Shown here: positions 1-64,000 of the stretch, piece by piece | Layout of the letters: every line of letters begins with the position of its first letter | Numbering within the stretch: position 1 is the first letter of the stretch | The notes under the pieces: generated by a model | What the model was told of the DNA's origin: nothing | Databases searched by the model: none | What the model saw: the letters and a program-made list of their open reading frames with translations, nothing else | From: Cellulomonas uda | GTDB lineage: Bacteria; Actinomycetota; Actinomycetes; Actinomycetales; Cellulomonadaceae | Direction: 5' to 3' | Length of the DNA: 64,000 nucleotides | NCBI RefSeq assembly: GCF_006538705.1 | Contig: NZ_BJLP01000001.1 | Coordinates: 1-64,000, forward strand | Program-made: the position numbers and the translations under genes

Positions 1-25
1 CGGGCCCGCGCGCCCGACGGCCCGC

Positions 26-1732
26 GTGCGCGTGCGGGGAGCGGGGCTCGGTCGGGGCGCGGCCTGGACCGTCGCGGTCCTCGTGCCGCTCGCGTTCCTC
101 GTCGTCTTCTTCGCCTACCCCGTCGCCGTCATGGCCGGACGGGGGTTCGTGAGCGACGGGCGGCTCGACCTGTCGGGGTTCGCGGACGTGTTCGCGCGTC
201 CTCGCACGTGGCGGATCATCGGGCAGACGCTCGCGCAGGCCGGCCTCGCCACGACCGTCAGCGTGCTGCTCGGCGTGCCCGGTGCGTACGTGCTGTACCG
301 GCGGCGGTTCGCGGGCCGCGCCGCGGTGCGCGCGCTCGTCACCGTGCCGTTCGTGCTGCCGACCGTCGTCGTCGGCGTCGCGTTCCGGTCGCTGCTCGTC
401 GAGAACGGTCCGCTCGGGTTCCTGCACCTCGACGGCACGTTCGCCGCCGTCGTCGCGGCGCTCGTGTTCTTCAACTACGCGATCGTCGTGCGCGGCGTCG
501 GCGGCATGTGGGAGCGCCTGGACCCGCGCGCCGAGCAGGCCGCGCGCGCGCTCGGCGCGACGCCGTGGCGTGCGTTGCGCACCGTCACCCTGCCCGCGCT
601 GACGCCCGCGATCGCGTCCGCCGCGTCGCTCGTCTTCCTGTTCTGCGCGACCGCGTTCGGCACCGTGCTGGTGCTCGGCGGGCTGCGCTACGGCACCGTC
701 GAGACCGAGATCTGGGTGCAGACCACCCAGTTCCTCGACCTGCGCGCCGCCGCCGTGCTGTCCGTGGTGCAGCTCGTCGTCGTCGTGGTCGCGCTGCTCG
801 CCGCGAACCGGGCCCGCGCACGGCGTGAGCGCGCGCTCCCGCTCGCGAGCACCGGGACCGCCGTGCGGCCCCTGCGGCTGCGCCGCAGCGCCGGCGAGCC
901 CCGCGACGACGGGCTGGGGCTCGAGCGTGCCGCGGCCCTCGTCACCGCGCTCGTCGTCGCGCTCCTCGCGCTGCCGCTGGTGAACCTCGTCGTCCGCTCG
1001 CTGCGCGTCGGCGACCGCTGGGGGCTCGACCACTACGTCGCGCTGTCCAGCGTGCGTGGCGGCGTCACCGTGACCGTCTGGCAGGCCGCGCTCACGTCGC
1101 TGCGCACCGCCGTCGACGCGACGCTCCTCGCGCTGCTCGTCGGCGGGCTCGTCGCGCTCGTCGTGTCCCGCCGCCCGCGCCGGCCCGCCGCGCGCCGCGC
1201 CGTCGCCGGGATGGACGCGCTGTTCATGCTGCCGCTCGGGGTGTCCGCCGTGACCGTCGGGTTCGGGTTCCTGCTCGCGATGCACCAGCCGTTCGGGCTC
1301 GACCTGGACCTGCGCCGGTCGCCGTTGCTCGTGCCGGTCGCGCAGGCCGTCGTCGCCGTCCCGCTCGTCGTGCGGACCGTGCTGCCCGTGCTGCGCGCCA
1401 TCGACCCACGGCTGCGCGAGGCCGCCGCGACGCTCGGCGCCGCACCCGGACGCGTGCTGCGCTCGGTCGACCTCGCCCTGGCCGGGCGGGCGCTCGGGCT
1501 CGCCGTCGGGTTCGCGTTCGCCGCGTCGCTCGGGGAGTTCGGCGCGACGTCGTTCCTCGCGCGGCCCGACCGGCCCACGCTGCCCGTCGTGATCTTCCGG
1601 CTCATCGGCCGGCCCGGGCCCGAGTCGTACGGTGCGGCGCTGGCCGCGTCGGTCGTGCTCGCGGTGCTGACGGCGGGCGTCGTCGCGGTGTGCGAGCGGC
1701 TGCGCCGCGCGGGAGAGGGAGGCGAGTGGTGA
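26..1732 (+). CDS. ABC transporter permease, two fused permease domains (ThiP/FbpB type)
   Basis: Membrane component of a binding-protein-dependent importer. The 568-residue protein repeats the BPD_transp_1 permease domain: residues about 50-260 and about 340-560 each carry several hydrophobic helices and an EAA-type loop (EQAARALGAT near 170 and EAAATLGAA in the second half). Two permease units in one chain is the layout of thiamine (ThiP) and ferric-iron (FbpB) permeases. The stop overlaps the ATPase start by 4 bases, so the two are one operon; the substrate-binding protein would be expected just upstream, outside the window. The frame is open to the window edge and the GTG used here is the first visible start, so the true start could lie further upstream. 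Substrate (thiamine, iron or another ion) cannot be fixed from the sequence. Confidence 0.85.
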   Translation: MRVRGAGLGRGAAWTVAVLVPLAFLVVFFAYPVAVMAGRGFVSDGRLDLSGFADVFARPRTWRIIGQTLAQAGLATTVSVLLGVPGAYVLYRRRFAGRAAVRALVTVPFVLPTVVVGVAFRSLLVENGPLGFLHLDGTFAAVVAALVFFNYAIVVRGVGGMWERLDPRAEQAARALGATPWRALRTVTLPALTPAIASAASLVFLFCATAFGTVLVLGGLRYGTVETEIWVQTTQFLDLRAAAVLSVVQLVVVVVALLAANRARARRERALPLASTGTAVRPLRLRRSAGEPRDDGLGLERAAALVTALVVALLALPLVNLVVRSLRVGDRWGLDHYVALSSVRGGVTVTVWQAALTSLRTAVDATLLALLVGGLVALVVSRRPRRPAARRAVAGMDALFMLPLGVSAVTVGFGFLLAMHQPFGLDLDLRRSPLLVPVAQAVVAVPLVVRTVLPVLRAIDPRLREAAATLGAAPGRVLRSVDLALAGRALGLAVGFAFAASLGEFGATSFLARPDRPTLPVVIFRLIGRPGPESYGAALAASVVLAVLTAGVVAVCERLRRAGEGGEW

Positions 1733-2967
1733 CCACGGGGAGCACGAGGACGACGGGCGTCCCGACGACGGGCGTCCCGACGACGGGCGTCCCGACGACG
1801 GGCGTCCCGACGACGGCGGCGAGCGTCGCTCCGGCGCCGGCAGCCCCGAGGCCCGCCTCGAGCGGGCTGGGCGTGCGCGACGTCGTCGTGCGCTACCCGT
1901 CCGCGCGCCGCCGGCTGCCCGGCACCACCGCCGTCGACGGGGTGAGCCTCGACGTCGCGCGCGGCGAGGTGCTCGCGCTGCTCGGCCCGTCCGGGTGCGG
2001 CAAGTCGTCGTTGCTGCGCGTGGTGGCGGGGCTCGAGCCGCTCGCGGGCGGCGACGTCACGTGGGACGGGCGGTCCGTCGCCGACGAGCCCGTGCACCGG
2101 CGCGACTTCGGCCTGATGTTCCAGGACGGCCAGCTGTTCGCGCACCGCGACGTCGCGGGGAACATCGCCTACGGGCTGGCCGGCCGGCCGCGCGCGGAGG
2201 TCGCGGCGCGGGTCGAGCGGCTGCTCGAGCTGGTCGGGCTGCCCGGTGCGGGGGCACGGTCGGTCGCGACGCTGTCCGGTGGTGAGCGCCAGCGCGTCGC
2301 CCTGGCCCGCGCGCTCGCCCCCGCACCGCGCCTGCTGCTGCTCGACGAGCCGCTGTCCGCGCTGGACCGTTCGCTGCGCGAGCGCCTCGCGCTCGACCTG
2401 CGCGCCGCACTGCTCGCCACGGGCACGACCGCGCTGTTCGTGACGCACGACCAGGACGAGGCGTTCGTCGTCGCCGACCGCGTCGCCGTGATGTCCGCCG
2501 GGCGTCTGCTGCAGGTCGCCGCGCCCGCCGAGCTGTGGCGCGCGCCGGCGAGCGAGGACGTCGCCCGGTTCCTGGGGTACGAGGCGTTCGTCGTCGCCGC
2601 GGACGCGCCGGCCACCGTGCGCGCGGCCGCCGGGGACGTGCCCGACGAGGCGTCGACGCTCGCGCTAGCGCCGGGCGCGCTCGTCGTCGTCCCCCCCGCG
2701 ACGCCGTCCCCGACCTCGGCAGCCGGTTCACCCACGACCTCGCGCACGACCGCGCCCGCTGCGCCGGTGGACGGCGTCGTGCTCGCGGTCCGGACGCGGC
2801 GCGGCACACCCGCGCTGCACGTCGAGGTCCCCGGCGTCGGCGAGGTCACCGCCACCGCACCGGCCGGTCTGCTCCCGGCTCCGGGCACCGCGGTGCACCT
2901 GCAGGCGACGCCCGGCGCGGTCGTCGTCCTCCCCCCGGCTCCCGCCCCGTCCCCGCCGGCGGGCTGA
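1729..2967 (+). CDS. ABC transporter ATP-binding protein
   Basis: Cytoplasmic ATPase that powers the upstream permease. After an unusual low-complexity N-terminus it has a full ABC domain: Walker A GPSGCGKSS, a Q-loop in LMFQDGQLF, signature LSGGERQR, Walker B LLLLDEPLSALD and an H-loop in FVTHDQDE. A C-terminal region of about 110 residues rich in Ala/Pro resembles a TOBE-like regulatory extension. The chosen start is the GTG that overlaps the permease stop (GTGA), behind a GGGAGAGGGAGG ribosome site; 412 residues. The first 30 residues are four exact TTGVP repeats and are absent from ordinary homologues, so an internal start is possible, but no better ribosome site is seen. Probably a thiamine or iron importer. 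Confidence 0.87.
   Translation: MTTGSTRTTGVPTTGVPTTGVPTTGVPTTAASVAPAPAAPRPASSGLGVRDVVVRYPSARRRLPGTTAVDGVSLDVARGEVLALLGPSGCGKSSLLRVVAGLEPLAGGDVTWDGRSVADEPVHRRDFGLMFQDGQLFAHRDVAGNIAYGLAGRPRAEVAARVERLLELVGLPGAGARSVATLSGGERQRVALARALAPAPRLLLLDEPLSALDRSLRERLALDLRAALLATGTTALFVTHDQDEAFVVADRVAVMSAGRLLQVAAPAELWRAPASEDVARFLGYEAFVVAADAPATVRAAAGDVPDEASTLALAPGALVVVPPATPSPTSAAGSPTTSRTTAPAAPVDGVVLAVRTRRGTPALHVEVPGVGEVTATAPAGLLPAPGTAVHLQATPGAVVVLPPAPAPSPPAG
1750..1809 (+). repeat. 15-bp tandem repeat, four perfect copies, inside the ATPase gene
   Basis: The unit acgacgggcgtcccg occurs four times head to tail and encodes TTGVP each time; a partial fifth copy follows. The repeat is in frame, so copy-number slippage would change the length of the N-terminal extension without destroying the reading frame. 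Confidence 0.9.
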
Positions 2968-3066
2968 CGCCCGACCCGTCCGTCGCCCGGCGGCCGGGCC
3001 GACGTGCGCGCACCTGGTCGCGGGGCTAGCGTCCGAGACGACGAACCAGACGGGCAGGTGAGCGCC

Positions 3067-3837
3067 ATGACGTTGGACCGTCGAGAGGTCGTGTCCCTCG
3101 AGATCCCCGCAGGTCTCGCCACGGTGTGGGAGCACCTGCGCGAGCCCGCGCTCGTCGGCCGGTGGTACGGCCCGGACGCCGGCGGCCAGGACCCCGGTGC
3201 GCGCGCGTTCGTCGAGACCGCGATCGAGCGGCGCGACGTCGAGCACGACTCCACCACCCACACGCTCACCTGGCCCAACCACGACGTCCTGCGCGTGAGC
3301 GCGGCCGCGCACGCGCCGCACCGCACGCGCCTCGTCGTCACGCGGCGCAGCCACGACGCCCTGCCCGTGCGGTTCGACGGCAACATGGACGAGGTCGACG
3401 AGCGGTGGATCGCCGACGTCCACCAGCTCCAGTTCGCGCTCACGCACCAGCCCGGAAAGGACCGCCGCACGCTCGTCGTGCAGGACGCCGACGCCGGTGA
3501 GCGCCGCACGCGCCTGCTCGACCGGCTCGGGCTGCACGGCGTGCGCGGTGTGCCCGTCGGGGGGAACCTGCAGGCGCAGCGGCCGGACGGGTCGATGCTC
3601 GGCGGCACGCTGCTCTACAAGACCGACCACCAGGTGGGGGTGCGGCTGCACGGGCCGAGCGACTCGTTGCTCGTCGTGCTCGAGACGCCCATCGGGGCCC
3701 ACCCGCCGCACGGCACGGTGACCGCCGTGCTGTCCGTGTACGGGGTGCAGGACGACGAGTTCGCCGAGGTCGCCGCGCGCTGGCAGGCGTGGTGGCGGTC
3801 GGTCGGCGTGCACGAGCCGCTGGTCACCACGGGCTGA
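3067..3837 (+). CDS. SRPBCC-family (START/AHSA1-like) protein, function unknown
   Basis: 256 residues. The N-terminal half has the pattern of SRPBCC ligand-binding folds (a hydrophobic strand followed by VWEHLREPALVGRWYGP, the typical start of AHSA1-like domains); the second half ends with an amphipathic Trp-rich helix (RWQAWWRS), so the protein may hold two related modules. No transmembrane or signal segment is seen. Start chosen at ATG 3067 where conserved sequence begins; an in-frame GTG at 3004 would only add a low-complexity leader. It stands alone and converges with the next gene. Ligand and role are unknown. Confidence 0.7.
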   Translation: MTLDRREVVSLEIPAGLATVWEHLREPALVGRWYGPDAGGQDPGARAFVETAIERRDVEHDSTTHTLTWPNHDVLRVSAAAHAPHRTRLVVTRRSHDALPVRFDGNMDEVDERWIADVHQLQFALTHQPGKDRRTLVVQDADAGERRTRLLDRLGLHGVRGVPVGGNLQAQRPDGSMLGGTLLYKTDHQVGVRLHGPSDSLLVVLETPIGAHPPHGTVTAVLSVYGVQDDEFAEVAARWQAWWRSVGVHEPLVTTG

Positions 3838-3850
3838 CGCGGCGGTCGTC

Positions 3851-3868
3851 GGCGACCCGGCAGTCGCC
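3851..3868. terminator. Possible bidirectional terminator between convergent genes
   Basis: GGCGAC and GTCGCC form a 6-bp stem around a 6-base loop, placed between two converging stop codons. There is no T-tract, so the call rests on position and stem only. Confidence 0.35.
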
Positions 3869-3874
3869 GGTCGG

Positions 3875-4141
3875 TCAACCGTCAGCCGGGGGCGGGGCGT
3901 CGGCGCCCGCCTGCTCGTCGGGGCGGCCCAGGATCGTCGCGACGACGAACGCGAGGACGAGCGTGAGGTACGCCGCGCGGCCCTGCTGCCAGTGCCACGC
4001 CCCGACGCCGAGCGCGACGAGCGCGACGACGAGCGTGCCCGACGTCAGCAGGAGCACGCCGCGCTCACCGCGCCGGCGCAACCGCCGCACGTGCCAGGCG
4101 GCCACCACGCCGGCGGCCAGCGCCACCCCGAACGGAATCAC
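3875..4141 (-). CDS. Small membrane protein, unknown
   Basis: 88 residues with two hydrophobic segments (about 3-17 and 32-50, a third weaker one near 60-75) separated by a basic loop (RRLRRRGER), and an acidic/Pro-rich tail. The start is GTG 4141 behind TTCGGGGGC, a usable ribosome site. The same frame stays open far upstream because of GC bias, but the upstream part is the intergenic repeat and antisense of the PadR gene, so the short form is preferred. No family recognised. Confidence 0.55.
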   Translation of the reverse strand: MIPFGVALAAGVVAAWHVRRLRRRGERGVLLLTSGTLVVALVALGVGAWHWQQGRAAYLTLVLAFVVATILGRPDEQAGADAPPPADG

Positions 4142-4248
4142 GCCCCCGAAGTCTAGGCCGCCCCCGCCTCCGACCCCGCCCACACCCCCACCCCGCCCCG
4201 TCCCCCTCCACGACCGCGCCCCGTCCCGCTCCACGACCCCGTCTTTCC

Positions 4249-4474
4249 TCCGGCTCAGCGCCGCCAAACCCCGAGCGGTGACGGTCTCGCGGAGAGGTCG
4301 ACGGTCGACCCCGGGGTTGCTCCGGGTCAGCGCCGCGATACCGCGAGCGATGGCGGTCTCGCGACAGGGCGACGGTCGACCCCGGGGTTGCTCCGGCTCA
4401 GCGCCGCGATACCGCGAGCGATGACGGTCTCGCGGACGGGACGACGGTCGACCCCGGGGTTGCTCCGGCTCAGG
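4249..4474. repeat. About 72-bp tandem repeat, three copies plus a fragment
   Basis: Units begin near 4249, 4321 and 4392 with a partial fourth at 4464; each contains tccggctcagcgccgc, a short hairpin (ccgcga paired with tcgcgg) and ggtcgaccccggggttgc. Spacing is 72, 71 and 72 bases. Read on the minus strand a 72-bp unit equals 24 codons, but the 71-base copy breaks the frame. Lies in the gap between the small membrane protein and padR. Confidence 0.85.
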
Positions 4475-4537
4475 GGCGTGAGAGGCGGAGGAAGGGCGGG
4501 GTCGTCGTCGGTCGCGGGGGCGATGGCGCGGGAGGGG

Positions 4538-4566
4538 TTGTGGACGATGTATTGACGATATATCGT
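4538..4566 (+). promoter_or_regulatory. padR promoter with operator palindrome
   Basis: A perfect 12-bp palindrome ACGATATATCGT at 4555-4566 is the most AT-rich spot for hundreds of bases and lies about 50 bases before the PadR start. A possible -35 TTGTGG at 4538-4543 and -10 TATCGT at 4561-4566 are 17 bases apart, so a dimer on the palindrome would cover the -10. Autoregulation by the adjacent PadR protein is the natural inference. Confidence 0.6.
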
Positions 4567-4618
4567 TAGCGCGTCGCCGGAACACCGGCGCATCCACGAA
4601 CCTCCAGGAGGCACCCCG

Positions 4619-5431
4619 ATGCGACACGATCACGCAGGGTGCGGGCGGCGCGACGAGCGCCCCGACCCGATCGAGAACATCACCGGCCGCGAGTGCGGCG
4701 AACGACGACGCCGGCCCGAGGGCGGTCCCTGGGCGGACGTCCCGGACGGCTGGGACGGGCCGCGGCGCGGCCGCCGCGGCGGTCGCGGCTTCGGTCCGCG
4801 CGGCGGCTGGCCCGAGGGCCCGGGCGGGCCGGGCTTCGGCTTCGGACCCGGCGGTCCGCACGGCTTCGGCGGTCCCCGCGGCCACCGCGGCCGGGCCGGG
4901 CGCGGCGACACGCGCGCGGCGATCCTGCTGCTCCTCGCGGAGCAGCCCATGCACGGCTACCAGCTCATCCAGGAGATCGCCCAGCGCACCGAGGGGCGGT
5001 GGCGGCCCAGCCCGGGCGCGGTCTACCCCGCGCTGTCGGCGCTCGAGGACGAGGGTCTGGTGAGCATCGAGCGCGAGTCGGGCCGCAAGCTGGCCCGGCT
5101 CACCGAGGCGGGCGGCACGTACGTGACGCAGCGCGCCGACGAGCTCGGCGACCCGTGGCAGGCCGCGAGCGAGCGGCCCGAGCATCCCGGCCGGGAGCTG
5201 CACCGCGCGGTCGGCACCCTCGCGGGCGCGGCGGAGCAGGTCGCCCGCGCGGGCACGCCGCACCAGGTGGAGCGCGCGGTCGCCGCGATCGACGCGGCCC
5301 GTCGCGAGCTCTACCGTCTGCTGGCCGACGATCCCACGGGTGAGCCCGCACGCGACCCCGGGACCGGCCCGGGCGGCAGCACCCCGACCGACGCCGGCAC
5401 CGACGAGGGCCCGGACTCCCCGCGGCCGTGA
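4619..5431 (+). CDS. PadR-family transcriptional regulator
   Basis: 270 residues. A Gly/Pro/Arg-rich disordered stretch (about 40-95) precedes the PadR winged helix-turn-helix at about 97-170, with the family hallmarks ILLLLAEQPMHGYQL, PGAVYPALSALEDEGLV and the wing ESGRKLARLTEAG. A C-terminal helical region (about 185-245) should form the dimer arm. A clear ribosome site (CCAGGAGG) precedes ATG 4619. PadR proteins are usually repressors of transport or stress genes that respond to small molecules; the ATATAT-centred palindrome just upstream suggests it represses itself. No obvious target gene is co-oriented downstream. Confidence 0.9.
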   Translation: MRHDHAGCGRRDERPDPIENITGRECGERRRRPEGGPWADVPDGWDGPRRGRRGGRGFGPRGGWPEGPGGPGFGFGPGGPHGFGGPRGHRGRAGRGDTRAAILLLLAEQPMHGYQLIQEIAQRTEGRWRPSPGAVYPALSALEDEGLVSIERESGRKLARLTEAGGTYVTQRADELGDPWQAASERPEHPGRELHRAVGTLAGAAEQVARAGTPHQVERAVAAIDAARRELYRLLADDPTGEPARDPGTGPGGSTPTDAGTDEGPDSPRP

Positions 5432-5495
5432 CCCGGCCGGGGCAGGCGCGACGGTCGGCACGCGAGCCCCGCGTCGCCGACGGTCGTCGGGAGGG

Positions 5496-6638
5496 TCAGC
5501 CCGACGTGAGCTGCCACTCGCCCGAGCAGCCGGCCGGCCGGAAGCCGAGCGCGACGTTGATCGCGAGCATGTGGTCGTTCTCCTCGGCGTTCCAGGTGGC
5601 GACGCGCCGGGCGTCGGGCCGGGCGGCCGCGAGCCGCTGCAGGTTCACGGCCTTGAGCAGCATGCCCAGACGGTGCCCGCGGTGGCCCTGCGCGACGAGC
5701 GTGTCCTCCTGGTGCACGAGGTCCCGCACGGGCGGGATCTGCTGCAGCGTCGTGTAGCCGACGAGCCGGCCGGTGGGCACGTGCTGCACGGCGGTCGTCC
5801 AGGAGCGGGTGCCGCGGTCCCGGTGGGTGTCCTCGTGGTCGCGGACCCGCGCGGCGTCCCAGAGGTCCTGCTCGTAGTCCAGCCCGCCCAGGGGCGGCGC
5901 GACGCTCATCTCGGTGTAGAGCGCGGCGGCCTCGTCGAGCCATTCGTCGGGCACGCGGTCGTCCCACGTGACCACGCGGTAGTCGGCGCCCGCGGCCCGC
6001 GCGGCGTCGGCGCGGAACCGCTCGACCGTGCCGGCGGCCACGGGCAGCGCGAGCACGGAGCGCCGGGCGACCTGCTCGAGCGTCCACCCGCGCGCGACGA
6101 GGAACCGCACGCCCGCGTCGTCGACGGGGATGCGGCCGGACCCGGTGGTGGCGGTCCGGGCACCCGGGCCCGGCGCCGGCTCGGCGCGGTGGTCAGTCTC
6201 CGCCATGAGCGTGCTGCGGCCGTCCGCGCGGGCGAGCCGCAGCGCCTCGTCGTACAGGGCGGTGCCGACCCCGTGGCGCCGGTGCGCGGGGCGCACGGTG
6301 ACACCGACGTACGCCCAGGCGGTGTTGTCCTGCAGCGGCATGACGACGACGGCGCAGCCGAGCACGTCGTCGGGCCGCACGTCCTCGTCGGGCGTCCGGT
6401 GGTCCACGGCGACGAGCCGGACGACCCGCTCGTACGGCCGGGGGCGCATGCCGGCGAGCATCTCGGCGGCGTCGCGCTCGTAGTCGTCCGTGCCCCAGAC
6501 GTCGCGGCTGACCTCGTTGGACGCGGCGACGTACCCGCGCAGGAGCGCGGCCGCCGGCTCCGTCGCCGTGGCCGTGACCGGTACCTCCCGGATGCTCACC
6601 ACGCGTTCAGCGTGCGCGCGTCGGGTCCGGCACGTCAC
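5496..6638 (-). CDS. GNAT N-acetyltransferase with two GNAT domains
   Basis: 380 residues with two acetyl-CoA-binding GNAT units. The first (about 40-190) has motif A as VRPAHRRHGVGTAL; the second (about 215-375) has GHRGHRLGMLLKAV and NVALGFRPAG, the usual C-terminal GNAT strand-helix. This tandem layout resembles mycothiol synthase and other actinobacterial double-GNAT enzymes, in which only one site is often catalytic; acceptor is unknown. Start taken at GTG 6638, which has GGGGAA seven bases upstream; an in-frame GTG at 6599 is the alternative. Divergent from the next gene with only 26 bases between starts. Confidence 0.82.
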   Translation of the reverse strand: MTCRTRRAHAERVVSIREVPVTATATEPAAALLRGYVAASNEVSRDVWGTDDYERDAAEMLAGMRPRPYERVVRLVAVDHRTPDEDVRPDDVLGCAVVVMPLQDNTAWAYVGVTVRPAHRRHGVGTALYDEALRLARADGRSTLMAETDHRAEPAPGPGARTATTGSGRIPVDDAGVRFLVARGWTLEQVARRSVLALPVAAGTVERFRADAARAAGADYRVVTWDDRVPDEWLDEAAALYTEMSVAPPLGGLDYEQDLWDAARVRDHEDTHRDRGTRSWTTAVQHVPTGRLVGYTTLQQIPPVRDLVHQEDTLVAQGHRGHRLGMLLKAVNLQRLAAARPDARRVATWNAEENDHMLAINVALGFRPAGCSGEWQLTSG

Positions 6639-6652
6639 GTGATTTCCCCGCT

Positions 6653-6658
6653 TACCCT
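6653..6658 (+). promoter_or_regulatory. Leaderless -10 element TACCCT
   Basis: TACCCT lies six bases before ATG 6665, so transcription would begin at the start codon. Confidence 0.5.
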
Positions 6659-6664
6659 CGGGTC

Positions 6665-7315
6665 ATGAACTGGCTCGAGGTCATCGGGTGGGTCGGCTCG
6701 GTGCTCGTCGTCGTGTCGCTGATGCAGGCGCGCGTGCTGCGCTTCCGGGTGCTGAACCTGGTGGGTGCGGCGATCGCGACGGGGTACAACGTGGCGATCG
6801 GGGTGTGGCCGTTCGCGGCGATGAACGGCGCGATCGCGGTCATCGACGTGTACTGGCTGTGGCGGCTGCTGCGCGAGCGGCACGACGAGGCCGCGTACGA
6901 GGTCGTCGAGGTCGCGCCCGACGACGCGTACCTGCAGCGTGTGCTGGACGTGCACGCGGCGGACATCGCGCGGTTCGCGTCGTCGCCGGTGGTGCGTCCG
7001 ACGAGCGCGGCGGGCGCGGCGGGTGCGGGGGCGACGGCCGCGTTCCTCGTCGTGCGCGGCGACGAGACCGTGGGGGTGGTGCAGCTGCGCGACGAGGGCG
7101 CGCGCACCGCGCGGGTGCTGCTCGACTACGTGACGCCGCGGTTCCGTGACTTCACGCCGGGGGAGTTCGTGTACCGGCGCAGCGGGGTGTTCCGTGAGCG
7201 GGGGTTCGACCGGCTGGTGGTGGAGCCGCTCGCGACGAACCGGGACTACTTCCGGCGGGTGGGGTTCGCGCCGGGCGCGGACGGGACGTGGACGAGGGCG
7301 GTCGCGGCGGCGTAG
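6665..7315 (+). CDS. Membrane protein (YgjV-like) fused to a GNAT-like domain
   Basis: 216 residues in two parts. Residues 1-68 hold three hydrophobic helices (WLEVIGWVGSVLVVVSLMQA, LNLVGAAIATGYNVAIGVWP, AMNGAIAVIDVYWLWRLL), like the small YgjV-type inner-membrane family. Residues about 80-210 look like a degenerate GNAT fold: a substrate-side strand AFLVVRGDETVGVVQLR, then VFRERGFDRLVVEP and NRDYFRRVGF near the end, matching the closing part of acetyltransferases, but without a clean RxxGxG/A acetyl-CoA loop. It could therefore be a membrane-anchored acetyltransferase or a non-catalytic sensor. Start supported by the leaderless promoter. Confidence 0.65.
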   Translation: MNWLEVIGWVGSVLVVVSLMQARVLRFRVLNLVGAAIATGYNVAIGVWPFAAMNGAIAVIDVYWLWRLLRERHDEAAYEVVEVAPDDAYLQRVLDVHAADIARFASSPVVRPTSAAGAAGAGATAAFLVVRGDETVGVVQLRDEGARTARVLLDYVTPRFRDFTPGEFVYRRSGVFRERGFDRLVVEPLATNRDYFRRVGFAPGADGTWTRAVAAA

Positions 7316-7368
7316 CCCGCCCGGGCGGACGCGCCAGCGGGCAGGGGTGCGTGCCCGGCTGTCCGCGC

Positions 7369-7389
7369 TAGAGTTCGGATGACCGAACT
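7369..7389 (+). promoter_or_regulatory. mntH promoter with inverted-repeat operator
   Basis: A perfect inverted repeat, arms AGTTCGG (7372-7378) and CCGAACT (7383-7389) around ATGA, overlaps a -10 hexamer TAGAGT at 7369-7374. Initiation would fall inside the repeat, leaving a leader of about 28 bases with a GAGGAGA ribosome site before ATG 7409. A manganese-responsive repressor such as MntR is the likely ligand, but it is not encoded in this window. Confidence 0.6.
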
Positions 7390-7408
7390 TCTGGACGAGG
7401 AGAGCCGG

Positions 7409-8668
7409 ATGGCCGACGCGCCCACCGTCGCGCGCACGCCGCACGAGCGGTCCCACGTGCCGCGCCGCCGCGGCGGTGCCGTGCTCCTGGGACCCGCGTT
7501 CGTCGCCGCCATCGCGTACGTCGACCCGGGCAACGTCGCCGCGAACCTCACCGCCGGGGCGCGCTACGGCTACGTGCTGCTGTGGGTGCTCGTCGCCGCC
7601 AACGCCATGGCGGTGCTCGTCCAGTACCAGTCCGCCAAGCTCGGCCTCGTCACCGGCCGGTCGCTGCCCGACGTGCTGGGCGCGCGCCTGCGCCGCGGAC
7701 CGCGCCTCGCGTACTGGGCGCAGGCCGAGCTGGTCGCCGCCGCGACCGACGTCGCCGAGGTCGTCGGCGGCGCGATCGCGCTGCACCTGCTGTTCGGGCT
7801 CCCGCTGTGGCTCGGCGGCGTGATGGTCGGCGCCGTGTCGCTCGTCCTGCTCGCGACGCAGGACCGCTACGGGCAGCGGCGGTTCGAGCACGTCGTCGTC
7901 GCGCTGCTCGCCGTCATCACCATCGGGTTCCTCGCCGGGCTCGTCGTCTCGCCACCCGACGCGCGCGGCATGCTGTCCGGCCTCGTGCCGCGGTTCGAGG
8001 GCAGCGACTCCGTGCTGCTCGCCGCCTCGATGCTCGGCGCCACCGTCATGCCCCACGCGATCTACGTGCACTCCGCGCTCGCACGGGACCGGCACGGGCA
8101 CGCCGAGCCCGGGCCGTGGCGCGACCGGCTGCTGCGCGCGACCCGCTGGGACGTCGGCATCGCGCTCGTCGTCGCCGGCATCGTCAACATCGGCCTGCTG
8201 CTGCTCGCCGCCGCAGGCCTGCGGGGCGAGCCGGGCACCGACTCGATCGAGGGTGCGCACGCCGCGATCACCGACGCGCTCGGGCCCGTCGTCGGGCTCG
8301 CGTTCGCGGTCGGGCTGCTCGCCTCCGGCCTCGCGTCCACGTCCGTGGGGGCCTACGCCGGCGCGACGATCATGGCCGGCCTCCTGCACCGGCGGATCCC
8401 CATCCTCGTGCGGCGCGTCGTGACGATCATCCCCGCCGTGCTGCTGCTCGCCCTCGGTGCCGACCCGACGTGGACGCTCGTCGTCTCCCAGGTGGTCCTC
8501 AGCTTCGGCATCCCGTTCGCCGTGATCCCGCTCGTGCGGTTCACGCGCAGCCGTGACGTCATGGGCGAGGCGCGCACGCGCACGCCGCTGCACGTGGCGC
8601 TCGTGCTGGTCGTCGCGCTCGTCGTCGTCCTCAACGCGACGCTGCTGGTGCTGCTCGTCGCGTCCTGA
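7409..8668 (+). CDS. mntH: Nramp divalent-metal (Mn2+/Fe2+) transporter MntH
   Basis: Proton-coupled importer of manganese and iron in the cytoplasmic membrane. 419 residues with about 11 hydrophobic helices. The TM1 metal-binding motif DPGN is at residues 39-42 (AYVDPGNVAANL) and the TM6 motif MPHAIYVHS is intact. The start is chosen at ATG 7409, which has GAGGAGA six bases upstream; an upstream in-frame ATG at 7379 lies inside the operator palindrome and has no ribosome site. Monocistronic, ending at a strong hairpin shared with the convergent neighbour. Expected to be repressed by a metal-sensing regulator through the upstream inverted repeat. Confidence 0.93.
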   Translation: MADAPTVARTPHERSHVPRRRGGAVLLGPAFVAAIAYVDPGNVAANLTAGARYGYVLLWVLVAANAMAVLVQYQSAKLGLVTGRSLPDVLGARLRRGPRLAYWAQAELVAAATDVAEVVGGAIALHLLFGLPLWLGGVMVGAVSLVLLATQDRYGQRRFEHVVVALLAVITIGFLAGLVVSPPDARGMLSGLVPRFEGSDSVLLAASMLGATVMPHAIYVHSALARDRHGHAEPGPWRDRLLRATRWDVGIALVVAGIVNIGLLLLAAAGLRGEPGTDSIEGAHAAITDALGPVVGLAFAVGLLASGLASTSVGAYAGATIMAGLLHRRIPILVRRVVTIIPAVLLLALGADPTWTLVVSQVVLSFGIPFAVIPLVRFTRSRDVMGEARTRTPLHVALVLVVALVVVLNATLLVLLVAS

Positions 8669-8715
8669 CGCGCGGCGCGGGTCACGTCGGCTGCGCCGGT
8701 GACCCGCGCCGCGCG
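8669..8715. terminator. Bidirectional terminator, perfect 17-bp stem
   Basis: Arms CGCGCGGCGCGGGTCAC (8669-8685) and GTGACCCGCGCCGCGCG (8699-8715) are exact reverse complements around a 13-base loop, exactly filling the gap between two converging stop codons. Confidence 0.85.
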
Positions 8716-8716
8716 G

Positions 8717-9628
8717 TCAGTCCTCCGCGACCTGCGTGACGACGTCCTCGGCGGGCGGCTCCTCGCCCGCGCGACGCACGTCCACGGTGAAGCGGTCCAG
8801 CTCCGCCGCCGTGCCGGCGGTCCCGTCCGCGAGCGTCGGTCGCACCTCCCGCACGGTCTCGTCCGACGGCCACCACGCGGCCCACACGCCGTCCGCGACG
8901 CTCGCCTCGAGCGTCGACCCGTCGCTCAGCCGCACCTCGACGGCCGCCACGTCACCCCCGACGCGCCCGAGGGCGAAGGCCCACGGCTCGTCCGACCCGA
9001 CGTTCTGCACACCGCCCGAGACGAACGACGCACCGTCGTCACCCGGCGGCGTGTCCTCACCGACGAAGCCCAGCCCCACCTGCTCGCCGTCCGACGACCC
9101 CGTGCCGTCCACGAACGCCGAGCCACCCGCGTCGGTCGCGGTCACCGACGTGCGCACGCGCGGGCCGATCAGGCACGACTGGAGGCCCGCGTCGGAGCTC
9201 AGGACGGCGAACGTGGTGGCGCCCCGGCGGTCGGCGACCACGGGGCGCGCGCCGTCGAGGTTGCGCGGCAGGTCCGTGCCGGAGGCACCCGCGGCGGCGT
9301 CGGTGCGCAGCGCCAGGCACGCGTCGCCCGCCGCCGCGAGCTCGTCGGGGCCGAGCGTGGCCGGCACCGCGGTCCAACCCGCGAACGCTGCGGAGTCGGT
9401 CGGGTTCGGGACGAGCAGCGGCACGGCGGCCACCGCGGCGGCCGCGACGCCGACGAGCGCCAGGCGTGCGGCGCGGGGCCGGCGGCGCGGCGCGCGGTCG
9501 GCGAGCGTGGGCACGTCGTCGGCCGCGATGCGTGCGGTCACCAGGCGGTGCGCATCGCTCAGCCCGTCCGGGTCGATCGGGTCCGTGGGGCGGAGCGCGG
9601 CGAGGCGGTCCGTGGTCGAGGAGGTCAT
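8717..9628 (-). CDS. Membrane protein paired with ECF sigma factor (anti-sigma-like, CU044_5270 style)
   Basis: 303 residues: a cytoplasmic N-terminus of about 50 residues (DRLAALRPTDP...), one hydrophobic segment around 52-72 (ARLALVGVAAAAVAAVPLLV), and a long extracytoplasmic region ending in an acidic tail. It follows the ECF sigma gene with one base between stop and ATG 9628, so the pair is translationally coupled. That layout is typical of sigma/anti-sigma pairs and of the CU044_5270 family found beside SigE-like factors. No zinc-binding HxxxCxxC anti-sigma motif is present, so the anti-sigma role is inferred from position alone. Confidence 0.62.
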   Translation of the reverse strand: MTSSTTDRLAALRPTDPIDPDGLSDAHRLVTARIAADDVPTLADRAPRRRPRAARLALVGVAAAAVAAVPLLVPNPTDSAAFAGWTAVPATLGPDELAAAGDACLALRTDAAAGASGTDLPRNLDGARPVVADRRGATTFAVLSSDAGLQSCLIGPRVRTSVTATDAGGSAFVDGTGSSDGEQVGLGFVGEDTPPGDDGASFVSGGVQNVGSDEPWAFALGRVGGDVAAVEVRLSDGSTLEASVADGVWAAWWPSDETVREVRPTLADGTAGTAAELDRFTVDVRRAGEEPPAEDVVTQVAED

Positions 9629-9629
9629 G

Positions 9630-10205
9630 TCAGCCTTCCGGGGTGACGAGGGTGAGTGCGGAGCGCGCGGCGGGCGAAGGCGCTGGGTCGTCGGCGTCGC
9701 TCTGCGAGGCGAGCGAGCCGTCGAGACGGCGACGGGCGCGGTGCAGGCGCACCTTGAACGCGGAGACCGAGCAACCGGCCACGCGGGCCGCCTGCGCGGG
9801 GGACAACCCGTCCCACGCGACGAGCAGGAGGGCCTCCCGCTCGACCGGGGTGAGGGCCGCCAGGGCCCGCAGCAACGCGTCACGCTCGGAGACGACCTCG
9901 TCCGCGGAGGACGAGGCGGGGGCCACGACGGCGTGCAGACGAGCGAGCTCGTCGGACAGCACACGCGCGCGGTGGCGCGAACGGCGGTGGGACGCGACGG
10001 TGTTGCGGGCGACGACGAGGAGCCACGGGAGCGGCTCGCCGGGCACGTCCGCGAGCCGCCGCCAGGCGACCAGGAACGTCTCGGCGACGATCTCGGGCGC
10101 CTCGTCACGGTCGACGTGGCGCAGCGCGTACGCCTGGATGCGGGGGGCGTAGCGGTCCCACAGGTCGGAGAACCGCTGCGCGTCGCTCGGCTGGGCTGTG
10201 CTCAC
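9630..10205 (-). CDS. ECF-type RNA polymerase sigma factor
   Basis: 191 residues, the normal length for an ECF sigma. Region 2 lies at about 12-80 (FSDLWDRYAPRIQAYALRHV, then EIVAETFLVAWRRL and a -10-recognition helix with PWLLVVARNTVASHRR), and region 4 at about 115-165 (LAALTPVEREALLLVAWDGL, SPAQAARVAGCSVSAFKVRL). Region 3 is absent, as expected. GTG 10205 is used. It directly precedes and is coupled to a single-pass membrane protein, so it probably responds to an envelope signal. Confidence 0.9.
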   Translation of the reverse strand: MSTAQPSDAQRFSDLWDRYAPRIQAYALRHVDRDEAPEIVAETFLVAWRRLADVPGEPLPWLLVVARNTVASHRRSRHRARVLSDELARLHAVVAPASSSADEVVSERDALLRALAALTPVEREALLLVAWDGLSPAQAARVAGCSVSAFKVRLHRARRRLDGSLASQSDADDPAPSPAARSALTLVTPEG

Positions 10206-10234
10206 ACCTGGAAGTGTCCCGGGCGGGCCCAGGG

Positions 10235-11509
10235 TTACGTCGGTGGGTGTCCCGGCTCCGCGTCGGCGACCGGCGCGGGCTGCTCGTCGGCGTGCGCGAC
10301 GTGCCGCAGCTGCCCCCAGATGAGGACGACGAACACGGTGGACCCCACGAACGCGAACCAGAACGGCGCGGTCACGCCCCACTCGCGCGCGAGCACACCG
10401 CCGATCGCCGAGCCGATGACCAGGCCGCCGAACACCCCCACGAGGTTCACCGACCCGACGCGCCCCTGCAGCTCGGTCGGTACCGCGCGCTGGCGCACCG
10501 TGATGCTCGTCGTCCCCCACACGAACGCGTGCGCGCCGAACACGAAGAAGATGACGAGCGCGACCCACGGGGTCGACGTGAGCGCGAGCGCGAGGTGCGT
10601 GAGCGTCTCGATGACCAGGCCGATGCGCATGAGGTTCGCGAGCGACACCCGCCGCGTGATCCAGCCGTACGCCGAGGTCCCGACGAGCCCGCCGACGGCC
10701 TGCACGGTCGTGATGACGCCGAAGCCGACCGCGCCCATCCCCAGGTGCTCGCGCGCGTACAGCACGAGCACGGCCCAGGCCGCGCCGAACGTGACGTTGA
10801 AGATGAGGATCGTCAGCACGAGCGTGCGCACCGCCGCGTGGTGCACCACCCAGCGCACGCCCTCGGCGATGTCCGCGCGGATGTGCGTGCGCTCCGCGCG
10901 TGCACGCCCGTGCGGCGGGAGCCGCAGCCGCGAGATGAGCACCGCGCCCGCGAGCACCAGCACGCCGTACGCCGCGAACGGGGCCGCCTGACCGGCCGCG
11001 AACATCGCCGCGCCGATCGGCGGGGCCGCCATCTGGTTGACCGTCAGGAACCCCGTCTGGATGCGCTGGTTCGCCGCCGCGAGGTGGTCGCGGTGCACCA
11101 GCATCGGCACGAGCGTGCTGGACGCGTTGTCCGCGAACGTCTCCGTGGTGCCCAGCACGAACAGCGCCGCGAGTACGAGCGCGATGGGCGCCGCGTCCAC
11201 CGCCACGGCCACCGCGAGCGCCGCGACGACGAGCGCCCGCAGCACGTCGACCGTGATGACCAGCCGTCGCCGATCCAGCCGGTCCGTCAGCGCACCGGCC
11301 CACAGCCCGAACACCAGCGGCGGCAGCCACTGCACTGTCGCGGCGAGCGCCACGAGGAACGCGTCGTCGGTGCGCGACGCCACGAGCAGCGGTCCCGCCG
11401 CGAGCACCAGCCCGTCCGCGAGGTTCGTCGTCCACGACGACGCGAGCACCCAGCGGAACGGGACGCCCAGCCGGCGGGGCACGAGCAGTTCCACGGTCCG
11501 GCGCAGCAC
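10235..11509 (-). CDS. MFS transporter, DHA3-type (drug or macrolide exporter-like)
   Basis: 424 residues with about 12 hydrophobic helices. The inter-helix loop GALTDRLDRRRLV (after TM2) is the classical MFS loop motif, and NMRIGLVIETL-type half-2 features follow. Closest in style to EntS/MefA-like DHA3 efflux proteins, which export siderophores or drugs; the substrate is not evident. GTG 11509 is supported by TATCGT six bases upstream, a leaderless promoter. Confidence 0.83.
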   Translation of the reverse strand: MLRRTVELLVPRRLGVPFRWVLASSWTTNLADGLVLAAGPLLVASRTDDAFLVALAATVQWLPPLVFGLWAGALTDRLDRRRLVITVDVLRALVVAALAVAVAVDAAPIALVLAALFVLGTTETFADNASSTLVPMLVHRDHLAAANQRIQTGFLTVNQMAAPPIGAAMFAAGQAAPFAAYGVLVLAGAVLISRLRLPPHGRARAERTHIRADIAEGVRWVVHHAAVRTLVLTILIFNVTFGAAWAVLVLYAREHLGMGAVGFGVITTVQAVGGLVGTSAYGWITRRVSLANLMRIGLVIETLTHLALALTSTPWVALVIFFVFGAHAFVWGTTSITVRQRAVPTELQGRVGSVNLVGVFGGLVIGSAIGGVLAREWGVTAPFWFAFVGSTVFVVLIWGQLRHVAHADEQPAPVADAEPGHPPT

Positions 11510-11514
11510 CGTGC

Positions 11515-11604
11515 GACGATACCCGGCGCCGGGGACCCAAGGCCCTGGTCGGCCCGCCGGACCCGTGGGACGATCACGAGAGCCGGAGACCCCGGCCCCT
11601 GGTC
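11515..11604. repeat. 36-bp imperfect direct repeat between divergent genes
   Basis: Copies at 11515-11550 and 11569-11604 share gacgat at one end and ccctggtc at the other, with 27 of 36 bases identical by eye, and lie between the MFS gene and the small membrane-protein gene. They may be paired regulatory sites. Confidence 0.6.
11516..11521 (-). promoter_or_regulatory. Leaderless -10 element TATCGT (MFS gene)
   Basis: Minus-strand TATCGT lies six bases before GTG 11509. It sits within the first copy of a 36-base imperfect repeat. Confidence 0.5.
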
Positions 11605-11628
11605 AGAACATCCCACGAGGAGCTCGTC

Positions 11629-11856
11629 GTGTCCGCCGTCACCCTGTCCCCTGCTGCCCGTCCCCCCCGCCCGTCCGTCGCCACCTCGGTCCGGGTGCGC
11701 CGCTTCGTCGAGACCGTCCGGTGGGCGCCCGCCCCGCGGTTCGAGGGCTCGGCCGGCCGCCGCGCGGCGTTCGTCGGCTACCTCGTCGGCAGCATGGTCG
11801 CGTGGGTGCTCCTGGGTGTGGGGGTCTCGGCGCTGCTCGGCGCGCTCGTCGCCTGA
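11629..11856 (+). CDS. Small single-pass membrane protein
   Basis: 75 residues: a basic N-terminus (VRVRRFVETVRWAPAPRFEG) and a C-terminal hydrophobic segment from about 48 to the end ([28 protein letters not shown]). GTG 11629 has CACGAGGAG nine bases upstream. Divergent from the MFS exporter gene. No known family; a tail-anchored small protein. Confidence 0.65.
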   Translation: MSAVTLSPAARPPRPSVATSVRVRRFVETVRWAPAPRFEGSAGRRAAFVGYLVGSMVAWVLLGVGVSALLGALVA

Positions 11857-11871
11857 CGCCCGGCGCCCTGG

Positions 11872-12549
11872 CTACCGTCCCGGACGCGCGTCCGGCAGGG
11901 GTGGGCGGAGCGCCGGTGCGGTGGGGTCGGTGTTGTCGACGACGAGCGTGGCGCGCTGCGCGGGCGCGCACGTGCTCAGGTAGAGCCGCTGCCCCTCGAC
12001 GTACCGGCGGTTGCGGGCGTCCTGCGGGTCGGGCGGGCAGCCGTCCCGCACCGCCATGCGGCGGAACGTCTCCGCGAACGGCACGTCGAGGAACAGCGAG
12101 AGGTCCCACTGGTCGGCGAGCTCGTCGCGGTGCAGGAAGATCCCGTCGACGACGAGCACCGCGTCGTCCGGTGCGACGCGCTGCGGGGTGTCGACGCGCT
12201 CGTCGGACCGGTGGTCGAACACCGCGGTGCGGTACCGCCGGCCGCCGCCCGGGCCGAGCGGCACCAGCACCTCGCGGCGCAGCGCGGCGTAGTCGTAGGA
12301 GTCGAGGAAGAACCCCTCCGGCGAGGTCCGGCCTCGCCGGTACCGCTCGCGCGCGGGGTGGTGGAAACCGTCGACCGACACCCGCACCACGGGGACGTCC
12401 GCCGCGCGCAGCGCGTCGGCGAGCGCGTCGGCGAACCATGTCTTCCCGGCCCCGTCGACCCCGTCGACCCCGACCCGCACGGGCCGCCCGCCCCCGCGCT
12501 CACCGATCCGCCGCACGACCCCGACCACGTGCCGCACGACATCCCCCAC
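11872..12549 (-). CDS. Uridine-kinase-like P-loop protein
   Basis: 225 residues of the nucleoside/pantothenate-kinase fold. Walker A GVDGVDGAGKT is at about 28-38, the substrate-side motif VDGFHHP at about 60, SPEGFFLDSYDY at about 74-85 and the Walker-B-like strand VLVVDGIFLHRDEL at about 130; the lid region near 165-185 is Arg-rich. It matches uridine kinase-like proteins of actinobacteria that lack a confirmed substrate. GTG 12549 is supported by TACGTT six bases upstream. A second paralogue is present at 57464-58156. Confidence 0.78.
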   Translation of the reverse strand: MGDVVRHVVGVVRRIGERGGGRPVRVGVDGVDGAGKTWFADALADALRAADVPVVRVSVDGFHHPARERYRRGRTSPEGFFLDSYDYAALRREVLVPLGPGGGRRYRTAVFDHRSDERVDTPQRVAPDDAVLVVDGIFLHRDELADQWDLSLFLDVPFAETFRRMAVRDGCPPDPQDARNRRYVEGQRLYLSTCAPAQRATLVVDNTDPTAPALRPPLPDARPGR

Positions 12550-12555
12550 CGGCCC

Positions 12556-12561
12556 AACGTA
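12556..12561 (-). promoter_or_regulatory. Leaderless -10 element TACGTT (uridine-kinase-like gene)
   Basis: Minus-strand TACGTT followed by six bases and the GTG start at 12549. Confidence 0.5.
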
Positions 12562-12694
12562 CCCGCCGCCCCCACCGGCCCGCCCCTCCCCCCGGCGTGG
12601 TCGCGGGTCCGGTGGTCTGCCGCGCAGTCGTCCGCGCGTCCCACCATCAGATGCGCGAACCATCACCAGACGCGCGACTCCCCTGGTCGGCAGG

Positions 12695-13642
12695 TCAGCG
12701 GCGGCCCGTGAGGGGGGACAGCAGGGGGTGGGGGCGGGGCGTCGGCGGGAGGGCGCCGGGGGGCAGGACGCGGCGGGTGCGGTCGAGGATCGTCGTGAGC
12801 GTGTCCGCCGCGGTGACGTGCACCGTCTGCCAGCCGGCCTCCGCGAACGCGTCGCGCCGCAGCTTCTCCTCGAGGAGCTTGTGACGCGGGGCGTCGGCGT
12901 ACTTGTCGATCCCGTCGTACTCGACCGCCACGCGCCAGTCCGGCCAGCCGAGGTCCGCCCAGTACACGGCGCGCGGTGTCGCGACACGCACCTGGGTCAG
13001 CGGCGGTGGCCAGCCGGCACGCAGGAACGCGAACCGGGTCATGCTCTCGCGCGCGGACTCGGCTCCGTCGTCGGCGAGCGCGGCGAGCAGCCGCGCCCGC
13101 GCGCTGCCCGGCCCGCGCGCCGCGGTGACGAGCTCCTCGAGCCGGGACCGGGGGAGCCCGGCGCGCAGCGCGCTGTCCGCCACCACCAGACCCGCGAGCG
13201 GGGGCAGTGCCGCCAGGCAGTCCCGCACCGTGAGGGCCAGGTCGGTCACCGGTAGGCCGATCACGTCCGTGACGTGCTCGTCCGGGGGCAGCGGCCGGTG
13301 GTGCCGGACCGACGGGTCCGCGCTCCCGCTGCCCCGGTGCGCGTGGCGCAGGTGCGTGACGGGCTCGACCTCCCACAGCGCCAGCCCGTGCAGCACGGCG
13401 GCGGTGGTGTGGCTGAGCACGTGGCGCGCACGCGTCCTGCGGTGCACCCCCGCGGCGCGGGCGACGACGAGCGCGCGCGGGTCGCTCACGCCCGCCGGCA
13501 CGTACACGCCGCACCCGGCCCGGGTCCACGCGCCGGCGGCGACCTGTCGCGCGACGACCCACGAGGGGTGCTCGTCGGCGTGCACGACGACGGGCCGGGG
13601 GACGGGAAGGACTGCGCTGCTGGATCCGGGACGTCGCGGCAT
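12695..13642 (-). CDS. DUF559-type (endonuclease-fold) protein with AbiEi-like N-terminus
   Basis: 315 residues. The N-terminal part (about 25-110) resembles the winged-helix 'AbiEi antitoxin-like' region that often precedes DUF559 in actinobacteria (WTRAGCGVYVPAG, then HTTAAVLHGLALW). The C-terminal part (about 230-290) fits a PD-(D/E)XK-like endonuclease fold: YWADLGWPDWRVAVEYDG gives the D...ExD arrangement, followed by LLEEKLRRDAFAEAGW and VHVTAADTL. Such genes are frequent and usually annotated hypothetical; no partner methylase or toxin is adjacent. ATG 13642 chosen; GTG 13651 three codons upstream is possible. Confidence 0.7.
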   Translation of the reverse strand: MPRRPGSSSAVLPVPRPVVVHADEHPSWVVARQVAAGAWTRAGCGVYVPAGVSDPRALVVARAAGVHRRTRARHVLSHTTAAVLHGLALWEVEPVTHLRHAHRGSGSADPSVRHHRPLPPDEHVTDVIGLPVTDLALTVRDCLAALPPLAGLVVADSALRAGLPRSRLEELVTAARGPGSARARLLAALADDGAESARESMTRFAFLRAGWPPPLTQVRVATPRAVYWADLGWPDWRVAVEYDGIDKYADAPRHKLLEEKLRRDAFAEAGWQTVHVTAADTLTTILDRTRRVLPPGALPPTPRPHPLLSPLTGRR

Positions 13643-13763
13643 GCGGGTCACGGTGCACCGTCCGTCGCCACGACGCGCTGCCGCACCCCCGGGCCTGTGG
13701 AGGGCCCGTCGTCGGCGCGGCCCTGTGGTCGGCTGGCGGTGTCCGCCGCGCGACCTCGTCGGG

Positions 13764-13851
13764 CGTCTCCAGGTGGGTCGCGCCTTCGTCGGTGAGTCGT
13801 GCGGATGACTGCGCGACCTTCCGAGAGATGCGCGACCTACCTGGGGAGACG
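13764..13851. repeat. Nested hairpin intergenic element (copy A)
   Basis: An outer stem joins 13764-13783 with 13830-13851 (about 20 bp, one 2-base bulge, one G-U pair). Inside it a second stem joins GTCGTGCGG (13796-13804) with CTGCGCGAC (13809-13817) around loop ATGA. Related copies with the same core lie at 47054-47125 and 55655-55714. Probably a transcription end or processing element for the M3 peptidase gene. Confidence 0.75.
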
Positions 13852-13863
13852 CGAACGGCGGGG

Positions 13864-15786
<1,923 letters not shown>

Positions 15787-15792
15787 GGCGGC

Positions 15793-15798
15793 AACGTA
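15793..15798 (-). promoter_or_regulatory. Leaderless -10 element TACGTT (M3 peptidase)
   Basis: Minus-strand TACGTT, six bases, then ATG 15786. Confidence 0.5.
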
Positions 15799-15935
15799 CC
15801 CGCGGGCCGCGCGTCTGCCCACGCGTTTGCGGCGGGCATCGGACGGTCGCGTCGGACGGCCCGGGCGCGCACCGTCCCACCCCGGCGTGGGCGACCCGTT
15901 CCGAACGCGGTGCTTTTCCACGGTGCGTCCCGGGT

Positions 15936-15962
15936 GGTGCGGATCACACCGATCACTACATT
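15936..15962 (+). promoter_or_regulatory. nar operon promoter region
   Basis: TACATT at 15957-15962 precedes ATG 15970 by seven bases, implying a leaderless narG message. Just upstream an imperfect palindrome, GGTG at 15936-15939 and CACC at 15947-15950 with further symmetry (GGTGNGNNNCNCACC), is placed where a regulator could act on the -35 region. Its cognate protein is unknown; a CRP/FNR-like factor is one candidate because of the GTG...CAC ends. Confidence 0.4.
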
Positions 15963-15969
15963 CGAACCC

Positions 15970-18900
15970 ATGGCAGAGCCGCACACCCCTGGCCTCGACG
16001 GACCGGCGTCCGACGTGCTGCTGCGCGCCGGCCGGTTCTTCTCGCGCTGGGACGAGACCGACGACGGCCGGGCCGTGTTCCGCGAGGGCGGACGACGCGG
16101 CGACGTGTTCTACCGGGACCGCTGGCGCCACGACAAGGTGGTCAGGTCCACGCACGGCGTGAACTGCACGGGCTCGTGCTCGTGGAAGGTCTACGTCAAG
16201 GACGGGATCATCACGTGGGAGGCGCAGCAGACCGACTACCCGTCGGTCGGGCCGGACCGCCCCGAGTACGAGCCGCGCGGCTGCCCCCGCGGCGCCGCGT
16301 TCTCCTGGTACACGTACTCGCCGACGCGCGTGCGCTACCCGTACGCGCGCGGTGTGCTCGTCGAGATGTACCGCGAGGCGAAGGCGCGCCTGGGCGACCC
16401 GGTCGAGGCGTGGGCGCAGATCACGGGCGACCCGGACAGGCGCCGCCGCTACCAGCAGGCCCGCGGCAAGGGCGGCCTGGTGCGCGTGAGCTGGGACGAG
16501 GCGGTCGAGATGGTGGCCGCCGCGCACGTGCACACGATCAAGACGTACGGACCCGACCGGTGCGCGGGGTTCTCGCCGATCCCCGCGATGTCGATGGTGT
16601 CGCACGCGGTGGGCACGCGGTTCATCCAGCTCATCGGCGGCGTCATGACGAGCTTCTACGACTGGTACGCGGACCTCCCGGTCGCCTCCCCGCAGATGTT
16701 CGGCGACCAGACGGACGTCCCCGAGTCGGGTGACTGGTGGGACGCGACGTACCTCATGATGTGGGGCTCGAACGTGCCGGTCACCCGCACGCCCGACGCG
16801 CACTGGATGGCGGAGGTGCGCTACCGCGGCACCAAGGTCGTCTCCGTCTCGCCGGACTACGCGGACAACACGAAGTTCGCCGACGAGTGGCTGCCGGCCG
16901 CGGCCGGCACGGACGGCGCGCTCGCGATGGCGATGGGTCACGTGGTGCTGCGGGAGTACCTCGTCGACCGTCAGGTGCCGTTCTTCCGCGACTACGTCTC
17001 GCGCTACACCGACCTGCCGTTCCTGGTGACGCTCGAGGAGCGTGACGGCGCGTACGTCCCGGGCCGGTTCCTGCGCGCCACGGACCTGTCCGACGAGCAC
17101 GCGACCGACCCGGTGACCGCGCCCGACGCCGAGGGCGCGGCGTGGCAGACCGTGCTGCTGGACGCGACCACGGGGCGGCCGGTCGTGCCCAACGGCTCGT
17201 TGGGCTTCCGCTACACGGACTCCGGCGAGGGCCGGTGGAACCTCGACCTCGAGGGCGTCACGCCCGCGCTGAGCATCCGCGACGCGGCCTCCTCGTCGGA
17301 CGCCGCCTCGTCGGACGCCGACACGTCGCCGACCGCCGTCGAGGTGCTGCTGCCCCGGTTCGACGACCCCGGCGGCGCGGGCGCGGTGCAGCGCCGCGGC
17401 GTGCCGGTGACGCGCGTGGACGGCCACCTGGTCACGACGGTGTACGACCTGACGCTCGCGCACTACGGCGTGGGCCGCGACGGTCTGCCGGGCGAGTGGC
17501 CCGCGGGCTACGACGACCCGACGCAGGGCTGCACGCCCGCGTGGCAGGAGCAGCACACGTCGGTCCCGGCGGACGCGTGCACCCGCATCGCGCGCGAGTT
17601 CGCGACGAACGCCGAGAAGTCGGGCGGCCGCTCGATGATCATCATGGGCGCGGGCATCTGCCAGTGGTTCCACGGTGACGCGACGTACCGCGCGATCCTC
17701 GCGCTGCTGGCGTTCACGGGCTGCTTCGGCCGCAACGGCGGCGGGTGGGCGCACTACGTGGGCCAGGAGAAGTGCCGCCCGCTGACGGGGTGGATCTCGC
17801 TCGCGAACGCGCTGGACTGGTCGCGCCCGCCGCGCACGATGACGGGCACGTCGTACTGGTACATGCACACCGACCAGTGGCGGTTCGACGGGTACGCGGC
17901 CGACGAGCTCGCGTGGCCGATGGCGGACGGCCACCTGACGGGCATGCACACCGCGGACACGATCGCCGCGTCGGCGCGGGCCGGCTGGATGCCGTTCTAC
18001 CCGCAGTTCGACCGCAACCCGCTCGACCTGGCCGACGAGGCGCGCGCGGCCACGGAGCAGGGCGCGGCGCCGGACCCGGCGGCGCACGTCGCGGGGCAGC
18101 TCAAGGACGGTGCGCTGCGGTTCGCGGTGGAGGACGTCGACGCGCCGGAGAACTGGCCGCGGACGCTGGTGCTGTGGCGCTCGAACCTGCTGGGCTCGAG
18201 CGCGAAGGGTGACGAGTACTTCCTGAAGTACCTGCTGGGCACGCACTCGAACGTCGCGGCGCCGGAGCCGACGGCGCGGCCGAGCGACGTGACGTGGCGT
18301 GACGACATCCCGGAGGGCAAGCTCGACCTGCTCGTCAGCGCGGACTTCCGGATGACGTCGACGACGATGCTCTCGGACGTCGTGCTGCCGGCCGCGACCT
18401 GGTACGAGAAGCACGACCTGTCCTCGACGGACATGCACCCGTTCGTGCACGCGTTCTCCCCGGCGATCGACCCGCCGTGGGAGGCGCGCAGCGACTTCGA
18501 CGCGTTCCACCTGGTGGCGCGCCGGTTCTCGGAGCTGGCGCGCACGCACCTGGGGGTGCGGCACGACCTGGTGAGCGTGCCGATGCAGCACGACACCCCG
18601 GGTGAGGCGCCGCGAGACGGCGGGGTCGGCGGGGACTGGCGGCGGGGGGACGCGCCCGCGGTGCCGGGCGTGACGATGCCGGTGCTCCAGGTGGTCGAGC
18701 GCGACTACACGGCGATCGCTGACAAGCTCGGGTCGCTGGGCCCGCTGGCGTCGACGCTGGGCTTCACGGTGAAGAACGTGACGTTCCGGCTCGAGCACGA
18801 GGTGGAGCGGCTGGCCCGTGCGAACGGCGTGATGCTCGGCGGTGCGGGGGACGGCCGCCCGGCGCTGGACACGGACGTCAAGCTCGCGGAGGCGATCCTG

Positions 18901-19734
18901 GCGCTGTCCGGGACGACGAACGGCGAGCTCGCGACGCAGGGCTTCCGCTCGCTCGAGCGGCGGGTCGGCAAGGAGCTGCACGACCTGGCGGAGGGCTCGG
19001 AGGAGAAGCGGATCACGTTCCCGGACACGCAGGCGCGCCCGGTGCCGGTGATCACGTCGCCCGAGTGGTCGGGCTCGGAGACGGGCGGGCGGCGGTACGC
19101 GCCGTTCACGCTCAACGTCGAGCGGCTCAAGCCGTGGCACACGCTCACGGGCCGGATGCACCTGTTCCTGGACCACGGCTGGATGAAGGACCTGGGCGAG
19201 GCGCTGCCGATCTACCGCCCGCCGCTCGACCTGCACCGCCTGCTGGGCGAGCCCGAGCTGGGCCCGGACGGCGCGAAGCAGGTCACGGTGCGCTTCCTGA
19301 CGCCGCACAACAAGTGGTCGATCCACTCGGAGTACCAGGACAACCTGCTGATGCTCTCGTTGTCCCGCGGTGGCCCGACGTGCTGGATGAGCCCCGCGGA
19401 CGCCGACGCGATCGGCGCGAAGGACAACGAGTGGGTGGAGTGCTCGAACGCGAACGGCATCTTCGTCGCGCGGGCGATCGTGTCGCACCGCATGCCCGAG
19501 GGGGTGGTGTTCGTGCACCACGCGCAGGAGCGCACGATCGACGTCCCGAAGACGGAGAAGACGCGCCGGCGCGGCGGCATCCACAACTCGGTGACCCGGC
19601 TGCTGGTCAAGCCGACGCACCTGATCGGGGGGTACGCGCAGCTGTCGTACGCGTTCAACTACCTCGGCCCGACGGGCAACCAGCGGGACATCGTCGCGAC
19701 GATCCGTCGTCGTTCGCAGGACGTCGAGTACTGA
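15970..19734 (+). CDS. narG: Respiratory nitrate reductase alpha subunit NarG
   Basis: Catalytic subunit reducing nitrate to nitrite with a bis-MGD molybdenum cofactor, on the cytoplasmic face of the membrane. 1254 residues, normal for the family. The FS0 [4Fe-4S] ligands are H62, C66, C70 (HGVNCTGSC) and C105; the molybdenum-ligand Asp region is YADLPVASPQMFGDQTD near residues 237-253. No twin-arginine signal, as expected for NarG. A Ser/Asp-rich insert near 430-450 (DAASSSDAASSDADTS) is unusual. First gene of narGHJI-narK; narH starts 13 bases after the stop. Start chosen at ATG 15970 from homology and the -10 element. Confidence 0.97.
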   Translation: MAEPHTPGLDGPASDVLLRAGRFFSRWDETDDGRAVFREGGRRGDVFYRDRWRHDKVVRSTHGVNCTGSCSWKVYVKDGIITWEAQQTDYPSVGPDRPEYEPRGCPRGAAFSWYTYSPTRVRYPYARGVLVEMYREAKARLGDPVEAWAQITGDPDRRRRYQQARGKGGLVRVSWDEAVEMVAAAHVHTIKTYGPDRCAGFSPIPAMSMVSHAVGTRFIQLIGGVMTSFYDWYADLPVASPQMFGDQTDVPESGDWWDATYLMMWGSNVPVTRTPDAHWMAEVRYRGTKVVSVSPDYADNTKFADEWLPAAAGTDGALAMAMGHVVLREYLVDRQVPFFRDYVSRYTDLPFLVTLEERDGAYVPGRFLRATDLSDEHATDPVTAPDAEGAAWQTVLLDATTGRPVVPNGSLGFRYTDSGEGRWNLDLEGVTPALSIRDAASSSDAASSDADTSPTAVEVLLPRFDDPGGAGAVQRRGVPVTRVDGHLVTTVYDLTLAHYGVGRDGLPGEWPAGYDDPTQGCTPAWQEQHTSVPADACTRIAREFATNAEKSGGRSMIIMGAGICQWFHGDATYRAILALLAFTGCFGRNGGGWAHYVGQEKCRPLTGWISLANALDWSRPPRTMTGTSYWYMHTDQWRFDGYAADELAWPMADGHLTGMHTADTIAASARAGWMPFYPQFDRNPLDLADEARAATEQGAAPDPAAHVAGQLKDGALRFAVEDVDAPENWPRTLVLWRSNLLGSSAKGDEYFLKYLLGTHSNVAAPEPTARPSDVTWRDDIPEGKLDLLVSADFRMTSTTMLSDVVLPAATWYEKHDLSSTDMHPFVHAFSPAIDPPWEARSDFDAFHLVARRFSELARTHLGVRHDLVSVPMQHDTPGEAPRDGGVGGDWRRGDAPAVPGVTMPVLQVVERDYTAIADKLGSLGPLASTLGFTVKNVTFRLEHEVERLARANGVMLGGAGDGRPALDTDVKLAEAILALSGTTNGELATQGFRSLERRVGKELHDLAEGSEEKRITFPDTQARPVPVITSPEWSGSETGGRRYAPFTLNVERLKPWHTLTGRMHLFLDHGWMKDLGEALPIYRPPLDLHRLLGEPELGPDGAKQVTVRFLTPHNKWSIHSEYQDNLLMLSLSRGGPTCWMSPADADAIGAKDNEWVECSNANGIFVARAIVSHRMPEGVVFVHHAQERTIDVPKTEKTRRRGGIHNSVTRLLVKPTHLIGGYAQLSYAFNYLGPTGNQRDIVATIRRRSQDVEY

Positions 19735-19747
19735 GGAGGACGACGAC

Positions 19748-21493
19748 ATGCGCGTGATGGCCCAGGTCGCCATGGTGATGAACCTCGACAAGTGCATCGG
19801 GTGCCACACCTGCTCGGTGACGTGCAAGCAGGCGTGGACGAACCGTGCCGGCGTCGAGTACGTGTGGTTCAACAACGTCGAGACCCGCCCCGGGCAGGGG
19901 TACCCGCGCCGGTACGAGGACCAGGACCGCTGGCGCGGCGGGTGGACGCTCAACAAGCGCGGACGTCTGACGCTGCGCACGGGCTCGCGCGGCAGGCGCC
20001 TGCTGTCGATCTTCGCCTCGCCCGTGCAGCCCGAGCTCAACGACTACTACGAGCCGTGGACGTACGACTACGAGCGTCTGGTCGAGGCGCCGCTGGGCGA
20101 CGACTTCCCCGTGGCGCGGCCGAAGTCGCTGATCACGGGCGAGGACACCAAGATCACGTGGTCGGCCAACTGGGACGACAACCTGGGCGGCACGCACGAG
20201 ATGGGTCACCTCGACCCGATCGTCGAGAAGGTGCGGCGCGAGTCGGAGGACAAGATCCGCTTCGAGCTCGAGCGGACGTTCATGTTCTACCTGCCGCGCA
20301 TCTGCGAGCACTGCCTCAACCCGTCGTGCATGGCGTCGTGCCCGTCGGGTGCGATCTACAAGCGCGCCGAGGACGGCATCGTGCTCGTCGACCAGGACCG
20401 CTGCCGCGGCTGGCGCCAGTGCGTGACGGGCTGCCCGTACAAGAAGATCTACTTCAACCACAAGACCGGCAAGGCCGAGAAGTGCACGTTCTGCTACCCG
20501 CGGCTCGAGGTCGGTCTGCCGACGGTGTGCGCGGAGACGTGCGTGGGCCGGCTGCGGTACATCGGGGTGTTCCTGTACGACGCGGACCGCGTGACGCAGG
20601 CCGCGTCGGTGCCCGACGAGAAGGACCTGTACGAGGCTCAGCTCGACCTGATGCTCGACCCGCAGGACCCCGCGGTCGTCGCGGCGGCGCGCGAGCAGGG
20701 CATCCCGGCGGACTGGATCGACGCGGCGCGGCGCAGCCCGGTGTACGCGCTCGCCAAGACGTACCGCGTGGCGCTGCCGCTGCACCCCGAGTACCGCACG
20801 ATGCCGATGGTCTGGTACGTCCCGCCGCTGTCGCCGGTGGTGGACCTGCTGCGTGAGCAGGGGCACGACGCCGAGGACCCGGGCACCCTGTTCGGCGCGA
20901 TCGAGGCGCTGCGCATCCCGGTGGAGTACCTCGCGGAGCTGTTCACCGCGGGCGACACCGAGATCGTCACGAACGTCCTCAAGCGGCTCGCGGCCATGCG
21001 CTCCTACCTGCGCGGCATCACGCTCGACGAGGGCGCCGACGAGTCGATCCCGAACGCCGTCGGCATGACGGGCCAGGCGATGTACGCGATGTACCGCCTG
21101 CTGGCGATCGCCAAGTACGACGAGCGCTACGTGATCCCCAAGGCGCACGAGGAACGGGGGCACGAGCTCGAGGAGCTGGGCTGCTCGCTCGACTACGACG
21201 AGGGCCCGGGCATGTACGAGTCGGCCGCGTTCGGCGAGGCGTCGGGCCGGCCGGTCCCGGTCGCGGTCGAGACGTTCCACGCGCTGCGCCAGCGCCAGAC
21301 GTCGGAGGGCATCGCGCCGTCCGACGAGATGCGCGGCCGGGTCAACCTCCTGAACTGGGACGGCGTCGGGACCCCGCCCGGGCTGTTCCCCCGCAAGGAC
21401 GGACCGCCGGAGAGCGCCGACGAGGCCATCGCCACCGAGGGTCGCGACGACCCGACGGACCACCCGGTGCGCGACGAGGAGGACGCCCGATGA
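19748..21493 (+). CDS. narH: Respiratory nitrate reductase beta subunit NarH
   Basis: Iron-sulphur electron-transfer subunit linking NarI haems to NarG. 581 residues. The first cysteine cluster is C16, C19, C22, C26 (CIGCHTCSVTC); a second and third follow (ICEHCLNPSCMASCP and CRGWRQCVTGCPYKK, where Trp replaces a cysteine to give the [3Fe-4S] centre), and a fourth is in CTFCYPRLEVGLPTVCAETC. GAGGAGG lies just before ATG 19748. Its stop overlaps narJ (ATGA). Confidence 0.97.
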   Translation: MRVMAQVAMVMNLDKCIGCHTCSVTCKQAWTNRAGVEYVWFNNVETRPGQGYPRRYEDQDRWRGGWTLNKRGRLTLRTGSRGRRLLSIFASPVQPELNDYYEPWTYDYERLVEAPLGDDFPVARPKSLITGEDTKITWSANWDDNLGGTHEMGHLDPIVEKVRRESEDKIRFELERTFMFYLPRICEHCLNPSCMASCPSGAIYKRAEDGIVLVDQDRCRGWRQCVTGCPYKKIYFNHKTGKAEKCTFCYPRLEVGLPTVCAETCVGRLRYIGVFLYDADRVTQAASVPDEKDLYEAQLDLMLDPQDPAVVAAAREQGIPADWIDAARRSPVYALAKTYRVALPLHPEYRTMPMVWYVPPLSPVVDLLREQGHDAEDPGTLFGAIEALRIPVEYLAELFTAGDTEIVTNVLKRLAAMRSYLRGITLDEGADESIPNAVGMTGQAMYAMYRLLAIAKYDERYVIPKAHEERGHELEELGCSLDYDEGPGMYESAAFGEASGRPVPVAVETFHALRQRQTSEGIAPSDEMRGRVNLLNWDGVGTPPGLFPRKDGPPESADEAIATEGRDDPTDHPVRDEEDAR

Positions 21494-22173
21494 GGCTGCG
21501 CACCCGCCGCTCGTCGGCCACGTCGACGAGCGCGCTCCCGGGCGCGGCCACGCGCGTCGTGCACCAGGTGGCGTCCTGGTGCCTCGCGTACCCGGACGAG
21601 GCGCTCGTCGAGCGCCTGCCGCTGCTCGCCGCCGCGGTCGACGAGCTGGGCGGCGGCCGGGCGCGCGACGGGTTGCGCACGTTCCTGGACCACGCGACCA
21701 CGACGCCCCTGCCGTGCCTGCAGTCGGACTACGTGCACCTGTTCGACCTGTCCCGCAAGCAGGCCCTGTACCTGTCGTACTGGACGGACGGCGACACGCG
21801 CCGCCGCGGTGAGGTGCTCGCCGCGTTCAAGGAGCGCTACCGCGCGTCGGGCTTCCTGGTGGACACCCGCGGGGAGCTGCCCGACCACCTGCCGCTCGTG
21901 CTGGAGTACGCGGCGCTCGCGGACCCCGACGACGGTGCGGCGCTGCTGCAGGAGTACCGCGCGAGCCTCGAGCTCACCCGGTTCGCGCTGATCGAGGCGG
22001 GCACGCCGTACGCGGGCCTGCTCGAGGCGGTGTGCGCCACGCTGCCCGGCCCGTCGCCCGCCGACAAGGCGGCCGTGCACCGCATGGCGTCGGCGGGCCC
22101 ACCCACCGAGAGCGTCGGTCTCGACGCGGCCGACCCGCGGCTGCTGCCGCTCACCGAGTCCGGGAGGTCCTGA
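21490..22173 (+). CDS. narJ: Nitrate reductase assembly chaperone NarJ
   Basis: Dedicated chaperone for molybdenum-cofactor insertion into NarG before membrane attachment. 227 residues of the all-helical TorD/NarJ type, with the conserved core YVHLFDLSRKQALYLSYW near 80 and RRGEVLAAFKERYRASGF. ATG 21490 overlaps the narH stop by 4 bases and its own stop shares a base with the narI ATG, so the operon is tightly coupled. Confidence 0.94.
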   Translation: MRLRTRRSSATSTSALPGAATRVVHQVASWCLAYPDEALVERLPLLAAAVDELGGGRARDGLRTFLDHATTTPLPCLQSDYVHLFDLSRKQALYLSYWTDGDTRRRGEVLAAFKERYRASGFLVDTRGELPDHLPLVLEYAALADPDDGAALLQEYRASLELTRFALIEAGTPYAGLLEAVCATLPGPSPADKAAVHRMASAGPPTESVGLDAADPRLLPLTESGRS

Positions 22174-22931
22174 TGGACGTCGTCCTGTGGGGTGTGCTGC
22201 CCTACCTCGTCGTCGTGACGTTCGTCGGCGGCCTCGTCTGGCGGTACCGGTACGACCAGTTCGGCTGGACCACGCGCTCGTCGCAGCTGTACGAGTCGCG
22301 GCTGCTGCGCATCGGCTCGCCGCTGTTCCACTTCGGTCTGCTGTTCGTGATCGTCGGGCACGTCGTCGGGCTGCTGATCCCCGAGTCGTGGACGGACGCG
22401 GTGGGCGTCGACCAGGAGACGTACCACGCCGGTGCGCTGTGGATCGGGTCGGTCGCGGGGATCTGCACGCTCACCGGCATCGTGATCCTGATCGTGCGGC
22501 GCCGGCGCACCGGTCCGGTCTTCATGGCGACGACGCGCAACGACAAGCTCATGTACGCGGCGCTGGTGTTCGCGATCTGCACGGGGCTCGCGACGACCGT
22601 GATCGCCTTCTCTCAGGGCCACGACACGCACGACTACCGCACGTCCGTCTCGGTGTGGTTCCGCTCGCTGTTCACGCTGCGGCCCGACGTCGACGCCATG
22701 GCGGCCGCGCCGCTGCAGTTCCACCTGCACGTGCTCCTCGGGCTCGCGCTGATCCTGCTGTTCCCGTTCACGCGGCTCGTGCACGCGTTCACCGCACCCC
22801 TGCACTACCTGTTCCGCCCGTACGTGGTCTACCGCAGCCGTGACCGCCGTCCCACGCCCGGTGCGTCCGCGCCGCGGCGCGGGTGGGACCCCGTCGGCAC
22901 GCGCGACCGCGACACCTCCACCCACCGCTGA
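22173..22931 (+). CDS. narI: Respiratory nitrate reductase gamma subunit NarI (cytochrome b)
   Basis: Membrane cytochrome b that oxidises quinol and passes electrons to NarH. 252 residues with five hydrophobic helices. Haem-ligand histidines are visible in SPLFHFGLLFVIVGHVVGL (helix 2) and FHLHVLLGLALIL with LVHAF (helix 5). The C-terminal tail of about 25 residues is Arg/Pro-rich. ATG 22173 overlaps the narJ TGA by one base, behind GGGAGG. Confidence 0.95.
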   Translation: MDVVLWGVLPYLVVVTFVGGLVWRYRYDQFGWTTRSSQLYESRLLRIGSPLFHFGLLFVIVGHVVGLLIPESWTDAVGVDQETYHAGALWIGSVAGICTLTGIVILIVRRRRTGPVFMATTRNDKLMYAALVFAICTGLATTVIAFSQGHDTHDYRTSVSVWFRSLFTLRPDVDAMAAAPLQFHLHVLLGLALILLFPFTRLVHAFTAPLHYLFRPYVVYRSRDRRPTPGASAPRRGWDPVGTRDRDTSTHR

Positions 22932-22957
22932 CGACCCCTGCGACCGGGAGCCGGCTC

Positions 22958-24181
22958 ATGAGCACCTCGACGACGAGCGCCGCCACCACCGCGACCACCC
23001 AGGGCCGCGCGCGCAACCTCGCGCTCGCGACCTGGGCGTTCGCCATCACGTTCTGGGCCTGGGCGGTCGTCGGACCGCTCGCGGTCCGGTACACCGAGCA
23101 GCTCGGGCTCTCGGCGAGCCAGAAGTCGCTGCTCGTCGCGACGCCCGTGCTCGTGGGTGCGGTGGGGCGGATCCCGGTCGGGGCGCTCACCGACCGCTAC
23201 GGCGGGCGCGTCATGCTCTCGGTGCTGTGCGTCGCGTCGGTGCCGCCCGTGCTGCTCGTCGCGTGGGCCGGTGAGCGCGAGTCCTACGCGCTGCTGCTCG
23301 TGTTCGGCTTCCTGCTCGGCATCGCGGGCACGTCGTTCGCGGCGGGCGTGCCCTTCGTCAACGCCTGGTACGAGCCCGCGCGGCGCGGCTTCGCGACGGG
23401 CGTGTTCGGTGCGGGCATGGGCGGCACGGCGCTGTCGGCGTTCTTCACGCCGCGGTTCGTCGAGTGGTTCGGGTACGTCACCGCGCACGTGATCCTCGCG
23501 GTCGCGCTCGCGGTCACGGGCGCGGTGGTCTGGCTGCTCGCGCGGGACGCGCCGGGCTGGACCCCCAGCACGCAGGCGGTCCTGCCGAAGCTCGCGGCGG
23601 CCGTGCGGCTCGGTGTCACGTGGCAGATGTCGTTCTTGTACGCCGTGACGTTCGGCGGGTTCGTCGCGTTCTCCACCTACCTGCCGACGTACCTCAAGGA
23701 CGTCTACGACTTCGACCTCGCGGGCGCGGGCACGCGGACCGCGGGGTTCGCGATCGCGGCCGTGGTCGCCCGCCCGATCGGCGGGGTGCTCTCGGACCGC
23801 ACGCACCCCAAGCTCGTCGTCGTCACGTCCCTCGCGGGTGCCGCCGCGTGCGCGGTCGTCATGGCGCTGAAGCCCGCCCCGGAGATCCCCGCGGGTGCCG
23901 TCTTCGTCCTCATGGCGTTCTTCCTGGGCCTCGGTGCGGGTGGCGTGTTCGCGTGGGTCGCACGGCGGGCACCCGCCGACCGCGTCGGTGCGGTCACGGG
24001 CGTCGTCGGCGCCGCCGGCGGGCTGGGCGGGTACTTCCCGCCGCTCGTCATGGGGGCGACGTACGACGAGGCCGCGCACTCCTACACCGTCGGGCTGGTG
24101 CTGCTCGTGCTGACCGCGCTGCTCGCGCTCGGCTACACGCTGTGGCGGCTGCCGCGCGAGGACCGCACGCCTCCGGCGTGA
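22958..24181 (+). CDS. narK: Nitrate/nitrite transporter NarK (MFS, NNP family)
   Basis: Takes up nitrate and/or exports nitrite. 407 residues, about 12 helices, within the NNP branch of the major facilitator superfamily: loop GALTDRYGGRVML after helix 2 and the Gly-rich nitrate-signature-like helix FGAGMGGTALSAFFTPRF. GGGAG lies before ATG 22958. It follows narI by 26 bases on the same strand, so it is probably the last gene of the nar operon, coupling transport to respiration. Confidence 0.93.
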   Translation: MSTSTTSAATTATTQGRARNLALATWAFAITFWAWAVVGPLAVRYTEQLGLSASQKSLLVATPVLVGAVGRIPVGALTDRYGGRVMLSVLCVASVPPVLLVAWAGERESYALLLVFGFLLGIAGTSFAAGVPFVNAWYEPARRGFATGVFGAGMGGTALSAFFTPRFVEWFGYVTAHVILAVALAVTGAVVWLLARDAPGWTPSTQAVLPKLAAAVRLGVTWQMSFLYAVTFGGFVAFSTYLPTYLKDVYDFDLAGAGTRTAGFAIAAVVARPIGGVLSDRTHPKLVVVTSLAGAAACAVVMALKPAPEIPAGAVFVLMAFFLGLGAGGVFAWVARRAPADRVGAVTGVVGAAGGLGGYFPPLVMGATYDEAAHSYTVGLVLLVLTALLALGYTLWRLPREDRTPPA

Positions 24182-24284
24182 CCTGACGCGGCTCCCGGAC
24201 ACCCCTCGGGGGCCGCTCGGCCGCCCGGTAGTCTGACCCCGCTCGGGCGGTCCGGGCCTCCACGGTGGACAGGAATCTCACGGC

Positions 24285-25229
24285 GTGCCCTCCCTACGCG
24301 CGATACGCAACCTTCACTTCGTCGGCCGACGGACGGACAAGGGCCGCATCGGCTGGTTGCGGGAGCTGACGGCCGGCGCGGGCCAGAGCAACGTCTTCAA
24401 CGTCTCGGTGGTCCGCATCGGATCGCGGCTGCACGTCGCGTGGCGTGCGCTGCCGCACCCCGGGGCGCAGCGGCCGTTCCGCTCGTACTACACGTCGGTC
24501 GACCTGGACGGCGCGAACCCGGCCGAGATCGTCGACCTCACCGCGCACGGCGCCGCGCACGGCGTCACGGTCGTGGCCGACCCCAAGCTGTTCGTCGTGA
24601 GCGGCCGCGCGTACGTCACGTTCAACACCGGATCGGTCAAGGGCGAGGCGAAGAACGACATCTACGTCATGCGCGTCGCGCCCGAGCTGTGCCCGCCGCA
24701 GCGCTGCGTCGTGCACAAGCGTCGCCGGCAGGAGAAGAACTGGGTGTTCTTCGTGCACCCCGACGGCGGGATCGGCGTGGTCTACCAGGTCGAGCCGCTC
24801 ATCCTGCTCAAGCACACGGGCGGGACGCTCGGGCGCGACGAGGACCTCAAGTTCTGGCGCCTGCCCCCCGCCGCCGAGCCGCGGCCCGTCCACCTGCACG
24901 CGCTCGGCACGCCGCTGTACCGCGAGGGGAACAAGTACTACGGGATCGTGCACGAGAAGCGACGCATCATGGGCCGCCTGCTCTACATGGGCCGCCCCGC
25001 GACGTTCACCGACCTGGGCCGGCCCGAGGCGACGGTCCGCCTGGGCCGCCGCCGGTTCGTCCACTCGTGGTCGTCGCTGCTCCCGCACCGCCGCCGGCAC
25101 AACCCGCGCCTGTTCTCCGCCACGTACTTCTCCGGCATCACCAAGGTCGGCGGCGAGTTCCTGCTCGGGTACGGCATCAACGACAAGAAGCCCGGAATCG
25201 TGAAGGCGAGCCAGAAGCTGTGGAGCTGA
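24285..25229 (+). CDS. Conserved hypothetical protein, possibly a beta-propeller fold
   Basis: 314 residues without signal or membrane segment. The pattern is alternating strands with repeated features (RLHVAWRALPH, RAYVTFNTGS, NKYYGIVHEKRR, RLFSATYFSGI, EFLLGYGINDKK), which recalls five-bladed propellers of glycoside-hydrolase or sugar-binding type, but no catalytic motif is certain. GTG 24285 is the only early start with homologous-looking sequence after it. A truncated gene starts inside its last codons, so it once belonged to an operon, perhaps for surface polysaccharide. Function not recognised. Confidence 0.6.
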   Translation: MPSLRAIRNLHFVGRRTDKGRIGWLRELTAGAGQSNVFNVSVVRIGSRLHVAWRALPHPGAQRPFRSYYTSVDLDGANPAEIVDLTAHGAAHGVTVVADPKLFVVSGRAYVTFNTGSVKGEAKNDIYVMRVAPELCPPQRCVVHKRRRQEKNWVFFVHPDGGIGVVYQVEPLILLKHTGGTLGRDEDLKFWRLPPAAEPRPVHLHALGTPLYREGNKYYGIVHEKRRIMGRLLYMGRPATFTDLGRPEATVRLGRRRFVHSWSSLLPHRRRHNPRLFSATYFSGITKVGGEFLLGYGINDKKPGIVKASQKLWS

Positions 25230-25276
25230 GGACGTTCTACTGGGACGCGACCAAGAACGGCACGAGCACCGTGTGA
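25220..25276 (+). pseudogene. 5' stub of a gene cut off by the transposon
   Basis: GTG 25220 overlaps the end of the preceding gene (stop at 25227-25229) in the usual coupled manner and opens a frame reading VELRTFYWDATKNGTSTV. It then hits TGA at 25274-25276, exactly where the transposon end begins. The stub resembles the start of a sugar- or sulfo-modifying transferase, but 18 residues are too few to name it. No continuation is found beyond the island. Confidence 0.5.
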
Positions 25277-25323
25277 CTTTCGCCGGTGCGTGGCGGGGTG
25301 CTGGTGCTGATGGATGGCGGTGT

Positions 25324-26142
25324 CTAGGTCGTCCCGATGACGAGGGTGCTGGCTGCGGCTTCGACGACGTCGTTGGTGATGGTCTGCAGCTCGTTGATCT
25401 TCAGGACGCGTTCGATCTGGGGGAAGAGTCGCTCCAGGAGGCGGAAGTTGCCGCGGGTGATGCGGCTGATCGCGGCGATGGTCTGGGCGTCGGTGAAGTC
25501 GTCGGCGTTAAGGGTCTTGCCGAGGGCACGCCAGTGGCGTTGGAGGACGAACAGCAGCTCGTCGGTGCTCAGGGGCCGGTACTGATGGGCGAAGCCGACG
25601 CGGCTGTAGAACTGGGGGTAGTGGCTGAACTGCTTCTCCAGGCCCGGCATGCCGATGAGGATCAGGGCTATCTGGTCGCGGTCGTACCGGTCGCGTAGGA
25701 GCTCGAGCGCGGTGGGGCTGAGGCGTTCGGACTCGTCGACGATGACGAGCTGGACGTAGTTGGTGGGGCGCCGGGTGCCCCACCGGTCAAGGGGGATGCG
25801 GCCCGGGACTTCGACGTGCTGCTGGATGCAGATGCTGGTGCGCGTGATGATGCGGTCCAACTCCTCGCGCAGCAGCCGCGGGGTGACCAGGACCCCGGGT
25901 GTGTACAGGGCGGTGCGGTTCTTGGCCAGGGCGGCGTAGATCTTGGCGTCGTCCTCGCAGCGCGGGCCCCAGTCGGCGAGCAGCTCGTGCGCTTGGTCCC
26001 AGTGGGCGTAGCGGCGCGCGGAGACGGTCTTGCCGACCCCGGCCGGGCCGAAGCACAGCCCGATGGTGCGACTGCGCCGGACGGAGTCGGCGAACTCGGT
26101 GAAGCGGCGGTGCTCCTTGGTGACGATGAAGCGTTCGCTCAC
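25324..26142 (-). CDS. TniB-like AAA+ ATPase of the transposon
   Basis: 272 residues. Helper ATPase that selects target DNA and activates the DDE transposase. Walker A GPAGVGKT lies at about 32-39, Walker B in VQLVIVDESERL at about 130-140, and sensor-type IALILIGMPGLEKQ follows, as in TniB, TnsC-like and IS21 IstB families. GTG 26142 overlaps the transposase stop (GTGA), so it is translated from the same message. Confidence 0.88.
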   Translation of the reverse strand: MSERFIVTKEHRRFTEFADSVRRSRTIGLCFGPAGVGKTVSARRYAHWDQAHELLADWGPRCEDDAKIYAALAKNRTALYTPGVLVTPRLLREELDRIITRTSICIQQHVEVPGRIPLDRWGTRRPTNYVQLVIVDESERLSPTALELLRDRYDRDQIALILIGMPGLEKQFSHYPQFYSRVGFAHQYRPLSTDELLFVLQRHWRALGKTLNADDFTDAQTIAAISRITRGNFRLLERLFPQIERVLKINELQTITNDVVEAAASTLVIGTT

Positions 26143-27542
26143 CTCAGGTCCTCCTTGTAGACCTTGAGCCGCGCCGAGCCCTGTGTCCGTGGCGGCAGCG
26201 GTCTGGTCGGGACCTCAGGGCTGTGGGCCGCGACCACGGCAATCCGCTCGTTGATGGCTCGGCGCAGGGCGCGGCGACGGGCGTTGCGGGCGGTCTGGAC
26301 GTCCTTGAGGCTGATCTGCTGCGCGTGGTGGTCCTGGTCGACGGCGGTGCACAGGAACCGGTCGTGGTCGAAGACGCGGATCTCGGTGATGTCTCTGGGG
26401 TCGTAGCGGATGACCACGGGGCGCCCGACGAAGCCGGCGAGGGTCGGTGAGACGTAGCGCATGCCCTGGAAGTGGATGCCGTCGCGGCGCACCGTCCTGG
26501 ATCGGGCGACGGTCAGCAGCAGCCCATCCAGGGCCTGGAGGGTGTCGGGAAGGCGTGGCAGCCAGCCGTCGGCGATCCACGCCGACCGCGGCGCGACGCC
26601 GAGCTCGCTGTGGGCCCGGCCGTTGTAGTCCAGGACGAACGCCCCGACGGCGGCGTCGAGGTCGGCCAAGGACAGGGCTGGCGTGGGCCAGCGCTCCCCG
26701 CCACTGCGGAGGTGTCCGGGCAGGGTCGTGAGCAGCTCGGTGTTGACCGTGCCGAAGAAGCGCTCGACCTTGCCCCGGCCTTGGGGTCTCGCGACGGCGG
26801 AGTGGATCAGGCGGACGTGCAGGTCGACCGCGGTGCGGGCCAGTTGGTCGCTGGTGAAGTCCGACCCGTGATCGACGTACAGCGCCTCGGGGATGCCGCA
26901 CATCGGCCATCGCGGGTCGGTCTTGGGCCAGATCGCCTGCCGCAGCGCCAGGGCGGTGTGCATCGTCGACGGCGCACCGAAGAAGACCGTGTACCCGCAG
27001 ATCGCGCGGGAGCAGTCGTCCATCACCACGGTCAGCCACGGCCGGGCCGGCTTGCCGTCCGTGCCGGCGAGCACGATGTCCAGCAAGGTGTGGTCGGCCT
27101 GCCACATCGCGTTGGGGTGGTCGGCCGTGCGCCGCAAGGCGAGCTCGTACTTGTCCCGGTAGGAGGCTGGTCCCTCGAGGGCGAGGGTGACCATGCCGGG
27201 GTCCAGTGCGGTGATGATCGATCGGACGACGCCGTAGGACGGGACTGGCCACCCGGTGCCGGCGCAGACCTTCACCACCGTCCGGTGGATCGCGGCGATT
27301 GGTGGGCGGGGTCGGGTCAGTCCGAGCCCTTCGATCAGGGCGATGAGGTCCGCCGGTAGGCGATGCCCGCCGGCGTCCGCCCGCGGCAGTCGGCTCAGGG
27401 CCGGCAGGCCGCCGGCGCGGTAGCGGGCATGCCAGCGTTCCAGCGTGCGCACGCCCAGGCCGTGGTGGCGGGCCAGCGCGGCGAGCGGGACCTGGTCCTC
27501 GACATGTAGCCGCAGGATCTGCCACCTCCCGTCCGCGTCCAC
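26139..27542 (-). CDS. DDE transposase (TniA/Mu-type integrase core)
   Basis: 467 residues. An N-terminal helix-turn-helix (about 18-45, LAALARHHGLGVRTLERW) for end binding precedes an integrase catalytic core with D150 (WQADHTLLD), D224 (YVDHGSDF) and E260 (GRGKVERFFG); the last two are 35 residues apart, the classical DD35E spacing. A C-terminal Mu-transposase-like beta domain follows (SPTLAGFVGRPVVIRYDP). All catalytic residues are intact. GTG 27542 lies just after the resolvase stop. Confidence 0.92.
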   Translation of the reverse strand: MDADGRWQILRLHVEDQVPLAALARHHGLGVRTLERWHARYRAGGLPALSRLPRADAGGHRLPADLIALIEGLGLTRPRPPIAAIHRTVVKVCAGTGWPVPSYGVVRSIITALDPGMVTLALEGPASYRDKYELALRRTADHPNAMWQADHTLLDIVLAGTDGKPARPWLTVVMDDCSRAICGYTVFFGAPSTMHTALALRQAIWPKTDPRWPMCGIPEALYVDHGSDFTSDQLARTAVDLHVRLIHSAVARPQGRGKVERFFGTVNTELLTTLPGHLRSGGERWPTPALSLADLDAAVGAFVLDYNGRAHSELGVAPRSAWIADGWLPRLPDTLQALDGLLLTVARSRTVRRDGIHFQGMRYVSPTLAGFVGRPVVIRYDPRDITEIRVFDHDRFLCTAVDQDHHAQQISLKDVQTARNARRRALRRAINERIAVVAAHSPEVPTRPLPPRTQGSARLKVYKEDLR

Positions 27543-27549
27543 GACCGGC

Positions 27550-28149
27550 CTACACGGCGCTCGTGGCTCGTCGTGACGGCGCCGCGCCGGCGGGTGGGCG
27601 GTTCAAGGCCCGGTAGATCGTGGTGCGGGAGACGCCGAGCACCTGACCGATCTGGGCGACGGTCATGTCCTTCTGCTCGTACATCTGCCGGGCAGCCCGG
27701 ACCTGGTCCCCGGACAGCGACGCCGGGCGCCCACCGGTGCGGCCCCGTGCACGAGCGGCCGCCAGGCCGGCGTTGGTGCGCTCTCGGATCAGGTCGCGCT
27801 CGAACTCCGCCAGGGCGGCGAAGACGTGGAACACCAGCCGTCCGCCAGGGGAGGTCGTGTCGATCGTTTCCTGCAAGGACCGGAACCCCACGCCGCGGTC
27901 GGCCAGGACCTGCAGCTGGTCGATCAGGTGACGTATCGACCGGCCGAGGCGGTCCAGGCGCCACACGACCAGGGTGTCTCCGGGGCGCAGCTGGTCCAGC
28001 AGCTTGTCCAGCTCCGGTCGGTGCTGCAGCGACCCGGAGCCGGTGTCGACGAACACCCGGTAGCACCCGGCCTTGGTCAGCGCGTCGATCTGCAGCGCCG
28101 CGTCCTGGTCGGTCGTCGACACGCGCGCGTAGCCCAGGAGGTGTCCCAC
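27550..28149 (-). CDS. Serine resolvase/invertase (TniR-like)
   Basis: 199 residues of the small serine-recombinase family; resolves transposition cointegrates. The catalytic Ser is residue 11 in GYARVSTTDQD; GDTLVVWRLDRLGRS carries the conserved arginines, and a C-terminal helix-turn-helix (about 150-180, TVAQIGQVLGVSRTTIYRAL) binds the res site. GTG 28149 is supported by TACGGT six bases upstream. The same element overlaps a repeat in the res-like region, so the protein probably represses itself. Confidence 0.92.
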   Translation of the reverse strand: MGHLLGYARVSTTDQDAALQIDALTKAGCYRVFVDTGSGSLQHRPELDKLLDQLRPGDTLVVWRLDRLGRSIRHLIDQLQVLADRGVGFRSLQETIDTTSPGGRLVFHVFAALAEFERDLIRERTNAGLAAARARGRTGGRPASLSGDQVRAARQMYEQKDMTVAQIGQVLGVSRTTIYRALNRPPAGAAPSRRATSAV

Positions 28150-28287
28150 TCTCCGACCGTAGCGAAACCCGTCCCGCGCGGGAAGTATCGTGCCGTAGAT
28201 TCCGGCACACAGTTCCGCTACATCGAGCGCCTCGTCGGCGACCTGCGCCGACCGGGCCCTCCTGCGGTGTAGCGGAAACGTTCGTTT
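28150..28287. promoter_or_regulatory. Resolution (res-like) site and resolvase promoter
   Basis: The gap between resolvase and the right transposon end contains three versions of one motif: GTAGCGAAAC at 28159-28168, its inverse GTTCCGCTAC at 28212-28221 and GTAGCGGAAAC at 28269-28279. A short hairpin (gtgccg with cggcac) lies near 28190-28208. Spaced, inverted half-sites beside a resolvase gene are characteristic of res. The -10 TACGGT is at 28161-28156. Confidence 0.6.
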
Positions 28288-28312
28288 GGCGCACGTAGCA
28301 CTGGGGGCGTGA

Positions 28313-28990
28313 TCAGGGTTGAAGGCGGTAGCCCATGCCGGGTTCGGTGATGAGGTGGCGGGGGTGGGCGGGGTCGGGCTCGAGCTTGCGGCGGAGCTGG
28401 GCGAGGTAGACACGTAGGTAGTGGGTTTCCTGGTTCAGAGTCGGGCCGCGCAGTTCTTGGAGGAGCTCGCGCTGGCTGACGACCTTGTCGACGTGGCGGG
28501 CGAGGATCTCGAGCATGTGCCACTCGGTGGGTGTGAGCCGCACGTCGGCCCCGGCGGTGGTGCGGACGCGCCGTGCTGCTAGGTCGACGGAGAAGGCGGC
28601 GGTGTGGACGACCGGTGGTGCGTCGTTGGGTCGGCGGCGTGCCGCTGCTCGGATGCGTGCGAGCAGCTCGTCCATGCCGAAGGGTTTGGTGACGTAGTCG
28701 TCGGCTCCGGCGTCGAGGGCTTCGACCTTGTCGTCGCTGGTCTGACGCGCGGAGAGGACGACCACCGGGACGCTGGACCATGCGCGGACTGCGCGTAGGA
28801 CCTCCATCCCGTCTAGGTCGGGTAGGCCGAGGTCGAGCACGATGAGGTCGGGGTGCCAGTTCGCGACGGCGTCCAGTCCCGCGGCGCCGGTGTGCGCGAC
28901 GGTGGCCTCGTAGCGGTTGGCGCGCAAGGTGACGGCCAGGGCACGGGCGAGGGGTGGTTCGTCTTCGACGATCAGCACGCGAATGGTCAT
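28313..28990 (-). CDS. kdpE: KdpE response regulator
   Basis: 225 residues, OmpR/PhoB type. Receiver domain 1-115 with the phospho-acceptor Asp in DLIVLDLGLPDLDG (about 52), conserved Thr/Ser in VVVLSAR and Lys in DYVTKPF; DNA-binding winged helix about 130-225 (LTPTEWHMLEILARH, THYLRVYLAQLRRKLE). Activates kdp transcription when potassium is limiting or turgor is low. Start overlaps the kdpD stop (ATGA). Last gene of the kdp operon. Confidence 0.95.
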   Translation of the reverse strand: MTIRVLIVEDEPPLARALAVTLRANRYEATVAHTGAAGLDAVANWHPDLIVLDLGLPDLDGMEVLRAVRAWSSVPVVVLSARQTSDDKVEALDAGADDYVTKPFGMDELLARIRAAARRRPNDAPPVVHTAAFSVDLAARRVRTTAGADVRLTPTEWHMLEILARHVDKVVSQRELLQELRGPTLNQETHYLRVYLAQLRRKLEPDPAHPRHLITEPGMGYRLQP

Positions 28991-31578
28991 AGGTCCGCTT
29001 CCGTCAGGGGCAGGGTGATGACCATGGTCAGTCCACCTCCCGGCGTGTCCTGGGCTTCGAGGGTGCCGCCGTTGGCTGTCACGAACCCGCGGGCGACAGC
29101 GAGCCCGAGGCCGACCCCGTGCCCTTGGGGAGTGTCACCGAGGCGTTGGAACGCAGCGAACATCTGGGCCTTGCGGTCATCGGGCACCCCCGGCCCGCGG
29201 TCGACGACACGGATCACGAGCTCGGAGCCCAGGTGCTCCGCGCGGATCGTGGGCGGGGCGCCTTGTGGGCTGTACCGGACGGCGTTCTCGACGATGTTGG
29301 CCAGAGCTCGCTCGAGTAGGCCGGCGTCGGCGTGCACGAGAGGAAGGGTCTCGGGGACGGCGAGGATCACCGCGCCGTGGGGCACCGCGTCGACGGCTCT
29401 GGGGATCAGCTCGTCCATTGTGACGGGCTCGCGGCGGGGTGTGACGGCTCCGATGTCGAGCCGGCTCATGTCCAGCAGGTTGTCGATCAGCAACTGGAGC
29501 CGGTCGGCTTCGTGGTCGATGTCGGCGAGGAGCTGACGTTGGTCTGGAACGGGGATGTGCTCACCGCTGGTCTGCAGCGCTGTGACACCTGCCTTGATCG
29601 AGGCCAGCGGGGTGCGTAGGTCGTGTGAGACGGCGGCCAGGAGCGCGGTGCGCATGGCGCCGCGTTCACGCTCCTCGCGCGCTGCGCCGGCCTCGGTGCG
29701 CAGGCGGTCGCGTTCCAGGGCCGCCTGGGCGTGCTGGCCGACGACGACGGCGAGACGGTAGCCCTGTGAAGTTGGTGCCGGGCCGTGAAGGTTGAGTCTG
29801 ACGTCGTCGGTGACGTTGACGGTGTGGCCCGGCGCGGTCGGGTTCGACTCGTCGGCTGCGATAGGGTAGGCGTGGACTCTGTCCAGCCAGGTGTTGTTCT
29901 CGCGCACCAAGAGCGTGACGGCGTTCAGCTGTAATGACTCGCGCAGTTGCTCGAGCATCGCGGGGATGGCGTCATCCCCGCCACGCAGGACCGTCCCGGC
30001 GATGGTGGTCAGGGCCCCGGCCTCCGCGCGGTTGCGGGCGGCCTCCACCGTCCGGCGGGCGGCCAGGTCGACCACCGCGGAGACGGCGACCGCCACGGCC
30101 ACCAGAACCACGATCGCTAAGGCGTTGTGCGGTTCGGCGATCGTCCAGGTGTGCACCGGCGGGGCGAAGAGATAGTTGGACAGCAACCCGCCCGTGACCG
30201 CGGCGACCAGCGCGGGGATCAGTCCGCCGACGAGTGCGACCGCGACCGTCAGGGCGAGGAAGAGCATCAGGACCACCGACAGCGCGTCGGCGGCGTTGGT
30301 GGACAGGACGCTCATGGCGAGCAGCACGGGGCCGAGGATCGCGAGCACCCAGCCACTGATCACCCGACGTCGGGTCAGCGCGCTGCGGCGCGCCGGCGCT
30401 CGGCGACCGTGCCCGGCGCGCTCGTGGGTGACGATCAAGACGTCGATGTCGCCGGAGCCGTTGACGACCCGGGGGGCGATCCCCGGGGAGAGCACCGCTG
30501 CCAGCCGGGTGCGGCGGGTCGCGCCCAGGACGATCTGGCTGGCGTTGACCCCGCGGGCGAAGGCGAGCACCGCGTCGGCGACGTCCTCGCCCAGGACGAC
30601 GTGCCAGGTGCCCCCGAGGGACTCGACCAAGCCCCGGTGACCGGTCAGCGCCTGGGGTGAGGCACCGGTCAGACCGTCCCCGCGCAGCACGTGCAGGGCA
30701 AGAACCTCGCTGCCGCTGGTGCGCTGGGCGATCCTGGCTGCCCTGCGGATAAGGGTCTCGCTCTCCGGGCCGCCGGTGACGGCCACGACGATGCGTTCAC
30801 GGGTGGGCCAGGTGTCGTGGATCCCGTGCTCGTGCCGGTACGTCTCCAGCGCATCCTCGACGCGGTCCGCCGTCCACAGCAGCGCGAGCTCCCGCAGCGC
30901 GGTGAGGTTCCCAACCCGGAAGTAGTTGCTCAGCGCCGCGTCGACCTTCTCGGCCTGGTAGACGTTGCCGTGGGCCAGGCGTCGACGCAACGCCTCGGGG
31001 CTCATGTCGACCAGCTCGATCTGCTCGGCGCGCCGAACCACCTGGTCCGGCACCGTCTCCTGCTGACGCACCCCGGTGATCGCCTGTACGACGTCGTTCA
31101 GGCTCTCCAGGTGCTGGATGTTGACGGTGGTGACCACGTCGATCCCTGCGGCCAGGAGCTCCTCGACGTCCTGCCAGCGCTTGGTGTTGCGGGACCCGGG
31201 GATGTTGGTGTGGGCCAGCTCGTCGACGAGGGCGACCTGGGGTGCGCGTGCCAGGACGGAGTCGATGTCCATCTCGGTGAAGTCCGCGCCGCGGTGCTGC
31301 ACCTGGCGGCGCGGGACGACCTCCAGGGCGTCGACCAGCTCGGCGGTGTGCACCCGCCCGTGGGTCTCGACCAGCCCGATGACGACGTCGACGCCGCGGT
31401 CCAGGCGCCGCCGGCCCTCGTCGAGCATGGCGTAGGTCTTGCCGACCCCCGGCGCGGCGCCGAGGTAGACGCGCAACCGCCCCCGCCCGCAAGGCTGAGT
31501 GCCCGCCGCCACGGCGGGCACAGGGCTGGCGTGCTCGGCTTTGGGGTGCTCGGTGGTGGTCACGGTGTGCTCAGTCAA
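28987..31578 (-). CDS. kdpD: KdpD sensor histidine kinase
   Basis: 863 residues. Domain order: KdpD N-terminal domain (about 33-240) with Walker A GAAPGVGKT and VDELAHTN; universal-stress-like domain (about 250-370); four membrane helices (DUF4118, about 400-495); GAF-like domain; HisKA with phospho-accepting His in SHDLRTPLASIKAG (about 645); HATPase with NIVENAVRYSP and GVGLGLAV. Senses potassium/turgor and phosphorylates KdpE. The open frame begins at a TTG (31578), overlapping kdpC by 8 bases; GTG 31563 is the alternative start. Intact. Confidence 0.95.
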   Translation of the reverse strand: MTEHTVTTTEHPKAEHASPVPAVAAGTQPCGRGRLRVYLGAAPGVGKTYAMLDEGRRRLDRGVDVVIGLVETHGRVHTAELVDALEVVPRRQVQHRGADFTEMDIDSVLARAPQVALVDELAHTNIPGSRNTKRWQDVEELLAAGIDVVTTVNIQHLESLNDVVQAITGVRQQETVPDQVVRRAEQIELVDMSPEALRRRLAHGNVYQAEKVDAALSNYFRVGNLTALRELALLWTADRVEDALETYRHEHGIHDTWPTRERIVVAVTGGPESETLIRRAARIAQRTSGSEVLALHVLRGDGLTGASPQALTGHRGLVESLGGTWHVVLGEDVADAVLAFARGVNASQIVLGATRRTRLAAVLSPGIAPRVVNGSGDIDVLIVTHERAGHGRRAPARRSALTRRRVISGWVLAILGPVLLAMSVLSTNAADALSVVLMLFLALTVAVALVGGLIPALVAAVTGGLLSNYLFAPPVHTWTIAEPHNALAIVVLVAVAVAVSAVVDLAARRTVEAARNRAEAGALTTIAGTVLRGGDDAIPAMLEQLRESLQLNAVTLLVRENNTWLDRVHAYPIAADESNPTAPGHTVNVTDDVRLNLHGPAPTSQGYRLAVVVGQHAQAALERDRLRTEAGAAREERERGAMRTALLAAVSHDLRTPLASIKAGVTALQTSGEHIPVPDQRQLLADIDHEADRLQLLIDNLLDMSRLDIGAVTPRREPVTMDELIPRAVDAVPHGAVILAVPETLPLVHADAGLLERALANIVENAVRYSPQGAPPTIRAEHLGSELVIRVVDRGPGVPDDRKAQMFAAFQRLGDTPQGHGVGLGLAVARGFVTANGGTLEAQDTPGGGLTMVITLPLTEADL

Positions 31579-32146
31579 GCATCGCCAGTGCGGCGTTGAC
31601 CTGCAGGACGTTCACCGTGGGCTCGCCGAGGAAGCCCAGGTCGCGCCCTGTCGTCGCATCGTCGATCACGCCCAGCACGACCGCCAGGTCCAGGCCACGT
31701 TCGCGGGCGATGCGGGGCGCTTGCAGCGCCGCGTATGCCGGTGAGATGTGCGGGTCCAGCCCCGATCCTGATGCGGTCACCGCATCGGCCGGGACAGCAG
31801 CCAGCTCGACCCCTTCACGTTCGGCGACGGCATCGCGCCGGTCGGTGACCGTCGCCAGGAGATCGGTGTTCTCCGGTCCGAGGTTGGACGCGCCGGAGGC
31901 CAGGGGGTCGTATCCGTCACCGGCTGCCGACGGGCGCGGCAGGAGCCATTGGTCGCCGTCGAACCCCTGCCCGAGGAGGCGCGAGCCGACGACGCGGCCG
32001 TCGACCTCGAGCAGTGAGCCGTCGGCGTGGTCGGGCATCAGGCGCCCGGCCCCGTACACGCCCAGCGGGTAGACCAGGCCAAGCAGCACAGTTAGGACCA
32101 GCAGCAGGCGCAGCCCGGCAAAGCACTGGCGAACGAAGGAGGTCAC
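31571..32146 (-). CDS. kdpC: Potassium-transporting ATPase subunit C (KdpC)
   Basis: 191 residues. One N-terminal membrane helix (LLLVLTVLLGLVYPLGVYG) and a periplasmic-side domain that raises nucleotide and potassium affinity; LFFxRPS-like region reads WLLPRPSAAGDGYDP, and SGSGLDPHISPAYA is the family signature. GTG 32146 with GGAG upstream. Confidence 0.94.
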   Translation of the reverse strand: MTSFVRQCFAGLRLLLVLTVLLGLVYPLGVYGAGRLMPDHADGSLLEVDGRVVGSRLLGQGFDGDQWLLPRPSAAGDGYDPLASGASNLGPENTDLLATVTDRRDAVAEREGVELAAVPADAVTASGSGLDPHISPAYAALQAPRIARERGLDLAVVLGVIDDATTGRDLGFLGEPTVNVLQVNAALAMLD

Positions 32147-32176
32147 GATCAGATCAGCTCCACAGTGTTCTGGCCC

Positions 32177-34267
32177 TCACAGGCCAGGCAGGAAGGACAG
32201 GACCAGGTCGATGAGCTTGATGCCCGCGAACGGGGCGACGAGCCCGCCGAGCCCGTAGATCAGCAGGTTGCGGCGCAACATCGCCGAGGCGTGCGCGGGC
32301 CGGTAGCGCACGCCCCGCAGTGCCACCGGGACCAGCGCGATGATGATCAGCGCGTTGAAGATCACCGCTGCCAGGACCGCGGACTGCGGTGAGGACAGGC
32401 GCATGACGTTCAGCTGCTCCAGCTGGGGGTACAGGCCCACGAACATCGCCGGGATGATCGCGAAGTACTTGGCGACGTCGTTGGCGATGGAGAAGGTCGT
32501 CAACGCGCCCCGGGTGATCAGCAGCTGCTTGCCGATGGCGACGATCTCGATGAGCTTGGTGGGGTCGGAGTCCAGGTCGACCATGTTCCCGGCCTCCTTG
32601 GCGGCCGAGGTTCCGGTGTTCATCGCCACACCGACGTCGGCCTGGGCAAGGGCGGGTGCGTCGTTGGTCCCGTCGCCGGTCATCGCGACCAGGCGCCCAC
32701 CGGCTTGTTCTCGGCGGATCAGGGCCATCTTGTCCTCGGGGGTGGCCTCGGCGAGGAAGTCGTCGACACCGGCCTCCTCGGCGATCGCCCGGGCGGTCAG
32801 CGCGTTGTCCCCGGTGATCATCACGGTGCGGATGCCCATCCGGCGCAGCTCGTCGAACCGCTGACGCATGCCGGGCTTGACCACGTCTTTCAGGTGCACC
32901 ACCCCGACTGCCCGGGCCGGCGCCTCACCCAGGCGTTCAGCCACCACCAGGGGCGTGCCGCCGGAGGCGCTGATCGCGTCGACCGCACGACCCACGTCCG
33001 CGGTCGGGTGCCCGCCGTTGTCGCGGACCCACTTCATGACGGCGCTGGCCGCGCCCTTGCGGATCTGCCACAGCCCGTCCCGTTCGCTCAGGTCTACCCC
33101 GCTCATCCGGGTCTGGGCGGTGAACGACACGAACGTGGCGTTGGGCAGCTGGGTGTGGAATCGCGCGCGCATGCCGTACCGCTCCTTGGCCAGCACCACG
33201 ATCGAGCGCCCCTCGGGGGTCTCGTCGGCCAGGCTGGACAGCTGCGCAGCCTCAGCGACCTTCTCCTCGCTCAGGCCCTCGGCAGGGATGATCTCGGCCG
33301 CCTGCCGGTTGCCGAACGTGATGGTGCCGGTCTTGTCCAGCAGCAGCACGTCCACATCGCCGGCCGCCTCGACCGCCCGCCCGGACAGGGCCATGACGTT
33401 GCGCTGGATCAGCCGGTCCATCCCTGCGATCCCGATCGCGGACAGCAGCCCGCCGATCGTGGTGGGGATCAAGCACACCAGCAGCGCCACCAGCACCGTC
33501 AGGGACTGGGCCTGACCGGAGTACACGGCGAAGGGCTGCAAGGTCACGACCGCGAGCAGGAACACCAAGGTCAGACCTGACAGCAGCAGACTGAGCGCGA
33601 CCTCGTTGGGGGTCTTCTGCCGGGTCGAGCCCTCGACCAGTCCGATCATCCGGTCGAGGAACGTCTCACCGGCCCGGGCCGTGATGCGCACCACGATCCG
33701 GTCCGAGAGCACCTTGGTGCCGCCAGTGACCGCACTGCGGTCCCCACCGGACTCGCGGATCACCGGCGCCGACTCACCGGTCACCGCCGACTCATCGACA
33801 CTGGCGATCCCTTCCACGACGTCCCCGTCGCTGGGGATGACCTCACCGGCCTCGACCACGACCAGGTCACCGACCTGCAGTGCGGTCGCCGGCACCGCCT
33901 CCTCCGACCCTTCACCGATCACGCGGCGGGCCAGGGTGTGGGTCCGGGCGGCGCGCAAGGAGTCGGCCTGAGCCTTGCCGCGGCCCTCGGCGACGGACTC
34001 GGCAAGGTTGGCGAACACGACCGTGACCCACAGCCACGCCGCGATCGACCACGAGAACACGCTGGGGTGCAGCACCGCCAGGACGGTGCTGGCCACCGAC
34101 CCGACCCACACCACGAACATCACCGGGTAGCGCACCTGGTGGCGCGGGTCCAGCTTGGCCAGGGCCTGCGGAAGCGAGTGCCACAGCTGGCGCGGTTCGA
34201 ACGCACCCGCTCGGACCCGGTTCGGGTGGGCGCGGGTGGGCTGGTGGGTGCGGACGGTGGTGGTCAC
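32177..34267 (-). CDS. kdpB: Potassium-transporting P-type ATPase subunit B (KdpB)
   Basis: 696 residues. ATP-driven catalytic subunit: phosphorylation loop [18 protein letters not shown] motif in [11 protein letters not shown], hinge [21 protein letters not shown], and seven predicted helices. Works with KdpA (channel), KdpC and KdpF. GTG 34267 overlaps the kdpA stop by 4 bases. Confidence 0.96.
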
Positions 34268-35928
34268 AGCAGTGCCTCCGCGATCGGCGCCAGAGCAAGG
34301 GCGGGGAAGAAGGTCAGGCCGGCGACGACGAGCACCACGAACCCGAGCAGGCCGACGAACACGGGCCCGTGGGTGGGCATGGTGCCCGCCGTCGTGGCGC
34401 CGGGCCGCTGGCCAGCCAGGCTGCCGGCCAAGGCCAGGACCAGAACTATCGGCACGAACCTGCCGAACAACATGCCCAGTCCCAGGGCGGTGTTCTGATA
34501 GGGGGTTCCCGCGGCGAAGCCGGCGAACGCCGAGCCGTTGTTGTTGGTCGCCGAGGCGTAGGCGTAGAGGATCTCCGACAGGCCGTGCGCGCCGGGGTCC
34601 TGGACCGAGGCGTCCACCAGGGCGGGGGTAGCGGCAGTAATCGCCGCGCCGACCAGCAGCAGGGCCGGCATGGTCAAGATGTAGAGGGCCACCAACGTGA
34701 CCTGGGTACGGCCGATCTTCTTACCCAGGTACTGCGGGGTGCGCCCGACCATCAACCCCGCCAGGAACACCGCCAGGACCGCGAGCACCAGCATCCCGTA
34801 CAGGCCGGCGCCGACCCCACCGGGGGCGACCTCACCGAGCATCATGTTCAGCAACGTCACCCCACCGCCGACGGCGGTGAAGGAGTCGTGGAAGCTGTTG
34901 ACCGCACCGGTCGACGTGCCGGTGGTCGACGCGGCGAACAGTGCCGAACCCGCGGCCCCGAAGCGGGCCTCCTTGCCTTCCATCGCCCCGCCAGCCAGCT
35001 GCGGGACTGCGCCCAGGCCACGCATCTCGGCCCACGAGATGACGGCGACCGCCGCCCCCCACAGGGAGGCCATCACCGCCACGATCGCCACACCCTGGCG
35101 CCGGTCGCCCACCATCTGCCCGAACGTGCGCGGCAGGCTGAACGGGATCACCAGGATCAAGAAGATTTGCAGCAAGTTGGTCCAGGCGGTGGGGTTCTCG
35201 AACGGGTGCGCGCTGTTGGCGTTGAAGAAGCCACCCCCGTTGGTCCCCAGCAGCTTGATCGACTCCTGTGAGGCGATCGGGCCGCCGACCATGGACTGCG
35301 TCCCGCCGGCCAGGGTGGTGATCTCGGTAGGGCCGGTGAAGTTCTGCACGACCCCGCCGGCGATCAGCGCGACGGCGGCGAGAGCGGCGATGGGCAGCAG
35401 GATCCGCAGCGTGCCACGGACCAGGTCCACCCAGAAGTTGCCGAGCCGGTCCGTGCCGGTGCGGGCGAAGCTGCGGACCAGGGCCACCGCGACCGCCAGA
35501 CCGACCGCGGCCGAGACGAAGTTCTGCACCGTGAGGCCCGCCATCTGCACCAGGTGCCCGGCCGCGCTCTCCCCGGAGTACCACTGCCAGTTCGTGTTCG
35601 TCACGAACGACACGGCCGTGTTCCACGCGCCGTCCGAGCCCATTGCCGGCATCCCCAACGACAACGGCAGGTGCTCTTGGACCCGCAAGAACGCATACAA
35701 CCCCAGGACGCTGACGAAGGAGAACGCCAGCACCGACCGCGCGTACACCGACCAGCGCTGATCAGCCCCGGCATCGATCCCAGCCACCCGGTAGACCAAC
35801 CGCTCCACCCGGGTGTGCCGATCACCGGCAAAGACCCGCGCCATATAGTCACCCAGCGGCACGTGGACGAGCGCGAGTAGACCCACCAGCAGCCCAACCT
35901 GCAGGACGGCCGCCACAACCGGGGACAT
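34264..35928 (-). CDS. kdpA: Potassium-transporting ATPase subunit A (KdpA)
   Basis: 554 residues, the potassium-selective membrane subunit related to Trk/Ktr channels with about ten helices. Four selectivity-type P-loops are visible, for example [32 protein letters not shown] and [15 protein letters not shown] 35928 ([12 protein letters not shown]) is preferred over an upstream in-frame extension of 46 residues because it overlaps the kdpF stop (TGATG). Confidence 0.95.
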
Positions 35929-36017
35929 CAGAACCGCTCCGGACGCAGCAGGGTCCACACCAGGTACCCCGCCAGGAGAACAGCCACGACGAGCGCAACC
36001 ACGGACTCCACGCTCAC
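35928..36017 (-). CDS. kdpF: KdpF small subunit
   Basis: 29-residue single-helix peptide reading [20 protein letters not shown] then WTLLRPERF. The helix plus the C-terminal LLRPERF is diagnostic of KdpF, which stabilises the Kdp complex. GTG 36017 has GGGAG and GGGAAAG upstream; the stop overlaps kdpA. Confidence 0.9.
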
Positions 36018-36097
36018 AGCTTTCCCACTCCCGCGACCAAGGCCCCGAGCAAGGCAAAGCACGCACAGGTCAGCAACACGACGGCCAGATCAGCCAC
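36014..36097 (-). CDS. 27-residue membrane peptide at the head of the kdp operon
   Basis: GTG 36097, behind CGGAG, encodes [20 protein letters not shown] followed by VAGVGKL and stops at a TGA that overlaps the kdpF GTG (GTGA). The ribosome site, the overlap and the membrane-helix character argue for a real translated gene. It is distinct from KdpF; an accessory subunit or leader peptide are both possible. Confidence 0.65.
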
Positions 36098-36228
36098 GAG
36101 TCAGCTCCGAACGAGATCGACACCGTCACCGACGGCGGGAACCCCGCGGGCCCCAGCACCCATTGAGCACCCGCCCCCAGGCCAACCCGGACACTCCAGA
36201 CGCTCTCCTGACGAGAGGTCGACCTTCC

Positions 36229-36837
36229 CTAACGGAACCCGGACGCCTCGGCCGGTCGTCGGCGCCGGCCCCGCCAAACAAGTCGAAGAGTTCCCCGCCG
36301 ATCAACTGCGACGGCCACATCGACGCCAGTGACGCGGTACCGGTGCGCGGTCCCGTCGGCGTCGGTCACGGTGACAGTCGCGCCCGGCGGGACGTCCCGC
36401 AGCCGGGCGAACGGGCCGATCCCGGTGAGGCGGGAGTCGACGTGCGCGGCGACGAGCGTGTTGCCGTCGTCGTCCGCGGGGACGGGGCCGAACCGGTACC
36501 AGCCGGCCTCGCCCGCGTCCTCGGGGATCTCCATGGTCCCGTCGTCGAGGACCCCGACCGGCACGACCGGCATGTCGAGGTCGACGTCGGGGACCGCGAG
36601 CCGCACCGGCGCCGCGCGGACCTCGGGCGCCGGTGCGGTCGCGTCCCGGACCGGGACGTCGGACAGCGCTGGGGACGGCGCTGCCGTGGTCGGTCCGGGT
36701 GGCGCCGACGACACCGGGCGCGCGACGGGCTCGGGCACGGGCGGCTCGGAGGTGCAGCCCGCGAGCAGCCCCGCGGCGAGCACGCCGGCCAGGGCGCCGG
36801 GGAGGACCCCGGCCGGCGTGCGGTGTCGTCGTGCCAT
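36229..36837 (-). pseudogene. Class E/F-like sortase truncated before the catalytic cysteine
   Basis: 202 residues. It has an N-terminal lipid-box-like segment (AAGLLAGC), a Pro-rich spacer and a sortase beta-barrel from about 95: VRLAVPDVDLDMPVVPVG, the catalytic-His loop NTLVAAHVDSRLTGIGPFARL and VTVTDADGTAHRYRVTGVDV. The next element should be the TLxTC strand with catalytic Cys and then an Arg; instead the frame reads RGTLRLVWRGRRRRPAEA and ends. No Cys or following barrel strand exists in any frame here. The break coincides with the edge of the kdp island, so the 3' end was probably lost in that event. The preceding surface-protein gene is 3 bases away. Confidence 0.65.
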
Positions 36838-36840
36838 GGG

Positions 36841-37674
36841 TCAGCGCGTGGCGGTCGCGTGCCGGCGGACGGCGACGAGGCCCGTGGCGCCGAGGACGGC
36901 GATGCCGGCCAGCGCGTACGGCCACACGGCCGCACCCGGCTCGTCGGCCGCGAGGCCGAGCTCACCGGCCTGGACGGCGCCCGGGTCGCTGTGCAGCCCG
37001 TCGATGGTCTGCGTGGCGAGCGCGAGCGTCGCCGGGTCGGACGTCGCCGAGCCCCACGCGTAGACGATCGTGTTGGTGCCCTCGGCGACGTTCACGTCGG
37101 CCGGGCCGAGCAGCGCGGGCTCCGTGGTGCCGGCGGCGACGACGCTCGCGGAGACCGTCCCGGCGGGCAGGTCGAGGACCTTCTCGTCGGGGTTCTCGAG
37201 GCCGGAGATGACGGCGTCGCCGCCCGCGAGGACGTCGACCGCGGGCGCGGCGGCCACGTGACGCACCGTGAGGCGGCCCTCGCCGGCCTTGGTCGCGGAC
37301 GTGTCGTTGGTGAACAGCGTCGCGGTCGGCTCGCCCGACGCGTCGAGGTGCGCGACGGCCGTGTAGCTGGTGCCGGCGGCGAGCTCGAGGTCGACGGGGC
37401 CGATCGCGGGGTCGCTGTCGTCGGCCGCGTCGGCCGCCGTGATCGAGACCGTGTACGTCCCGGCGGGCAGGTCGAGCGGCCCGGCGAGCTCGCCCGGCTC
37501 GAAGTCGTCGAGCGTCAGCTCACCGTTGACGTACACGTCGACGGTGAGGTCCGGGACGCCGTGCAGCACGGACAGTGCGGCGTCGTCGGCGGCGGAGGCG
37601 GGACCTGCGGTGAGGGCGACGGCGGCGAGACCGAGGGCACCGGCTGCGGTGCCGGCGAGGAGTCGAGTGCGCAT
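36841..37674 (-). CDS. DUF4397 cell-surface protein
   Basis: 277 residues: signal peptide ending ...AGPASA (about 1-28), two DUF4397 beta modules (about 30-230; LSVLHGVPDLTVDVYVNGE and LTVRHVAAAPAVDVLAGG begin the two), then a C-terminal helix (YALAGIAVLGATGLVAV) and RRHATATR tail. This is a sortase-substrate-like layout, though no clear LPxTG or LAxTG is present (LAADEPG is the nearest). GGAAGGA precedes ATG 37674. Operon with the downstream broken sortase. Confidence 0.82.
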   Translation of the reverse strand: MRTRLLAGTAAGALGLAAVALTAGPASAADDAALSVLHGVPDLTVDVYVNGELTLDDFEPGELAGPLDLPAGTYTVSITAADAADDSDPAIGPVDLELAAGTSYTAVAHLDASGEPTATLFTNDTSATKAGEGRLTVRHVAAAPAVDVLAGGDAVISGLENPDEKVLDLPAGTVSASVVAAGTTEPALLGPADVNVAEGTNTIVYAWGSATSDPATLALATQTIDGLHSDPGAVQAGELGLAADEPGAAVWPYALAGIAVLGATGLVAVRRHATATR

Positions 37675-37803
37675 GGTGCGTCCTTCCGGGAGCGGGCGCC
37701 GGGTTGGCGCCTGACACCCCTTCTTCCGGCCGAGGTCCGGGTTCGGATGCACCTCGCGCGGATTTCTTCCCGACGAGTCCGGGGGCAGGTCACGCGGCGC
37801 AGG

Positions 37804-38427
37804 TCACGCGGGGCGAGCCGCGGGCGGCGGTGCCACCCGGCCGCGCTCGAGGCTCGCCGCGACCGACGGCACGAGCTGCGCGGTGAACTCGTCACGCGTC
37901 AGCGCGTCGAACGCGGGCATCCGCACGACGTACCGGATCAAGGCCGCGCCCAGGAGCTGGCTCATCGCGGTGACGACCGCGACCGGCTCGAACCGGTCGC
38001 CGAGCGCACCGGCGATCCGCTGCTCGAACGCGGTGCGCAGCGCGTCGGCGGCCGAGTCGGTGGTGGCGATCGACATGAGCATGGCGCGCACCTGGGGGCC
38101 CGTCAGGGGGGACTCCCACATCTCGACGTAGGCGCGCGTGAGCCGCTCGGGCACCTCGTCGACCGGTGCCTGCAGCGCGCCCAGCAGCGCGCGCAGGCCC
38201 TCGACGGGGAGCTCGAGCGACGCGGCGAACAGGTCGTCCTTGCTCGAGAAGAAGTGCATGACGAGCTTGGGGTCGACGCCCGCGGCCTGGGCGATGCCGC
38301 GGATGGTCGCGCCCGCGAAGCCGCGTTCGGCGAACTGGTCGCGGGCCGCCGCGAGGATCGCGTCGCGGCCGCCGGGGAACTTCTCGCCGCGACCGCGCCG
38401 GCGGGGGGTCGAGGCGTCGGTCGTCAC
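37804..38427 (-). CDS. TetR-family transcriptional repressor
   Basis: 207 residues. N-terminal helix-turn-helix about 20-65 ([34 protein letters not shown] split over two helices, then [12 protein letters not shown]), followed by a helical ligand domain with the TetR_C-like region ([14 protein letters not shown]). GTG 38427 is supported by TACCCT six bases upstream. Divergent from an ABC exporter whose promoter shares the 73-base gap; such TetR/exporter pairs are usually repressor and target. Confidence 0.9.
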
Positions 38428-38433
38428 GTCCGC

Positions 38434-38439
38434 AGGGTA
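38434..38439 (-). promoter_or_regulatory. Leaderless -10 element TACCCT (tetR)
   Basis: Minus-strand TACCCT, six bases, GTG 38427. Confidence 0.55.
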
Positions 38440-38465
38440 CGCGCGGCGCCGCATATCCACACCTG

Positions 38466-38494
38466 TTGATTTGCGCCGGCGGCGTGAGTACGTT
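38466..38494 (+). promoter_or_regulatory. ABC exporter promoter, full -35/-10, leaderless
   Basis: TTGATT (38466-38471), a 17-base spacer and TACGTT (38489-38494), then six bases to ATG 38501. The back-to-back position with the tetR promoter makes this gap the likely TetR operator region. Confidence 0.65.
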
Positions 38495-38500
38495 CGGCTC

Positions 38501-39430
38501 ATGGGCGCTGAGGCAGTCATCGAGATCGAGGGACTCACCAAGTCCTTCGGGCGGTTCCCCGCGCTGCGCGGGTTGGACCTGCGTGTCGAGCGGGGCGAGG
38601 TGCACGGCTTCCTCGGCCCCAACGGCGCGGGGAAGTCGTCGACGATCCGCGTGCTGCTGGGCCTGCTGCGCGCGGACTCCGGCACCGTGCGGCTGCTCGG
38701 CGGGGACCCGTGGGCGGACGTCGTCGCGCTGCACCGCCGCCTGGCGTACGTCCCCGGCGACGTGTCGCTGTGGCCCGGCATGACGGGCGGCGAGGCGATC
38801 GACCTGCTCGGGTCCCTGCGCGGCGGCCTCGACGAGCGGCGCCGCGCCGAGCTCGTCGAGCGGTTCGAGCTCGACCCGACCAAGCGCGGCCGGCAGTACT
38901 CCAAGGGCAACCGGCAGAAGGTCGCGATCGTCGCCGCGCTCGCCTCCGACGTCGAGCTGCTCGTGCTCGACGAGCCGACCAGCGGCCTCGACCCGCTCAT
39001 GGAGAACGTGTTCCAGGAGGCCGTCGGGGAGGCGACGCAGCGCGGCGCCACCGTGCTGCTGTCCAGCCACATCCTCGCCGAGGCGGAGGCGCTCGCGGAC
39101 CGCATCAGCATCATCCGCGACGGGCGCGTCGTGCGGTCCGGCACGCTCGCGGACCTGCGCGGCCAGACGCGCACGACGATCCACGCGACGCTCGCGCGCG
39201 TGCCCGGGCACGACGAGCTCGCCGGGCTCGGGGACGTGCGCGTCGACGGGGACCGGCTCACCGCGACCGTCGAGTCCACGCGCGTCGGCGCGGCGATGGC
39301 CCTGCTCACACCGCTCGGGCTGACGTCGCTGACGGTCGCGCCGCCGTCCCTCGAGAGCCTGTTCCTGCGGCTGTACGGCGACGACGAGCGCGCGTCCGAC
39401 GAAGCCGTGCCCGACGAGCGCGCACGATGA
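38501..39430 (+). CDS. ABC exporter ATP-binding protein
   Basis: 309 residues. Walker [10 protein letters not shown] (about 40-48), Q-loop in [15 protein letters not shown], signature YSKGNRQK (a variant of LSGGQ), Walker [14 protein letters not shown] and H-loop SSHILAEAE, then a C-terminal domain. Belongs to the antibiotic/drug-exporting ABC-2 group. Stop overlaps the permease start (ATGA). Probably controlled by the divergent TetR. Confidence 0.9.
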
Positions 39431-41040
39431 CCGCGGTGAGCGCACCGCGCGCGGGCAGCCTCGTCGGGACGCGCACGCTGCTGCACGCGACCATGCGCCA
39501 CGACGGACGGCTGTTCGCGCCGTGGGTCCTGGTCGCGACCCTGCTGTCGACCTCGTCCGTCGTCGTCTACCCGTGGGTGTTCCCCGACCAGGCGTCCCGC
39601 GAGGCGCTCGCGGTGGCGATCGGCGCGAACCCCGCGCTGGGGCTCATCTTCGGCCCGGCGTACGACCTGTCGACCGCCGACGGGTTCAACGCGTGGCGCA
39701 CGCTCGCGCTCGGCGGCTTCCTCGTCGCGCTCGGTGCGGTCTTCGCGGTCACGCGCGCGACCCGCGCGCAGGAGGACTCGGGGCAGGCGGAGCTGCTCGC
39801 GTCCGGTGTGCTGGGCCGCTCGTCGCGTCTCATGGCGGGTGTCGCGCTCGCGCTCGTCGGGTCGCTCGCGGCCGGGCTCGTCGCGGGGGTGACCACCGGG
39901 CTGTGCGGGGGTGCGTGGTCGTCGTCGCTGCTGCTGGGTGCGACGTACACCGCGACGGGCTGGATGTTCGCGGGGGTCGCGGCCGTCACCGCGCAGGTCG
40001 GCTCGGACGCACGCACGGCGAGCGCGCTCGCGGTCGGCACCCTCGGGACGCTGTTCCTGCTGCGCGGCCTGAGCACCTCCCTCGACGCGCCCGCGTGGAC
40101 CAGGTGGGCCAACCCGCTGGGCTGGACGCTGGAGACCCGCCCCGCGACCGGCGACCACTGGGCGCCGCTGCTCCTGACGGTCGCGTTCACGGTGGCCGCC
40201 GTCGGTGCCGCGTTCGCGCTGCAGGCCCGGCGTGACTTCGGGCAGGGCATGCTCGCGCAGCGGCCCGGCCCGGCGCGCGGCACCGCACGCACCCCCTGGC
40301 GGCTCGCGGTCCGGGTCAACCGCCCGTCGCTGCTGACGTGGACGTGCGTGTTCGTCGTGCTGGGCGTCGTGTTCGGGCACTTCACGACGTCGATCGAGGA
40401 CCTGCTCGCGGGCGAGCCGGCGGTGCAGCGCATCCTCGCCGCCGGGGCTGCGAGCCCCGCCCAGCTCACGGGCGCCTTCGTCCGGACCGTGCTCAGCCTC
40501 GTCGGGATCATCGCGTGCGTGCCCGGCGTGCAGGTGCTGCTCCGGGTCCGCGCGGAGGAGCTCGAGGACCGCGTCGAGCCCGTGCTCGCGGGCGCCGTCG
40601 CGCGCACCCGGTTCTACGCGAGCCACCTCCTGCTCGCGCTCGGCACCGTCGCGGTGCTGGTGCTGCTCGCCGGGACGGTCGTCGCCGTGCTCGCGGGCGG
40701 GGCGGACATCGGGGTGAGCACCCGCGACGTGCTGGTGCAGGCCGCGGCGACCGTGCCCGCGGTGTGGACCGTGGTGGCCCTCGCGACGGCGCTGGTCGGC
40801 GCGCGACCCGCGGCCAGCCGTGCCGCGTGGGCGGGGGTGCTCGTCTCGTTCCTGCTCACGCTGCTCGGGCCCACGTTCGGGCTGGACGACTGGGTGCTCG
40901 GCATCAGCCCGTTCTGGCACGTCCCCACCGTCACCGCCGGCGACCCGGACTGGACGGGCCTGGGTTGGCTCGCCCTCGTCACCGCGGGCCTGGTGACGGT
41001 CGGCCTCGCCGGCTTCCGCCACCGCGACCTCGCCCGCTGA
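39427..41040 (+). CDS. ABC exporter permease (tetronasin/polyketide-antibiotic type)
   Basis: 537 residues with about 12 hydrophobic helices in two similar halves (about 30-270 and 310-535), the size and duplication of TnrB3-like antibiotic exporter permeases. [22 protein letters not shown] and [21 protein letters not shown] are the matching conserved loops of the two halves. ATG 39427 overlaps the ATPase stop. Confidence 0.86.
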
Positions 41041-41060
41041 CCGCGCCGGAGCTCGTCCGG

Positions 41061-41092
41061 GGCTCAGCGCGTGCGGGGCTCAGCGCGTGCGG
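41061..41092 (+). repeat. Perfect 16-bp tandem duplication
   Basis: ggctcagcgcgtgcgg occurs twice in tandem and carries the stop codon of a gene remnant twice. Confidence 0.85.
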
Positions 41093-41166
41093 AACGGGGC
41101 GAGCGTCGCGCGGATCGCGTCCGCCGCGCCCCAGTCGGGATCGAACTGCGCCACCACGGCCAGCGC
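41080..41166 (-). pseudogene. C-terminal remnant of a lost gene
   Basis: The frame reads ALAVVAQFDPDWGAADAIRA then TLAPFRTR and stops, with natural protein-like composition, but is closed upstream by TGA at 41169-41167 and has no plausible start of its own. It looks like the last 28 residues of a decayed gene; family unknown. Confidence 0.35.
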
Positions 41167-41246
41167 TCATGGTCGTGCCGAGCAGCCCCCACGCACGACG
41201 GTGGGGCCGACCGTGCGGTCGACCCCACCGTGACGTGCGTCGGTCC

Positions 41247-41693
41247 TCAGACGGTGCCGCGCCAGGCGCCCGTCTCGACGCCGCGCGACTCGATGAACTC
41301 CTTGAAACGCTTGAGGTCCGCCTTCACCTGACGGTCGTCGGCGCCGACGACCGCACCCGCCTTCTCGACGAGCGTCTCCGGCTCCCACGCGGTCTGCACG
41401 CGGACGCGGGTCTGCGTCGGGCCGAGCGGCTCGAACGTCACCTGCCCGACGTGCGTCGTGCCGTCGATGCTCTGCCAGGCGACGCGCGTGTCGGGCGTCT
41501 GCTCGACGATCTGCGCGTCGAACTCGCGCTCGACGCCACCGATGGACGTACGCCAGTGGGTGAGGGTGTCGTCGACCTGCCGGACCTCCTCGACACCTCC
41601 CATGAACTCCGGGAAGTCTTCGAACTGCGTCCACTGGTTGTACGCGGTGCTGATCGGGACGTCGACCTCGACGGACTCGTCGATCGTGGCCAT
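41247..41693 (-). CDS. SRPBCC/polyketide-cyclase-like protein
   Basis: 148 residues of the 'cyclase/dehydrase' START-like fold: VEVDVPISTAYNQWTQFEDFP begins the domain and FKEFIESRGVETGAWRG is the closing helix. GAAGGAG precedes ATG 41693. These proteins bind small hydrophobic ligands and are common in actinobacteria; no specific role known. Confidence 0.85.
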   Translation of the reverse strand: MATIDESVEVDVPISTAYNQWTQFEDFPEFMGGVEEVRQVDDTLTHWRTSIGGVEREFDAQIVEQTPDTRVAWQSIDGTTHVGQVTFEPLGPTQTRVRVQTAWEPETLVEKAGAVVGADDRQVKADLKRFKEFIESRGVETGAWRGTV

Positions 41694-41720
41694 GGCGTGC
41701 TCCTTCCGTGGTTCGCACAG

Positions 41721-41750
41721 GGGGACCCGACCACGCTAGGTCGGGTCCCC
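41721..41750. terminator. Terminator hairpin after the GH5 gene
   Basis: GGGGACCCGACC and GGTCGGGTCCCC form a perfect 12-bp stem around ACGCTA, 20 bases beyond the cellulase stop. Confidence 0.75.
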
Positions 41751-41770
41751 CGATCGCGCGCGGCGAGCCG

Positions 41771-43213
41771 TCAGCTCGTCGGGAAGCTGTCCGCCGTCAT
41801 CACCCGGCTGCGCACGAACTGGCCGGACTGCGACAGCCGCGAGGTGCCGTAGTCGGAGCCCGAGCAGGTGCCCGCCTGGAACGCCGCGCTGGACTCCGGG
41901 GCGTCGGAGAACGTCCAGTTCACGTGGCTGATCTTCAGCGAGTCGAGCAGGTCGAGCCACGTGCGCGAGCTCGCGAGGTCCACCGTGCCGCCGCCGGTCG
42001 CGCTCGTCGTGCCCCACTCGCTCACGAACAGCGGGAGCTTGCCGGCCGCGTTGCGCACCTCGTTGCGGTAGTTGTCCTGGTGGGACGCCGCGTAGAAGTG
42101 GAACGTGTACATGATGTTGTCGAACGGCACCGGGTTGGCCACGATCTCCGCGGAGCTCGAGCCCTCCGAGACGCCGAGCGACGACCAGGCGCGGGTCCCG
42201 ACGAGGATCACCGCGTCGGGGTCGGCGGCCCGGATGATCGGGATGACCTGGCTCGCGTAGCTGCGGATGCCCTGCCAGGAGACGCCGTTCGGCTCGTTGG
42301 CGATCTCGTAGATGACGTTCTTCTTCGCGGCGTTGCGGGCGGCGACGCTGCGGAAGAACGTCTTGGCGTTGTCCAGGTTGACGTTGGGGTCACCGGGCGT
42401 GAGCGTGTGGAAGTCGACGATCGCGTACATCCCGCGCTGCTCGGCCGCGTCCACCAGGCTGTTCACCTGCGACGTGAAGCCGGACGGGTTGGTGACGTAG
42501 CCGTCCTCGTTGACGTACATCGCGATGCGCAGCACGTCGGCCTTCCAGTCCTCCGCGAGCGTGGTGAGCGACGCGTTGTTGTAGCAGCCGGGGAACCACT
42601 GCAGGCCGTGCGTGCTCACGCCGCGCAGCTGGATCGGCTTGCCGTACTGGTTGCACAGGTTCACGCCGCAGACCCGCAGCTGGCCGTTGACCGCCAGGGG
42701 CGTCGTGCCCGTGGGCGGCGGCGGGGTCGTCGTGGTGGGGGTGGGCGTCGGTGTGGGGGTCCGCGTGGGGGTCGGCGTGGGCGTGGCGGTCGGGGTGGTG
42801 GTCCCGCCCGTGCACGCGACGCCGTTCACGGTGAACGCCGTGGGCTTCGGGTTGGCACCGGACCACGACCCGTTGAAGCCGAAGCTCGTCGACGCACCGG
42901 TGGCGAGCGTGCCGTTGTAGCTCGCGTTGCGGGCGGTGACGGCGGTCCCGGACTGCGTGACGGTGGCGTTCCACGCCTGCGTGACCTGCTGGCCGGACGC
43001 GTACGTCCAGCCCACGGTCCACGAGTCGAGGCGGTCGCCGAGGTTCGTGACCGTGACGGCGGCCCCGAACCCCCCGCCCCACTCGCTGGTGACGGCGTAG
43101 TCGACCCTGCAGCCCACGGCCGCCTGGGCCGAGGACGTGGTGACCGCCCCGATGCCCACCGTCGCGAGCAGGGACGAGAGCACCAGGGAAGCTGACTTGA
43201 GACGCGCGGACAT
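41771..43213 (-). CDS. Secreted endoglucanase: CBM2 - Pro/Thr linker - GH5
   Basis: 480-residue cellulase that cleaves internal beta-1,4-glucan bonds outside the cell. Signal peptide about 1-31 (cleavage after SSAQA), CBM2 about 33-136 with flanking cysteines C35 and C134-type pair and exposed Trp residues, linker 138-169 of TPTPTPTPTR type, GH5 catalytic domain 175-480. Catalytic acid/base Glu is in IYEIANEPNG and the nucleophile Glu in LFVSEWGTT. GAGGAG precedes ATG 43213. The module order (binding module first) resembles known Cellulomonas endoglucanases. Acts with the xylanase at 52573 on plant cell walls. Confidence 0.94.
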   Translation of the reverse strand: MSARLKSASLVLSSLLATVGIGAVTTSSAQAAVGCRVDYAVTSEWGGGFGAAVTVTNLGDRLDSWTVGWTYASGQQVTQAWNATVTQSGTAVTARNASYNGTLATGASTSFGFNGSWSGANPKPTAFTVNGVACTGGTTTPTATPTPTPTRTPTPTPTPTTTTPPPPTGTTPLAVNGQLRVCGVNLCNQYGKPIQLRGVSTHGLQWFPGCYNNASLTTLAEDWKADVLRIAMYVNEDGYVTNPSGFTSQVNSLVDAAEQRGMYAIVDFHTLTPGDPNVNLDNAKTFFRSVAARNAAKKNVIYEIANEPNGVSWQGIRSYASQVIPIIRAADPDAVILVGTRAWSSLGVSEGSSSAEIVANPVPFDNIMYTFHFYAASHQDNYRNEVRNAAGKLPLFVSEWGTTSATGGGTVDLASSRTWLDLLDSLKISHVNWTFSDAPESSAAFQAGTCSGSDYGTSRLSQSGQFVRSRVMTADSFPTS

Positions 43214-43263
43214 CGATCTCCTCGTCGTTGAAGGACGTGCCGGGCGGCGGGGGTGCCGCCACG

Positions 43264-43336
43264 ACACTCGTCGCCCCGCGAGTGTGGTCCTGCGCCGGGG
43301 TGGCAGGCTCGCCGAGCGGGGGGTCTCGAATCGATT
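43264..43336 (-). promoter_or_regulatory. Palindromes upstream of the cellulase gene
   Basis: ACACTCG (43264-43270) and CGAGTGT (43279-43285) form an inverted repeat 51 bases before the start, and a perfect AATCGATT palindrome lies at 43329-43336. Either could be the operator of a LacI-type cellulase regulator; the classical TGGGAGCGCTCCCA box is not seen. Confidence 0.4.
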
Positions 43337-43358
43337 TGGGCGGCGAGGTCGGTCCGGC

Positions 43359-44402
43359 TCAGCGGGCGAGGCGGTCGACGATCGCGCCGTAGACGCGGGG
43401 CAGGTGGGCGGCCGCCGGGACGATCGTGCGGCGGGCCGGGGACGTCGCGGCGGCGACGAGGCCCGTGGTGAGCACGCGGTAGTCGCGGGTGGCGCGCGCC
43501 CACGCGCGCTCGTAGCCCGCGGGGTCGTCGAGGTGGCGGACCGCGGCGGCCGCCTGCGCGAGCCCGACGCGCAGGCCCTCGCCCGTGAGCGCGTCCACGT
43601 AGCCGGACGCGTCCCCGACGAGCAGCACCCGTCCGGCCGTGCGCGCGGTGGTGCGCTGCAGCAGCGGGCCCGCGCCGCGCACCGGACCGTCCGGCTCGGC
43701 ACCGGCGAGGCGGTGCGCGAGCGCGGGGAGCGCGGCCAGGGTCGCGTCGAGGTCCGTGCGGGCGGGCCCGAGGACCGCGACGCCGACCAGCCCGGCGCCC
43801 ACGGGCGTCACGTACGCCTCCGCGTGGGGCGCCCAGTGCACCTCGACCAGGTGGCTCCACGGCGCGACCCGGTAGTGCCGGCGCAGCCCGAACCGCCGAC
43901 GCCCGTCCGCGCCCGCTCGTCGGACCGGGGCCTCGAGGCCCAGCAGCCGCCGGACGGTCGAGTGCAGCCCGTCGCACGCGAGCACGTGCCCGGCCCGCAG
44001 ACCGTCGACCGTGACGCCGTGCGCGTCCTGCCGCACGCTCGACGCGCGCCCGACGACCACCTCGGCGCCCAGCGCCGCCGCGCGGCGCGCCAACGCGTCG
44101 TGCAGCACGGTGCGCCGGACGCCACGGCCCGTCCCGCGCGGGAAGCGGTGCTCCACGCGGCGCGTCGCGTCCACGTACGCGATTCCGGTCAGCTCGTACC
44201 CCTCGGGGTCCACCCCGAGCCGACGCACGGCCGTGAGCGCACCCGGCATGAGCCCTTCGCCGCACGCCTTGTCGACGGGCCCGGTGCGCGGCTCCAGCAC
44301 CAGCACCGACAGCCCGGCGAGGCGCGCCTCGACGGCCGCGGCGAGCCCCACCGGTCCGCCCCCGACGACGAGCACGTCCGCGTCGAGACCTCCCGCGGGC
44401 AC
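43359..44402 (-). CDS. FAD-dependent oxidoreductase (geranylgeranyl-reductase/monooxygenase family)
   Basis: 347 residues. Rossmann FAD motif VLVVGGGPVGLAAAVEARLAG at the N-terminus (about 10-30), KACGEGLMPGAL, and the second FAD motif GRVLLVGDASGYVDALTGEGLRVGL around 255-280. In the Streptomyces srs pathway a related flavoenzyme hydroxylates the alkylresorcinol ring to a quinol/quinone; the position beside the type III PKS and methyltransferase supports that here. Reduction of a prenyl chain is the alternative role. Confidence 0.82.
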   Translation of the reverse strand: MPAGGLDADVLVVGGGPVGLAAAVEARLAGLSVLVLEPRTGPVDKACGEGLMPGALTAVRRLGVDPEGYELTGIAYVDATRRVEHRFPRGTGRGVRRTVLHDALARRAAALGAEVVVGRASSVRQDAHGVTVDGLRAGHVLACDGLHSTVRRLLGLEAPVRRAGADGRRRFGLRRHYRVAPWSHLVEVHWAPHAEAYVTPVGAGLVGVAVLGPARTDLDATLAALPALAHRLAGAEPDGPVRGAGPLLQRTTARTAGRVLLVGDASGYVDALTGEGLRVGLAQAAAAVRHLDDPAGYERAWARATRDYRVLTTGLVAAATSPARRTIVPAAAHLPRVYGAIVDRLAR

Positions 44403-44405
44403 CGC

Positions 44406-44930
44406 TCAGGCCTGCCGCGCGTCCGCGAGCGCGCGCTCCTCGGCGGGGATCCGGAACCCCAGCAGGAGCACGGCGTTGAGCACGGTGAACGCGAGCGCCG
44501 TGACCCACGCGGTGTGCACGAGCGGCAGGGCGACGCCCTCCGCGACGACCGCGACGTAGTTCGGGTGGCGCAGGAACCGGTACGGGCCGCGCGCCACCAG
44601 GCCGCTGCCGGGCACGACGATCACGCGCGTGTTCCACTGGGGGCCGAGCGTCGCGATGCACCACCAGCGCAGCGCCTGCGCCGCGAGAACGACGACGAGC
44701 ATGGGCCAGCCCAGCCACGGCAGGAACGGCCGGTCGGCGAGCGTGGCCTCCGCGACGCACGCGACGAGCAGACCGGTGTGCAGCGCGACCATCGCGGGGA
44801 AGTGCCCGCGCCCACTCTCGCGCCCGCCGCGCTCGAACGACCAGCGCGCGTGCCGCGCCGACACGACGAGCTCGACGAGCCGTTCCACGCCCGTCGCCAG
44901 GACGAGCACCGTGTACAGCGCGAGGCTCAT
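44406..44930 (-). CDS. Isoprenylcysteine-carboxyl-methyltransferase-like membrane methyltransferase
   Basis: 174 residues with four to five hydrophobic helices and the ICMT core: ALRWWCIATLGPQWNTRVIV, then GPYRFLRHPNYVAVVAEG, which carries the SAM-binding RHPxY motif. In srs-type operons (SrsB) such an enzyme O-methylates the phenolic lipid made by the PKS. ATG 44930 overlaps the PKS stop by 4 bases. Confidence 0.85.
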   Translation of the reverse strand: MSLALYTVLVLATGVERLVELVVSARHARWSFERGGRESGRGHFPAMVALHTGLLVACVAEATLADRPFLPWLGWPMLVVVLAAQALRWWCIATLGPQWNTRVIVVPGSGLVARGPYRFLRHPNYVAVVAEGVALPLVHTAWVTALAFTVLNAVLLLGFRIPAEERALADARQA

Positions 44931-46069
44931 GCCACACCATCCTCGTCGGACGGGGGCTCGTCGGACGGGTGCTCGTCGGACGGCCAGCGCAGTGCGACCA
45001 GCTCGACGCCCACGCCCGGCCCGAACGCCGTGAGCACGCCCAGCGCTCCGGGCGGCGGGGTGTCCGCCATGCCGTCGGCGAGCACGTGCAGCACCGACGC
45101 CGACGAGAGGTTCCCGGCGCGCGCAAGGTTCGCCCACGAGCGGGCGAGCGCGCCGTGCGGCAGGTCGAGCGCGTCCTGCACGGCGTCGAGGATCTTCGGG
45201 CCACCGGGGTGCACGAGCCACGTCGCGACGTCGTCGGGGACCGCGCCCTGCGCGGTGAGCAGCGCCTTCACGTCGTCGGCCACGTGCGCGCGCACGACGT
45301 CCGGAAGCCCTCCGGACAGCACGATCCGCAGTCCCGACGAGCCGACCTGCCAGCCCAGCGCGTCCGCGGAGCCGGGGTAGAGCACGCTGCGGGACCCGAC
45401 GACGCGGGGCGCGGACGTCCAGGTCCGGCGTGCGGGGCCCGACGCCGCCCGGGGCGCGGCACGTCCGCTGCCCGCCATGACCACCGCCGCACCACCGTCA
45501 CCGAACAGCCCGCTCGCGACGAGGTTGGCCGTCGAGTCGTCGTCGCGCTGCAGCGTCAGCGAGCACAGCTCGACCGACACGAGCACCGCGACCTGGTCCG
45601 GGTGGCCCGACAGGTGGTCGTGCACGCGCGCGAGGCCCGCGGCGCCGCCCGCGCAGCCCAGGCCGAAGCTCGGCAGCCGTGTGACGTCCGGGCGCAGCCC
45701 GAGCCGGTCGACGAGCATCGCGTCGATCGACGGCGCACCGATCGCGGTGACGGTGGTGAGCATGAGGTGGTCGACGTCGGCGGGTTCGAGGCCCGCGGCG
45801 GCCAGGGCCGCGCGGACGGCGCGCTCGGCGAGGTCCAGGCCGGTCGACAGCGCGAGGGCGTTGGTCTCGTCGAACCCGCCGAGCGTGCGGTAGCGCTCGA
45901 GGGGGACCGCGAGGTGCCGGGTGTCGATGCCCGACGACGCGTGCAGCCGCTTCAGCAGGACGCGGCGCGCGGGGTCCGTGGTGAGGATGTCGGCCAGCTC
46001 GTCGGCGATCTGCGACTGCGGGTAGGCATGGCGGGGCAGCACGGGTGCAACCGCCACGATCCGGGACAT
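44927..46069 (-). CDS. Type III polyketide synthase (chalcone/alkylresorcinol synthase family)
   Basis: 380 residues of the thiolase fold. Catalytic triad C139 (PSFGLGCAGG), H287 (WLVHPGG) and N320 (GNLSSAS) is complete. Condenses a starter acyl-CoA with malonyl-CoA to an aromatic polyketide, most likely an alkylresorcinol or alkylpyrone given its partners. The C-terminus has a tandem PSDE-rich repeat (HPSDEPPSDEDG) absent from standard family members. First gene of a four-gene minus-strand set only if the prenyltransferase at 46148 is included upstream. Confidence 0.92.
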   Translation of the reverse strand: MSRIVAVAPVLPRHAYPQSQIADELADILTTDPARRVLLKRLHASSGIDTRHLAVPLERYRTLGGFDETNALALSTGLDLAERAVRAALAAAGLEPADVDHLMLTTVTAIGAPSIDAMLVDRLGLRPDVTRLPSFGLGCAGGAAGLARVHDHLSGHPDQVAVLVSVELCSLTLQRDDDSTANLVASGLFGDGGAAVVMAGSGRAAPRAASGPARRTWTSAPRVVGSRSVLYPGSADALGWQVGSSGLRIVLSGGLPDVVRAHVADDVKALLTAQGAVPDDVATWLVHPGGPKILDAVQDALDLPHGALARSWANLARAGNLSSASVLHVLADGMADTPPPGALGVLTAFGPGVGVELVALRWPSDEHPSDEPPSDEDGVA

Positions 46070-46147
46070 GCCGGGATCGTCGCACGCGGATGCGCCGGCC
46101 GCGCGAGGTGGTGTCCGGGTGCCGGAGCGCTCGCTTTCAGCCTGTGG

Positions 46148-46969
46148 TCAGCCTGTGGTCACCAGGACCGCGACCGTCACCGCCGCGACGCCGATCGCCG
46201 CGAGGAACGGGTACCGGCGCGAGGGGCGGCGTGCGGCCACCCAAGCGGCGCTCGCGGCGAGCGCGGCCGCGAGGACCAGCGCGGCGATCCCCACGGCCGT
46301 GGCCCCGCCGGGCGTGCCCAGCACGACGAGCGCGGTCGCCGCGAGCAGCAGCGCGACCGCGCCCAGCGTGGTGCGGCGCCGACCGAGGCGGTGCGGCAGC
46401 CCGACGACGCCCGTGGCCGCGTCGTCCTCGAGGTCGGGCAGCACGTTCGCGAGGTGCGCCCCGACGCCCAGCAGGGCCGCGGCGACCGTCGTCGTGACCG
46501 GTGCGGCGCGGGGCGGGTCCAGGGCGAGCGTCGCGACCGACGGCAGCAGGCCGAACGACAGCGCGTACGGCGCCCACGACCACCGCGTGGACTTGAGCCA
46601 CAGGTTGTACGACCACGCCGACGCGACCGTGACCAGGTGCATGACGCCCGCGGCGGCGCCGAGCGCGAACGAGAGCACCACGCATGCGGCGACCGCGACG
46701 AGCGCCGCGGTGCGGACCGTGCGGACGTCGAGGGCCCCGGTCGCGATCGGCTTGTCGGTGCGGCCGACCGCGCGGTCCCGCGCCGCGTCGACCCAGTCGT
46801 TCGACCAGCCGATCGACAGCTGCCCCGCGAGCACCGCTGCCGTGACCAGCCATGCGGGCGCACCGACGGCCCACGAGTACGCCCCGGCGAACGCGGTGAC
46901 GGCGATCGCGGGCGCGGCGTGCGCGGCGCGCACCAGCGCCAGCACGCCCCGCGCCCCGACCATGCCCAC
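46148..46969 (-). CDS. UbiA-family prenyltransferase
   Basis: 273 residues with about eight hydrophobic helices. First Asp motif NDWVDAARD (N57, D58, D61, D65) and second motif DLEDDAATG are the Mg-diphosphate binding sites of UbiA enzymes; KPIATGAL and GRRRTT fit the family. Transfers a prenyl chain to an aromatic ring. 78 bases separate it from the PKS on the same strand, so the likely substrate is the PKS product. CAGGGT six bases before ATG 46969 is a near-match to the leaderless -10. Confidence 0.9.
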   Translation of the reverse strand: MGMVGARGVLALVRAAHAAPAIAVTAFAGAYSWAVGAPAWLVTAAVLAGQLSIGWSNDWVDAARDRAVGRTDKPIATGALDVRTVRTAALVAVAACVVLSFALGAAAGVMHLVTVASAWSYNLWLKSTRWSWAPYALSFGLLPSVATLALDPPRAAPVTTTVAAALLGVGAHLANVLPDLEDDAATGVVGLPHRLGRRRTTLGAVALLLAATALVVLGTPGGATAVGIAALVLAAALAASAAWVAARRPSRRYPFLAAIGVAAVTVAVLVTTG

Positions 46970-47053
46970 ACCCTGACACGCACCCGGGTGCCCCGCACCC
47001 CTCCCGCCGCTGGTCAGCGCGGCCGGTCACCCCCGGTGAGGTCGTGCATCTCT

Positions 47054-47125
47054 CGTCGGGTCGTGCGTTTGACGATGAGTCGCGCAGTCATCCGCACGAC
47101 CTATCGAGAGACGCGCGACCCGACG
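47054..47125. repeat. Nested hairpin intergenic element (copy B)
   Basis: Outer arms 47054-47068 and 47111-47125 (15 bp, one G-U). Inner arms GTCGCGCAG (47079-47087) and CCGCACGAC (47092-47100), loop TCAT; the inner stem pairs better on the minus strand. Same core as copies A and C. Confidence 0.75.
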
Positions 47126-47140
47126 GCGCCACGGGTGGGG

Positions 47141-47965
47141 TTAGGGGTGGCGGGTTGTCGACGTGGCGACGACGGGGGCCAGGAGGGCGAGGGTCGCTGC
47201 GACGAACGCGGCCCTGGCGGCCGTCTCGTCGACCAGCTCGCCGGTGGTGCGGCCCAGGCCGATCCACAGCAGACCCCACGCCATCGCCAGCCCCACCGGG
47301 ACGACGACGGTCGGCCGGCGCCGCCCGTAGAACGCGTACGCGACGGCGAGCACCGCGGCGAGCGACACCAGCACCACGGACCACCCGGTCGCGCCGAGGC
47401 CCAGCTCGCCCACCTCGGCGTCGGCCAGGAATGCCGCGGTGTTCGCGAGCGTCGCGACGCCGACCCACCCGGTGTACAGCCCCATGGTCACGTCGGTCAC
47501 GACCGACGGCAGGGCGGAGGTGTGCTCGAGCCGGACCAGCTTCACGTAGACGGCGGCGAGCACCGCGAGCAGCACGGCGATGACCAGCACGCTCGCGCCC
47601 ACCGACCCGGCCTGCACCACCCCGATCCACAGCGCGTTGAGCAGCATCGTCGCGAGCACCCACCACGCGACGGCCCGCAGGCGCCGGTCGGCCGCGTGGC
47701 GTGGCAACGCCTGCACCACGGCGAACACCGCGAGGCCCGTGTAGATCACCGACCAGATCGAGAACGCCGGGCTGTCGGGCGCGACGGGCGTGGCCGTCGC
47801 CGACAGCGCGCCGTCGGCGGCCTGGGCGATGGGCTGCCCGCCGAACGCGCCGGACCCGATGGTCGCGCCGACGATCGCGACCACCGCGCCGACGAGCACC
47901 GTGACCTGGCGGACCCGGTCGCGTGACGTGGCGGTACCGACTGCTCCTGCGGTCATCGTCCCCAT
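47141..47965 (-). CDS. TspO/MBR-like tryptophan-rich membrane protein
   Basis: 274 residues with about seven hydrophobic helices. FSIWSVIYTGLAVFAVVQA near 75-95 is the typical first conserved stretch of bacterial TspO-related proteins, and conserved Trp residues recur (AVAWWVLATMLLNALWIG, TGWVGVATLANTAAF). It may bind porphyrin- or tetrapyrrole-like ligands, but this larger form is uncharacterised. ATG 47965 has AAGGTGG five bases upstream. Confidence 0.7.
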   Translation of the reverse strand: MGTMTAGAVGTATSRDRVRQVTVLVGAVVAIVGATIGSGAFGGQPIAQAADGALSATATPVAPDSPAFSIWSVIYTGLAVFAVVQALPRHAADRRLRAVAWWVLATMLLNALWIGVVQAGSVGASVLVIAVLLAVLAAVYVKLVRLEHTSALPSVVTDVTMGLYTGWVGVATLANTAAFLADAEVGELGLGATGWSVVLVSLAAVLAVAYAFYGRRRPTVVVPVGLAMAWGLLWIGLGRTTGELVDETAARAAFVAATLALLAPVVATSTTRHP

Positions 47966-48088
47966 GTCGCCCACCTTCTCCGGAGATCGTCGGCCCGGCA
48001 TCTCGGGCGAGTGCGCCGCTCGACGCGCGGCATCGCGGTGTCGGTTGCAGGATGACCAGGACGTCGACCCGACGAGAGGTGAGGACAC

Positions 48089-48481
48089 GTGGAGCACTGG
48101 ACGATCGCGACCGTCGCCGAGCAGAGCCCGGACTTCCGCCGGGTGCTGTGGACGGGGCAGCACACGCAGCTGGTCGTCATGACGATCCCGCCGGGCGGTG
48201 AGATCGGTCAGGAGGTCCACGAGGACATCGACCAGATCCTCACGTTCGTCTCGGGGACAGGCAAGGCGATCGTCTCCGGTCAGGAGCGCAACGTGGCGCA
48301 GGGCGACCTCGTCGTCGTCCCCGCGGGCCGCACGCACAACTTCGTCAACACGGGCGAGAACCCGCTGATCCTCTACACGGTCTACGGCCCGCCCGAGCAC
48401 GCCGAGGGCGCGGTGCACGCGACCAAGGAGGAGGCGGACGCCGCGGAGGAGTCGGGCCAGGACGAGCCGCCCACGCAGTGA
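48089..48481 (+). CDS. Cupin-domain protein
   Basis: 130 residues. Single cupin barrel: motif 1 PPGGEIGQEVHEDIDQILTFVSG (His and Glu metal ligands) and motif 2 GDLVVVPAGRTHNFVNTG. Mannose-6-phosphate-isomerase-like small cupin. A Glu-rich tail follows. GAGAGGTGAGG precedes GTG 48089. Divergent from the TspO-like gene. Substrate unknown. Confidence 0.85.
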   Translation: MEHWTIATVAEQSPDFRRVLWTGQHTQLVVMTIPPGGEIGQEVHEDIDQILTFVSGTGKAIVSGQERNVAQGDLVVVPAGRTHNFVNTGENPLILYTVYGPPEHAEGAVHATKEEADAAEESGQDEPPTQ

Positions 48482-48528
48482 GGTGCCCGGCGGCGGGTGG
48501 TGCGAGTGAGGACGGGACCGAGGTCCCA

Positions 48529-48557
48529 TGAGGTAAGGCTTGCCTGATCGCTAGCGT
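48529..48557 (+). promoter_or_regulatory. feo promoter with DtxR/IdeR iron box, leaderless
   Basis: A 19-base site at 48529-48547 (TGAGGTAAGGCTTGCCTGA) agrees with the DtxR/IdeR consensus TTAGGTTAGGCTAACCTAA at 14 of 19 positions. It covers the -35 position of a promoter whose -10 TAGCGT (48552-48557) lies six bases before GTG 48564. Iron-loaded repressor bound here would block RNA polymerase. Confidence 0.75.
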
Positions 48558-48563
48558 CGACGC

Positions 48564-48797
48564 GTGGACCTGGCCTCGTGTGAACCCGGAGCGACCGTCC
48601 GGGTCCTCGACGTCGAGCTCGACGAGAGCACCCGCCGCCGGTTCCGCACGTTCGGGCTCGCCCCGGGCGCGGTGCTGCACGTGACGCACCGCGGCGGCTT
48701 CGGTGGACGCGTCGTCGGCGTGGGTGCCGACCGGCTCGCGCTCGACGCAGGCACGTGCCGACGCGTGCGCGTCGAGGCCGTCGCGGTGCGCTCGTGA
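48564..48797 (+). CDS. feoA: Ferrous iron transport protein FeoA
   Basis: 77 residues, SH3-like FeoA fold: EPGATVRVLDVELDESTRRR, FRTFGLAPGAVLHVTHRGGFGGRVV. Small cytosolic partner of FeoB. Its stop overlaps the feoB GTG. Start fixed by the leaderless promoter under the iron box. Confidence 0.92.
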   Translation: MDLASCEPGATVRVLDVELDESTRRRFRTFGLAPGAVLHVTHRGGFGGRVVGVGADRLALDAGTCRRVRVEAVAVRS

Positions 48798-50701
48798 GCT
48801 GCCACGACGACGACGCGGCACCGGCCGCCGCGACGAGCGTGCTCGACGCCCCGCGCGTCGTCCTCGTCGGGAACCCGAACGTCGGCAAGTCGACGCTGTT
48901 CAACGCGCTCACGGGCGCGCGCCAGCGCGTCGTCAACGCGCCCGGCACGACTGTCGAGCTGCAGGAGGGCCGCTGGCGCGTCGAGGACGTCGACCTGCGG
49001 CTCGTCGACCTGCCCGGGACGTACGCGCTGCAGGCAGCGTCGCCCGACGAGCAGGTCGTCGCCGACGAGCTCGACGGCGGCGCCGCGGACCTCGTCGTGC
49101 TCGTGGCGGACGCGAGCGCGCTCGCGCGGTCCCTGCTGCTCGCGGGGCAGGTCGCCCGCAGTGCGGGCCCGGACGGGCGCGGCGTGCCGGTCGTCGTGGC
49201 ACTGACCATGGGCGACGTCGCTCGGGCGCGCGGGCTCGGGCGCGCGGCGGACCACCTGCGAGCGCGGCTCGGCGTCCCGGTGGTCGAGGTCGACCCGCGC
49301 ACGGGCGCGGGTGCGGGCGAGCTCGCGCGCGTGGTCACCGCGGCCGTGCGCACCCGCCCGACGATGACCCTGGCCATCCCCGACGACGACGCACCCGACG
49401 ACGCGCTCTACGACTGGGTCGCGGACGTGCTGGCCGCGGTCCCGGCGCCCGTCCGCCCCGTGCGGACGTGGTCGGACCGCATCGACCGCGTGCTGCTCGA
49501 CGCGCGTCTGGGCGTGCCGGTCTTCCTGGGCGTCATGTGGGCGCTGTTCCAGCTCACGACGAGCGTGGCCGCGCCGCTGGTCGACGGGGTCGACCGTCTC
49601 GTCAACGGCGTCGTCGCGGACGCGGTGCGCGGCGTGCTGCCCACCGGGTGGCTGCAAGGGCTCGTCGTCGACGGCGTGCTCGCGGGTGCCGGGACCGTGC
49701 TGTCGTTCGTCCCGCTCATGGCACTGATGTTCGTCGCGGTCGCGCTGCTCGAGGACTGCGGCTACCTCGCGCGTGCCGCGTTCGTCGCCGACCGTGCGAT
49801 GCGGACGCTCGGGCTCGACGGCCGCGCGGTGCTGCCACTCGTCGTCGGCTTCGGCTGCAACCTGCCCGCGCTCGCCGCGACCCGCACCCTCCCGCACGCG
49901 CGCCAGCGCCTGCTCGTCGGGCTGCTCGTCCCGTTCACGTCGTGCACCGCACGGCTGACCGTCTACGTGCTGCTCGCGTCGGTGTTCTTCCCCGAGCATG
50001 CCGGCACCGCGATCTTCGTCATGTACGTCGCATCGGTGCTGCTCGTCGTGCTCGGCGGGACGGTGCTGCGCCGCACCCTGTTCCGCGACCTCGTGCGCCA
50101 GCCGCTCGTCCTGGTGCTGCCCGCCTACCAGCGCCCCGGGCTGCGAGCCATCGCGGTGTCGAGCGCGGTGCGGGCGCGCGCGTTCGTGCGCAAGGCCGGG
50201 TCGATCATCGTGGTGACCCTCACCGCGGTGTGGGTGCTCCTGGCCGTGCCCGTGGCCGGTGGGCACGACTTCGCCGCCGTACCCGTCGCCGACTCGCTGT
50301 ACGGGCGCGCGGCGCACACCGCCGCGCCCGTGTTCGGCCCCACCGGGTTCGGCTCGTGGGAGGCGACAGCGGCTCTCGCGACCGGGTTCGTCGCGAAGGA
50401 GGTCGTCGTCGGCTCGTTCGCGCAGACCGCCGCGGTCGCCGAGCCCGACGACCCTGCGCAGCCCGGCCTGGTGGGTGAGCGGCTGCAGGCGACGTTCGAC
50501 GCGTCGTCGGGCGGGCACGGCGCCGCAGCGGCCGCCGCGTTCCTGTGGTTCGTGCTCGCGTACAGCCCGTGCCTCGCGACGCTCGCCGAGCAGCGCCGCC
50601 TGCTCGGGAGCCGGTGGACCGCGTTCGGGCTCGTCGTCGGGCTCGTCGTCGCGTGGGTCGGTGCGGTGCTCGTGTTCACGGTCGGGAAGGCACTCGGATG
50701 A
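48794..50701 (+). CDS. feoB: Ferrous iron transporter FeoB
   Basis: 635 residues. N-terminal G-domain: G1 GNPNVGKST (about 26-34), G2 Thr in NAPGTTVE, G3 DLPGTYAL; G4 reads ALTMGD, with Thr replacing the usual Asn of N-x-x-D. The membrane part has two Gate regions (VVGFGCNLPALAATRTL in the first) and about eight helices. Imports Fe2+. GTG 48794 overlaps the feoA stop; the stop overlaps the downstream feoC-like ATG. Confidence 0.94.
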   Translation: MSCHDDDAAPAAATSVLDAPRVVLVGNPNVGKSTLFNALTGARQRVVNAPGTTVELQEGRWRVEDVDLRLVDLPGTYALQAASPDEQVVADELDGGAADLVVLVADASALARSLLLAGQVARSAGPDGRGVPVVVALTMGDVARARGLGRAADHLRARLGVPVVEVDPRTGAGAGELARVVTAAVRTRPTMTLAIPDDDAPDDALYDWVADVLAAVPAPVRPVRTWSDRIDRVLLDARLGVPVFLGVMWALFQLTTSVAAPLVDGVDRLVNGVVADAVRGVLPTGWLQGLVVDGVLAGAGTVLSFVPLMALMFVAVALLEDCGYLARAAFVADRAMRTLGLDGRAVLPLVVGFGCNLPALAATRTLPHARQRLLVGLLVPFTSCTARLTVYVLLASVFFPEHAGTAIFVMYVASVLLVVLGGTVLRRTLFRDLVRQPLVLVLPAYQRPGLRAIAVSSAVRARAFVRKAGSIIVVTLTAVWVLLAVPVAGGHDFAAVPVADSLYGRAAHTAAPVFGPTGFGSWEATAALATGFVAKEVVVGSFAQTAAVAEPDDPAQPGLVGERLQATFDASSGGHGAAAAAAFLWFVLAYSPCLATLAEQRRLLGSRWTAFGLVVGLVVAWVGAVLVFTVGKALG

Positions 50702-50937
50702 GCGTGCTCGACGACGTGCTGACGGCCGCGCGCACGGGCGCGACCCCCGACGCGATCGCCCGCGGCCTGCGCCTCGACCGCGGGCTCGTGGACGCCGCGC
50801 TCGCGCGCCTCGTCGCCCGCGGCGACGCCAGCGCCGCGCGCACCGAACGGCCCGCGCCGCACGCCGCCGCGTCCGCCTGCTCGTCGTGCCGCCCGTCCCC
50901 CGCGTGCGCAGGCTGCCCCCTCGCCGCTCGCCGTTGA
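50698..50937 (+). CDS. FeoC-like winged-helix Cys-rich protein
   Basis: 79 residues. A small winged-helix (LTAARTGATPDAIARGL, RGLVDAALARLVARG) followed by four cysteines spaced C-x2-C-x5-C-x2-C (CSSC, then CAGC), like FeoC proteins that carry an Fe-S or metal site. ATG 50698 overlaps the feoB stop. Likely a redox- or iron-sensitive modulator of FeoB. Confidence 0.82.
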   Translation: MSVLDDVLTAARTGATPDAIARGLRLDRGLVDAALARLVARGDASAARTERPAPHAAASACSSCRPSPACAGCPLAARR

Positions 50938-50947
50938 GCCCGTGTCG

Positions 50948-51805
50948 TCAGCCGGTCAGGTGGGACCTCAGCTCGACCACGTCGAACGGTGCGCTGACGG
51001 ACTGCGTCGTGGCGGTCCCGGCGACGTCGCGCCACTTGTGCAGCGGGTCGGCGTCGATGCGGAACCTGCCCTCCCACACCACGGACAGCCCGACCGTGGT
51101 GTGCGTGAGGGGCTCAGTGAAGACATGGGTGACGTCGAACGACGGGTACGGGGCTCCGGGGATCGCGCTCACGACCGACTCGCCGTCGCCGAACGTCCAG
51201 TGGTACTCGACGGGAGTCGCGACGATGTCGATGCCCCACGTGCCGAAGACCGTGGTGCGCAACCGTTGCTCGCTGCCGTCGGTGTAGAGGATCGTCCGCT
51301 TGTTGACCAGGACGTCGGCGGACGGTTGGACGTTCACCTCGGGTGCGTCGATCACGAGCCGGCGGAACTCCTCCTGCGTCAGGGGCGGGAGCTGGTGCTC
51401 GGGGCATGACCACCCGAGCACCTGCTCCCAGCGGTTCCAGACGTCGCGTTCCGCCGTGCGCTCCCGCAGGGTGTGCCGCCACAGGGGCTCGACCGCGGGC
51501 CCGTCCTCGCACGGCGGTGGCTCGACCTGAGTGTCCGGAGGCAGGTAGCAGGGCTGGTCGATGCCGGGCTCGTCGTCGGAGTCCTCGATGCAGATCGCCT
51601 TGCGCTTGTACTCCACGGTGCGGTCCGGGTCGTTCGCGGTCGTCTTCAGATAGGCCTCGTAGACCCGGTTCGCCTTGAACGCCCTGAGCCAGAACGCCTC
51701 GTCGCCGTCGCCCGACACGACAACTTCCTTGGCACTCGCAGGGGACGCGGGGGCCAGGAGCGTTGCGCACGTCACGAGGACGAGGGCGTGGAGCCGCGCC
51801 CTCAC
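50948..51805 (-). CDS. Exported protein with PKD-like fold, unknown
   Basis: 285 residues: signal peptide (LHALVLVTCATLLAPASPASA), four to five cysteines in the middle (KAICIEDSDDEPGIDQPCYLPP, CEDGP, GWSCPEHQLPP), and a C-terminal beta region EYHWTFGDGESV...DVTHVF typical of PKD domains (the WTFGDG and HVF signatures). GTG 51805 overlaps the stop of the upstream lipoprotein gene. No operon partner beyond that; surface role is inferred. Confidence 0.75.
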   Translation of the reverse strand: MRARLHALVLVTCATLLAPASPASAKEVVVSGDGDEAFWLRAFKANRVYEAYLKTTANDPDRTVEYKRKAICIEDSDDEPGIDQPCYLPPDTQVEPPPCEDGPAVEPLWRHTLRERTAERDVWNRWEQVLGWSCPEHQLPPLTQEEFRRLVIDAPEVNVQPSADVLVNKRTILYTDGSEQRLRTTVFGTWGIDIVATPVEYHWTFGDGESVVSAIPGAPYPSFDVTHVFTEPLTHTTVGLSVVWEGRFRIDADPLHKWRDVAGTATTQSVSAPFDVVELRSHLTG

Positions 51806-52428
51806 AGCTTCTTCTCGACGAGCGTCGGGTCGACGCCCTGGACGAGCCATCGACCGTCACGCCACTCCAAGCTCACGTCTGCTTGGGTGACCTTGATCCC
51901 TGGGTAGTCCTCGACCACCTCGCCGTCGCTGTTGACGGTCTGGGACGGGTGCTCGTCGAACGCGATCGTCGCGCTGAACGTCCCGTCCTCGAAGTCCATT
52001 GCGCTTGCGAACGTGAACTCGATGTGGCCGCCGACTTCGTGATAGCCCTTGGAGCGATCTGCGGCTGCCAAGTCGGTGATGTCGGCGCAGTAGCCGCAGT
52101 CCTCGCCGCTCAGCTCGTCCCAGGCCGTCGTATCGCCTGTCGCGAAGACGTATGGGAACAGGGACATGAAGTACTGGGCGACGGCCTGCGCGTTGTCCGC
52201 ATCTGCTGGACCTTCGAGCGCTGCGGGTGGCTGGGGCGGGACCGTGACGTCCGGGAGTGCGCTCGGTGTCGGGCTCGGCGTGGGTGTGGGGCCGGCGGAT
52301 GCCGAGGGCGGAGCGGGGGCCGTGGTCGTCGTCGCTCGTGTGGTGGGCGCCGCGGGCCCCTGGTCGGTGCACGCGGTGAGCACGAGTGTGGCGAGCGCGA
52401 GTGCGGTGATGGCCCCCTGGTTCTTCAT
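51802..52428 (-). CDS. DUF6318-type lipoprotein
   Basis: 208 residues. Lipobox LVLTAC (Cys 20), a Thr/Pro-rich spacer (about 28-62) and a conserved domain with YFMSLFPYVFATGDTTAWDEL and EDCGYCADI, the hallmark of the DUF6318 family of actinobacterial lipoproteins. The downstream PKD-like gene overlaps the stop. TACTTT lies eight bases before ATG 52428. Confidence 0.82.
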   Translation of the reverse strand: MKNQGAITALALATLVLTACTDQGPAAPTTRATTTTAPAPPSASAGPTPTPSPTPSALPDVTVPPQPPAALEGPADADNAQAVAQYFMSLFPYVFATGDTTAWDELSGEDCGYCADITDLAAADRSKGYHEVGGHIEFTFASAMDFEDGTFSATIAFDEHPSQTVNSDGEVVEDYPGIKVTQADVSLEWRDGRWLVQGVDPTLVEKKL

Positions 52429-52505
52429 GGGGCCCGAAAGTACACGAACCGGACATCGCGCGGACGGGTCGTGTGAGTGGCTGTGGACAGGCGGCCAGGG
52501 ACACG

Positions 52506-52542
52506 ACGACGGCGCCGCACCGGTGGGGTGCGACGCCGTCGT
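52506..52542 (-). terminator. Terminator hairpin after the xylanase gene
   Basis: ACGACGGCGCCGCACC (52506-52521) pairs with GGTGCGACGCCGTCGT (52527-52542) apart from one position that is a G-U pair on the minus strand; 5-base loop. It lies 31 bases past the xylanase stop. Confidence 0.7.
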
Positions 52543-52572
52543 GGTTCCGGCGACAAGCCGGGGGTCAGCGGC

Positions 52573-54039
<1,467 letters not shown>

Positions 54040-54077
54040 TCACTCTTCGCCGGGACAATCCGACCGTCAACGAACCT

Positions 54078-54124
54078 AATCGTTTGCCGATTTCGCGCGG
54101 CTTTCCGATATCGAACCGCTTCGA
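54078..54124 (-). promoter_or_regulatory. Inverted repeats upstream of the xylanase gene
   Basis: AATCG-N5-CGATT at 54078-54092, CGATATCG at 54106-54113 and TCGAA-CCGC-TTCGA at 54111-54124 lie 93-140 bases before the start in an AT-rich patch. AATCG...CGATT also appears, with no spacer, upstream of the cellulase gene. Confidence 0.45.
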
Positions 54125-54256
54125 GAGACCGTTCGACGACGTCTGTTCAGGTCAGCGCGAGGTGGGTGTCCCGGGGACGACGAGGCCGCGCGTGCCACGC
54201 CCTTCGACGCGCCGTCCGACCGCGGCCGACCCGGCGATAGTGTCGGCGCCCGCGCG

Positions 54257-54830
54257 TCAGCGCCGGGGCTCGGCGCGGCCCCGCTGGTCGCGCCGCCGGG
54301 TCAGGTGCGCCACCTCCGCCGTGTTGCCCGCCAGCTCGATCGCCCGCCCGTACGCCTCGCGCGCCTGCGCGCTGCGACCCAGTGGTCGTCTCCTGCACCA
54401 GGAAGGCGCGCGCGATCTCCGGCACGGTCAGCCCGCCCAGCATCCGCAGCGTGAGCGCCACGCGCGCGTCCGGCGACAGCGCCGGGTGGCAGCACGTGAA
54501 CACCAGCCGCAGGCGGTCGTCGTCCACCGCACCGAGCGGTGCGCGCTCGTCGTCGTCGAACAACAGCCGCGCCTCCTCGTGCTTGGCGTCGCGGTGCGAC
54601 TCGCGCCGGACGCGGTCGAGCGCCTTGCGGGTCGCCGTCGTCGTCAGCCAGGCACCGGGCGTCGTCGGGACCCCGTCGCGCGGCCAGCGCTCGACGGCCG
54701 CCGCGAACGCCTCCGCGGCCGCGTCCTCGGCGACCCCCAGGTCGCCGAACCTGCGCGTGAGGGTGGCGACCACCCGCGCCCACTCCTGGTGGTGGGCGCG
54801 GGTGACCGCCGCCTCGACCTCGGGTGTCAC
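54257..54830 (-). pseudogene. ECF sigma factor (DUF6596 type) with internal deletion and frameshift
   Basis: The first 150 residues from GTG 54830 are a normal sigma factor of the YCII-associated group (AVTRAHHQEWARVVATLTRR, DGVPTTPGAWLTTTATRKALD, GLTVPEIARAFLVQETT). At about 54380 the sequence jumps, in another frame, to the characteristic C-terminus of the same family (LGRSAQAREAYGRAIELAG then NTAEVAHLTRR), stopping at 54257. Roughly 200 residues of the usual 400 are missing. GTG 54830 overlaps the stop of the intact YCII gene. Confidence 0.8.
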
Positions 54831-55213
54831 GACCCGAGCAGGTCCTTGATCGACTCCTCGGTCTGGAACGGGCGGACCTCGACCTTGCCGCGGCATGCCT
54901 TCGAGCCCTCGGCCGCGAGGCGTAGCGCCACGTCCAGGTCCGGCGCGTCGACGATCCAGAACCCGCCGATGTGCTCCTTCGACTCGAGGTACGGGCCGTC
55001 GGTGATCACCGGCTGGTCGCCCTGGCCGTCGACGACCGTGGCCGTCGTCGCCTCGGCGAGACCGTCGGCGTAGACGAAGTAGCCCTCGGCGACGAGCTTG
55101 TCGTTGAACGCGCCGGTGTCGGCGAACGCCTCGAGCATCGCCTCCTTGGACGCGTAGTTGCCGTACGGGGTGCGCTCGGCGGGGCCGAACACGGACAGCA
55201 GGTACTTGGGCAT
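54827..55213 (-). CDS. YCII-family protein
   Basis: 128 residues of the YCII (DGPF) fold: MPKYLLSVFGPAERTPYG start, GPYLESKEHIGGFWIVDAPD with the family's DGPYxExKE motif. Usually encoded just before a DUF6596 sigma factor, as here. GAGGAGA lies before ATG 55213. The gene itself is intact although its partner is broken. Biochemical role is unknown. Confidence 0.9.
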   Translation of the reverse strand: MPKYLLSVFGPAERTPYGNYASKEAMLEAFADTGAFNDKLVAEGYFVYADGLAEATTATVVDGQGDQPVITDGPYLESKEHIGGFWIVDAPDLDVALRLAAEGSKACRGKVEVRPFQTEESIKDLLGS

Positions 55214-55351
55214 CTCGGGTCTCCTCGGTGCACGGGTGGTCCTACGACGCGGTCCGGATGACCGCCTCTCACCTTCCCGACGAACGGGCCTGACGGAATT
55301 CGACACCTGTGGGGAGGATCGTCGCGACCCGTTCACGACGACGCGGCTGGC

Positions 55352-55653
55352 GTGGCAGGCGTGCAGCAGCGGGTGGGGGCGTACGCGGTGGGCTACGACG
55401 TCGCGCTCGACGCGCTGCTCGGCGTCGGCTCCGAGGTCGTGCCGTCCGTGCGGCCGGTGCGCCGGACCGGCACGCGCTGCGCGTCGTGTATCGCGCGCAC
55501 GTCACGGGCGGCGCGCTGCGCGACGAGGTCGACGGCTCGACCGACCGCGCCGCCTGGTTCCCGTTGGACGCGGTTGCGGACCTGCCCCGCCACGGCTTCG
55601 TCGACGAGGCCCTGCGCCTCGCGGGCCTGCTGGGCGACGCGCGGTCCCGGTGA
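55352..55653 (+). pseudogene. NUDIX hydrolase remnant
   Basis: One frame reads GYDVALDALLGVGSEVVPSV (the strand after the Nudix box); a shift of frame near 55465 is needed to reach HALRVVYRAHVTGGALRDEV and RAAWFPLDAVADLP, the end of the same fold. The Nudix box and N-terminus are absent. A one-base-type frameshift plus a 5' deletion. Confidence 0.6.
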
Positions 55654-55654
55654 G

Positions 55655-55714
55655 GTCGTGAGTTCCTCGGTCAGTCGTGCAGATGACTGCACGACCTGGC
55701 GAGAAACTCACGAC
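55655..55714. repeat. Nested hairpin intergenic element (copy C)
   Basis: Outer arms GTCGTGAGTT (55655-55664) and AACTCACGAC (55705-55714) are perfect; inner arms GTCGTGCAG (55674-55682) and CTGCACGAC (55687-55695) are perfect around ATGA. Confidence 0.8.
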
Positions 55715-55944
55715 TTGCCGAGGAACGCGCGTCGCCCACCAGCCACCACAGCAGCGCGAGGACCGGCAGCAGCGCACCCACGGCACCGCGAACGCGAGCA
55801 GCGGCACCCACGGTGCGCCGCGTTGCGGCAGGCCGACGACGTCGCCGCCACCCGCACGAGCACCTGACCCGGTGCGGGGCGTGGGCGGGCACCTCCGCGA
55901 CGCGCTGGACCTCCGGACCGCCGGTCGTAGACCACGGCCTTCAT
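55708..55944 (-). pseudogene. Zinc-type alcohol dehydrogenase (MDR) 5' remnant
   Basis: ATG 55944 opens MKAVVYDRRSGGP, the typical N-terminus of medium-chain quinone oxidoreductases; in shifted frames PEVQRVAEVPAHAP and APGQVLVRVAATSS follow, so small indels have broken it, and the rest of the gene is missing. The segment beyond about 55860 has unrelated hydrophobic sequence (LLPVLALLWWLVGDA) from another lost gene. Confidence 0.55.
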
Positions 55945-56132
55945 CGCCGGGCTCCTCGAGTCGCGGCGGGTTCGCGGGCCGGCGTCGAGGCGGGCCCGGC
56001 CGCGGCGTCCTGCGGGACGGGTGAACCTCGGGTCTCACCCGCGCCGCGCCTTGTCGCGCCGCGGCCCGGACCCTAGAACGGACGAACCGGACGTCGCAGG
56101 GTGCGGCGTCGCAGGTCCCAGGGGGTTGCCCG

Positions 56133-57290
56133 ATGACCGCACGACTTCGTCCTGCCCTGACCGCGGCGGCGCTCGCCGCCGCGCTCGCACTGACCGCCGT
56201 GCCCGCGAGCGCGGCGCCCGGGCGCCCGTGCCCGCCGCCCACGTGGAAGGCCGTCGAGCTCGGCACGCTCGGTGGCGAGCGCACCACACCGACCGCCGTC
56301 AACGACAGGGGCCAGGTGGTCGGCCGCTCGCAGGTCGCCGACGGCCGGTGGCACGCGTTCCTGTGGGTGAACGGCGTGATGACCGACCTGACGCCCGACG
56401 CGCAGGACAGCACCGCGACGGACATCTCCGACCGCGGCCACGTCAGCGGCTGGGTGCAACCGCAGCCGGGCGAGGACTCGGACGCGTTCGTCTGGCGCCG
56501 CGGCACCACGACCGTGGTGGCCGAGGGCGCCTACGGCACGGTCGTCAACGAGCGCGGGCAGGTCGGCGGCGTCGTCGCGAAGCCCGAGACGTGGTCGGAG
56601 AACCCGTTCGTGTGGACCGCGGGCACGCGCGTCGACCTGCCGTCCCCGCCGTTCCCGGGCGCGCGTTCGGTCGCGTCGATCAAGGACCTCAACGACAAGG
56701 GCGTGGTGCTGGGCGACGGCGAGTACGACGACGACTCCGACCTGGCGTACGTGTGGTCGAAGGGCACGTTCACCGAGCTGCGCGACGACGGCGCCGTGCT
56801 GCGCGGCGTCGACCTCAGCAACCGCGGCCGGGTCGCGGGGTCGGTCGGGCTCGGCGGCGGGCTGCGCGAGGCGGCGCTGTGGCGCGGCGGCGGGATCGTC
56901 CGGCTCGGCGCGCTGCCCGGGACCGCGTCGTCGCAGGCGTACGCGCTGAACGACAAGGACGTGGTGGTCGGCGTGAGCGCGGTGGCGCCGGGGCAGCGGG
57001 GGACCGGGTTCGTGTGGCGTGCGGGGGTGCTCACACCGGTCACGACGAGCGGGTGGAGCGTCGCGACCGACGTGAACGAGCGTGGCCAGGTGGCCGGTGC
57101 GCTCGGTTCGACGAGCGCCGACCTCACGCAGCCGTTCGTCTGGCAGGGCGGGCACCTCCAGCGGCTCGGGAGGCCGACGTCCGACGACGTGGACGTGGTC
57201 GACCTCAGCGACAAGGGCCACGTGCTCACGGTCACGGGCGACTTCCTCGCCGAGCGCGGCGTCCTCTGGACCCCGACACCCACCCGCTGA
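56133..57290 (+). CDS. Secreted HAF-repeat protein (beta-propeller-like)
   Basis: 385 residues. Signal peptide about 1-28 (ending VPASA), then at least six HAF-type repeats of about 45 residues, each with a pattern like LGTLGG...AVNDRGQVVGRS...HAFLW; other copies read DISDRGHVSGW, VNERGQVGGV, LSNRGRVAGSV, LNDKDVVVGV and DVNERGQVAGA. The repeats are expected to form a propeller that binds a partner outside the cell. AGGGGGT precedes ATG 56133. Ligand unknown. Confidence 0.85.
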   Translation: MTARLRPALTAAALAAALALTAVPASAAPGRPCPPPTWKAVELGTLGGERTTPTAVNDRGQVVGRSQVADGRWHAFLWVNGVMTDLTPDAQDSTATDISDRGHVSGWVQPQPGEDSDAFVWRRGTTTVVAEGAYGTVVNERGQVGGVVAKPETWSENPFVWTAGTRVDLPSPPFPGARSVASIKDLNDKGVVLGDGEYDDDSDLAYVWSKGTFTELRDDGAVLRGVDLSNRGRVAGSVGLGGGLREAALWRGGGIVRLGALPGTASSQAYALNDKDVVVGVSAVAPGQRGTGFVWRAGVLTPVTTSGWSVATDVNERGQVAGALGSTSADLTQPFVWQGGHLQRLGRPTSDDVDVVDLSDKGHVLTVTGDFLAERGVLWTPTPTR

Positions 57291-57345
57291 CCCGCAGCAC
57301 CCCGACGACGACATCCCCACCCGCCCCGGTCCCCCCGCCCCCCCT

Positions 57346-57420
57346 CGCCGAGTGCGCACGTCCCGACCCGAGTGCGCACGCCGGGCATGCGCACTCGCGC
57401 ACGACCGTGCGCACTCGGCG
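57346..57420. repeat. Nested perfect hairpin with duplicated arm (copy D, different sequence)
   Basis: Outer arms CGCCGAGTGCGCACG (57346-57360) and CGTGCGCACTCGGCG (57406-57420) are perfect 15-bp complements. Inner arms CGAGTGCGCACG (57369-57380) and CATGCGCACTCG (57386-57397) differ by one base. Each arm occurs twice on each side, so alternative pairings are possible. Confidence 0.85.
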
Positions 57421-57463
57421 GCGGAGGGGGCGGGGTGGGGGAGGGGCGGGGGCGGGGGGCAGG

Positions 57464-58156
57464 ATGGGCGGCGTGGTGACGGGTGGGCGGGGCGACGTGC
57501 TCGAGGGCGTGCTGGGCGACGTGCTCGATGGCGTGCTCGACGGCGTGCTCGACGGCGTGCCGGTGGGTGGGCGCGCGCTCGTCGCGGTCGACGGGCGGGG
57601 CGCGAGCGGGAAGAGCACGTTCGCCGTGCTGCTTGCCGCACGCGCCCGCCCGCGGCCCGTCGTGCTGCTCCACGTCGATGACTTCTTCCACCCCCCGCAC
57701 GTCCGGCACGCGCGCGGCCGGATGTCGCCCGAGGGCTTCTGGCTCGACACGTACGACTACGACGCGCTCGTCGCGACCGCGCTCGAACCGCTGACGCGCG
57801 CCGGCTCGGGGTCGTTCCGGCGCACGTCCTCGACCCCTCCTGACGGCGCCGAACGGGCGCCCGACGACGCGCTCGTCGTCGTGGAGGGCACGTTCCTGCT
57901 GCGTGACGAGCTCGTGCGGTTCTGGGACGTGGCGGTCTTCCTCGACGTGCCGCAGGACGAGGCCGAGCGCCGGATGCGGGCGCGCGGCCGGCTCGACGAG
58001 GCGCTCGCGGACCAGCTGCTGGCGCGGTACGACGGTGCGCAGCGGCTGTACTTCGCGCACGCGCGCCCCTGGGAGCGCGCCACGCTCGTCGTCGACACCA
58101 CGGACCCGACCGCGCCGGTCGTCGTCGACGCGGGGCAGGCGCACGCGGCACGCTGA
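57464..58156 (+). CDS. Uridine-kinase-like P-loop protein (second paralogue)
   Basis: 230 residues. Walker A VDGRGASGKST (about 44-54), VDDFFHPPHVR, SPEGFWLDTYDYDAL and VVVEGTFLLRDELVRFWDV match the gene at 11872-12549 motif for motif, with R-rich lid RMRARGRLDEAL. The N-terminus has a low-complexity run encoded by 12-bp repeats (VLDG). ATG 57464 follows GGGGGCAGG. Substrate unproven. Confidence 0.78.
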   Translation: MGGVVTGGRGDVLEGVLGDVLDGVLDGVLDGVPVGGRALVAVDGRGASGKSTFAVLLAARARPRPVVLLHVDDFFHPPHVRHARGRMSPEGFWLDTYDYDALVATALEPLTRAGSGSFRRTSSTPPDGAERAPDDALVVVEGTFLLRDELVRFWDVAVFLDVPQDEAERRMRARGRLDEALADQLLARYDGAQRLYFAHARPWERATLVVDTTDPTAPVVVDAGQAHAAR

Positions 58157-58182
58157 CGAGCACCGCGGGGGTAGGCGCGGTC

Positions 58183-58188
58183 TACCGT
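58183..58188 (+). promoter_or_regulatory. Leaderless -10 element TACCGT
   Basis: TACCGT, six bases, GTG 58195. Confidence 0.5.
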
Positions 58189-58194
58189 CCTGGT

Positions 58195-59406
58195 GTGACG
58201 ACGGATGCGGCGGCGCGGTCCGCGGCCTGGCGCGTGGTGCTGGGCCTCGGCGTGGTGTCGCTCGCCGCGGACATGGTCTACGAGGGCGCGCGGTCCGTGA
58301 CCGGGCCGCTGCTCGCGTCGCTGGGCGTGCCGATGGTCGTCGCGGGCCTGGTCACCGGGCTCGGTGAGGCGGTCGCCCTGGTGCTGCGGCTGCCGTTCGG
58401 CGCGCGGGCGGACCGGGCGGGACGGTACTGGCCGACGACGATCGCCGGGTACGGGCTGACGGCGGTCGGCGTGCCGCTGCTCGCGCTCACCCCGGTGCTC
58501 GCGTCGGGCGGGGCCGCCGTGGCGTGCGTGCTGCTGCTGCTCGAGCGGTTCGGCAAGGCCGTGCGCAGCCCGTCGAAGTCGGTGCTGCTGGCGCGTGCCG
58601 CCGAGCACGTCGGGATGGGCCGCGGGTTCGGCGTGCACAAGGCGCTGGACCAGGTCGGTGCGTTCGTCGGGCCGTTGCTCGTCGCGGCCGTGCTCGCCAC
58701 GACCGGGTCGCTGGTCCCGTCGCTGGCTGTCCTCGCGGTGCCGGGCGCGCTGGCGATGGTGCTGCTGCTCGTCATGCGCCGCCTCGCCCCCGACGACGAG
58801 CCGCCGGCCGACGAGCTCCCGCACGCGGCCGCCGGACCGCGCGGGTGGCTCGCACCCGCACGGGACCTGCCGCGTGAGTTCTGGGTGTTCGCCGCGGGCG
58901 CGGCCGCGGTCGGTGCGGGCCTGGCCACGTTCGCCGTCATCTCCTACCACCTCGTCGACGACGCGCTGCTGCGACCCGCGGCCGTGCCCGTCGTCTACGC
59001 CGGCGCGATGGCCGCCGCGGCCGTGGGGGCGCTCGTCGTCGGTGCGCTGCACGACAGGCTCGGACCGCGCGTCGTCCTCGTCGTGCCCCTGCTCGTCGCC
59101 GCCGTCCCGCCGCTCGCGTTCGGCGCGACGCTGCCCGCCGTGCTCGTGGGCGTGGCGGTGTGGGGGCTCGCGGGCGGGATCCTCGACTCGACCGTCAAGG
59201 CGCGCGTCGCCGAGCTAGTCCAGCCCGGCCGCCGGGGCACGGCCTACGGCTGGTTCGCCGCGGTGCAGGGTGTCGCCGCCGTGGTCGGCGGCGGGCTCGC
59301 GGGCGCGTTGGCGGCGGACGCGCTCGGCGTGCTCGTGGCGGTGGTCGCCGGGCTCCAGGCGGTCGCGTTCGCCCTGCTGGCGGGCGCCGACCGCCGGGTA
59401 CCCTGA
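58195..59406 (+). CDS. MFS transporter
   Basis: 403 residues, about 12 helices. After helix 2 the loop FGARADRAGRYWP matches the MFS motif; FGKAVRSPSKSVLLA and FGVHKALDQVGAFVGPLL are conserved in the group. YhjX/Bcr-like family of unknown substrate. GTG 58195 is set by the leaderless -10 at 58183. Confidence 0.83.
   Translation: MTTDAAARSAAWRVVLGLGVVSLAADMVYEGARSVTGPLLASLGVPMVVAGLVTGLGEAVALVLRLPFGARADRAGRYWPTTIAGYGLTAVGVPLLALTPVLASGGAAVACVLLLLERFGKAVRSPSKSVLLARAAEHVGMGRGFGVHKALDQVGAFVGPLLVAAVLATTGSLVPSLAVLAVPGALAMVLLLVMRRLAPDDEPPADELPHAAAGPRGWLAPARDLPREFWVFAAGAAAVGAGLATFAVISYHLVDDALLRPAAVPVVYAGAMAAAAVGALVVGALHDRLGPRVVLVVPLLVAAVPPLAFGATLPAVLVGVAVWGLAGGILDSTVKARVAELVQPGRRGTAYGWFAAVQGVAAVVGGGLAGALAADALGVLVAVVAGLQAVAFALLAGADRRVP
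59399..59404 (+). promoter_or_regulatory. Leaderless -10 element TACCCT
   Basis: TACCCT overlaps the stop of the MFS gene; six bases later is ATG 59411. Confidence 0.45.
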
Positions 59407-59410
59407 CCGC

Positions 59411-60727
59411 ATGCCGGGATCCGCGGACCACCGACCCGGCGAGCCGCATTCCGCGCGTGACGGGGGCCCGGTGAGCGGCGCGCAGCCCGCGCTCGCGCGG
59501 CGGCTGGGCACGGGCGACGCGGTGGTCGTCGGGCTCGGGTCGATGATCGGCGCGGGCGTGTTCGCGGCGTTCGCACCCGCCGCGCGCGCCGCGGGGTCGG
59601 CGCTCCTCGTCGGGCTGCTCGTCGCGGCGGTCGTCGCGTACGCCAACGCGACCGCCTCCGCACAGCTCGCGGCGCAGTACCCCACGTCGGGCGGCACGTA
59701 CGTGTACGGCCGGGAGCGGCTCAGCCCCTGGTGGGGGTTCCTCGCGGGGTGGGGCTTCGTCATCGGGAAGACCGCGTCGTGCGCCGCGATGGCGCTCACG
59801 TTCGCCGCGTACGTCGCGCCGAACGCGCAGCGGCCCGTCGCGGCGGCCGCAGTGCTGCTCCTGACGGCCGTGAGCTACCGGGGGGTCACGCGCACCGCAC
59901 GGCTCGCGCGCGTCGTGGTGGCCGTGGTGCTCGTGGCGCTGACCGCGGTGGTCGTCGCGACGCTCGTCGGCGGCGACCCCGACTGGTCGCGCGTGGAGCC
60001 GTGGGGTGGGGCGAGCGGCGGCTGGTACGGGACGGTGCAGTCCGCGGGGCTGCTGTTCTTCGCGTTCGCGGGGTACGCGCGGGTCGCGACGCTCGGCGAG
60101 GAGGTGCGCGACCCGGCCCGGACCATCCCCCGGGCGATCCAGCTCGCGCTCGCGATCACGCTCGTCGTGTACGCGACCGTCGCCGTGACGCTGCTGGCGA
60201 CGTTGGGTGCCGACGGGACCGCTGCCTCGTCGGCGCCGGTGGCCGACGCCGCGGCGACCAGCGGGTGGGCGTGGACCGGTCCCGTCGTCCGCGTCGCGGG
60301 GGCGGCCGCGTCGCTCGGCGCGCTGCTCGCGCTCGTCGCGGGTGTGGGGCGCACGGGCCTGGCGATGGCGCGCGAGGGTGACCTGCCGCGCTGGCTGGCG
60401 GCCGTGCACCCGCGCTACCGCGTGCCGCACCGGGCGGAGGTCGCGCTCGCGGTGGTGGTGTGCGCGCTGGTGCTGACCGTGGACCTGCGCGGGGCGATCG
60501 GGTTCTCGTCGTTCGGGGTGCTGCTGTACTACCTCGTGGCGAACCTGGCCGCGTGGACGCAGCCGCGCGAGCACCGCCGGTTCCCGCGCGCGTGGCAGGT
60601 GGTCGGCGCGGTCGGCTGCACGGTGCTCGTCGTGACGCTCCCCGCGACGGCGGTGCTGGTCGGGGCGGCCGTGCTGGTCGTGGGCGTCGTGTGGCGGGCT
60701 GCGCGACGACGCGCGTCACGCGCCTGA
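59411..60727 (+). CDS. APC-superfamily amino acid permease
   Basis: 438 residues, 12 helices. Helix 1 signature GLGSMIGAGVFAAFAPAARAAG, conserved Gly/Pro pattern PTSGGTYVYGRERLSPWWGFLAGW and the helix-6 FFAFAGYARVATLGEEVRDPARTIPRA region are clear. An amino-acid or polyamine transporter. It overlaps the 3' end of the convergent P-type ATPase by 12 bases. Confidence 0.88.
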   Translation: MPGSADHRPGEPHSARDGGPVSGAQPALARRLGTGDAVVVGLGSMIGAGVFAAFAPAARAAGSALLVGLLVAAVVAYANATASAQLAAQYPTSGGTYVYGRERLSPWWGFLAGWGFVIGKTASCAAMALTFAAYVAPNAQRPVAAAAVLLLTAVSYRGVTRTARLARVVVAVVLVALTAVVVATLVGGDPDWSRVEPWGGASGGWYGTVQSAGLLFFAFAGYARVATLGEEVRDPARTIPRAIQLALAITLVVYATVAVTLLATLGADGTAASSAPVADAAATSGWAWTGPVVRVAGAAASLGALLALVAGVGRTGLAMAREGDLPRWLAAVHPRYRVPHRAEVALAVVVCALVLTVDLRGAIGFSSFGVLLYYLVANLAAWTQPREHRRFPRAWQVVGAVGCTVLVVTLPATAVLVGAAVLVVGVVWRAARRRASRA

Positions 60728-62613
60728 GCGCACCCGCTCGTCCTCGCGCGGCGGCACGGGGGACGGCCCGGCCCCCGCGACCGCGGTCCGCTCGGCCCGG
60801 CTGGGCCGGACCGCGAGCAGCGCCCACAGGATCGTCGCGAGGTCCACGACCTCCTGCAGCCACGCGCCGGCCAGCGCCGGCAGCCGCCCGGCGGCCGCGA
60901 CGAGCATGAGCCCCACCGACATGACGAGGCCGATCCCGATCGACTGCCACGCGACGCGCAGCGTGCGCTGCCCCACCTGCACGGCACGTGCGGCGCGCGA
61001 CAGGTCGTCGACCATGACGACGACGTCGGCGGACTCCGAGGCCGCGCTCGAGCCGCGCGCGCCCATCGCGATCCCCACGTCCGCGGACGCGAGCACGGGG
61101 GCGTCGTTCACGCCGTCGCCGATCATGAGCACGGGGCGCAGCGGTGCCGTGCGGATCGCGGTGACCTTGTCCTGCGGCAGGAGCGCCGCTCGCACGTCGT
61201 CCACGCCGGCCTGCGCGGCGATGCGCCGGGCGACTGGCTCGCTGTCCCGGTGAGCATCATGGTGGTGCGCACGCCCGCCCGGTGCAGGGCGGCGATCGTG
61301 CCCGCGGCCTCGGGGCGCAGCTCGTCGGCCAGCGTGAGGTGACCGGCCGGCCGGCCGTCCACCGCGACGTGCACCCCCGTGCCGGCGCCGGGCTCGCTCG
61401 GCGTCGTCCCCGTCTCGTGCGCGACGAACCGCGCGCTGCCGACGACGACGACACGCCCGTCCACCGTCCCGCGCACTCCGTGCGCGGGCACCTCGAGCAC
61501 GTCGTCGGCGGCCGGGACCGCGCGCCCGGTGGCGCGAGCGTGCTCGACGACGGCCTGCGCGAGCGGGTGGCTCGAGTACTGCTCGACGGCCGCGGCGAGC
61601 AGCAGCAGCTCCTGCGGTGCGACGCCGTCGGCGTGCACGTCCGTCACGCGCGGCTGCCCGAACGTGAGCGTGCCGGTCTTGTCGAACGCGGCCGTCCGGG
61701 CGCGCGCGAGCTGCTCGAGCGTCCCGCTGGACTTCACGATGACGCCCGCGCGGGCGGCGCGTGACATGCCGCCGAGGAACGCGACGGGTGCCGCGATGAT
61801 CAGCGGGCACGGCGTCGCCACGACGAGGACCTCGGCGATGCGGGCGGGCTCGCCGGACACGAGCCACGCGGCGACCGCGAGGCCGAGCGCGAAGAGCGTG
61901 AACGGCACCGCCACGCGGTCCGCGAGCCGGACGAACGGCGCCTTGGAGTCCTGCGCCTCACGGACGAGGGCGACGATGCGCTGGTACTGCGAGTCGGCCG
62001 CGAGCGCCGTGGCGCGCAGGTCGAGCGCCTCGCCGCCGTTGACCGCACCCGAGAGCAGCTCGTCGCCCTGCACGTGGTCGACGGGCAGCGACTCACCCGT
62101 CAGCGACGACTCGTCGAGCGTCGCGCGGTCCGACTCCAGCACGCCGTCGACGGGCACGACCTCGAACGGCCGCACGACGAGCACGTCACCCACCGCGACC
62201 TCGTCGACCGGCACCTCGGTGACCGAGCCGTCGGCGTCCTTGCGGCGTGCGGTGCGGGGCGCGTTCTGCAGCAGACCCGTGAGCTCGCGGCGCGCGCGGC
62301 CGGCCGCGTAGTCCTCGAGCGCCTCGCCGCCGCTGAGCATGAGGCACACGACGAGCGCGGCCCAGTACTCGCCGACCGCCACGGTCGAGACGATCGCCGT
62401 GACGGCGAGCAGGTCCACGCCGTACCGGCCCGCGCGCAGGTCGGCGACCATGCCCCGCGCCTGGATCCCCGCGACGACGAGAGCGAACGCGGACACGACC
62501 ACCTGCGCGGCACCGGGCAGCCCGGCGGCCTCGAGCACACCGCCGACCGACCCGACCACGAGGGTGGCGAGCACGACGGGGTAGGCGACCAGGCGCCCGA
62601 GGACGGTGCGCAT
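60716..62613 (-). pseudogene. Heavy-metal P1B-type ATPase with a one-base frameshift
   Basis: From ATG 62613: two N-terminal helices without an HMA domain, actuator loop LDESSLTGESLPVDH, transmembrane metal motif ATPCPLII, phosphorylation site AAFDKTGTLTFGQP and HP locus YSSHPLAQAV. At 61246-61248 the frame breaks after MMLTG: ggg aca where ggg gac is needed, so one G is missing from a run. The rest (DSEPVARRIAAQAG, VLMIGDGVNDAPVLASADVG, C-terminal helices) continues in the next frame to 60716. Either a natural loss of function or a sequencing error. TACAAG six bases before the ATG fits the start. Confidence 0.8.
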
Positions 62614-62659
62614 GATCCACTTGTACGCCCGACGCGCCGGTCCCGGCCACGTTGGACAG

Positions 62660-62693
62660 GCTCGCCTGACCTCGCGCGGGCGGTCAGGCGAGC
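62660..62693 (-). terminator. Terminator after the CsoR/CstR-type gene
   Basis: GCTCGCCTGACC and GGTCAGGCGAGC form a perfect 12-bp stem with a 10-base loop, overlapping the repressor's stop codon. Confidence 0.75.
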
Positions 62694-62956
62694 GAGAGGA
62701 ACAGCTTCTCGAGCTTCGCGACGTCCAGGGTGGGCGCCTCGTCGGCGTCGTCGGGCTGCGTGAGGCACTGCCGCATGCCGGACGCGATGATCGCGAAGCC
62801 GGCGCGGTCGAGCGCACGCGACACGGCCGACAGCTGCGTGACGACGTCCTCGCAGCCCTTGCCTTCGTCGAGCATGCGGATGACGGCGGCGAGCTGGCCC
62901 TGCGCGCGCTTGAGCCGGTTGCTGACCTTGGTCATCTCGGTGGGGTCGAGGTCCAC
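62684..62956 (-). CDS. CsoR/FrmR-family metal- or persulfide-responsive repressor
   Basis: 90 residues, all helical (DUF156). Core RLKRAQGQLAAVIRMLDEGKGCED. Two cysteines are at the family positions, C35 and C64 (GMRQC), but the residue aligned with the CsoR copper-ligand His (four before the second Cys) is Gly60. Two cysteines without that His is the CstR arrangement, which senses sulfane sulfur. AGGAGG precedes GTG 62956. The next genes upstream on this strand include a rhodanese fusion, which fits. Confidence 0.88.
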   Translation of the reverse strand: MDLDPTEMTKVSNRLKRAQGQLAAVIRMLDEGKGCEDVVTQLSAVSRALDRAGFAIIASGMRQCLTQPDDADEAPTLDVAKLEKLFLSLA

Positions 62957-62978
62957 GGTTCCTCCTGGGTCGGGGGTG

Positions 62979-63110
62979 TCAGGCGCGGGAGGTCGCCTGG
63001 CACGTGCACTGCTGATCCTGGGGCACGCCGGCCATGACGTCGTCGACGTGCATGCCGCAGCCGGTCCAGGTGACCTTGCCGCAGCGGGGGCACAGAGCGG
63101 GGCTGCACAT
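62979..63110 (-). CDS. 43-residue Cys-rich small protein (zinc-ribbon-like)
   Basis: ATG 63110, behind GAAGGAG, encodes a protein starting MCSPALCPRCGKVTWTGCG and ending QQCTCQATSRA; cysteines in two CxxC/CxC groups plus a His suggest a metal site. Too short for the usual length cut-off but the ribosome site and composition support it. It sits between the repressor and the rhodanese fusion, likely co-transcribed. Confidence 0.8.
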   Translation of the reverse strand: MCSPALCPRCGKVTWTGCGMHVDDVMAGVPQDQQCTCQATSRA

Positions 63111-63145
63111 GGTGGTACTCCTTCAGAGGGGTCGGGTTCAGGGGG

Positions 63146-64000
63146 TCAGCGGGTGGGGGTGAGGTCGGGGCGGGCGGTCGTCAGGCTGATCCAGCCGCCG
63201 GACAGGTTGCTCGCGTCGAACCCCGACTGCACCAGGACGCGCGTCGCGATGTTCGAGCGGACGCCGCTCGCGCAGTGCACGGCCACGTGCCGGCCCGCGG
63301 CCGCCTCACGCACCTCGTCGAGCCGCTCGCGCAGCTCGGTGTGCGGGATGTTGAGCGCGTCCGCGAGGTGACCGCGCGCGAACTCGGCGCGCGAGCGCAC
63401 GTCGAGCACGAGGCTGGAGGCGAGCACGTCGTCCAGCTCGGTGGGGTGCCACTGCGGCAGGGTGCCGTCGAGCACGTTCTGCGCGACGAACCCGAGCATG
63501 TTGACCGGGTCCTTCGCGGAGCCGTAGGGCGGCGCGTACGCGAGCTCGAGCTCGGCGAGGTCGTCGGCGGTCATGCCGGCGCGCAGCGCGGTCGCGAGCA
63601 CGTCGATGCGCTTGTCGACGCCGTCACGGCCGACGGCCTGGGCCCCGAGGAGCCGCCCGTCGGGTGCAAAGCTCGCGACGACGTGCACCTGCTCGGCACC
63701 CGGGAAGTACCCGGCGTGGTGCCCGGCGTGCGTGCGGACCACCTCGTGCGGGATGCCCGCGCGCTGCAGCGTCGCCTGGCTCGCGCCCGTCACCGCGGCC
63801 GTGAGCCCGAACACGCGCACGATCGCGGTGCCGAGCACGGACGCCTGCGGCGTGGTGCGGTGGCCGAGCATCGAGTCGGCCGCGCGGCGGCCCTGGCGGT
63901 TCGCGGGGCCCGCGAGCGGCACGGGGCCGGTCAGGCCGGTGACCGCCTGGACCACCTCGACCGCGTCGCCGACCGCCCAGATGTGCGGGTCGGAGGTGCG
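63146..64000 (-). CDS. CoA-disulfide-reductase-like FAD oxidoreductase fused to rhodanese (partial)
   Basis: The 5' end lies beyond the window; 284 codons are visible, ending at the stop. The first part (IWAVGDAVEVVQAVTG, PLAGPANRQGRRAADSMLG) is the NAD/FAD disulfide-reductase domain and its dimer domain (HAGHHAGYFPGAEQ, GRDGVDKRIDVLATAL); the last 90 residues are a rhodanese (DVRSRAEFARGHLADALNIPH) with active-site loop CASGVRS and catalytic Cys. Enzymes of this CDR-RHD type reduce persulfides and polysulfides. Frame open to the window end. Confidence 0.88.
   Translation of the reverse strand, partial: RTSDPHIWAVGDAVEVVQAVTGLTGPVPLAGPANRQGRRAADSMLGHRTTPQASVLGTAIVRVFGLTAAVTGASQATLQRAGIPHEVVRTHAGHHAGYFPGAEQVHVVASFAPDGRLLGAQAVGRDGVDKRIDVLATALRAGMTADDLAELELAYAPPYGSAKDPVNMLGFVAQNVLDGTLPQWHPTELDDVLASSLVLDVRSRAEFARGHLADALNIPHTELRERLDEVREAAAGRHVAVHCASGVRSNIATRVLVQSGFDASNLSGGWISLTTARPDLTPTR

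Follow-up and report, generated by a model that had tools for sequence, protein, structure and literature searches.

The closest described systems are srsABC of Streptomyces griseus and pkqABC of Mycobacterium smegmatis, in which the genes for a type III polyketide synthase (PKS), an Icmt-type methyltransferase and an FAD enzyme follow each other tightly packed. Under native conditions the srs metabolite has resisted isolation (PMC9927152). In Actinoplanes missouriensis the agq genes yield alkyl-O-dihydrogeranyl-methoxyhydroquinones, and O-prenylation has been established there (PMC4044012). In the loseolamycin locus of Micromonospora endolithica the genes for a UbiA enzyme, a methyltransferase, an acyl-CoA-dehydrogenase-like protein and a type III PKS lie side by side (PMC7587189). 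In Gephyromycinifex aptenodytis NJES-13, genes for a UbiA enzyme, a type III PKS, an Icmt methyltransferase and an FAD oxygenase were annotated together as ctg1_2034-2037, and this set is 100% similar to the alkylresorcinol cluster of S. griseus (PMC8779670). For a Cellulomonas strain a T3PKS 'alkylresorcinol' cluster is listed (PMC8194134).

The window, a stretch of 64,000 nucleotides from Cellulomonas uda, contains four intact genes of this kind on the minus strand between positions 43359 and 46969. The first encodes a UbiA-family membrane prenyltransferase (46148-46969, 273 aa, starting at a GTG or at an ATG at 46963; Pfam PF01040 UbiA, 87.7 bits, cut-off 34.2). After a 78 bp spacer (46070-46147), which is a divergent intergenic region in most relatives, follows a type III PKS of the SrsA/Pks11 type, a predicted alkylresorcinol synthase (44927-46069, ATG start, 380 aa; Pfam Chal_sti_synt_N/C). 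Its stop overlaps by 4 nt (ATGA) with the start of a SrsB-like Icmt-type membrane O-methyltransferase (44406-44930, ATG start, 174 aa; PF04140 ICMT, 101.9 bits, cut-off 24). The fourth gene starts 3 nt past the methyltransferase stop and encodes a putative SrsC-like FAD-dependent phenol hydroxylase/monooxygenase (43359-44402, GTG start, 347 aa; PF01494 FAD_binding_3, 50.1 bits, cut-off 22). The tight packing on one strand reported in the initial annotation is thereby confirmed at exact coordinates, including the overlap and the short gap. The catalytic residues are kept in at least 97% of the relatives (n=121-147), and each of the four genes has a dN/dS of 0.14-0.27 when compared with the nearest relative. 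Both results place the four-gene locus far beyond chance.

When the surroundings of 94 related loci and the window are compared, the PKS, ICMT, UbiA and FAD families recur with 91, 82, 81 and 78 members, and the next family is found in 13 loci. A GH5-CBM2 cellulase (41771-43213), located 145 bp downstream of the FAD gene, was rejected as a pathway member, being a rare neighbour with a match at one locus among the relatives. The same applies to a TspO-like gene, whose family is present in 4 loci. A promoter and terminator scan of the locus found none, a scan that is uninformative for a high-GC actinobacterium.

We consider it probable that the four genes serve one pathway, in which an alkylresorcinol core is made, methylated, oxidised and then prenylated by the UbiA enzyme. 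As we infer for every chemical step and for the product from characterised relatives, the PKS would use malonyl-CoA, and perhaps methylmalonyl-CoA as well, to extend a fatty acyl-CoA, and would close the chain into an alkylresorcinol. One phenol would be O-methylated by the Icmt-type enzyme, and the FAD enzyme would hydroxylate the ring para to a free phenol, giving a 2-methoxy-6-alkyl-1,4-hydroquinone that could be oxidised to the quinone; these two steps may occur in either order. The UbiA enzyme would add a prenyl group, most likely C10 and most likely as an ether at the 4-OH. Because the locus is without a dedicated prenyl reductase, the chain would remain unreduced unless a housekeeping enzyme reduces it. 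A prenylated, probably O-prenylated, 2-methoxy-6-alkylhydroquinone is the likely product, and a natural guess for its role is a membrane redox or envelope-stress lipid. A single characterised relative, with a UbiA identity of about 44-50%, is the basis for the prenyl length, the O- or C-attachment and the position.

Most characterised UbiA enzymes C-prenylate. Within the same pathway, the UbiA enzyme could attach a C15-C20 chain to a ring carbon, and the product would be a ubiquinone-like meroterpenoid quinone, possibly a respiratory carrier; polyketide quinones are respiratory in mycobacteria and are found in Streptomyces spores (PMC9927152). However, the precedent for a UbiA enzyme coupled to a small polyketide is O-prenylation (PMC4044012), with a UbiA of the same subfamily, and we regard this sub-case of the best explanation as rather unlikely.

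The Asp-rich motifs of the UbiA enzyme, N57-D58..D61..D65 and D179..D183, are kept in at least 97% of 121 relatives. In the PKS-centred loci of the home family a UbiA gene is linked to the type III PKS in 51 out of 54, 40 of them divergent and 11 in the same direction, so that the link persists when the gene is inverted; in two further such loci UbiA is paired with another PKS type. Compared with the nearest relative (L035), it is UbiA alone that is inverted in the window. Seen from the other side, about 30 of 39 UbiA-centred loci have a linked type III PKS and about a quarter have no PKS nearby. Using tblastn, a UbiA gene was located near the PKS in all 36 full-length Streptomycetaceae loci and in 11 of 12 Streptosporangiaceae loci, and the four-gene combination spans these two families, Pseudonocardiaceae and others. 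In the S. griseus clade, S. microflavus, S. globisporus and S. anulatus carry PKS-ICMT-FAD with a divergent UbiA. Because the query of the named-genome scan was close to the S. griseus clade and the scan covers the best 80 of the 547 loci confirmed, its Streptomyces counts lean toward that clade.

It is conceivable that the srsABC-like core alone makes an unprenylated methylated alkylquinone, a polyketide quinone as from pkqABC of M. smegmatis, and that the UbiA gene is a neighbour serving another quinone or lipid. The published srsABC and pkqABC sets have three genes each (PMC9927152). In mycobacteria-like loci the PKS is retained, in one case together with ICMT and FAD, and UbiA is absent, i.e. 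the core would work there without prenylation. Some relatives of the UbiA gene are also solitary, three of them adjoining a leucyl-tRNA synthetase gene. Against this stand the linkage to the PKS, tight across families despite the changes of orientation, and the occurrence of the same UbiA subfamily in three sets with differing methyltransferases and flavoproteins, which makes it look like a common end step in actinobacterial phenolic-lipid pathways. Further, the genome has a CtaB (C40), a MenA (C19) and a PRK13105-type, carotenoid UbiA (C12) elsewhere. The window enzyme scores below all equivalog cut-offs, including those of the MenA, CtaB and CrtEb families, and in a tree of UbiA proteins those of agq fall among the srs-type ones and the genome's own MenA, CtaB and CrtEb on very long branches. 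A menaquinone, heme or carotenoid role is rejected on these grounds. The initial annotation had raised the possibility of an independent UbiA neighbourhood, for example with menaquinone genes; the gene is mostly found next to a PKS instead. Consistent with a prenylated product, some related loci also carry a NUDIX IDI-like gene or encode a true member of the geranylgeranyl(GG)-reductase family (171.7 bits, cut-off 158.8). We find the core-only explanation unlikely, and the UbiA enzyme is predicted from its sequence and gene context to belong to the pathway proposed here.

For the remaining three genes, the initial annotation had proposed a match to srsABC. As in srsABC and pkqABC, a SrsA/Pks11-type PKS, an Icmt-type methyltransferase and an FAD enzyme are found in one operon. 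The PKS, ICMT and FAD proteins are 52, 67 and 59% identical to those of S. globisporus; the orthologues in this comparison are from S. griseus-clade species, not from S. griseus itself. The methyltransferase is 63% identical to a mycobacteria-like orthologue. In the PKS the catalytic C139, H287 and N320 are present and conserved, and position 240 is a tryptophan, kept in 118 out of 123 PKSs. This tryptophan is the reported resorcinol determinant in type III PKSs (PMC5916927; PMC9927152). Taken together, the predicted assignment as an srsABC-type core is well supported.

The best solved relative of the PKS, M. tuberculosis Pks11 (315 bits), counts against the resorcinol call, as it is named an alpha-pyrone synthase in the PDB despite having the tryptophan. 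In B. subtilis bpsAB a type III PKS is paired with an Icmt-type methyltransferase that methylates an alkyl-alpha-pyrone. By analogy, the PKS could form an alkyl-alpha-pyrone, to be methylated by the Icmt enzyme and tailored by the FAD and UbiA enzymes. We consider this quite improbable, given the retained tryptophan: SrsA and the mycobacterial PKSs that bear it are reported to give resorcinols (PMC5916927). A phenol would also suit a ring-hydroxylating flavoprotein better.

The AlphaFold model of the FAD enzyme (pLDDT 92.5) has aromatic-substrate halogenases, squalene epoxidase and p-hydroxybenzoate hydroxylase as nearest folds. The usual halogenase motif is WxWxIP, and a halogenase was rejected since direct reading of the sequence does not find it. 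That the enzyme is instead a prenyl reductase is very unlikely, although the GG-reductase superfamily is its best NCBIfam family and the reductase-like 3oz2 its top profile match in PDB sequences (structural Z 31.4), since it scores 95.6 bits against a cut-off of 158.8, it has EAYVTP (conserved in 122/122 at E, Y, T and P and in 120 at V) in place of the YxWxF motif of the genome's own and cluster-borne reductases, loci with a true reductase retain this FAD gene too, the gene is present at a mycobacteria-like locus that has no UbiA, and the folds named above are among the chains ranking above 3oz2, although Z gaps below 1 count as ties.

The initial annotation took both the combination and its product to be undescribed in cellulolytic actinobacteria. 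The combination had already been annotated (PMC8779670), a Cellulomonas T3PKS cluster listed (PMC8194134) and UbiA-coupled PKS lipids described from A. missouriensis, and the four-gene combination is not special to cellulolytic bacteria. As for the product, the claim stands: our literature search found no report for the four-gene set, also in Cellulomonas. A very common, product-poor gene set may be tied to a specific, testable prenylated lipid.

The core is of a known kind. Outside mycobacteria, nearly all of the relatives examined have a UbiA gene next to it, usually omitted from the described set. As described, srsABC is without UbiA, yet in the loci examined from the S. griseus clade UbiA adjoins the PKS. 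This suggests that a fourth, conserved gene is missing from the three-gene description, and such an omission might help to explain the elusive native products. There is, in our estimate, an even chance that srsABC is really a four-gene set, with a prenylated alkyl-hydroquinone as the native end product in Streptomyces and most non-mycobacterial actinobacteria, and with the alkylresorcinols and alkylquinones from three-gene expression as intermediates.

According to a search of the A. missouriensis 431T genome, the one homologue of the window UbiA lies in the agq cluster, divergent from the genes for a type III PKS, a flavoprotein resembling acyl-CoA dehydrogenases and a class-I methyltransferase. 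Like agq, the window has a UbiA of this subfamily (44% identity over the domain) adjoining a type III PKS, and the predicted chain of steps is alike. However, the agq PKS is only 34% identical to that of the window, and the window contains neither an agq-type methyltransferase (class-I Methyltransf_11) nor an acyl-CoA-dehydrogenase-like flavoprotein, its Icmt and FAD_binding_3 enzymes being unrelated to these. The loseolamycin locus, whose alkylresorcinols were isolated after PKS activation, has the agq-type gene set, unlike the window. For the set of G. aptenodytis, a Dermatophilaceae strain, the authors assigned a role in angucycline formation, whereas we read the window set as a probable phenolic-lipid pathway.

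The locus comprises four intact genes on the minus strand, coding for a UbiA prenyltransferase (46148-46969), a type III PKS (44927-46069), an Icmt-type methyltransferase (ICMT, 44406-44930) and an FAD enzyme (43359-44402). A 78-bp gap separates UbiA from the PKS, a 4-nt ATGA overlap joins the PKS and methyltransferase genes, and the FAD gene begins 3 nt past the methyltransferase gene; the coordinates and tight packing described in the initial annotation match exactly. Downstream lies a GH5-CBM2 cellulase gene that starts separately after 145 bp, and upstream a TspO/MBR-like gene, neither of which is a usual neighbour at the 94 fetched loci of relatives. GH10-CBM2 (52573-53985) and GH5-CBM2 (41771-43213) enzymes are found nearby, which fits a cellulolytic actinobacterium. 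The gap between the TspO-like gene and UbiA contains a short inverted repeat at 47058-47101, GTCGTGCG ... CGCACGAC, with partial copies adjoining, possibly a bidirectional terminator; a similar palindromic stretch is present at the matching place in L035, the nearest relative of the window.

To define the extent of the unit, we compared 94 loci, 54 of them from the home family and the remaining 40 from outside it, with genes called by a codon-usage script and the proteins then clustered. Among these 94 loci and the window only four families recur, PKS (91 loci), ICMT (82), UbiA (81) and FAD (78), and the next commonest is found at 13. The unit is thereby delimited by the data and not by annotation.

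By its linkage, UbiA belongs to the four-gene unit. UbiA adjoins the PKS-ICMT-FAD set in 51 of the 54 home-family loci, 40 divergent and 11 co-directional, so the divergent state is the commoner one (40/51). Between the window (46148-46969) and L035 (5283-6080) only UbiA is inverted, with its position and the orientations of the flanking TspO and PKS genes unchanged. By tblastn, UbiA is near the PKS in 36/36 full-length Streptomycetaceae loci (33/36 by gene calls), 11/12 in Streptosporangiaceae, 3/3 in Pseudonocardiaceae and 0/4 in mycobacteria; the linkage counts are phylogenetically non-independent and the named sample is skewed to the S. griseus clade. Among the Streptomycetaceae are S. microflavus, S. 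globisporus and S. anulatus, close relatives of S. griseus, in which a divergent UbiA adjoins an srsABC-like set; the loci compared come from neither S. griseus NBRC 13350 nor M. smegmatis. The other UbiA genes of the genome (CtaB, MenA and a carotenoid-type enzyme) are all very distant from the locus UbiA in the tree. About 9 of the 39 loci centred on UbiA lack a nearby PKS, pointing to a side branch of the subfamily with another role or acting in trans; in three of these (L183, L186, L187) a leucyl-tRNA synthetase gene adjoins. A diverged UbiA relative (about 33-39% identity) occurs in a family of very small actinobacterial genomes (f102, 1.2-2.2 Mb), and no PKS was seen at L287, its sole fetched locus.

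We infer all product chemistry for the four-gene locus. The PKS keeps Cys139, His287 and Asn320, and a Trp reported to direct resorcinol formation (PMC5916927, PMC9927152) is kept in 118 of 123 PKSs, including that of the window. The model of the FAD enzyme (pLDDT 92.5) has aromatic halogenases, squalene epoxidase and p-hydroxybenzoate hydroxylase as its nearest structures, and a GG-reductase-like (geranylgeranyl-reductase) structure ranks lower. The YxWxF motif, assigned to reductases, is absent from the FAD enzyme and present in the reductase of the same genome and in those added to some relatives' clusters. One mycobacteria-like locus keeps the FAD enzyme without UbiA. From the model, the motif and this locus comparison, ring hydroxylation is the favoured role.

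An extra, true GG-reductase family gene, sometimes with a NUDIX IDI-like gene, is found in several srs-type loci (L155, L156, L157, L264, L268, L270-L273), as expected for a prenylated product with, in some cases, a reduced chain. Both genes are absent from the window locus, so its prenyl chain probably stays unreduced, unless it is acted on by a reductase encoded elsewhere. The genome has one strong candidate (contig C19, 240.6 bits); it adjoins a MenG-like methyltransferase frame with MenA on the same contig, and is therefore more likely a menaquinone reductase.

The three-gene core is of the srsABC/pkqABC kind, known from Streptomyces griseus and Mycobacterium smegmatis. We found no paper naming UbiA as a regular srsABC partner or giving the product, a weakly supported absence as the search fell short of most subscription papers. 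In one Cellulomonas strain, a T3PKS cluster is called as 'alkylresorcinol' by an antiSMASH-type analysis (PMC8194134). The same four genes are listed in Gephyromycinifex aptenodytis (ctg1_2034-2037) and attributed to angucycline biosynthesis (PMC8779670); judged by homology, that assignment matches poorly and the set looks like a phenolic-lipid locus instead. The genome taken as Actinoplanes missouriensis 431T has a single homologue of the window UbiA (44% identity), and beside it, in divergent orientation, are genes for a type III PKS, a flavoprotein resembling acyl-CoA dehydrogenases and a class-I methyltransferase. We take this locus to be the agq cluster, a known producer of alkyl-O-dihydrogeranyl-methoxyhydroquinones, whose O-prenyltransferase was examined in vitro (PMC4044012) and whose gene set is the same as that published for the Micromonospora loseolamycin locus (PMC7587189). 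The agq methyltransferase and flavoprotein have no similarity to those of the window, and the PKSs are only 34% identical. A further set, which apparently defines a third type of phenolic-lipid locus coupled to UbiA, occurs elsewhere in the home family and order (L085, L086, L180, L181, L184, L285) and combines a PKS, a class-I SAM methyltransferase, a UbiH-like FAD monooxygenase and a divergent UbiA. In the UbiA tree (quick method, moderate support) the enzymes of all three sets fall into a single family, where agq branches among the srs-type sequences. UbiA is thus what the three sets have in common, their other tailoring enzymes being different.

Follow-up and report, generated by a model that had tools for sequence, protein, structure and literature searches.

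The cst operon of Staphylococcus comprises cstR, cstA, cstB, and sqr, and fusion enzymes of the NPSR/CoAPR type reduce persulfides. In Streptomyces coelicolor, the repressor ScCsoR (SCO0620), whose operator is ATACCn6GGTAT, represses persulfide dioxygenase (PDO), TauE, rhodanese, and itself; polysulfide persulfidates its Cys37, Cys66 is also required, and the circuit, SCO0618-SCO0621, is derepressed by sulfane sulfur (PMC7533328). An Archaeoglobus enzyme of the NPSR/CoAPR type is the stated subject of a further paper (PMC7969121). The locus that we describe here, from Cellulomonas uda, resembles the ScCsoR circuit in having a repressor with two cysteines and no histidine, a 16-bp ATACCn6GGTAT operator, and predicted control of sulfane-sulfur disposal genes and a rhodanese, but differs from it in that the Streptomyces circuit carries persulfide dioxygenase and TauE, whereas the operon described here carries a reductive CoADR-rhodanese fusion. 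From sequence comparison, we consider it likely, with good confidence, that this unit is a persulfide (sulfane-sulfur) detoxification operon.

The repressor and the CoADR-rhodanese fusion

The window (i.e. the whole stretch of DNA that was analyzed) covers the initial 64 kb of a contig of 148 kb, in a genome of 3.56 Mb. The genes considered here are as follows.

60716..62619, minus strand: P1B-type ATPase, frameshifted near 61246; its membership of the unit is not conserved
62684..62956, minus strand: repressor of the CsoR/DUF156 family, 90 amino acids, GTG start, C35/G60/C64; assigned by PF02583, the tree, and ligand positions
62979..63110, minus strand: 43-amino acid Cys-rich protein (C2, C7xxC10, C18xxH21, C35xC37) of an unnamed family; assigned by alignment
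63146-64849, minus strand, cut by the window end at 64000: CoADR-rhodanese fusion (NPSR/CoAPR type), 567 amino acids; assigned by Cys52/Cys526

On the minus strand, the CoADR-rhodanese gene comes first; a gap of 35 bp separates it from the 43-codon gene, and one of 22 bp lies between this gene and the 90-codon repressor gene. The close order on one strand that the sequence-only reading had described extends over 62684-64849. By sequence, all three are genuine genes, given the PF02583 match of the repressor (80 bits against a curated cutoff of 22.8, which places it in the CsoR/RcnR DUF156 family), the match of the fusion to the solved structure 3nta (E 1.8e-151), and the conservation of the small protein across dozens of genomes. 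The P1B-type ATPase starts 64 bp 3' of the repressor on the same strand, and we rejected it as a member of the unit because no closely similar ATPase adjoins the repressor in relatives. Its frame break is a one-base frameshift within a short G run, and the gene is either a pseudogene or the victim of a sequencing error.

With the NCBIfam RicR model, the repressor scores 42.2 bits against a cutoff of 175 and so falls outside RicR. When aligned with solved and named CsoR-family proteins, its ligand positions read C35/G60/C64, in agreement with the sequence-only reading, compared with C-H-C in copper CsoRs, C-H-H in RcnR, C-H-T in FrmR, and C-N-C in Firmicutes CstR; the position of the copper-binding histidine is Gly60 here and is G, A, S, T, or N across its clade. 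We note that Salinibacterium metalliresistens carries two repressor paralogues ~1.1 kb apart, one with Thr for Gly60, and several operators. In a maximum-likelihood tree built on 89 columns, so few that many inner forks are unsettled, the window repressor lies within a 34-row actinobacterial clade (support 100/99) that is separate from copper CsoR, RcnR, FrmR, InrS, and Firmicutes CstR, and the CstR proteins of S. cohnii and S. pneumoniae do not group with it. Clustering with copper CsoR proteins, which had been named beforehand as the outcome that would count against a persulfide sensor, was not seen; only the second CsoR-family protein of this genome groups with the copper CsoR of S. lividans. 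The closest proteins, by sequence comparison as well as in the tree, are from Cellulomonas, and the nearest solved structure is 7mq1. Entries 7mq1, 7mq2, and 7mq3 were deposited as "copper-sensing" CsoR, a label that can mislead annotation.

The repressor is 59% identical to a Streptomyces-like ortholog with C37/C66 encoded next to PDO, TauE, and rhodanese, and large genomes of the same class, which we take for Streptomyces because of their size and gene order and which were picked by the operator alone, have a repressor with cysteines at 37 and 66 beside the same three genes. By these sequence comparisons, the CHARACTERISED relative nearest to the window repressor is the sulfane-sulfur sensor ScCsoR (SCO0620) of S. 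coelicolor, and we conclude that the repressor is an ortholog of this actinobacterial sensor rather than of Firmicutes CstR. The earlier description as "CstR-like" therefore holds as a mode of working but fails as a lineage. The Staphylococcus CstR is likewise a dithiol persulfide sensor of the CsoR family with a residue other than histidine (Asn) at the third position and, in the S. cohnii plasmid copy, has the same 16-bp operator spacing, but it sits on another branch of the tree, is 44% identical over 61 residues, and has other effectors.

The fusion enzyme contains Pyr_redox_2, dimerization, and rhodanese domains with both catalytic cysteines, which places it with enzymes of the NPSR/CoAPR type. 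Its closest solved structures are the NPSR of Shewanella loihica (3nta) and the CoA-persulfide reductase 8a56, and with these and the Bacillus CoADR-Rhd (3icr) it shares the fused architecture. Cys52 of the CoADR part and Cys526 of the rhodanese loop (CASGVRS) align with both cysteines of NPSR, which confirms the prior description of a disulfide reductase ending in a rhodanese. It differs from these enzymes in being the lead gene of an actinobacterial operon under predicted repressor control. Because its score with the NCBIfam CoA-disulfide reductase equivalog TIGR03385 (403.9) is below the cutoff of 578.8, the thiol partner may be CoA or another thiol; mycothiol is used alongside CoA in actinobacteria. 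We infer that the enzyme would reduce a low-molecular-weight persulfide.

The operator at the promoter and across genomes

The following sites bear on the regulation of the operon.

Contig 64859-64874, 10 bp before the CoADR ATG and just past the window end: perfect palindrome ATACCCCCGGGGGTAT, 16 bp, ATACCn6GGTAT
Contig 87453-88450, plus strand: second operon, in which a 16-bp operator precedes the genes for thioredoxin, a tailed paralogue of the 43-amino acid protein, and a rhodanese lipoprotein
Contig C15, 21680: fourth operator-like site ATACCACCGGGGGTAT, preceding a response-regulator/histidine-kinase pair

The pattern ATACCn6GGTAT occurs at four sites in the 3.56-Mb genome and the reversed-pattern control at none. 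Two of the four, 64859-64874 and 87453-87468, are 16-bp operators of the ScCsoR type at putative target promoters, whereas the site at C2:48976 is probably a chance match that, by eye, resembles the start of a tRNA. The operator at the promoter, together with the separate clade of the repressor, supports the persulfide-sensor reading that had been made from the letters of the DNA. The second operon lies ~23 kb from the first on the same contig and, judging from its operator, is probably also controlled by the window repressor; each of the host's two sulfur operons under a 16-bp operator thus encodes a copy of the small protein.

The 6-base spacer proved constant, with 114 such sites, none with a spacer of five or seven bases, and no control sites at 80 repressor loci in named genomes. 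At 37 loci chosen for the small protein alone, we found 26 operator sites where a Markov model predicted 0, and the operator was absent from 20 random regions of the same genomes. The second CsoR-family protein of the genome, which reads C-H-C, is encoded next to genes for an HMA protein and for a P-ATPase of the Cu type and is 35% identical to the window repressor in an alignment of only 54 residues. At its locus the operator is 17 bp long with a 7-base spacer, compared with 16 bp and six bases at the sulfur operators; few copper loci underlie this contrast, the 7-base spacer having been seen in this genome, in Arthrobacter agilis, and weakly in Streptomyces longwoodensis. We consider it possible that spacer length is a rule that keeps the paralogous repressors apart. 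The copper CsoR/RicR proteins of S. lividans (4adz) and Mycobacterium tuberculosis (2hh7) share the fold family and the general operator type with the window repressor but differ from it in the C-H-C ligands, the Cu-ATPase neighbors, and, at the copper-linked loci that we examined, an operator of 17 bp.

We profiled 200 genomes of the bacterial family, calling the repressor present at a best match of <= 1e-16 (above which there was a clear gap up to ~1e-9), using the stricter operator string ATACCCn4GGGTAT, and tallying the tables by hand. The operator was found in 137 of the 149 genomes with the repressor, the exact string being missing in the other 12, but in only 3 of the 51 without it (Fisher 5e-31, shared ancestry ignored). 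Within the genus, the figures were 41 of 41 and 0 of 19, again ignoring shared ancestry. The small protein followed the same distribution, being present in 143/149 genomes with the repressor and 8/51 without (Fisher 6e-29, with shared ancestry ignored here as well).

The 43-residue protein and its family

That the small Cys-rich gene noted from the sequence encodes a conserved protein is borne out by a 23-row alignment, in which C2, C7, C10, T14, W15, G17, C18, G19, H21, and C35 are invariant. The family motif is M-C-x4-C-x2-C-(G)-K-x-T-W-x-G-C-G-x-H-x3-V, ending further on in C-x-C or C-x-G-H, and members have ~38-75 residues, often with a C-terminal tail ending in FLxRLFGR; the window member lacks the tail, and its paralogue in the second operon has it. 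The Pfam, NCBIfam, and PHROGs models leave all 23 members without a credible assignment, and the 43-residue protein shows no sequence relationship to a solved structure. Its AlphaFold model, of moderate confidence (pLDDT 72), shows a hairpin that carries the CxxC and a helix that begins with C18xxH21; this predicted arrangement resembles a treble clef and leaves Cys2 and the CxC unused. Because a fold search with this model gave no match at E < 1 and no VIA match at Z >= 2, a zinc-finger reading draws solely on the cysteine and histidine spacing and the predicted hairpin and helix. The pN/pS of the gene, 0.62, is weak, a result to be expected where GC content is very high and third positions are constrained, and the argument for conservation is therefore carried by the residues that are invariant across the phylum. 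The gene, which lies downstream of CoADR, has its own Shine-Dalgarno-like site, and the family also has stand-alone copies.

Members of the family occur in 151 of the 200 family genomes, in 24 of 25 sampled genera of the bacterial family, and in 36 of 296 phylum genomes. They were not found in the large Streptomyces-like genomes of the same class in the phylum sample, which is a further difference from the ScCsoR circuit. Among the plasmid records listed, all matches to the small protein are actinobacterial, and at most of these places no gene is listed in a gene table that is, by its own statement, incomplete. By sequence, the family was thus found only in Actinomycetota within the phylum genomes and the plasmid records listed. 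A contig labeled Vibrio cholerae 35D (WNZI01000054.1) carries a cluster typical of Arthrobacter, and contamination or mislabeling probably accounts for the label.

We drew 37 small-protein copies from the phylum irrespective of operator or neighbors; the 3 kb upstream contained an operator for 20 of them and none for 17. A gene for a CsoR-family protein, PDO, TauE, or CoADR lay within 7 kb in 18/37 of these loci compared with 2/20 random stretches of the same genomes. Full-length CoADR adjoins the small protein in seven loci of the phylum sample and full-length PDO in five, never both, which indicates that the small protein accompanies whichever disposal route the host has. Further, in five or six distant Actinomycetota genomes, the last two bases of the operator are the first two of the small-protein ATG, which suggests leaderless transcripts that would be repressed right at their start. 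The regulation of the small protein, its companions, and its phylogenetic profile together point to sulfane-sulfur handling, and we regard its membership of the sulfane-sulfur regulon as very probable.

Alternative readings and a proposed mechanism

It is very improbable that the unit is a copper-responsive CsoR operon, in which a Cu(I)-sensing repressor would have the downstream P-type ATPase as its effector, even though the repressor shares the PF02583 family, a metal P-type ATPase follows after 64 bp on the same strand, and the nearest structure, 7mq1, is labeled "copper-sensing." The companion entry of that structure, 7MQ2, is presented in a review as the structure of the persulfide sensor CstR (PMC9774590), and the ATPase is frameshifted and not kept beside the repressor in relatives. 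Further, the histidine ligand is replaced by Gly60 and by other non-histidine residues across the clade, and the genome has a separate CsoR with a 17-bp operator beside HMA and Cu-type ATPase genes. We rejected copper regulation of the operon on the basis of the ligand, the tree, and the operator spacing.

Two other readings concern the small open reading frame. Polycysteine leaderless ORFs of mycobacteria act as attenuators, and the 43-residue ORF, which is short, Cys-rich, and within a sulfur operon and which in distant genomes seems to start without a leader at the operator, could likewise be a cis-acting cysteine-sensing leader peptide (attenuator) and not a working protein. We think this improbable: residues other than cysteine are conserved (T14, W15, G17, G19, H21, and V25), there is no terminal run of cysteines, and the ORF, placed 3' of CoADR, has a Shine-Dalgarno-like site to itself. 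Stand-alone copies and the paralogue in the second operon, as well as the additional C-terminal tail ending in LFGR in many relatives, argue in the same direction, and on the conserved residues, the tail, and the stand-alone copies, we rejected this role. It is doubtful, but conceivable, that the protein is a zinc store, a zinc chaperone, or a small zinc-finger regulator that is connected with sulfur only indirectly (for example, through polysulfide stripping zinc from proteins). The CxxC and CxxH spacing, the predicted hairpin and helix resembling a treble clef, and the C-terminal exchange of CxC for CxGH, which is typical of metal ligands, would fit such a role, whereas the constant companions of the small protein are persulfide enzymes, and an unsystematic look at its neighborhoods revealed no zinc-transport or Zur-type genes. 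Our own reading, which we offer tentatively, is that of a small zinc-stabilized thiol protein that would accept or buffer sulfane sulfur upstream of the host's disposal enzyme, both the zinc binding and the carrier role being predictions.

For the persulfide detoxification operon as a whole, we propose that, at rest, the 90-residue repressor would bind the 16-bp palindrome that overlies the promoter and so keep the CoADR-rhodanese gene, the 43-codon gene, and its own gene off; binding to this operator and autoregulation are both predicted from sequence. When sulfane sulfur rises, Cys35 would be persulfidated or joined to Cys64, and the repressor would leave the DNA, a release that we infer from orthology to ScCsoR, where it has been shown experimentally. 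The CoADR-rhodanese would then turn persulfides of CoA or other thiols into H2S with NAD(P)H, while the 43-residue protein may take up or buffer sulfane sulfur upstream of this enzyme. The operon at 87453, with its thioredoxin, 43-residue paralogue, and rhodanese lipoprotein, would be switched by the same repressor.

The sensor type, the operator, and the enzyme are of known kinds, and the main novelty is the family of the 43-residue protein, which is conserved and without a model in the libraries searched. In the open-access literature searched, we found neither this family nor a Cellulomonas-type operon that pairs CoADR-rhodanese with a ScCsoR-type sensor, nor the contrast of 16- and 17-bp operators inside one genome. 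The family may, as a tentative proposal, represent undescribed sulfane-sulfur carriers or buffers of Actinomycetota that are induced through ScCsoR-type control and serve either a reductive (CoADR-rhodanese) or an oxidative (PDO) route. If the rule of 16 bp for sulfur and 17 bp for copper is true, it would explain how two related repressors that share a cell act on separate targets, and the persulfide regulon would be readable from genome sequence.
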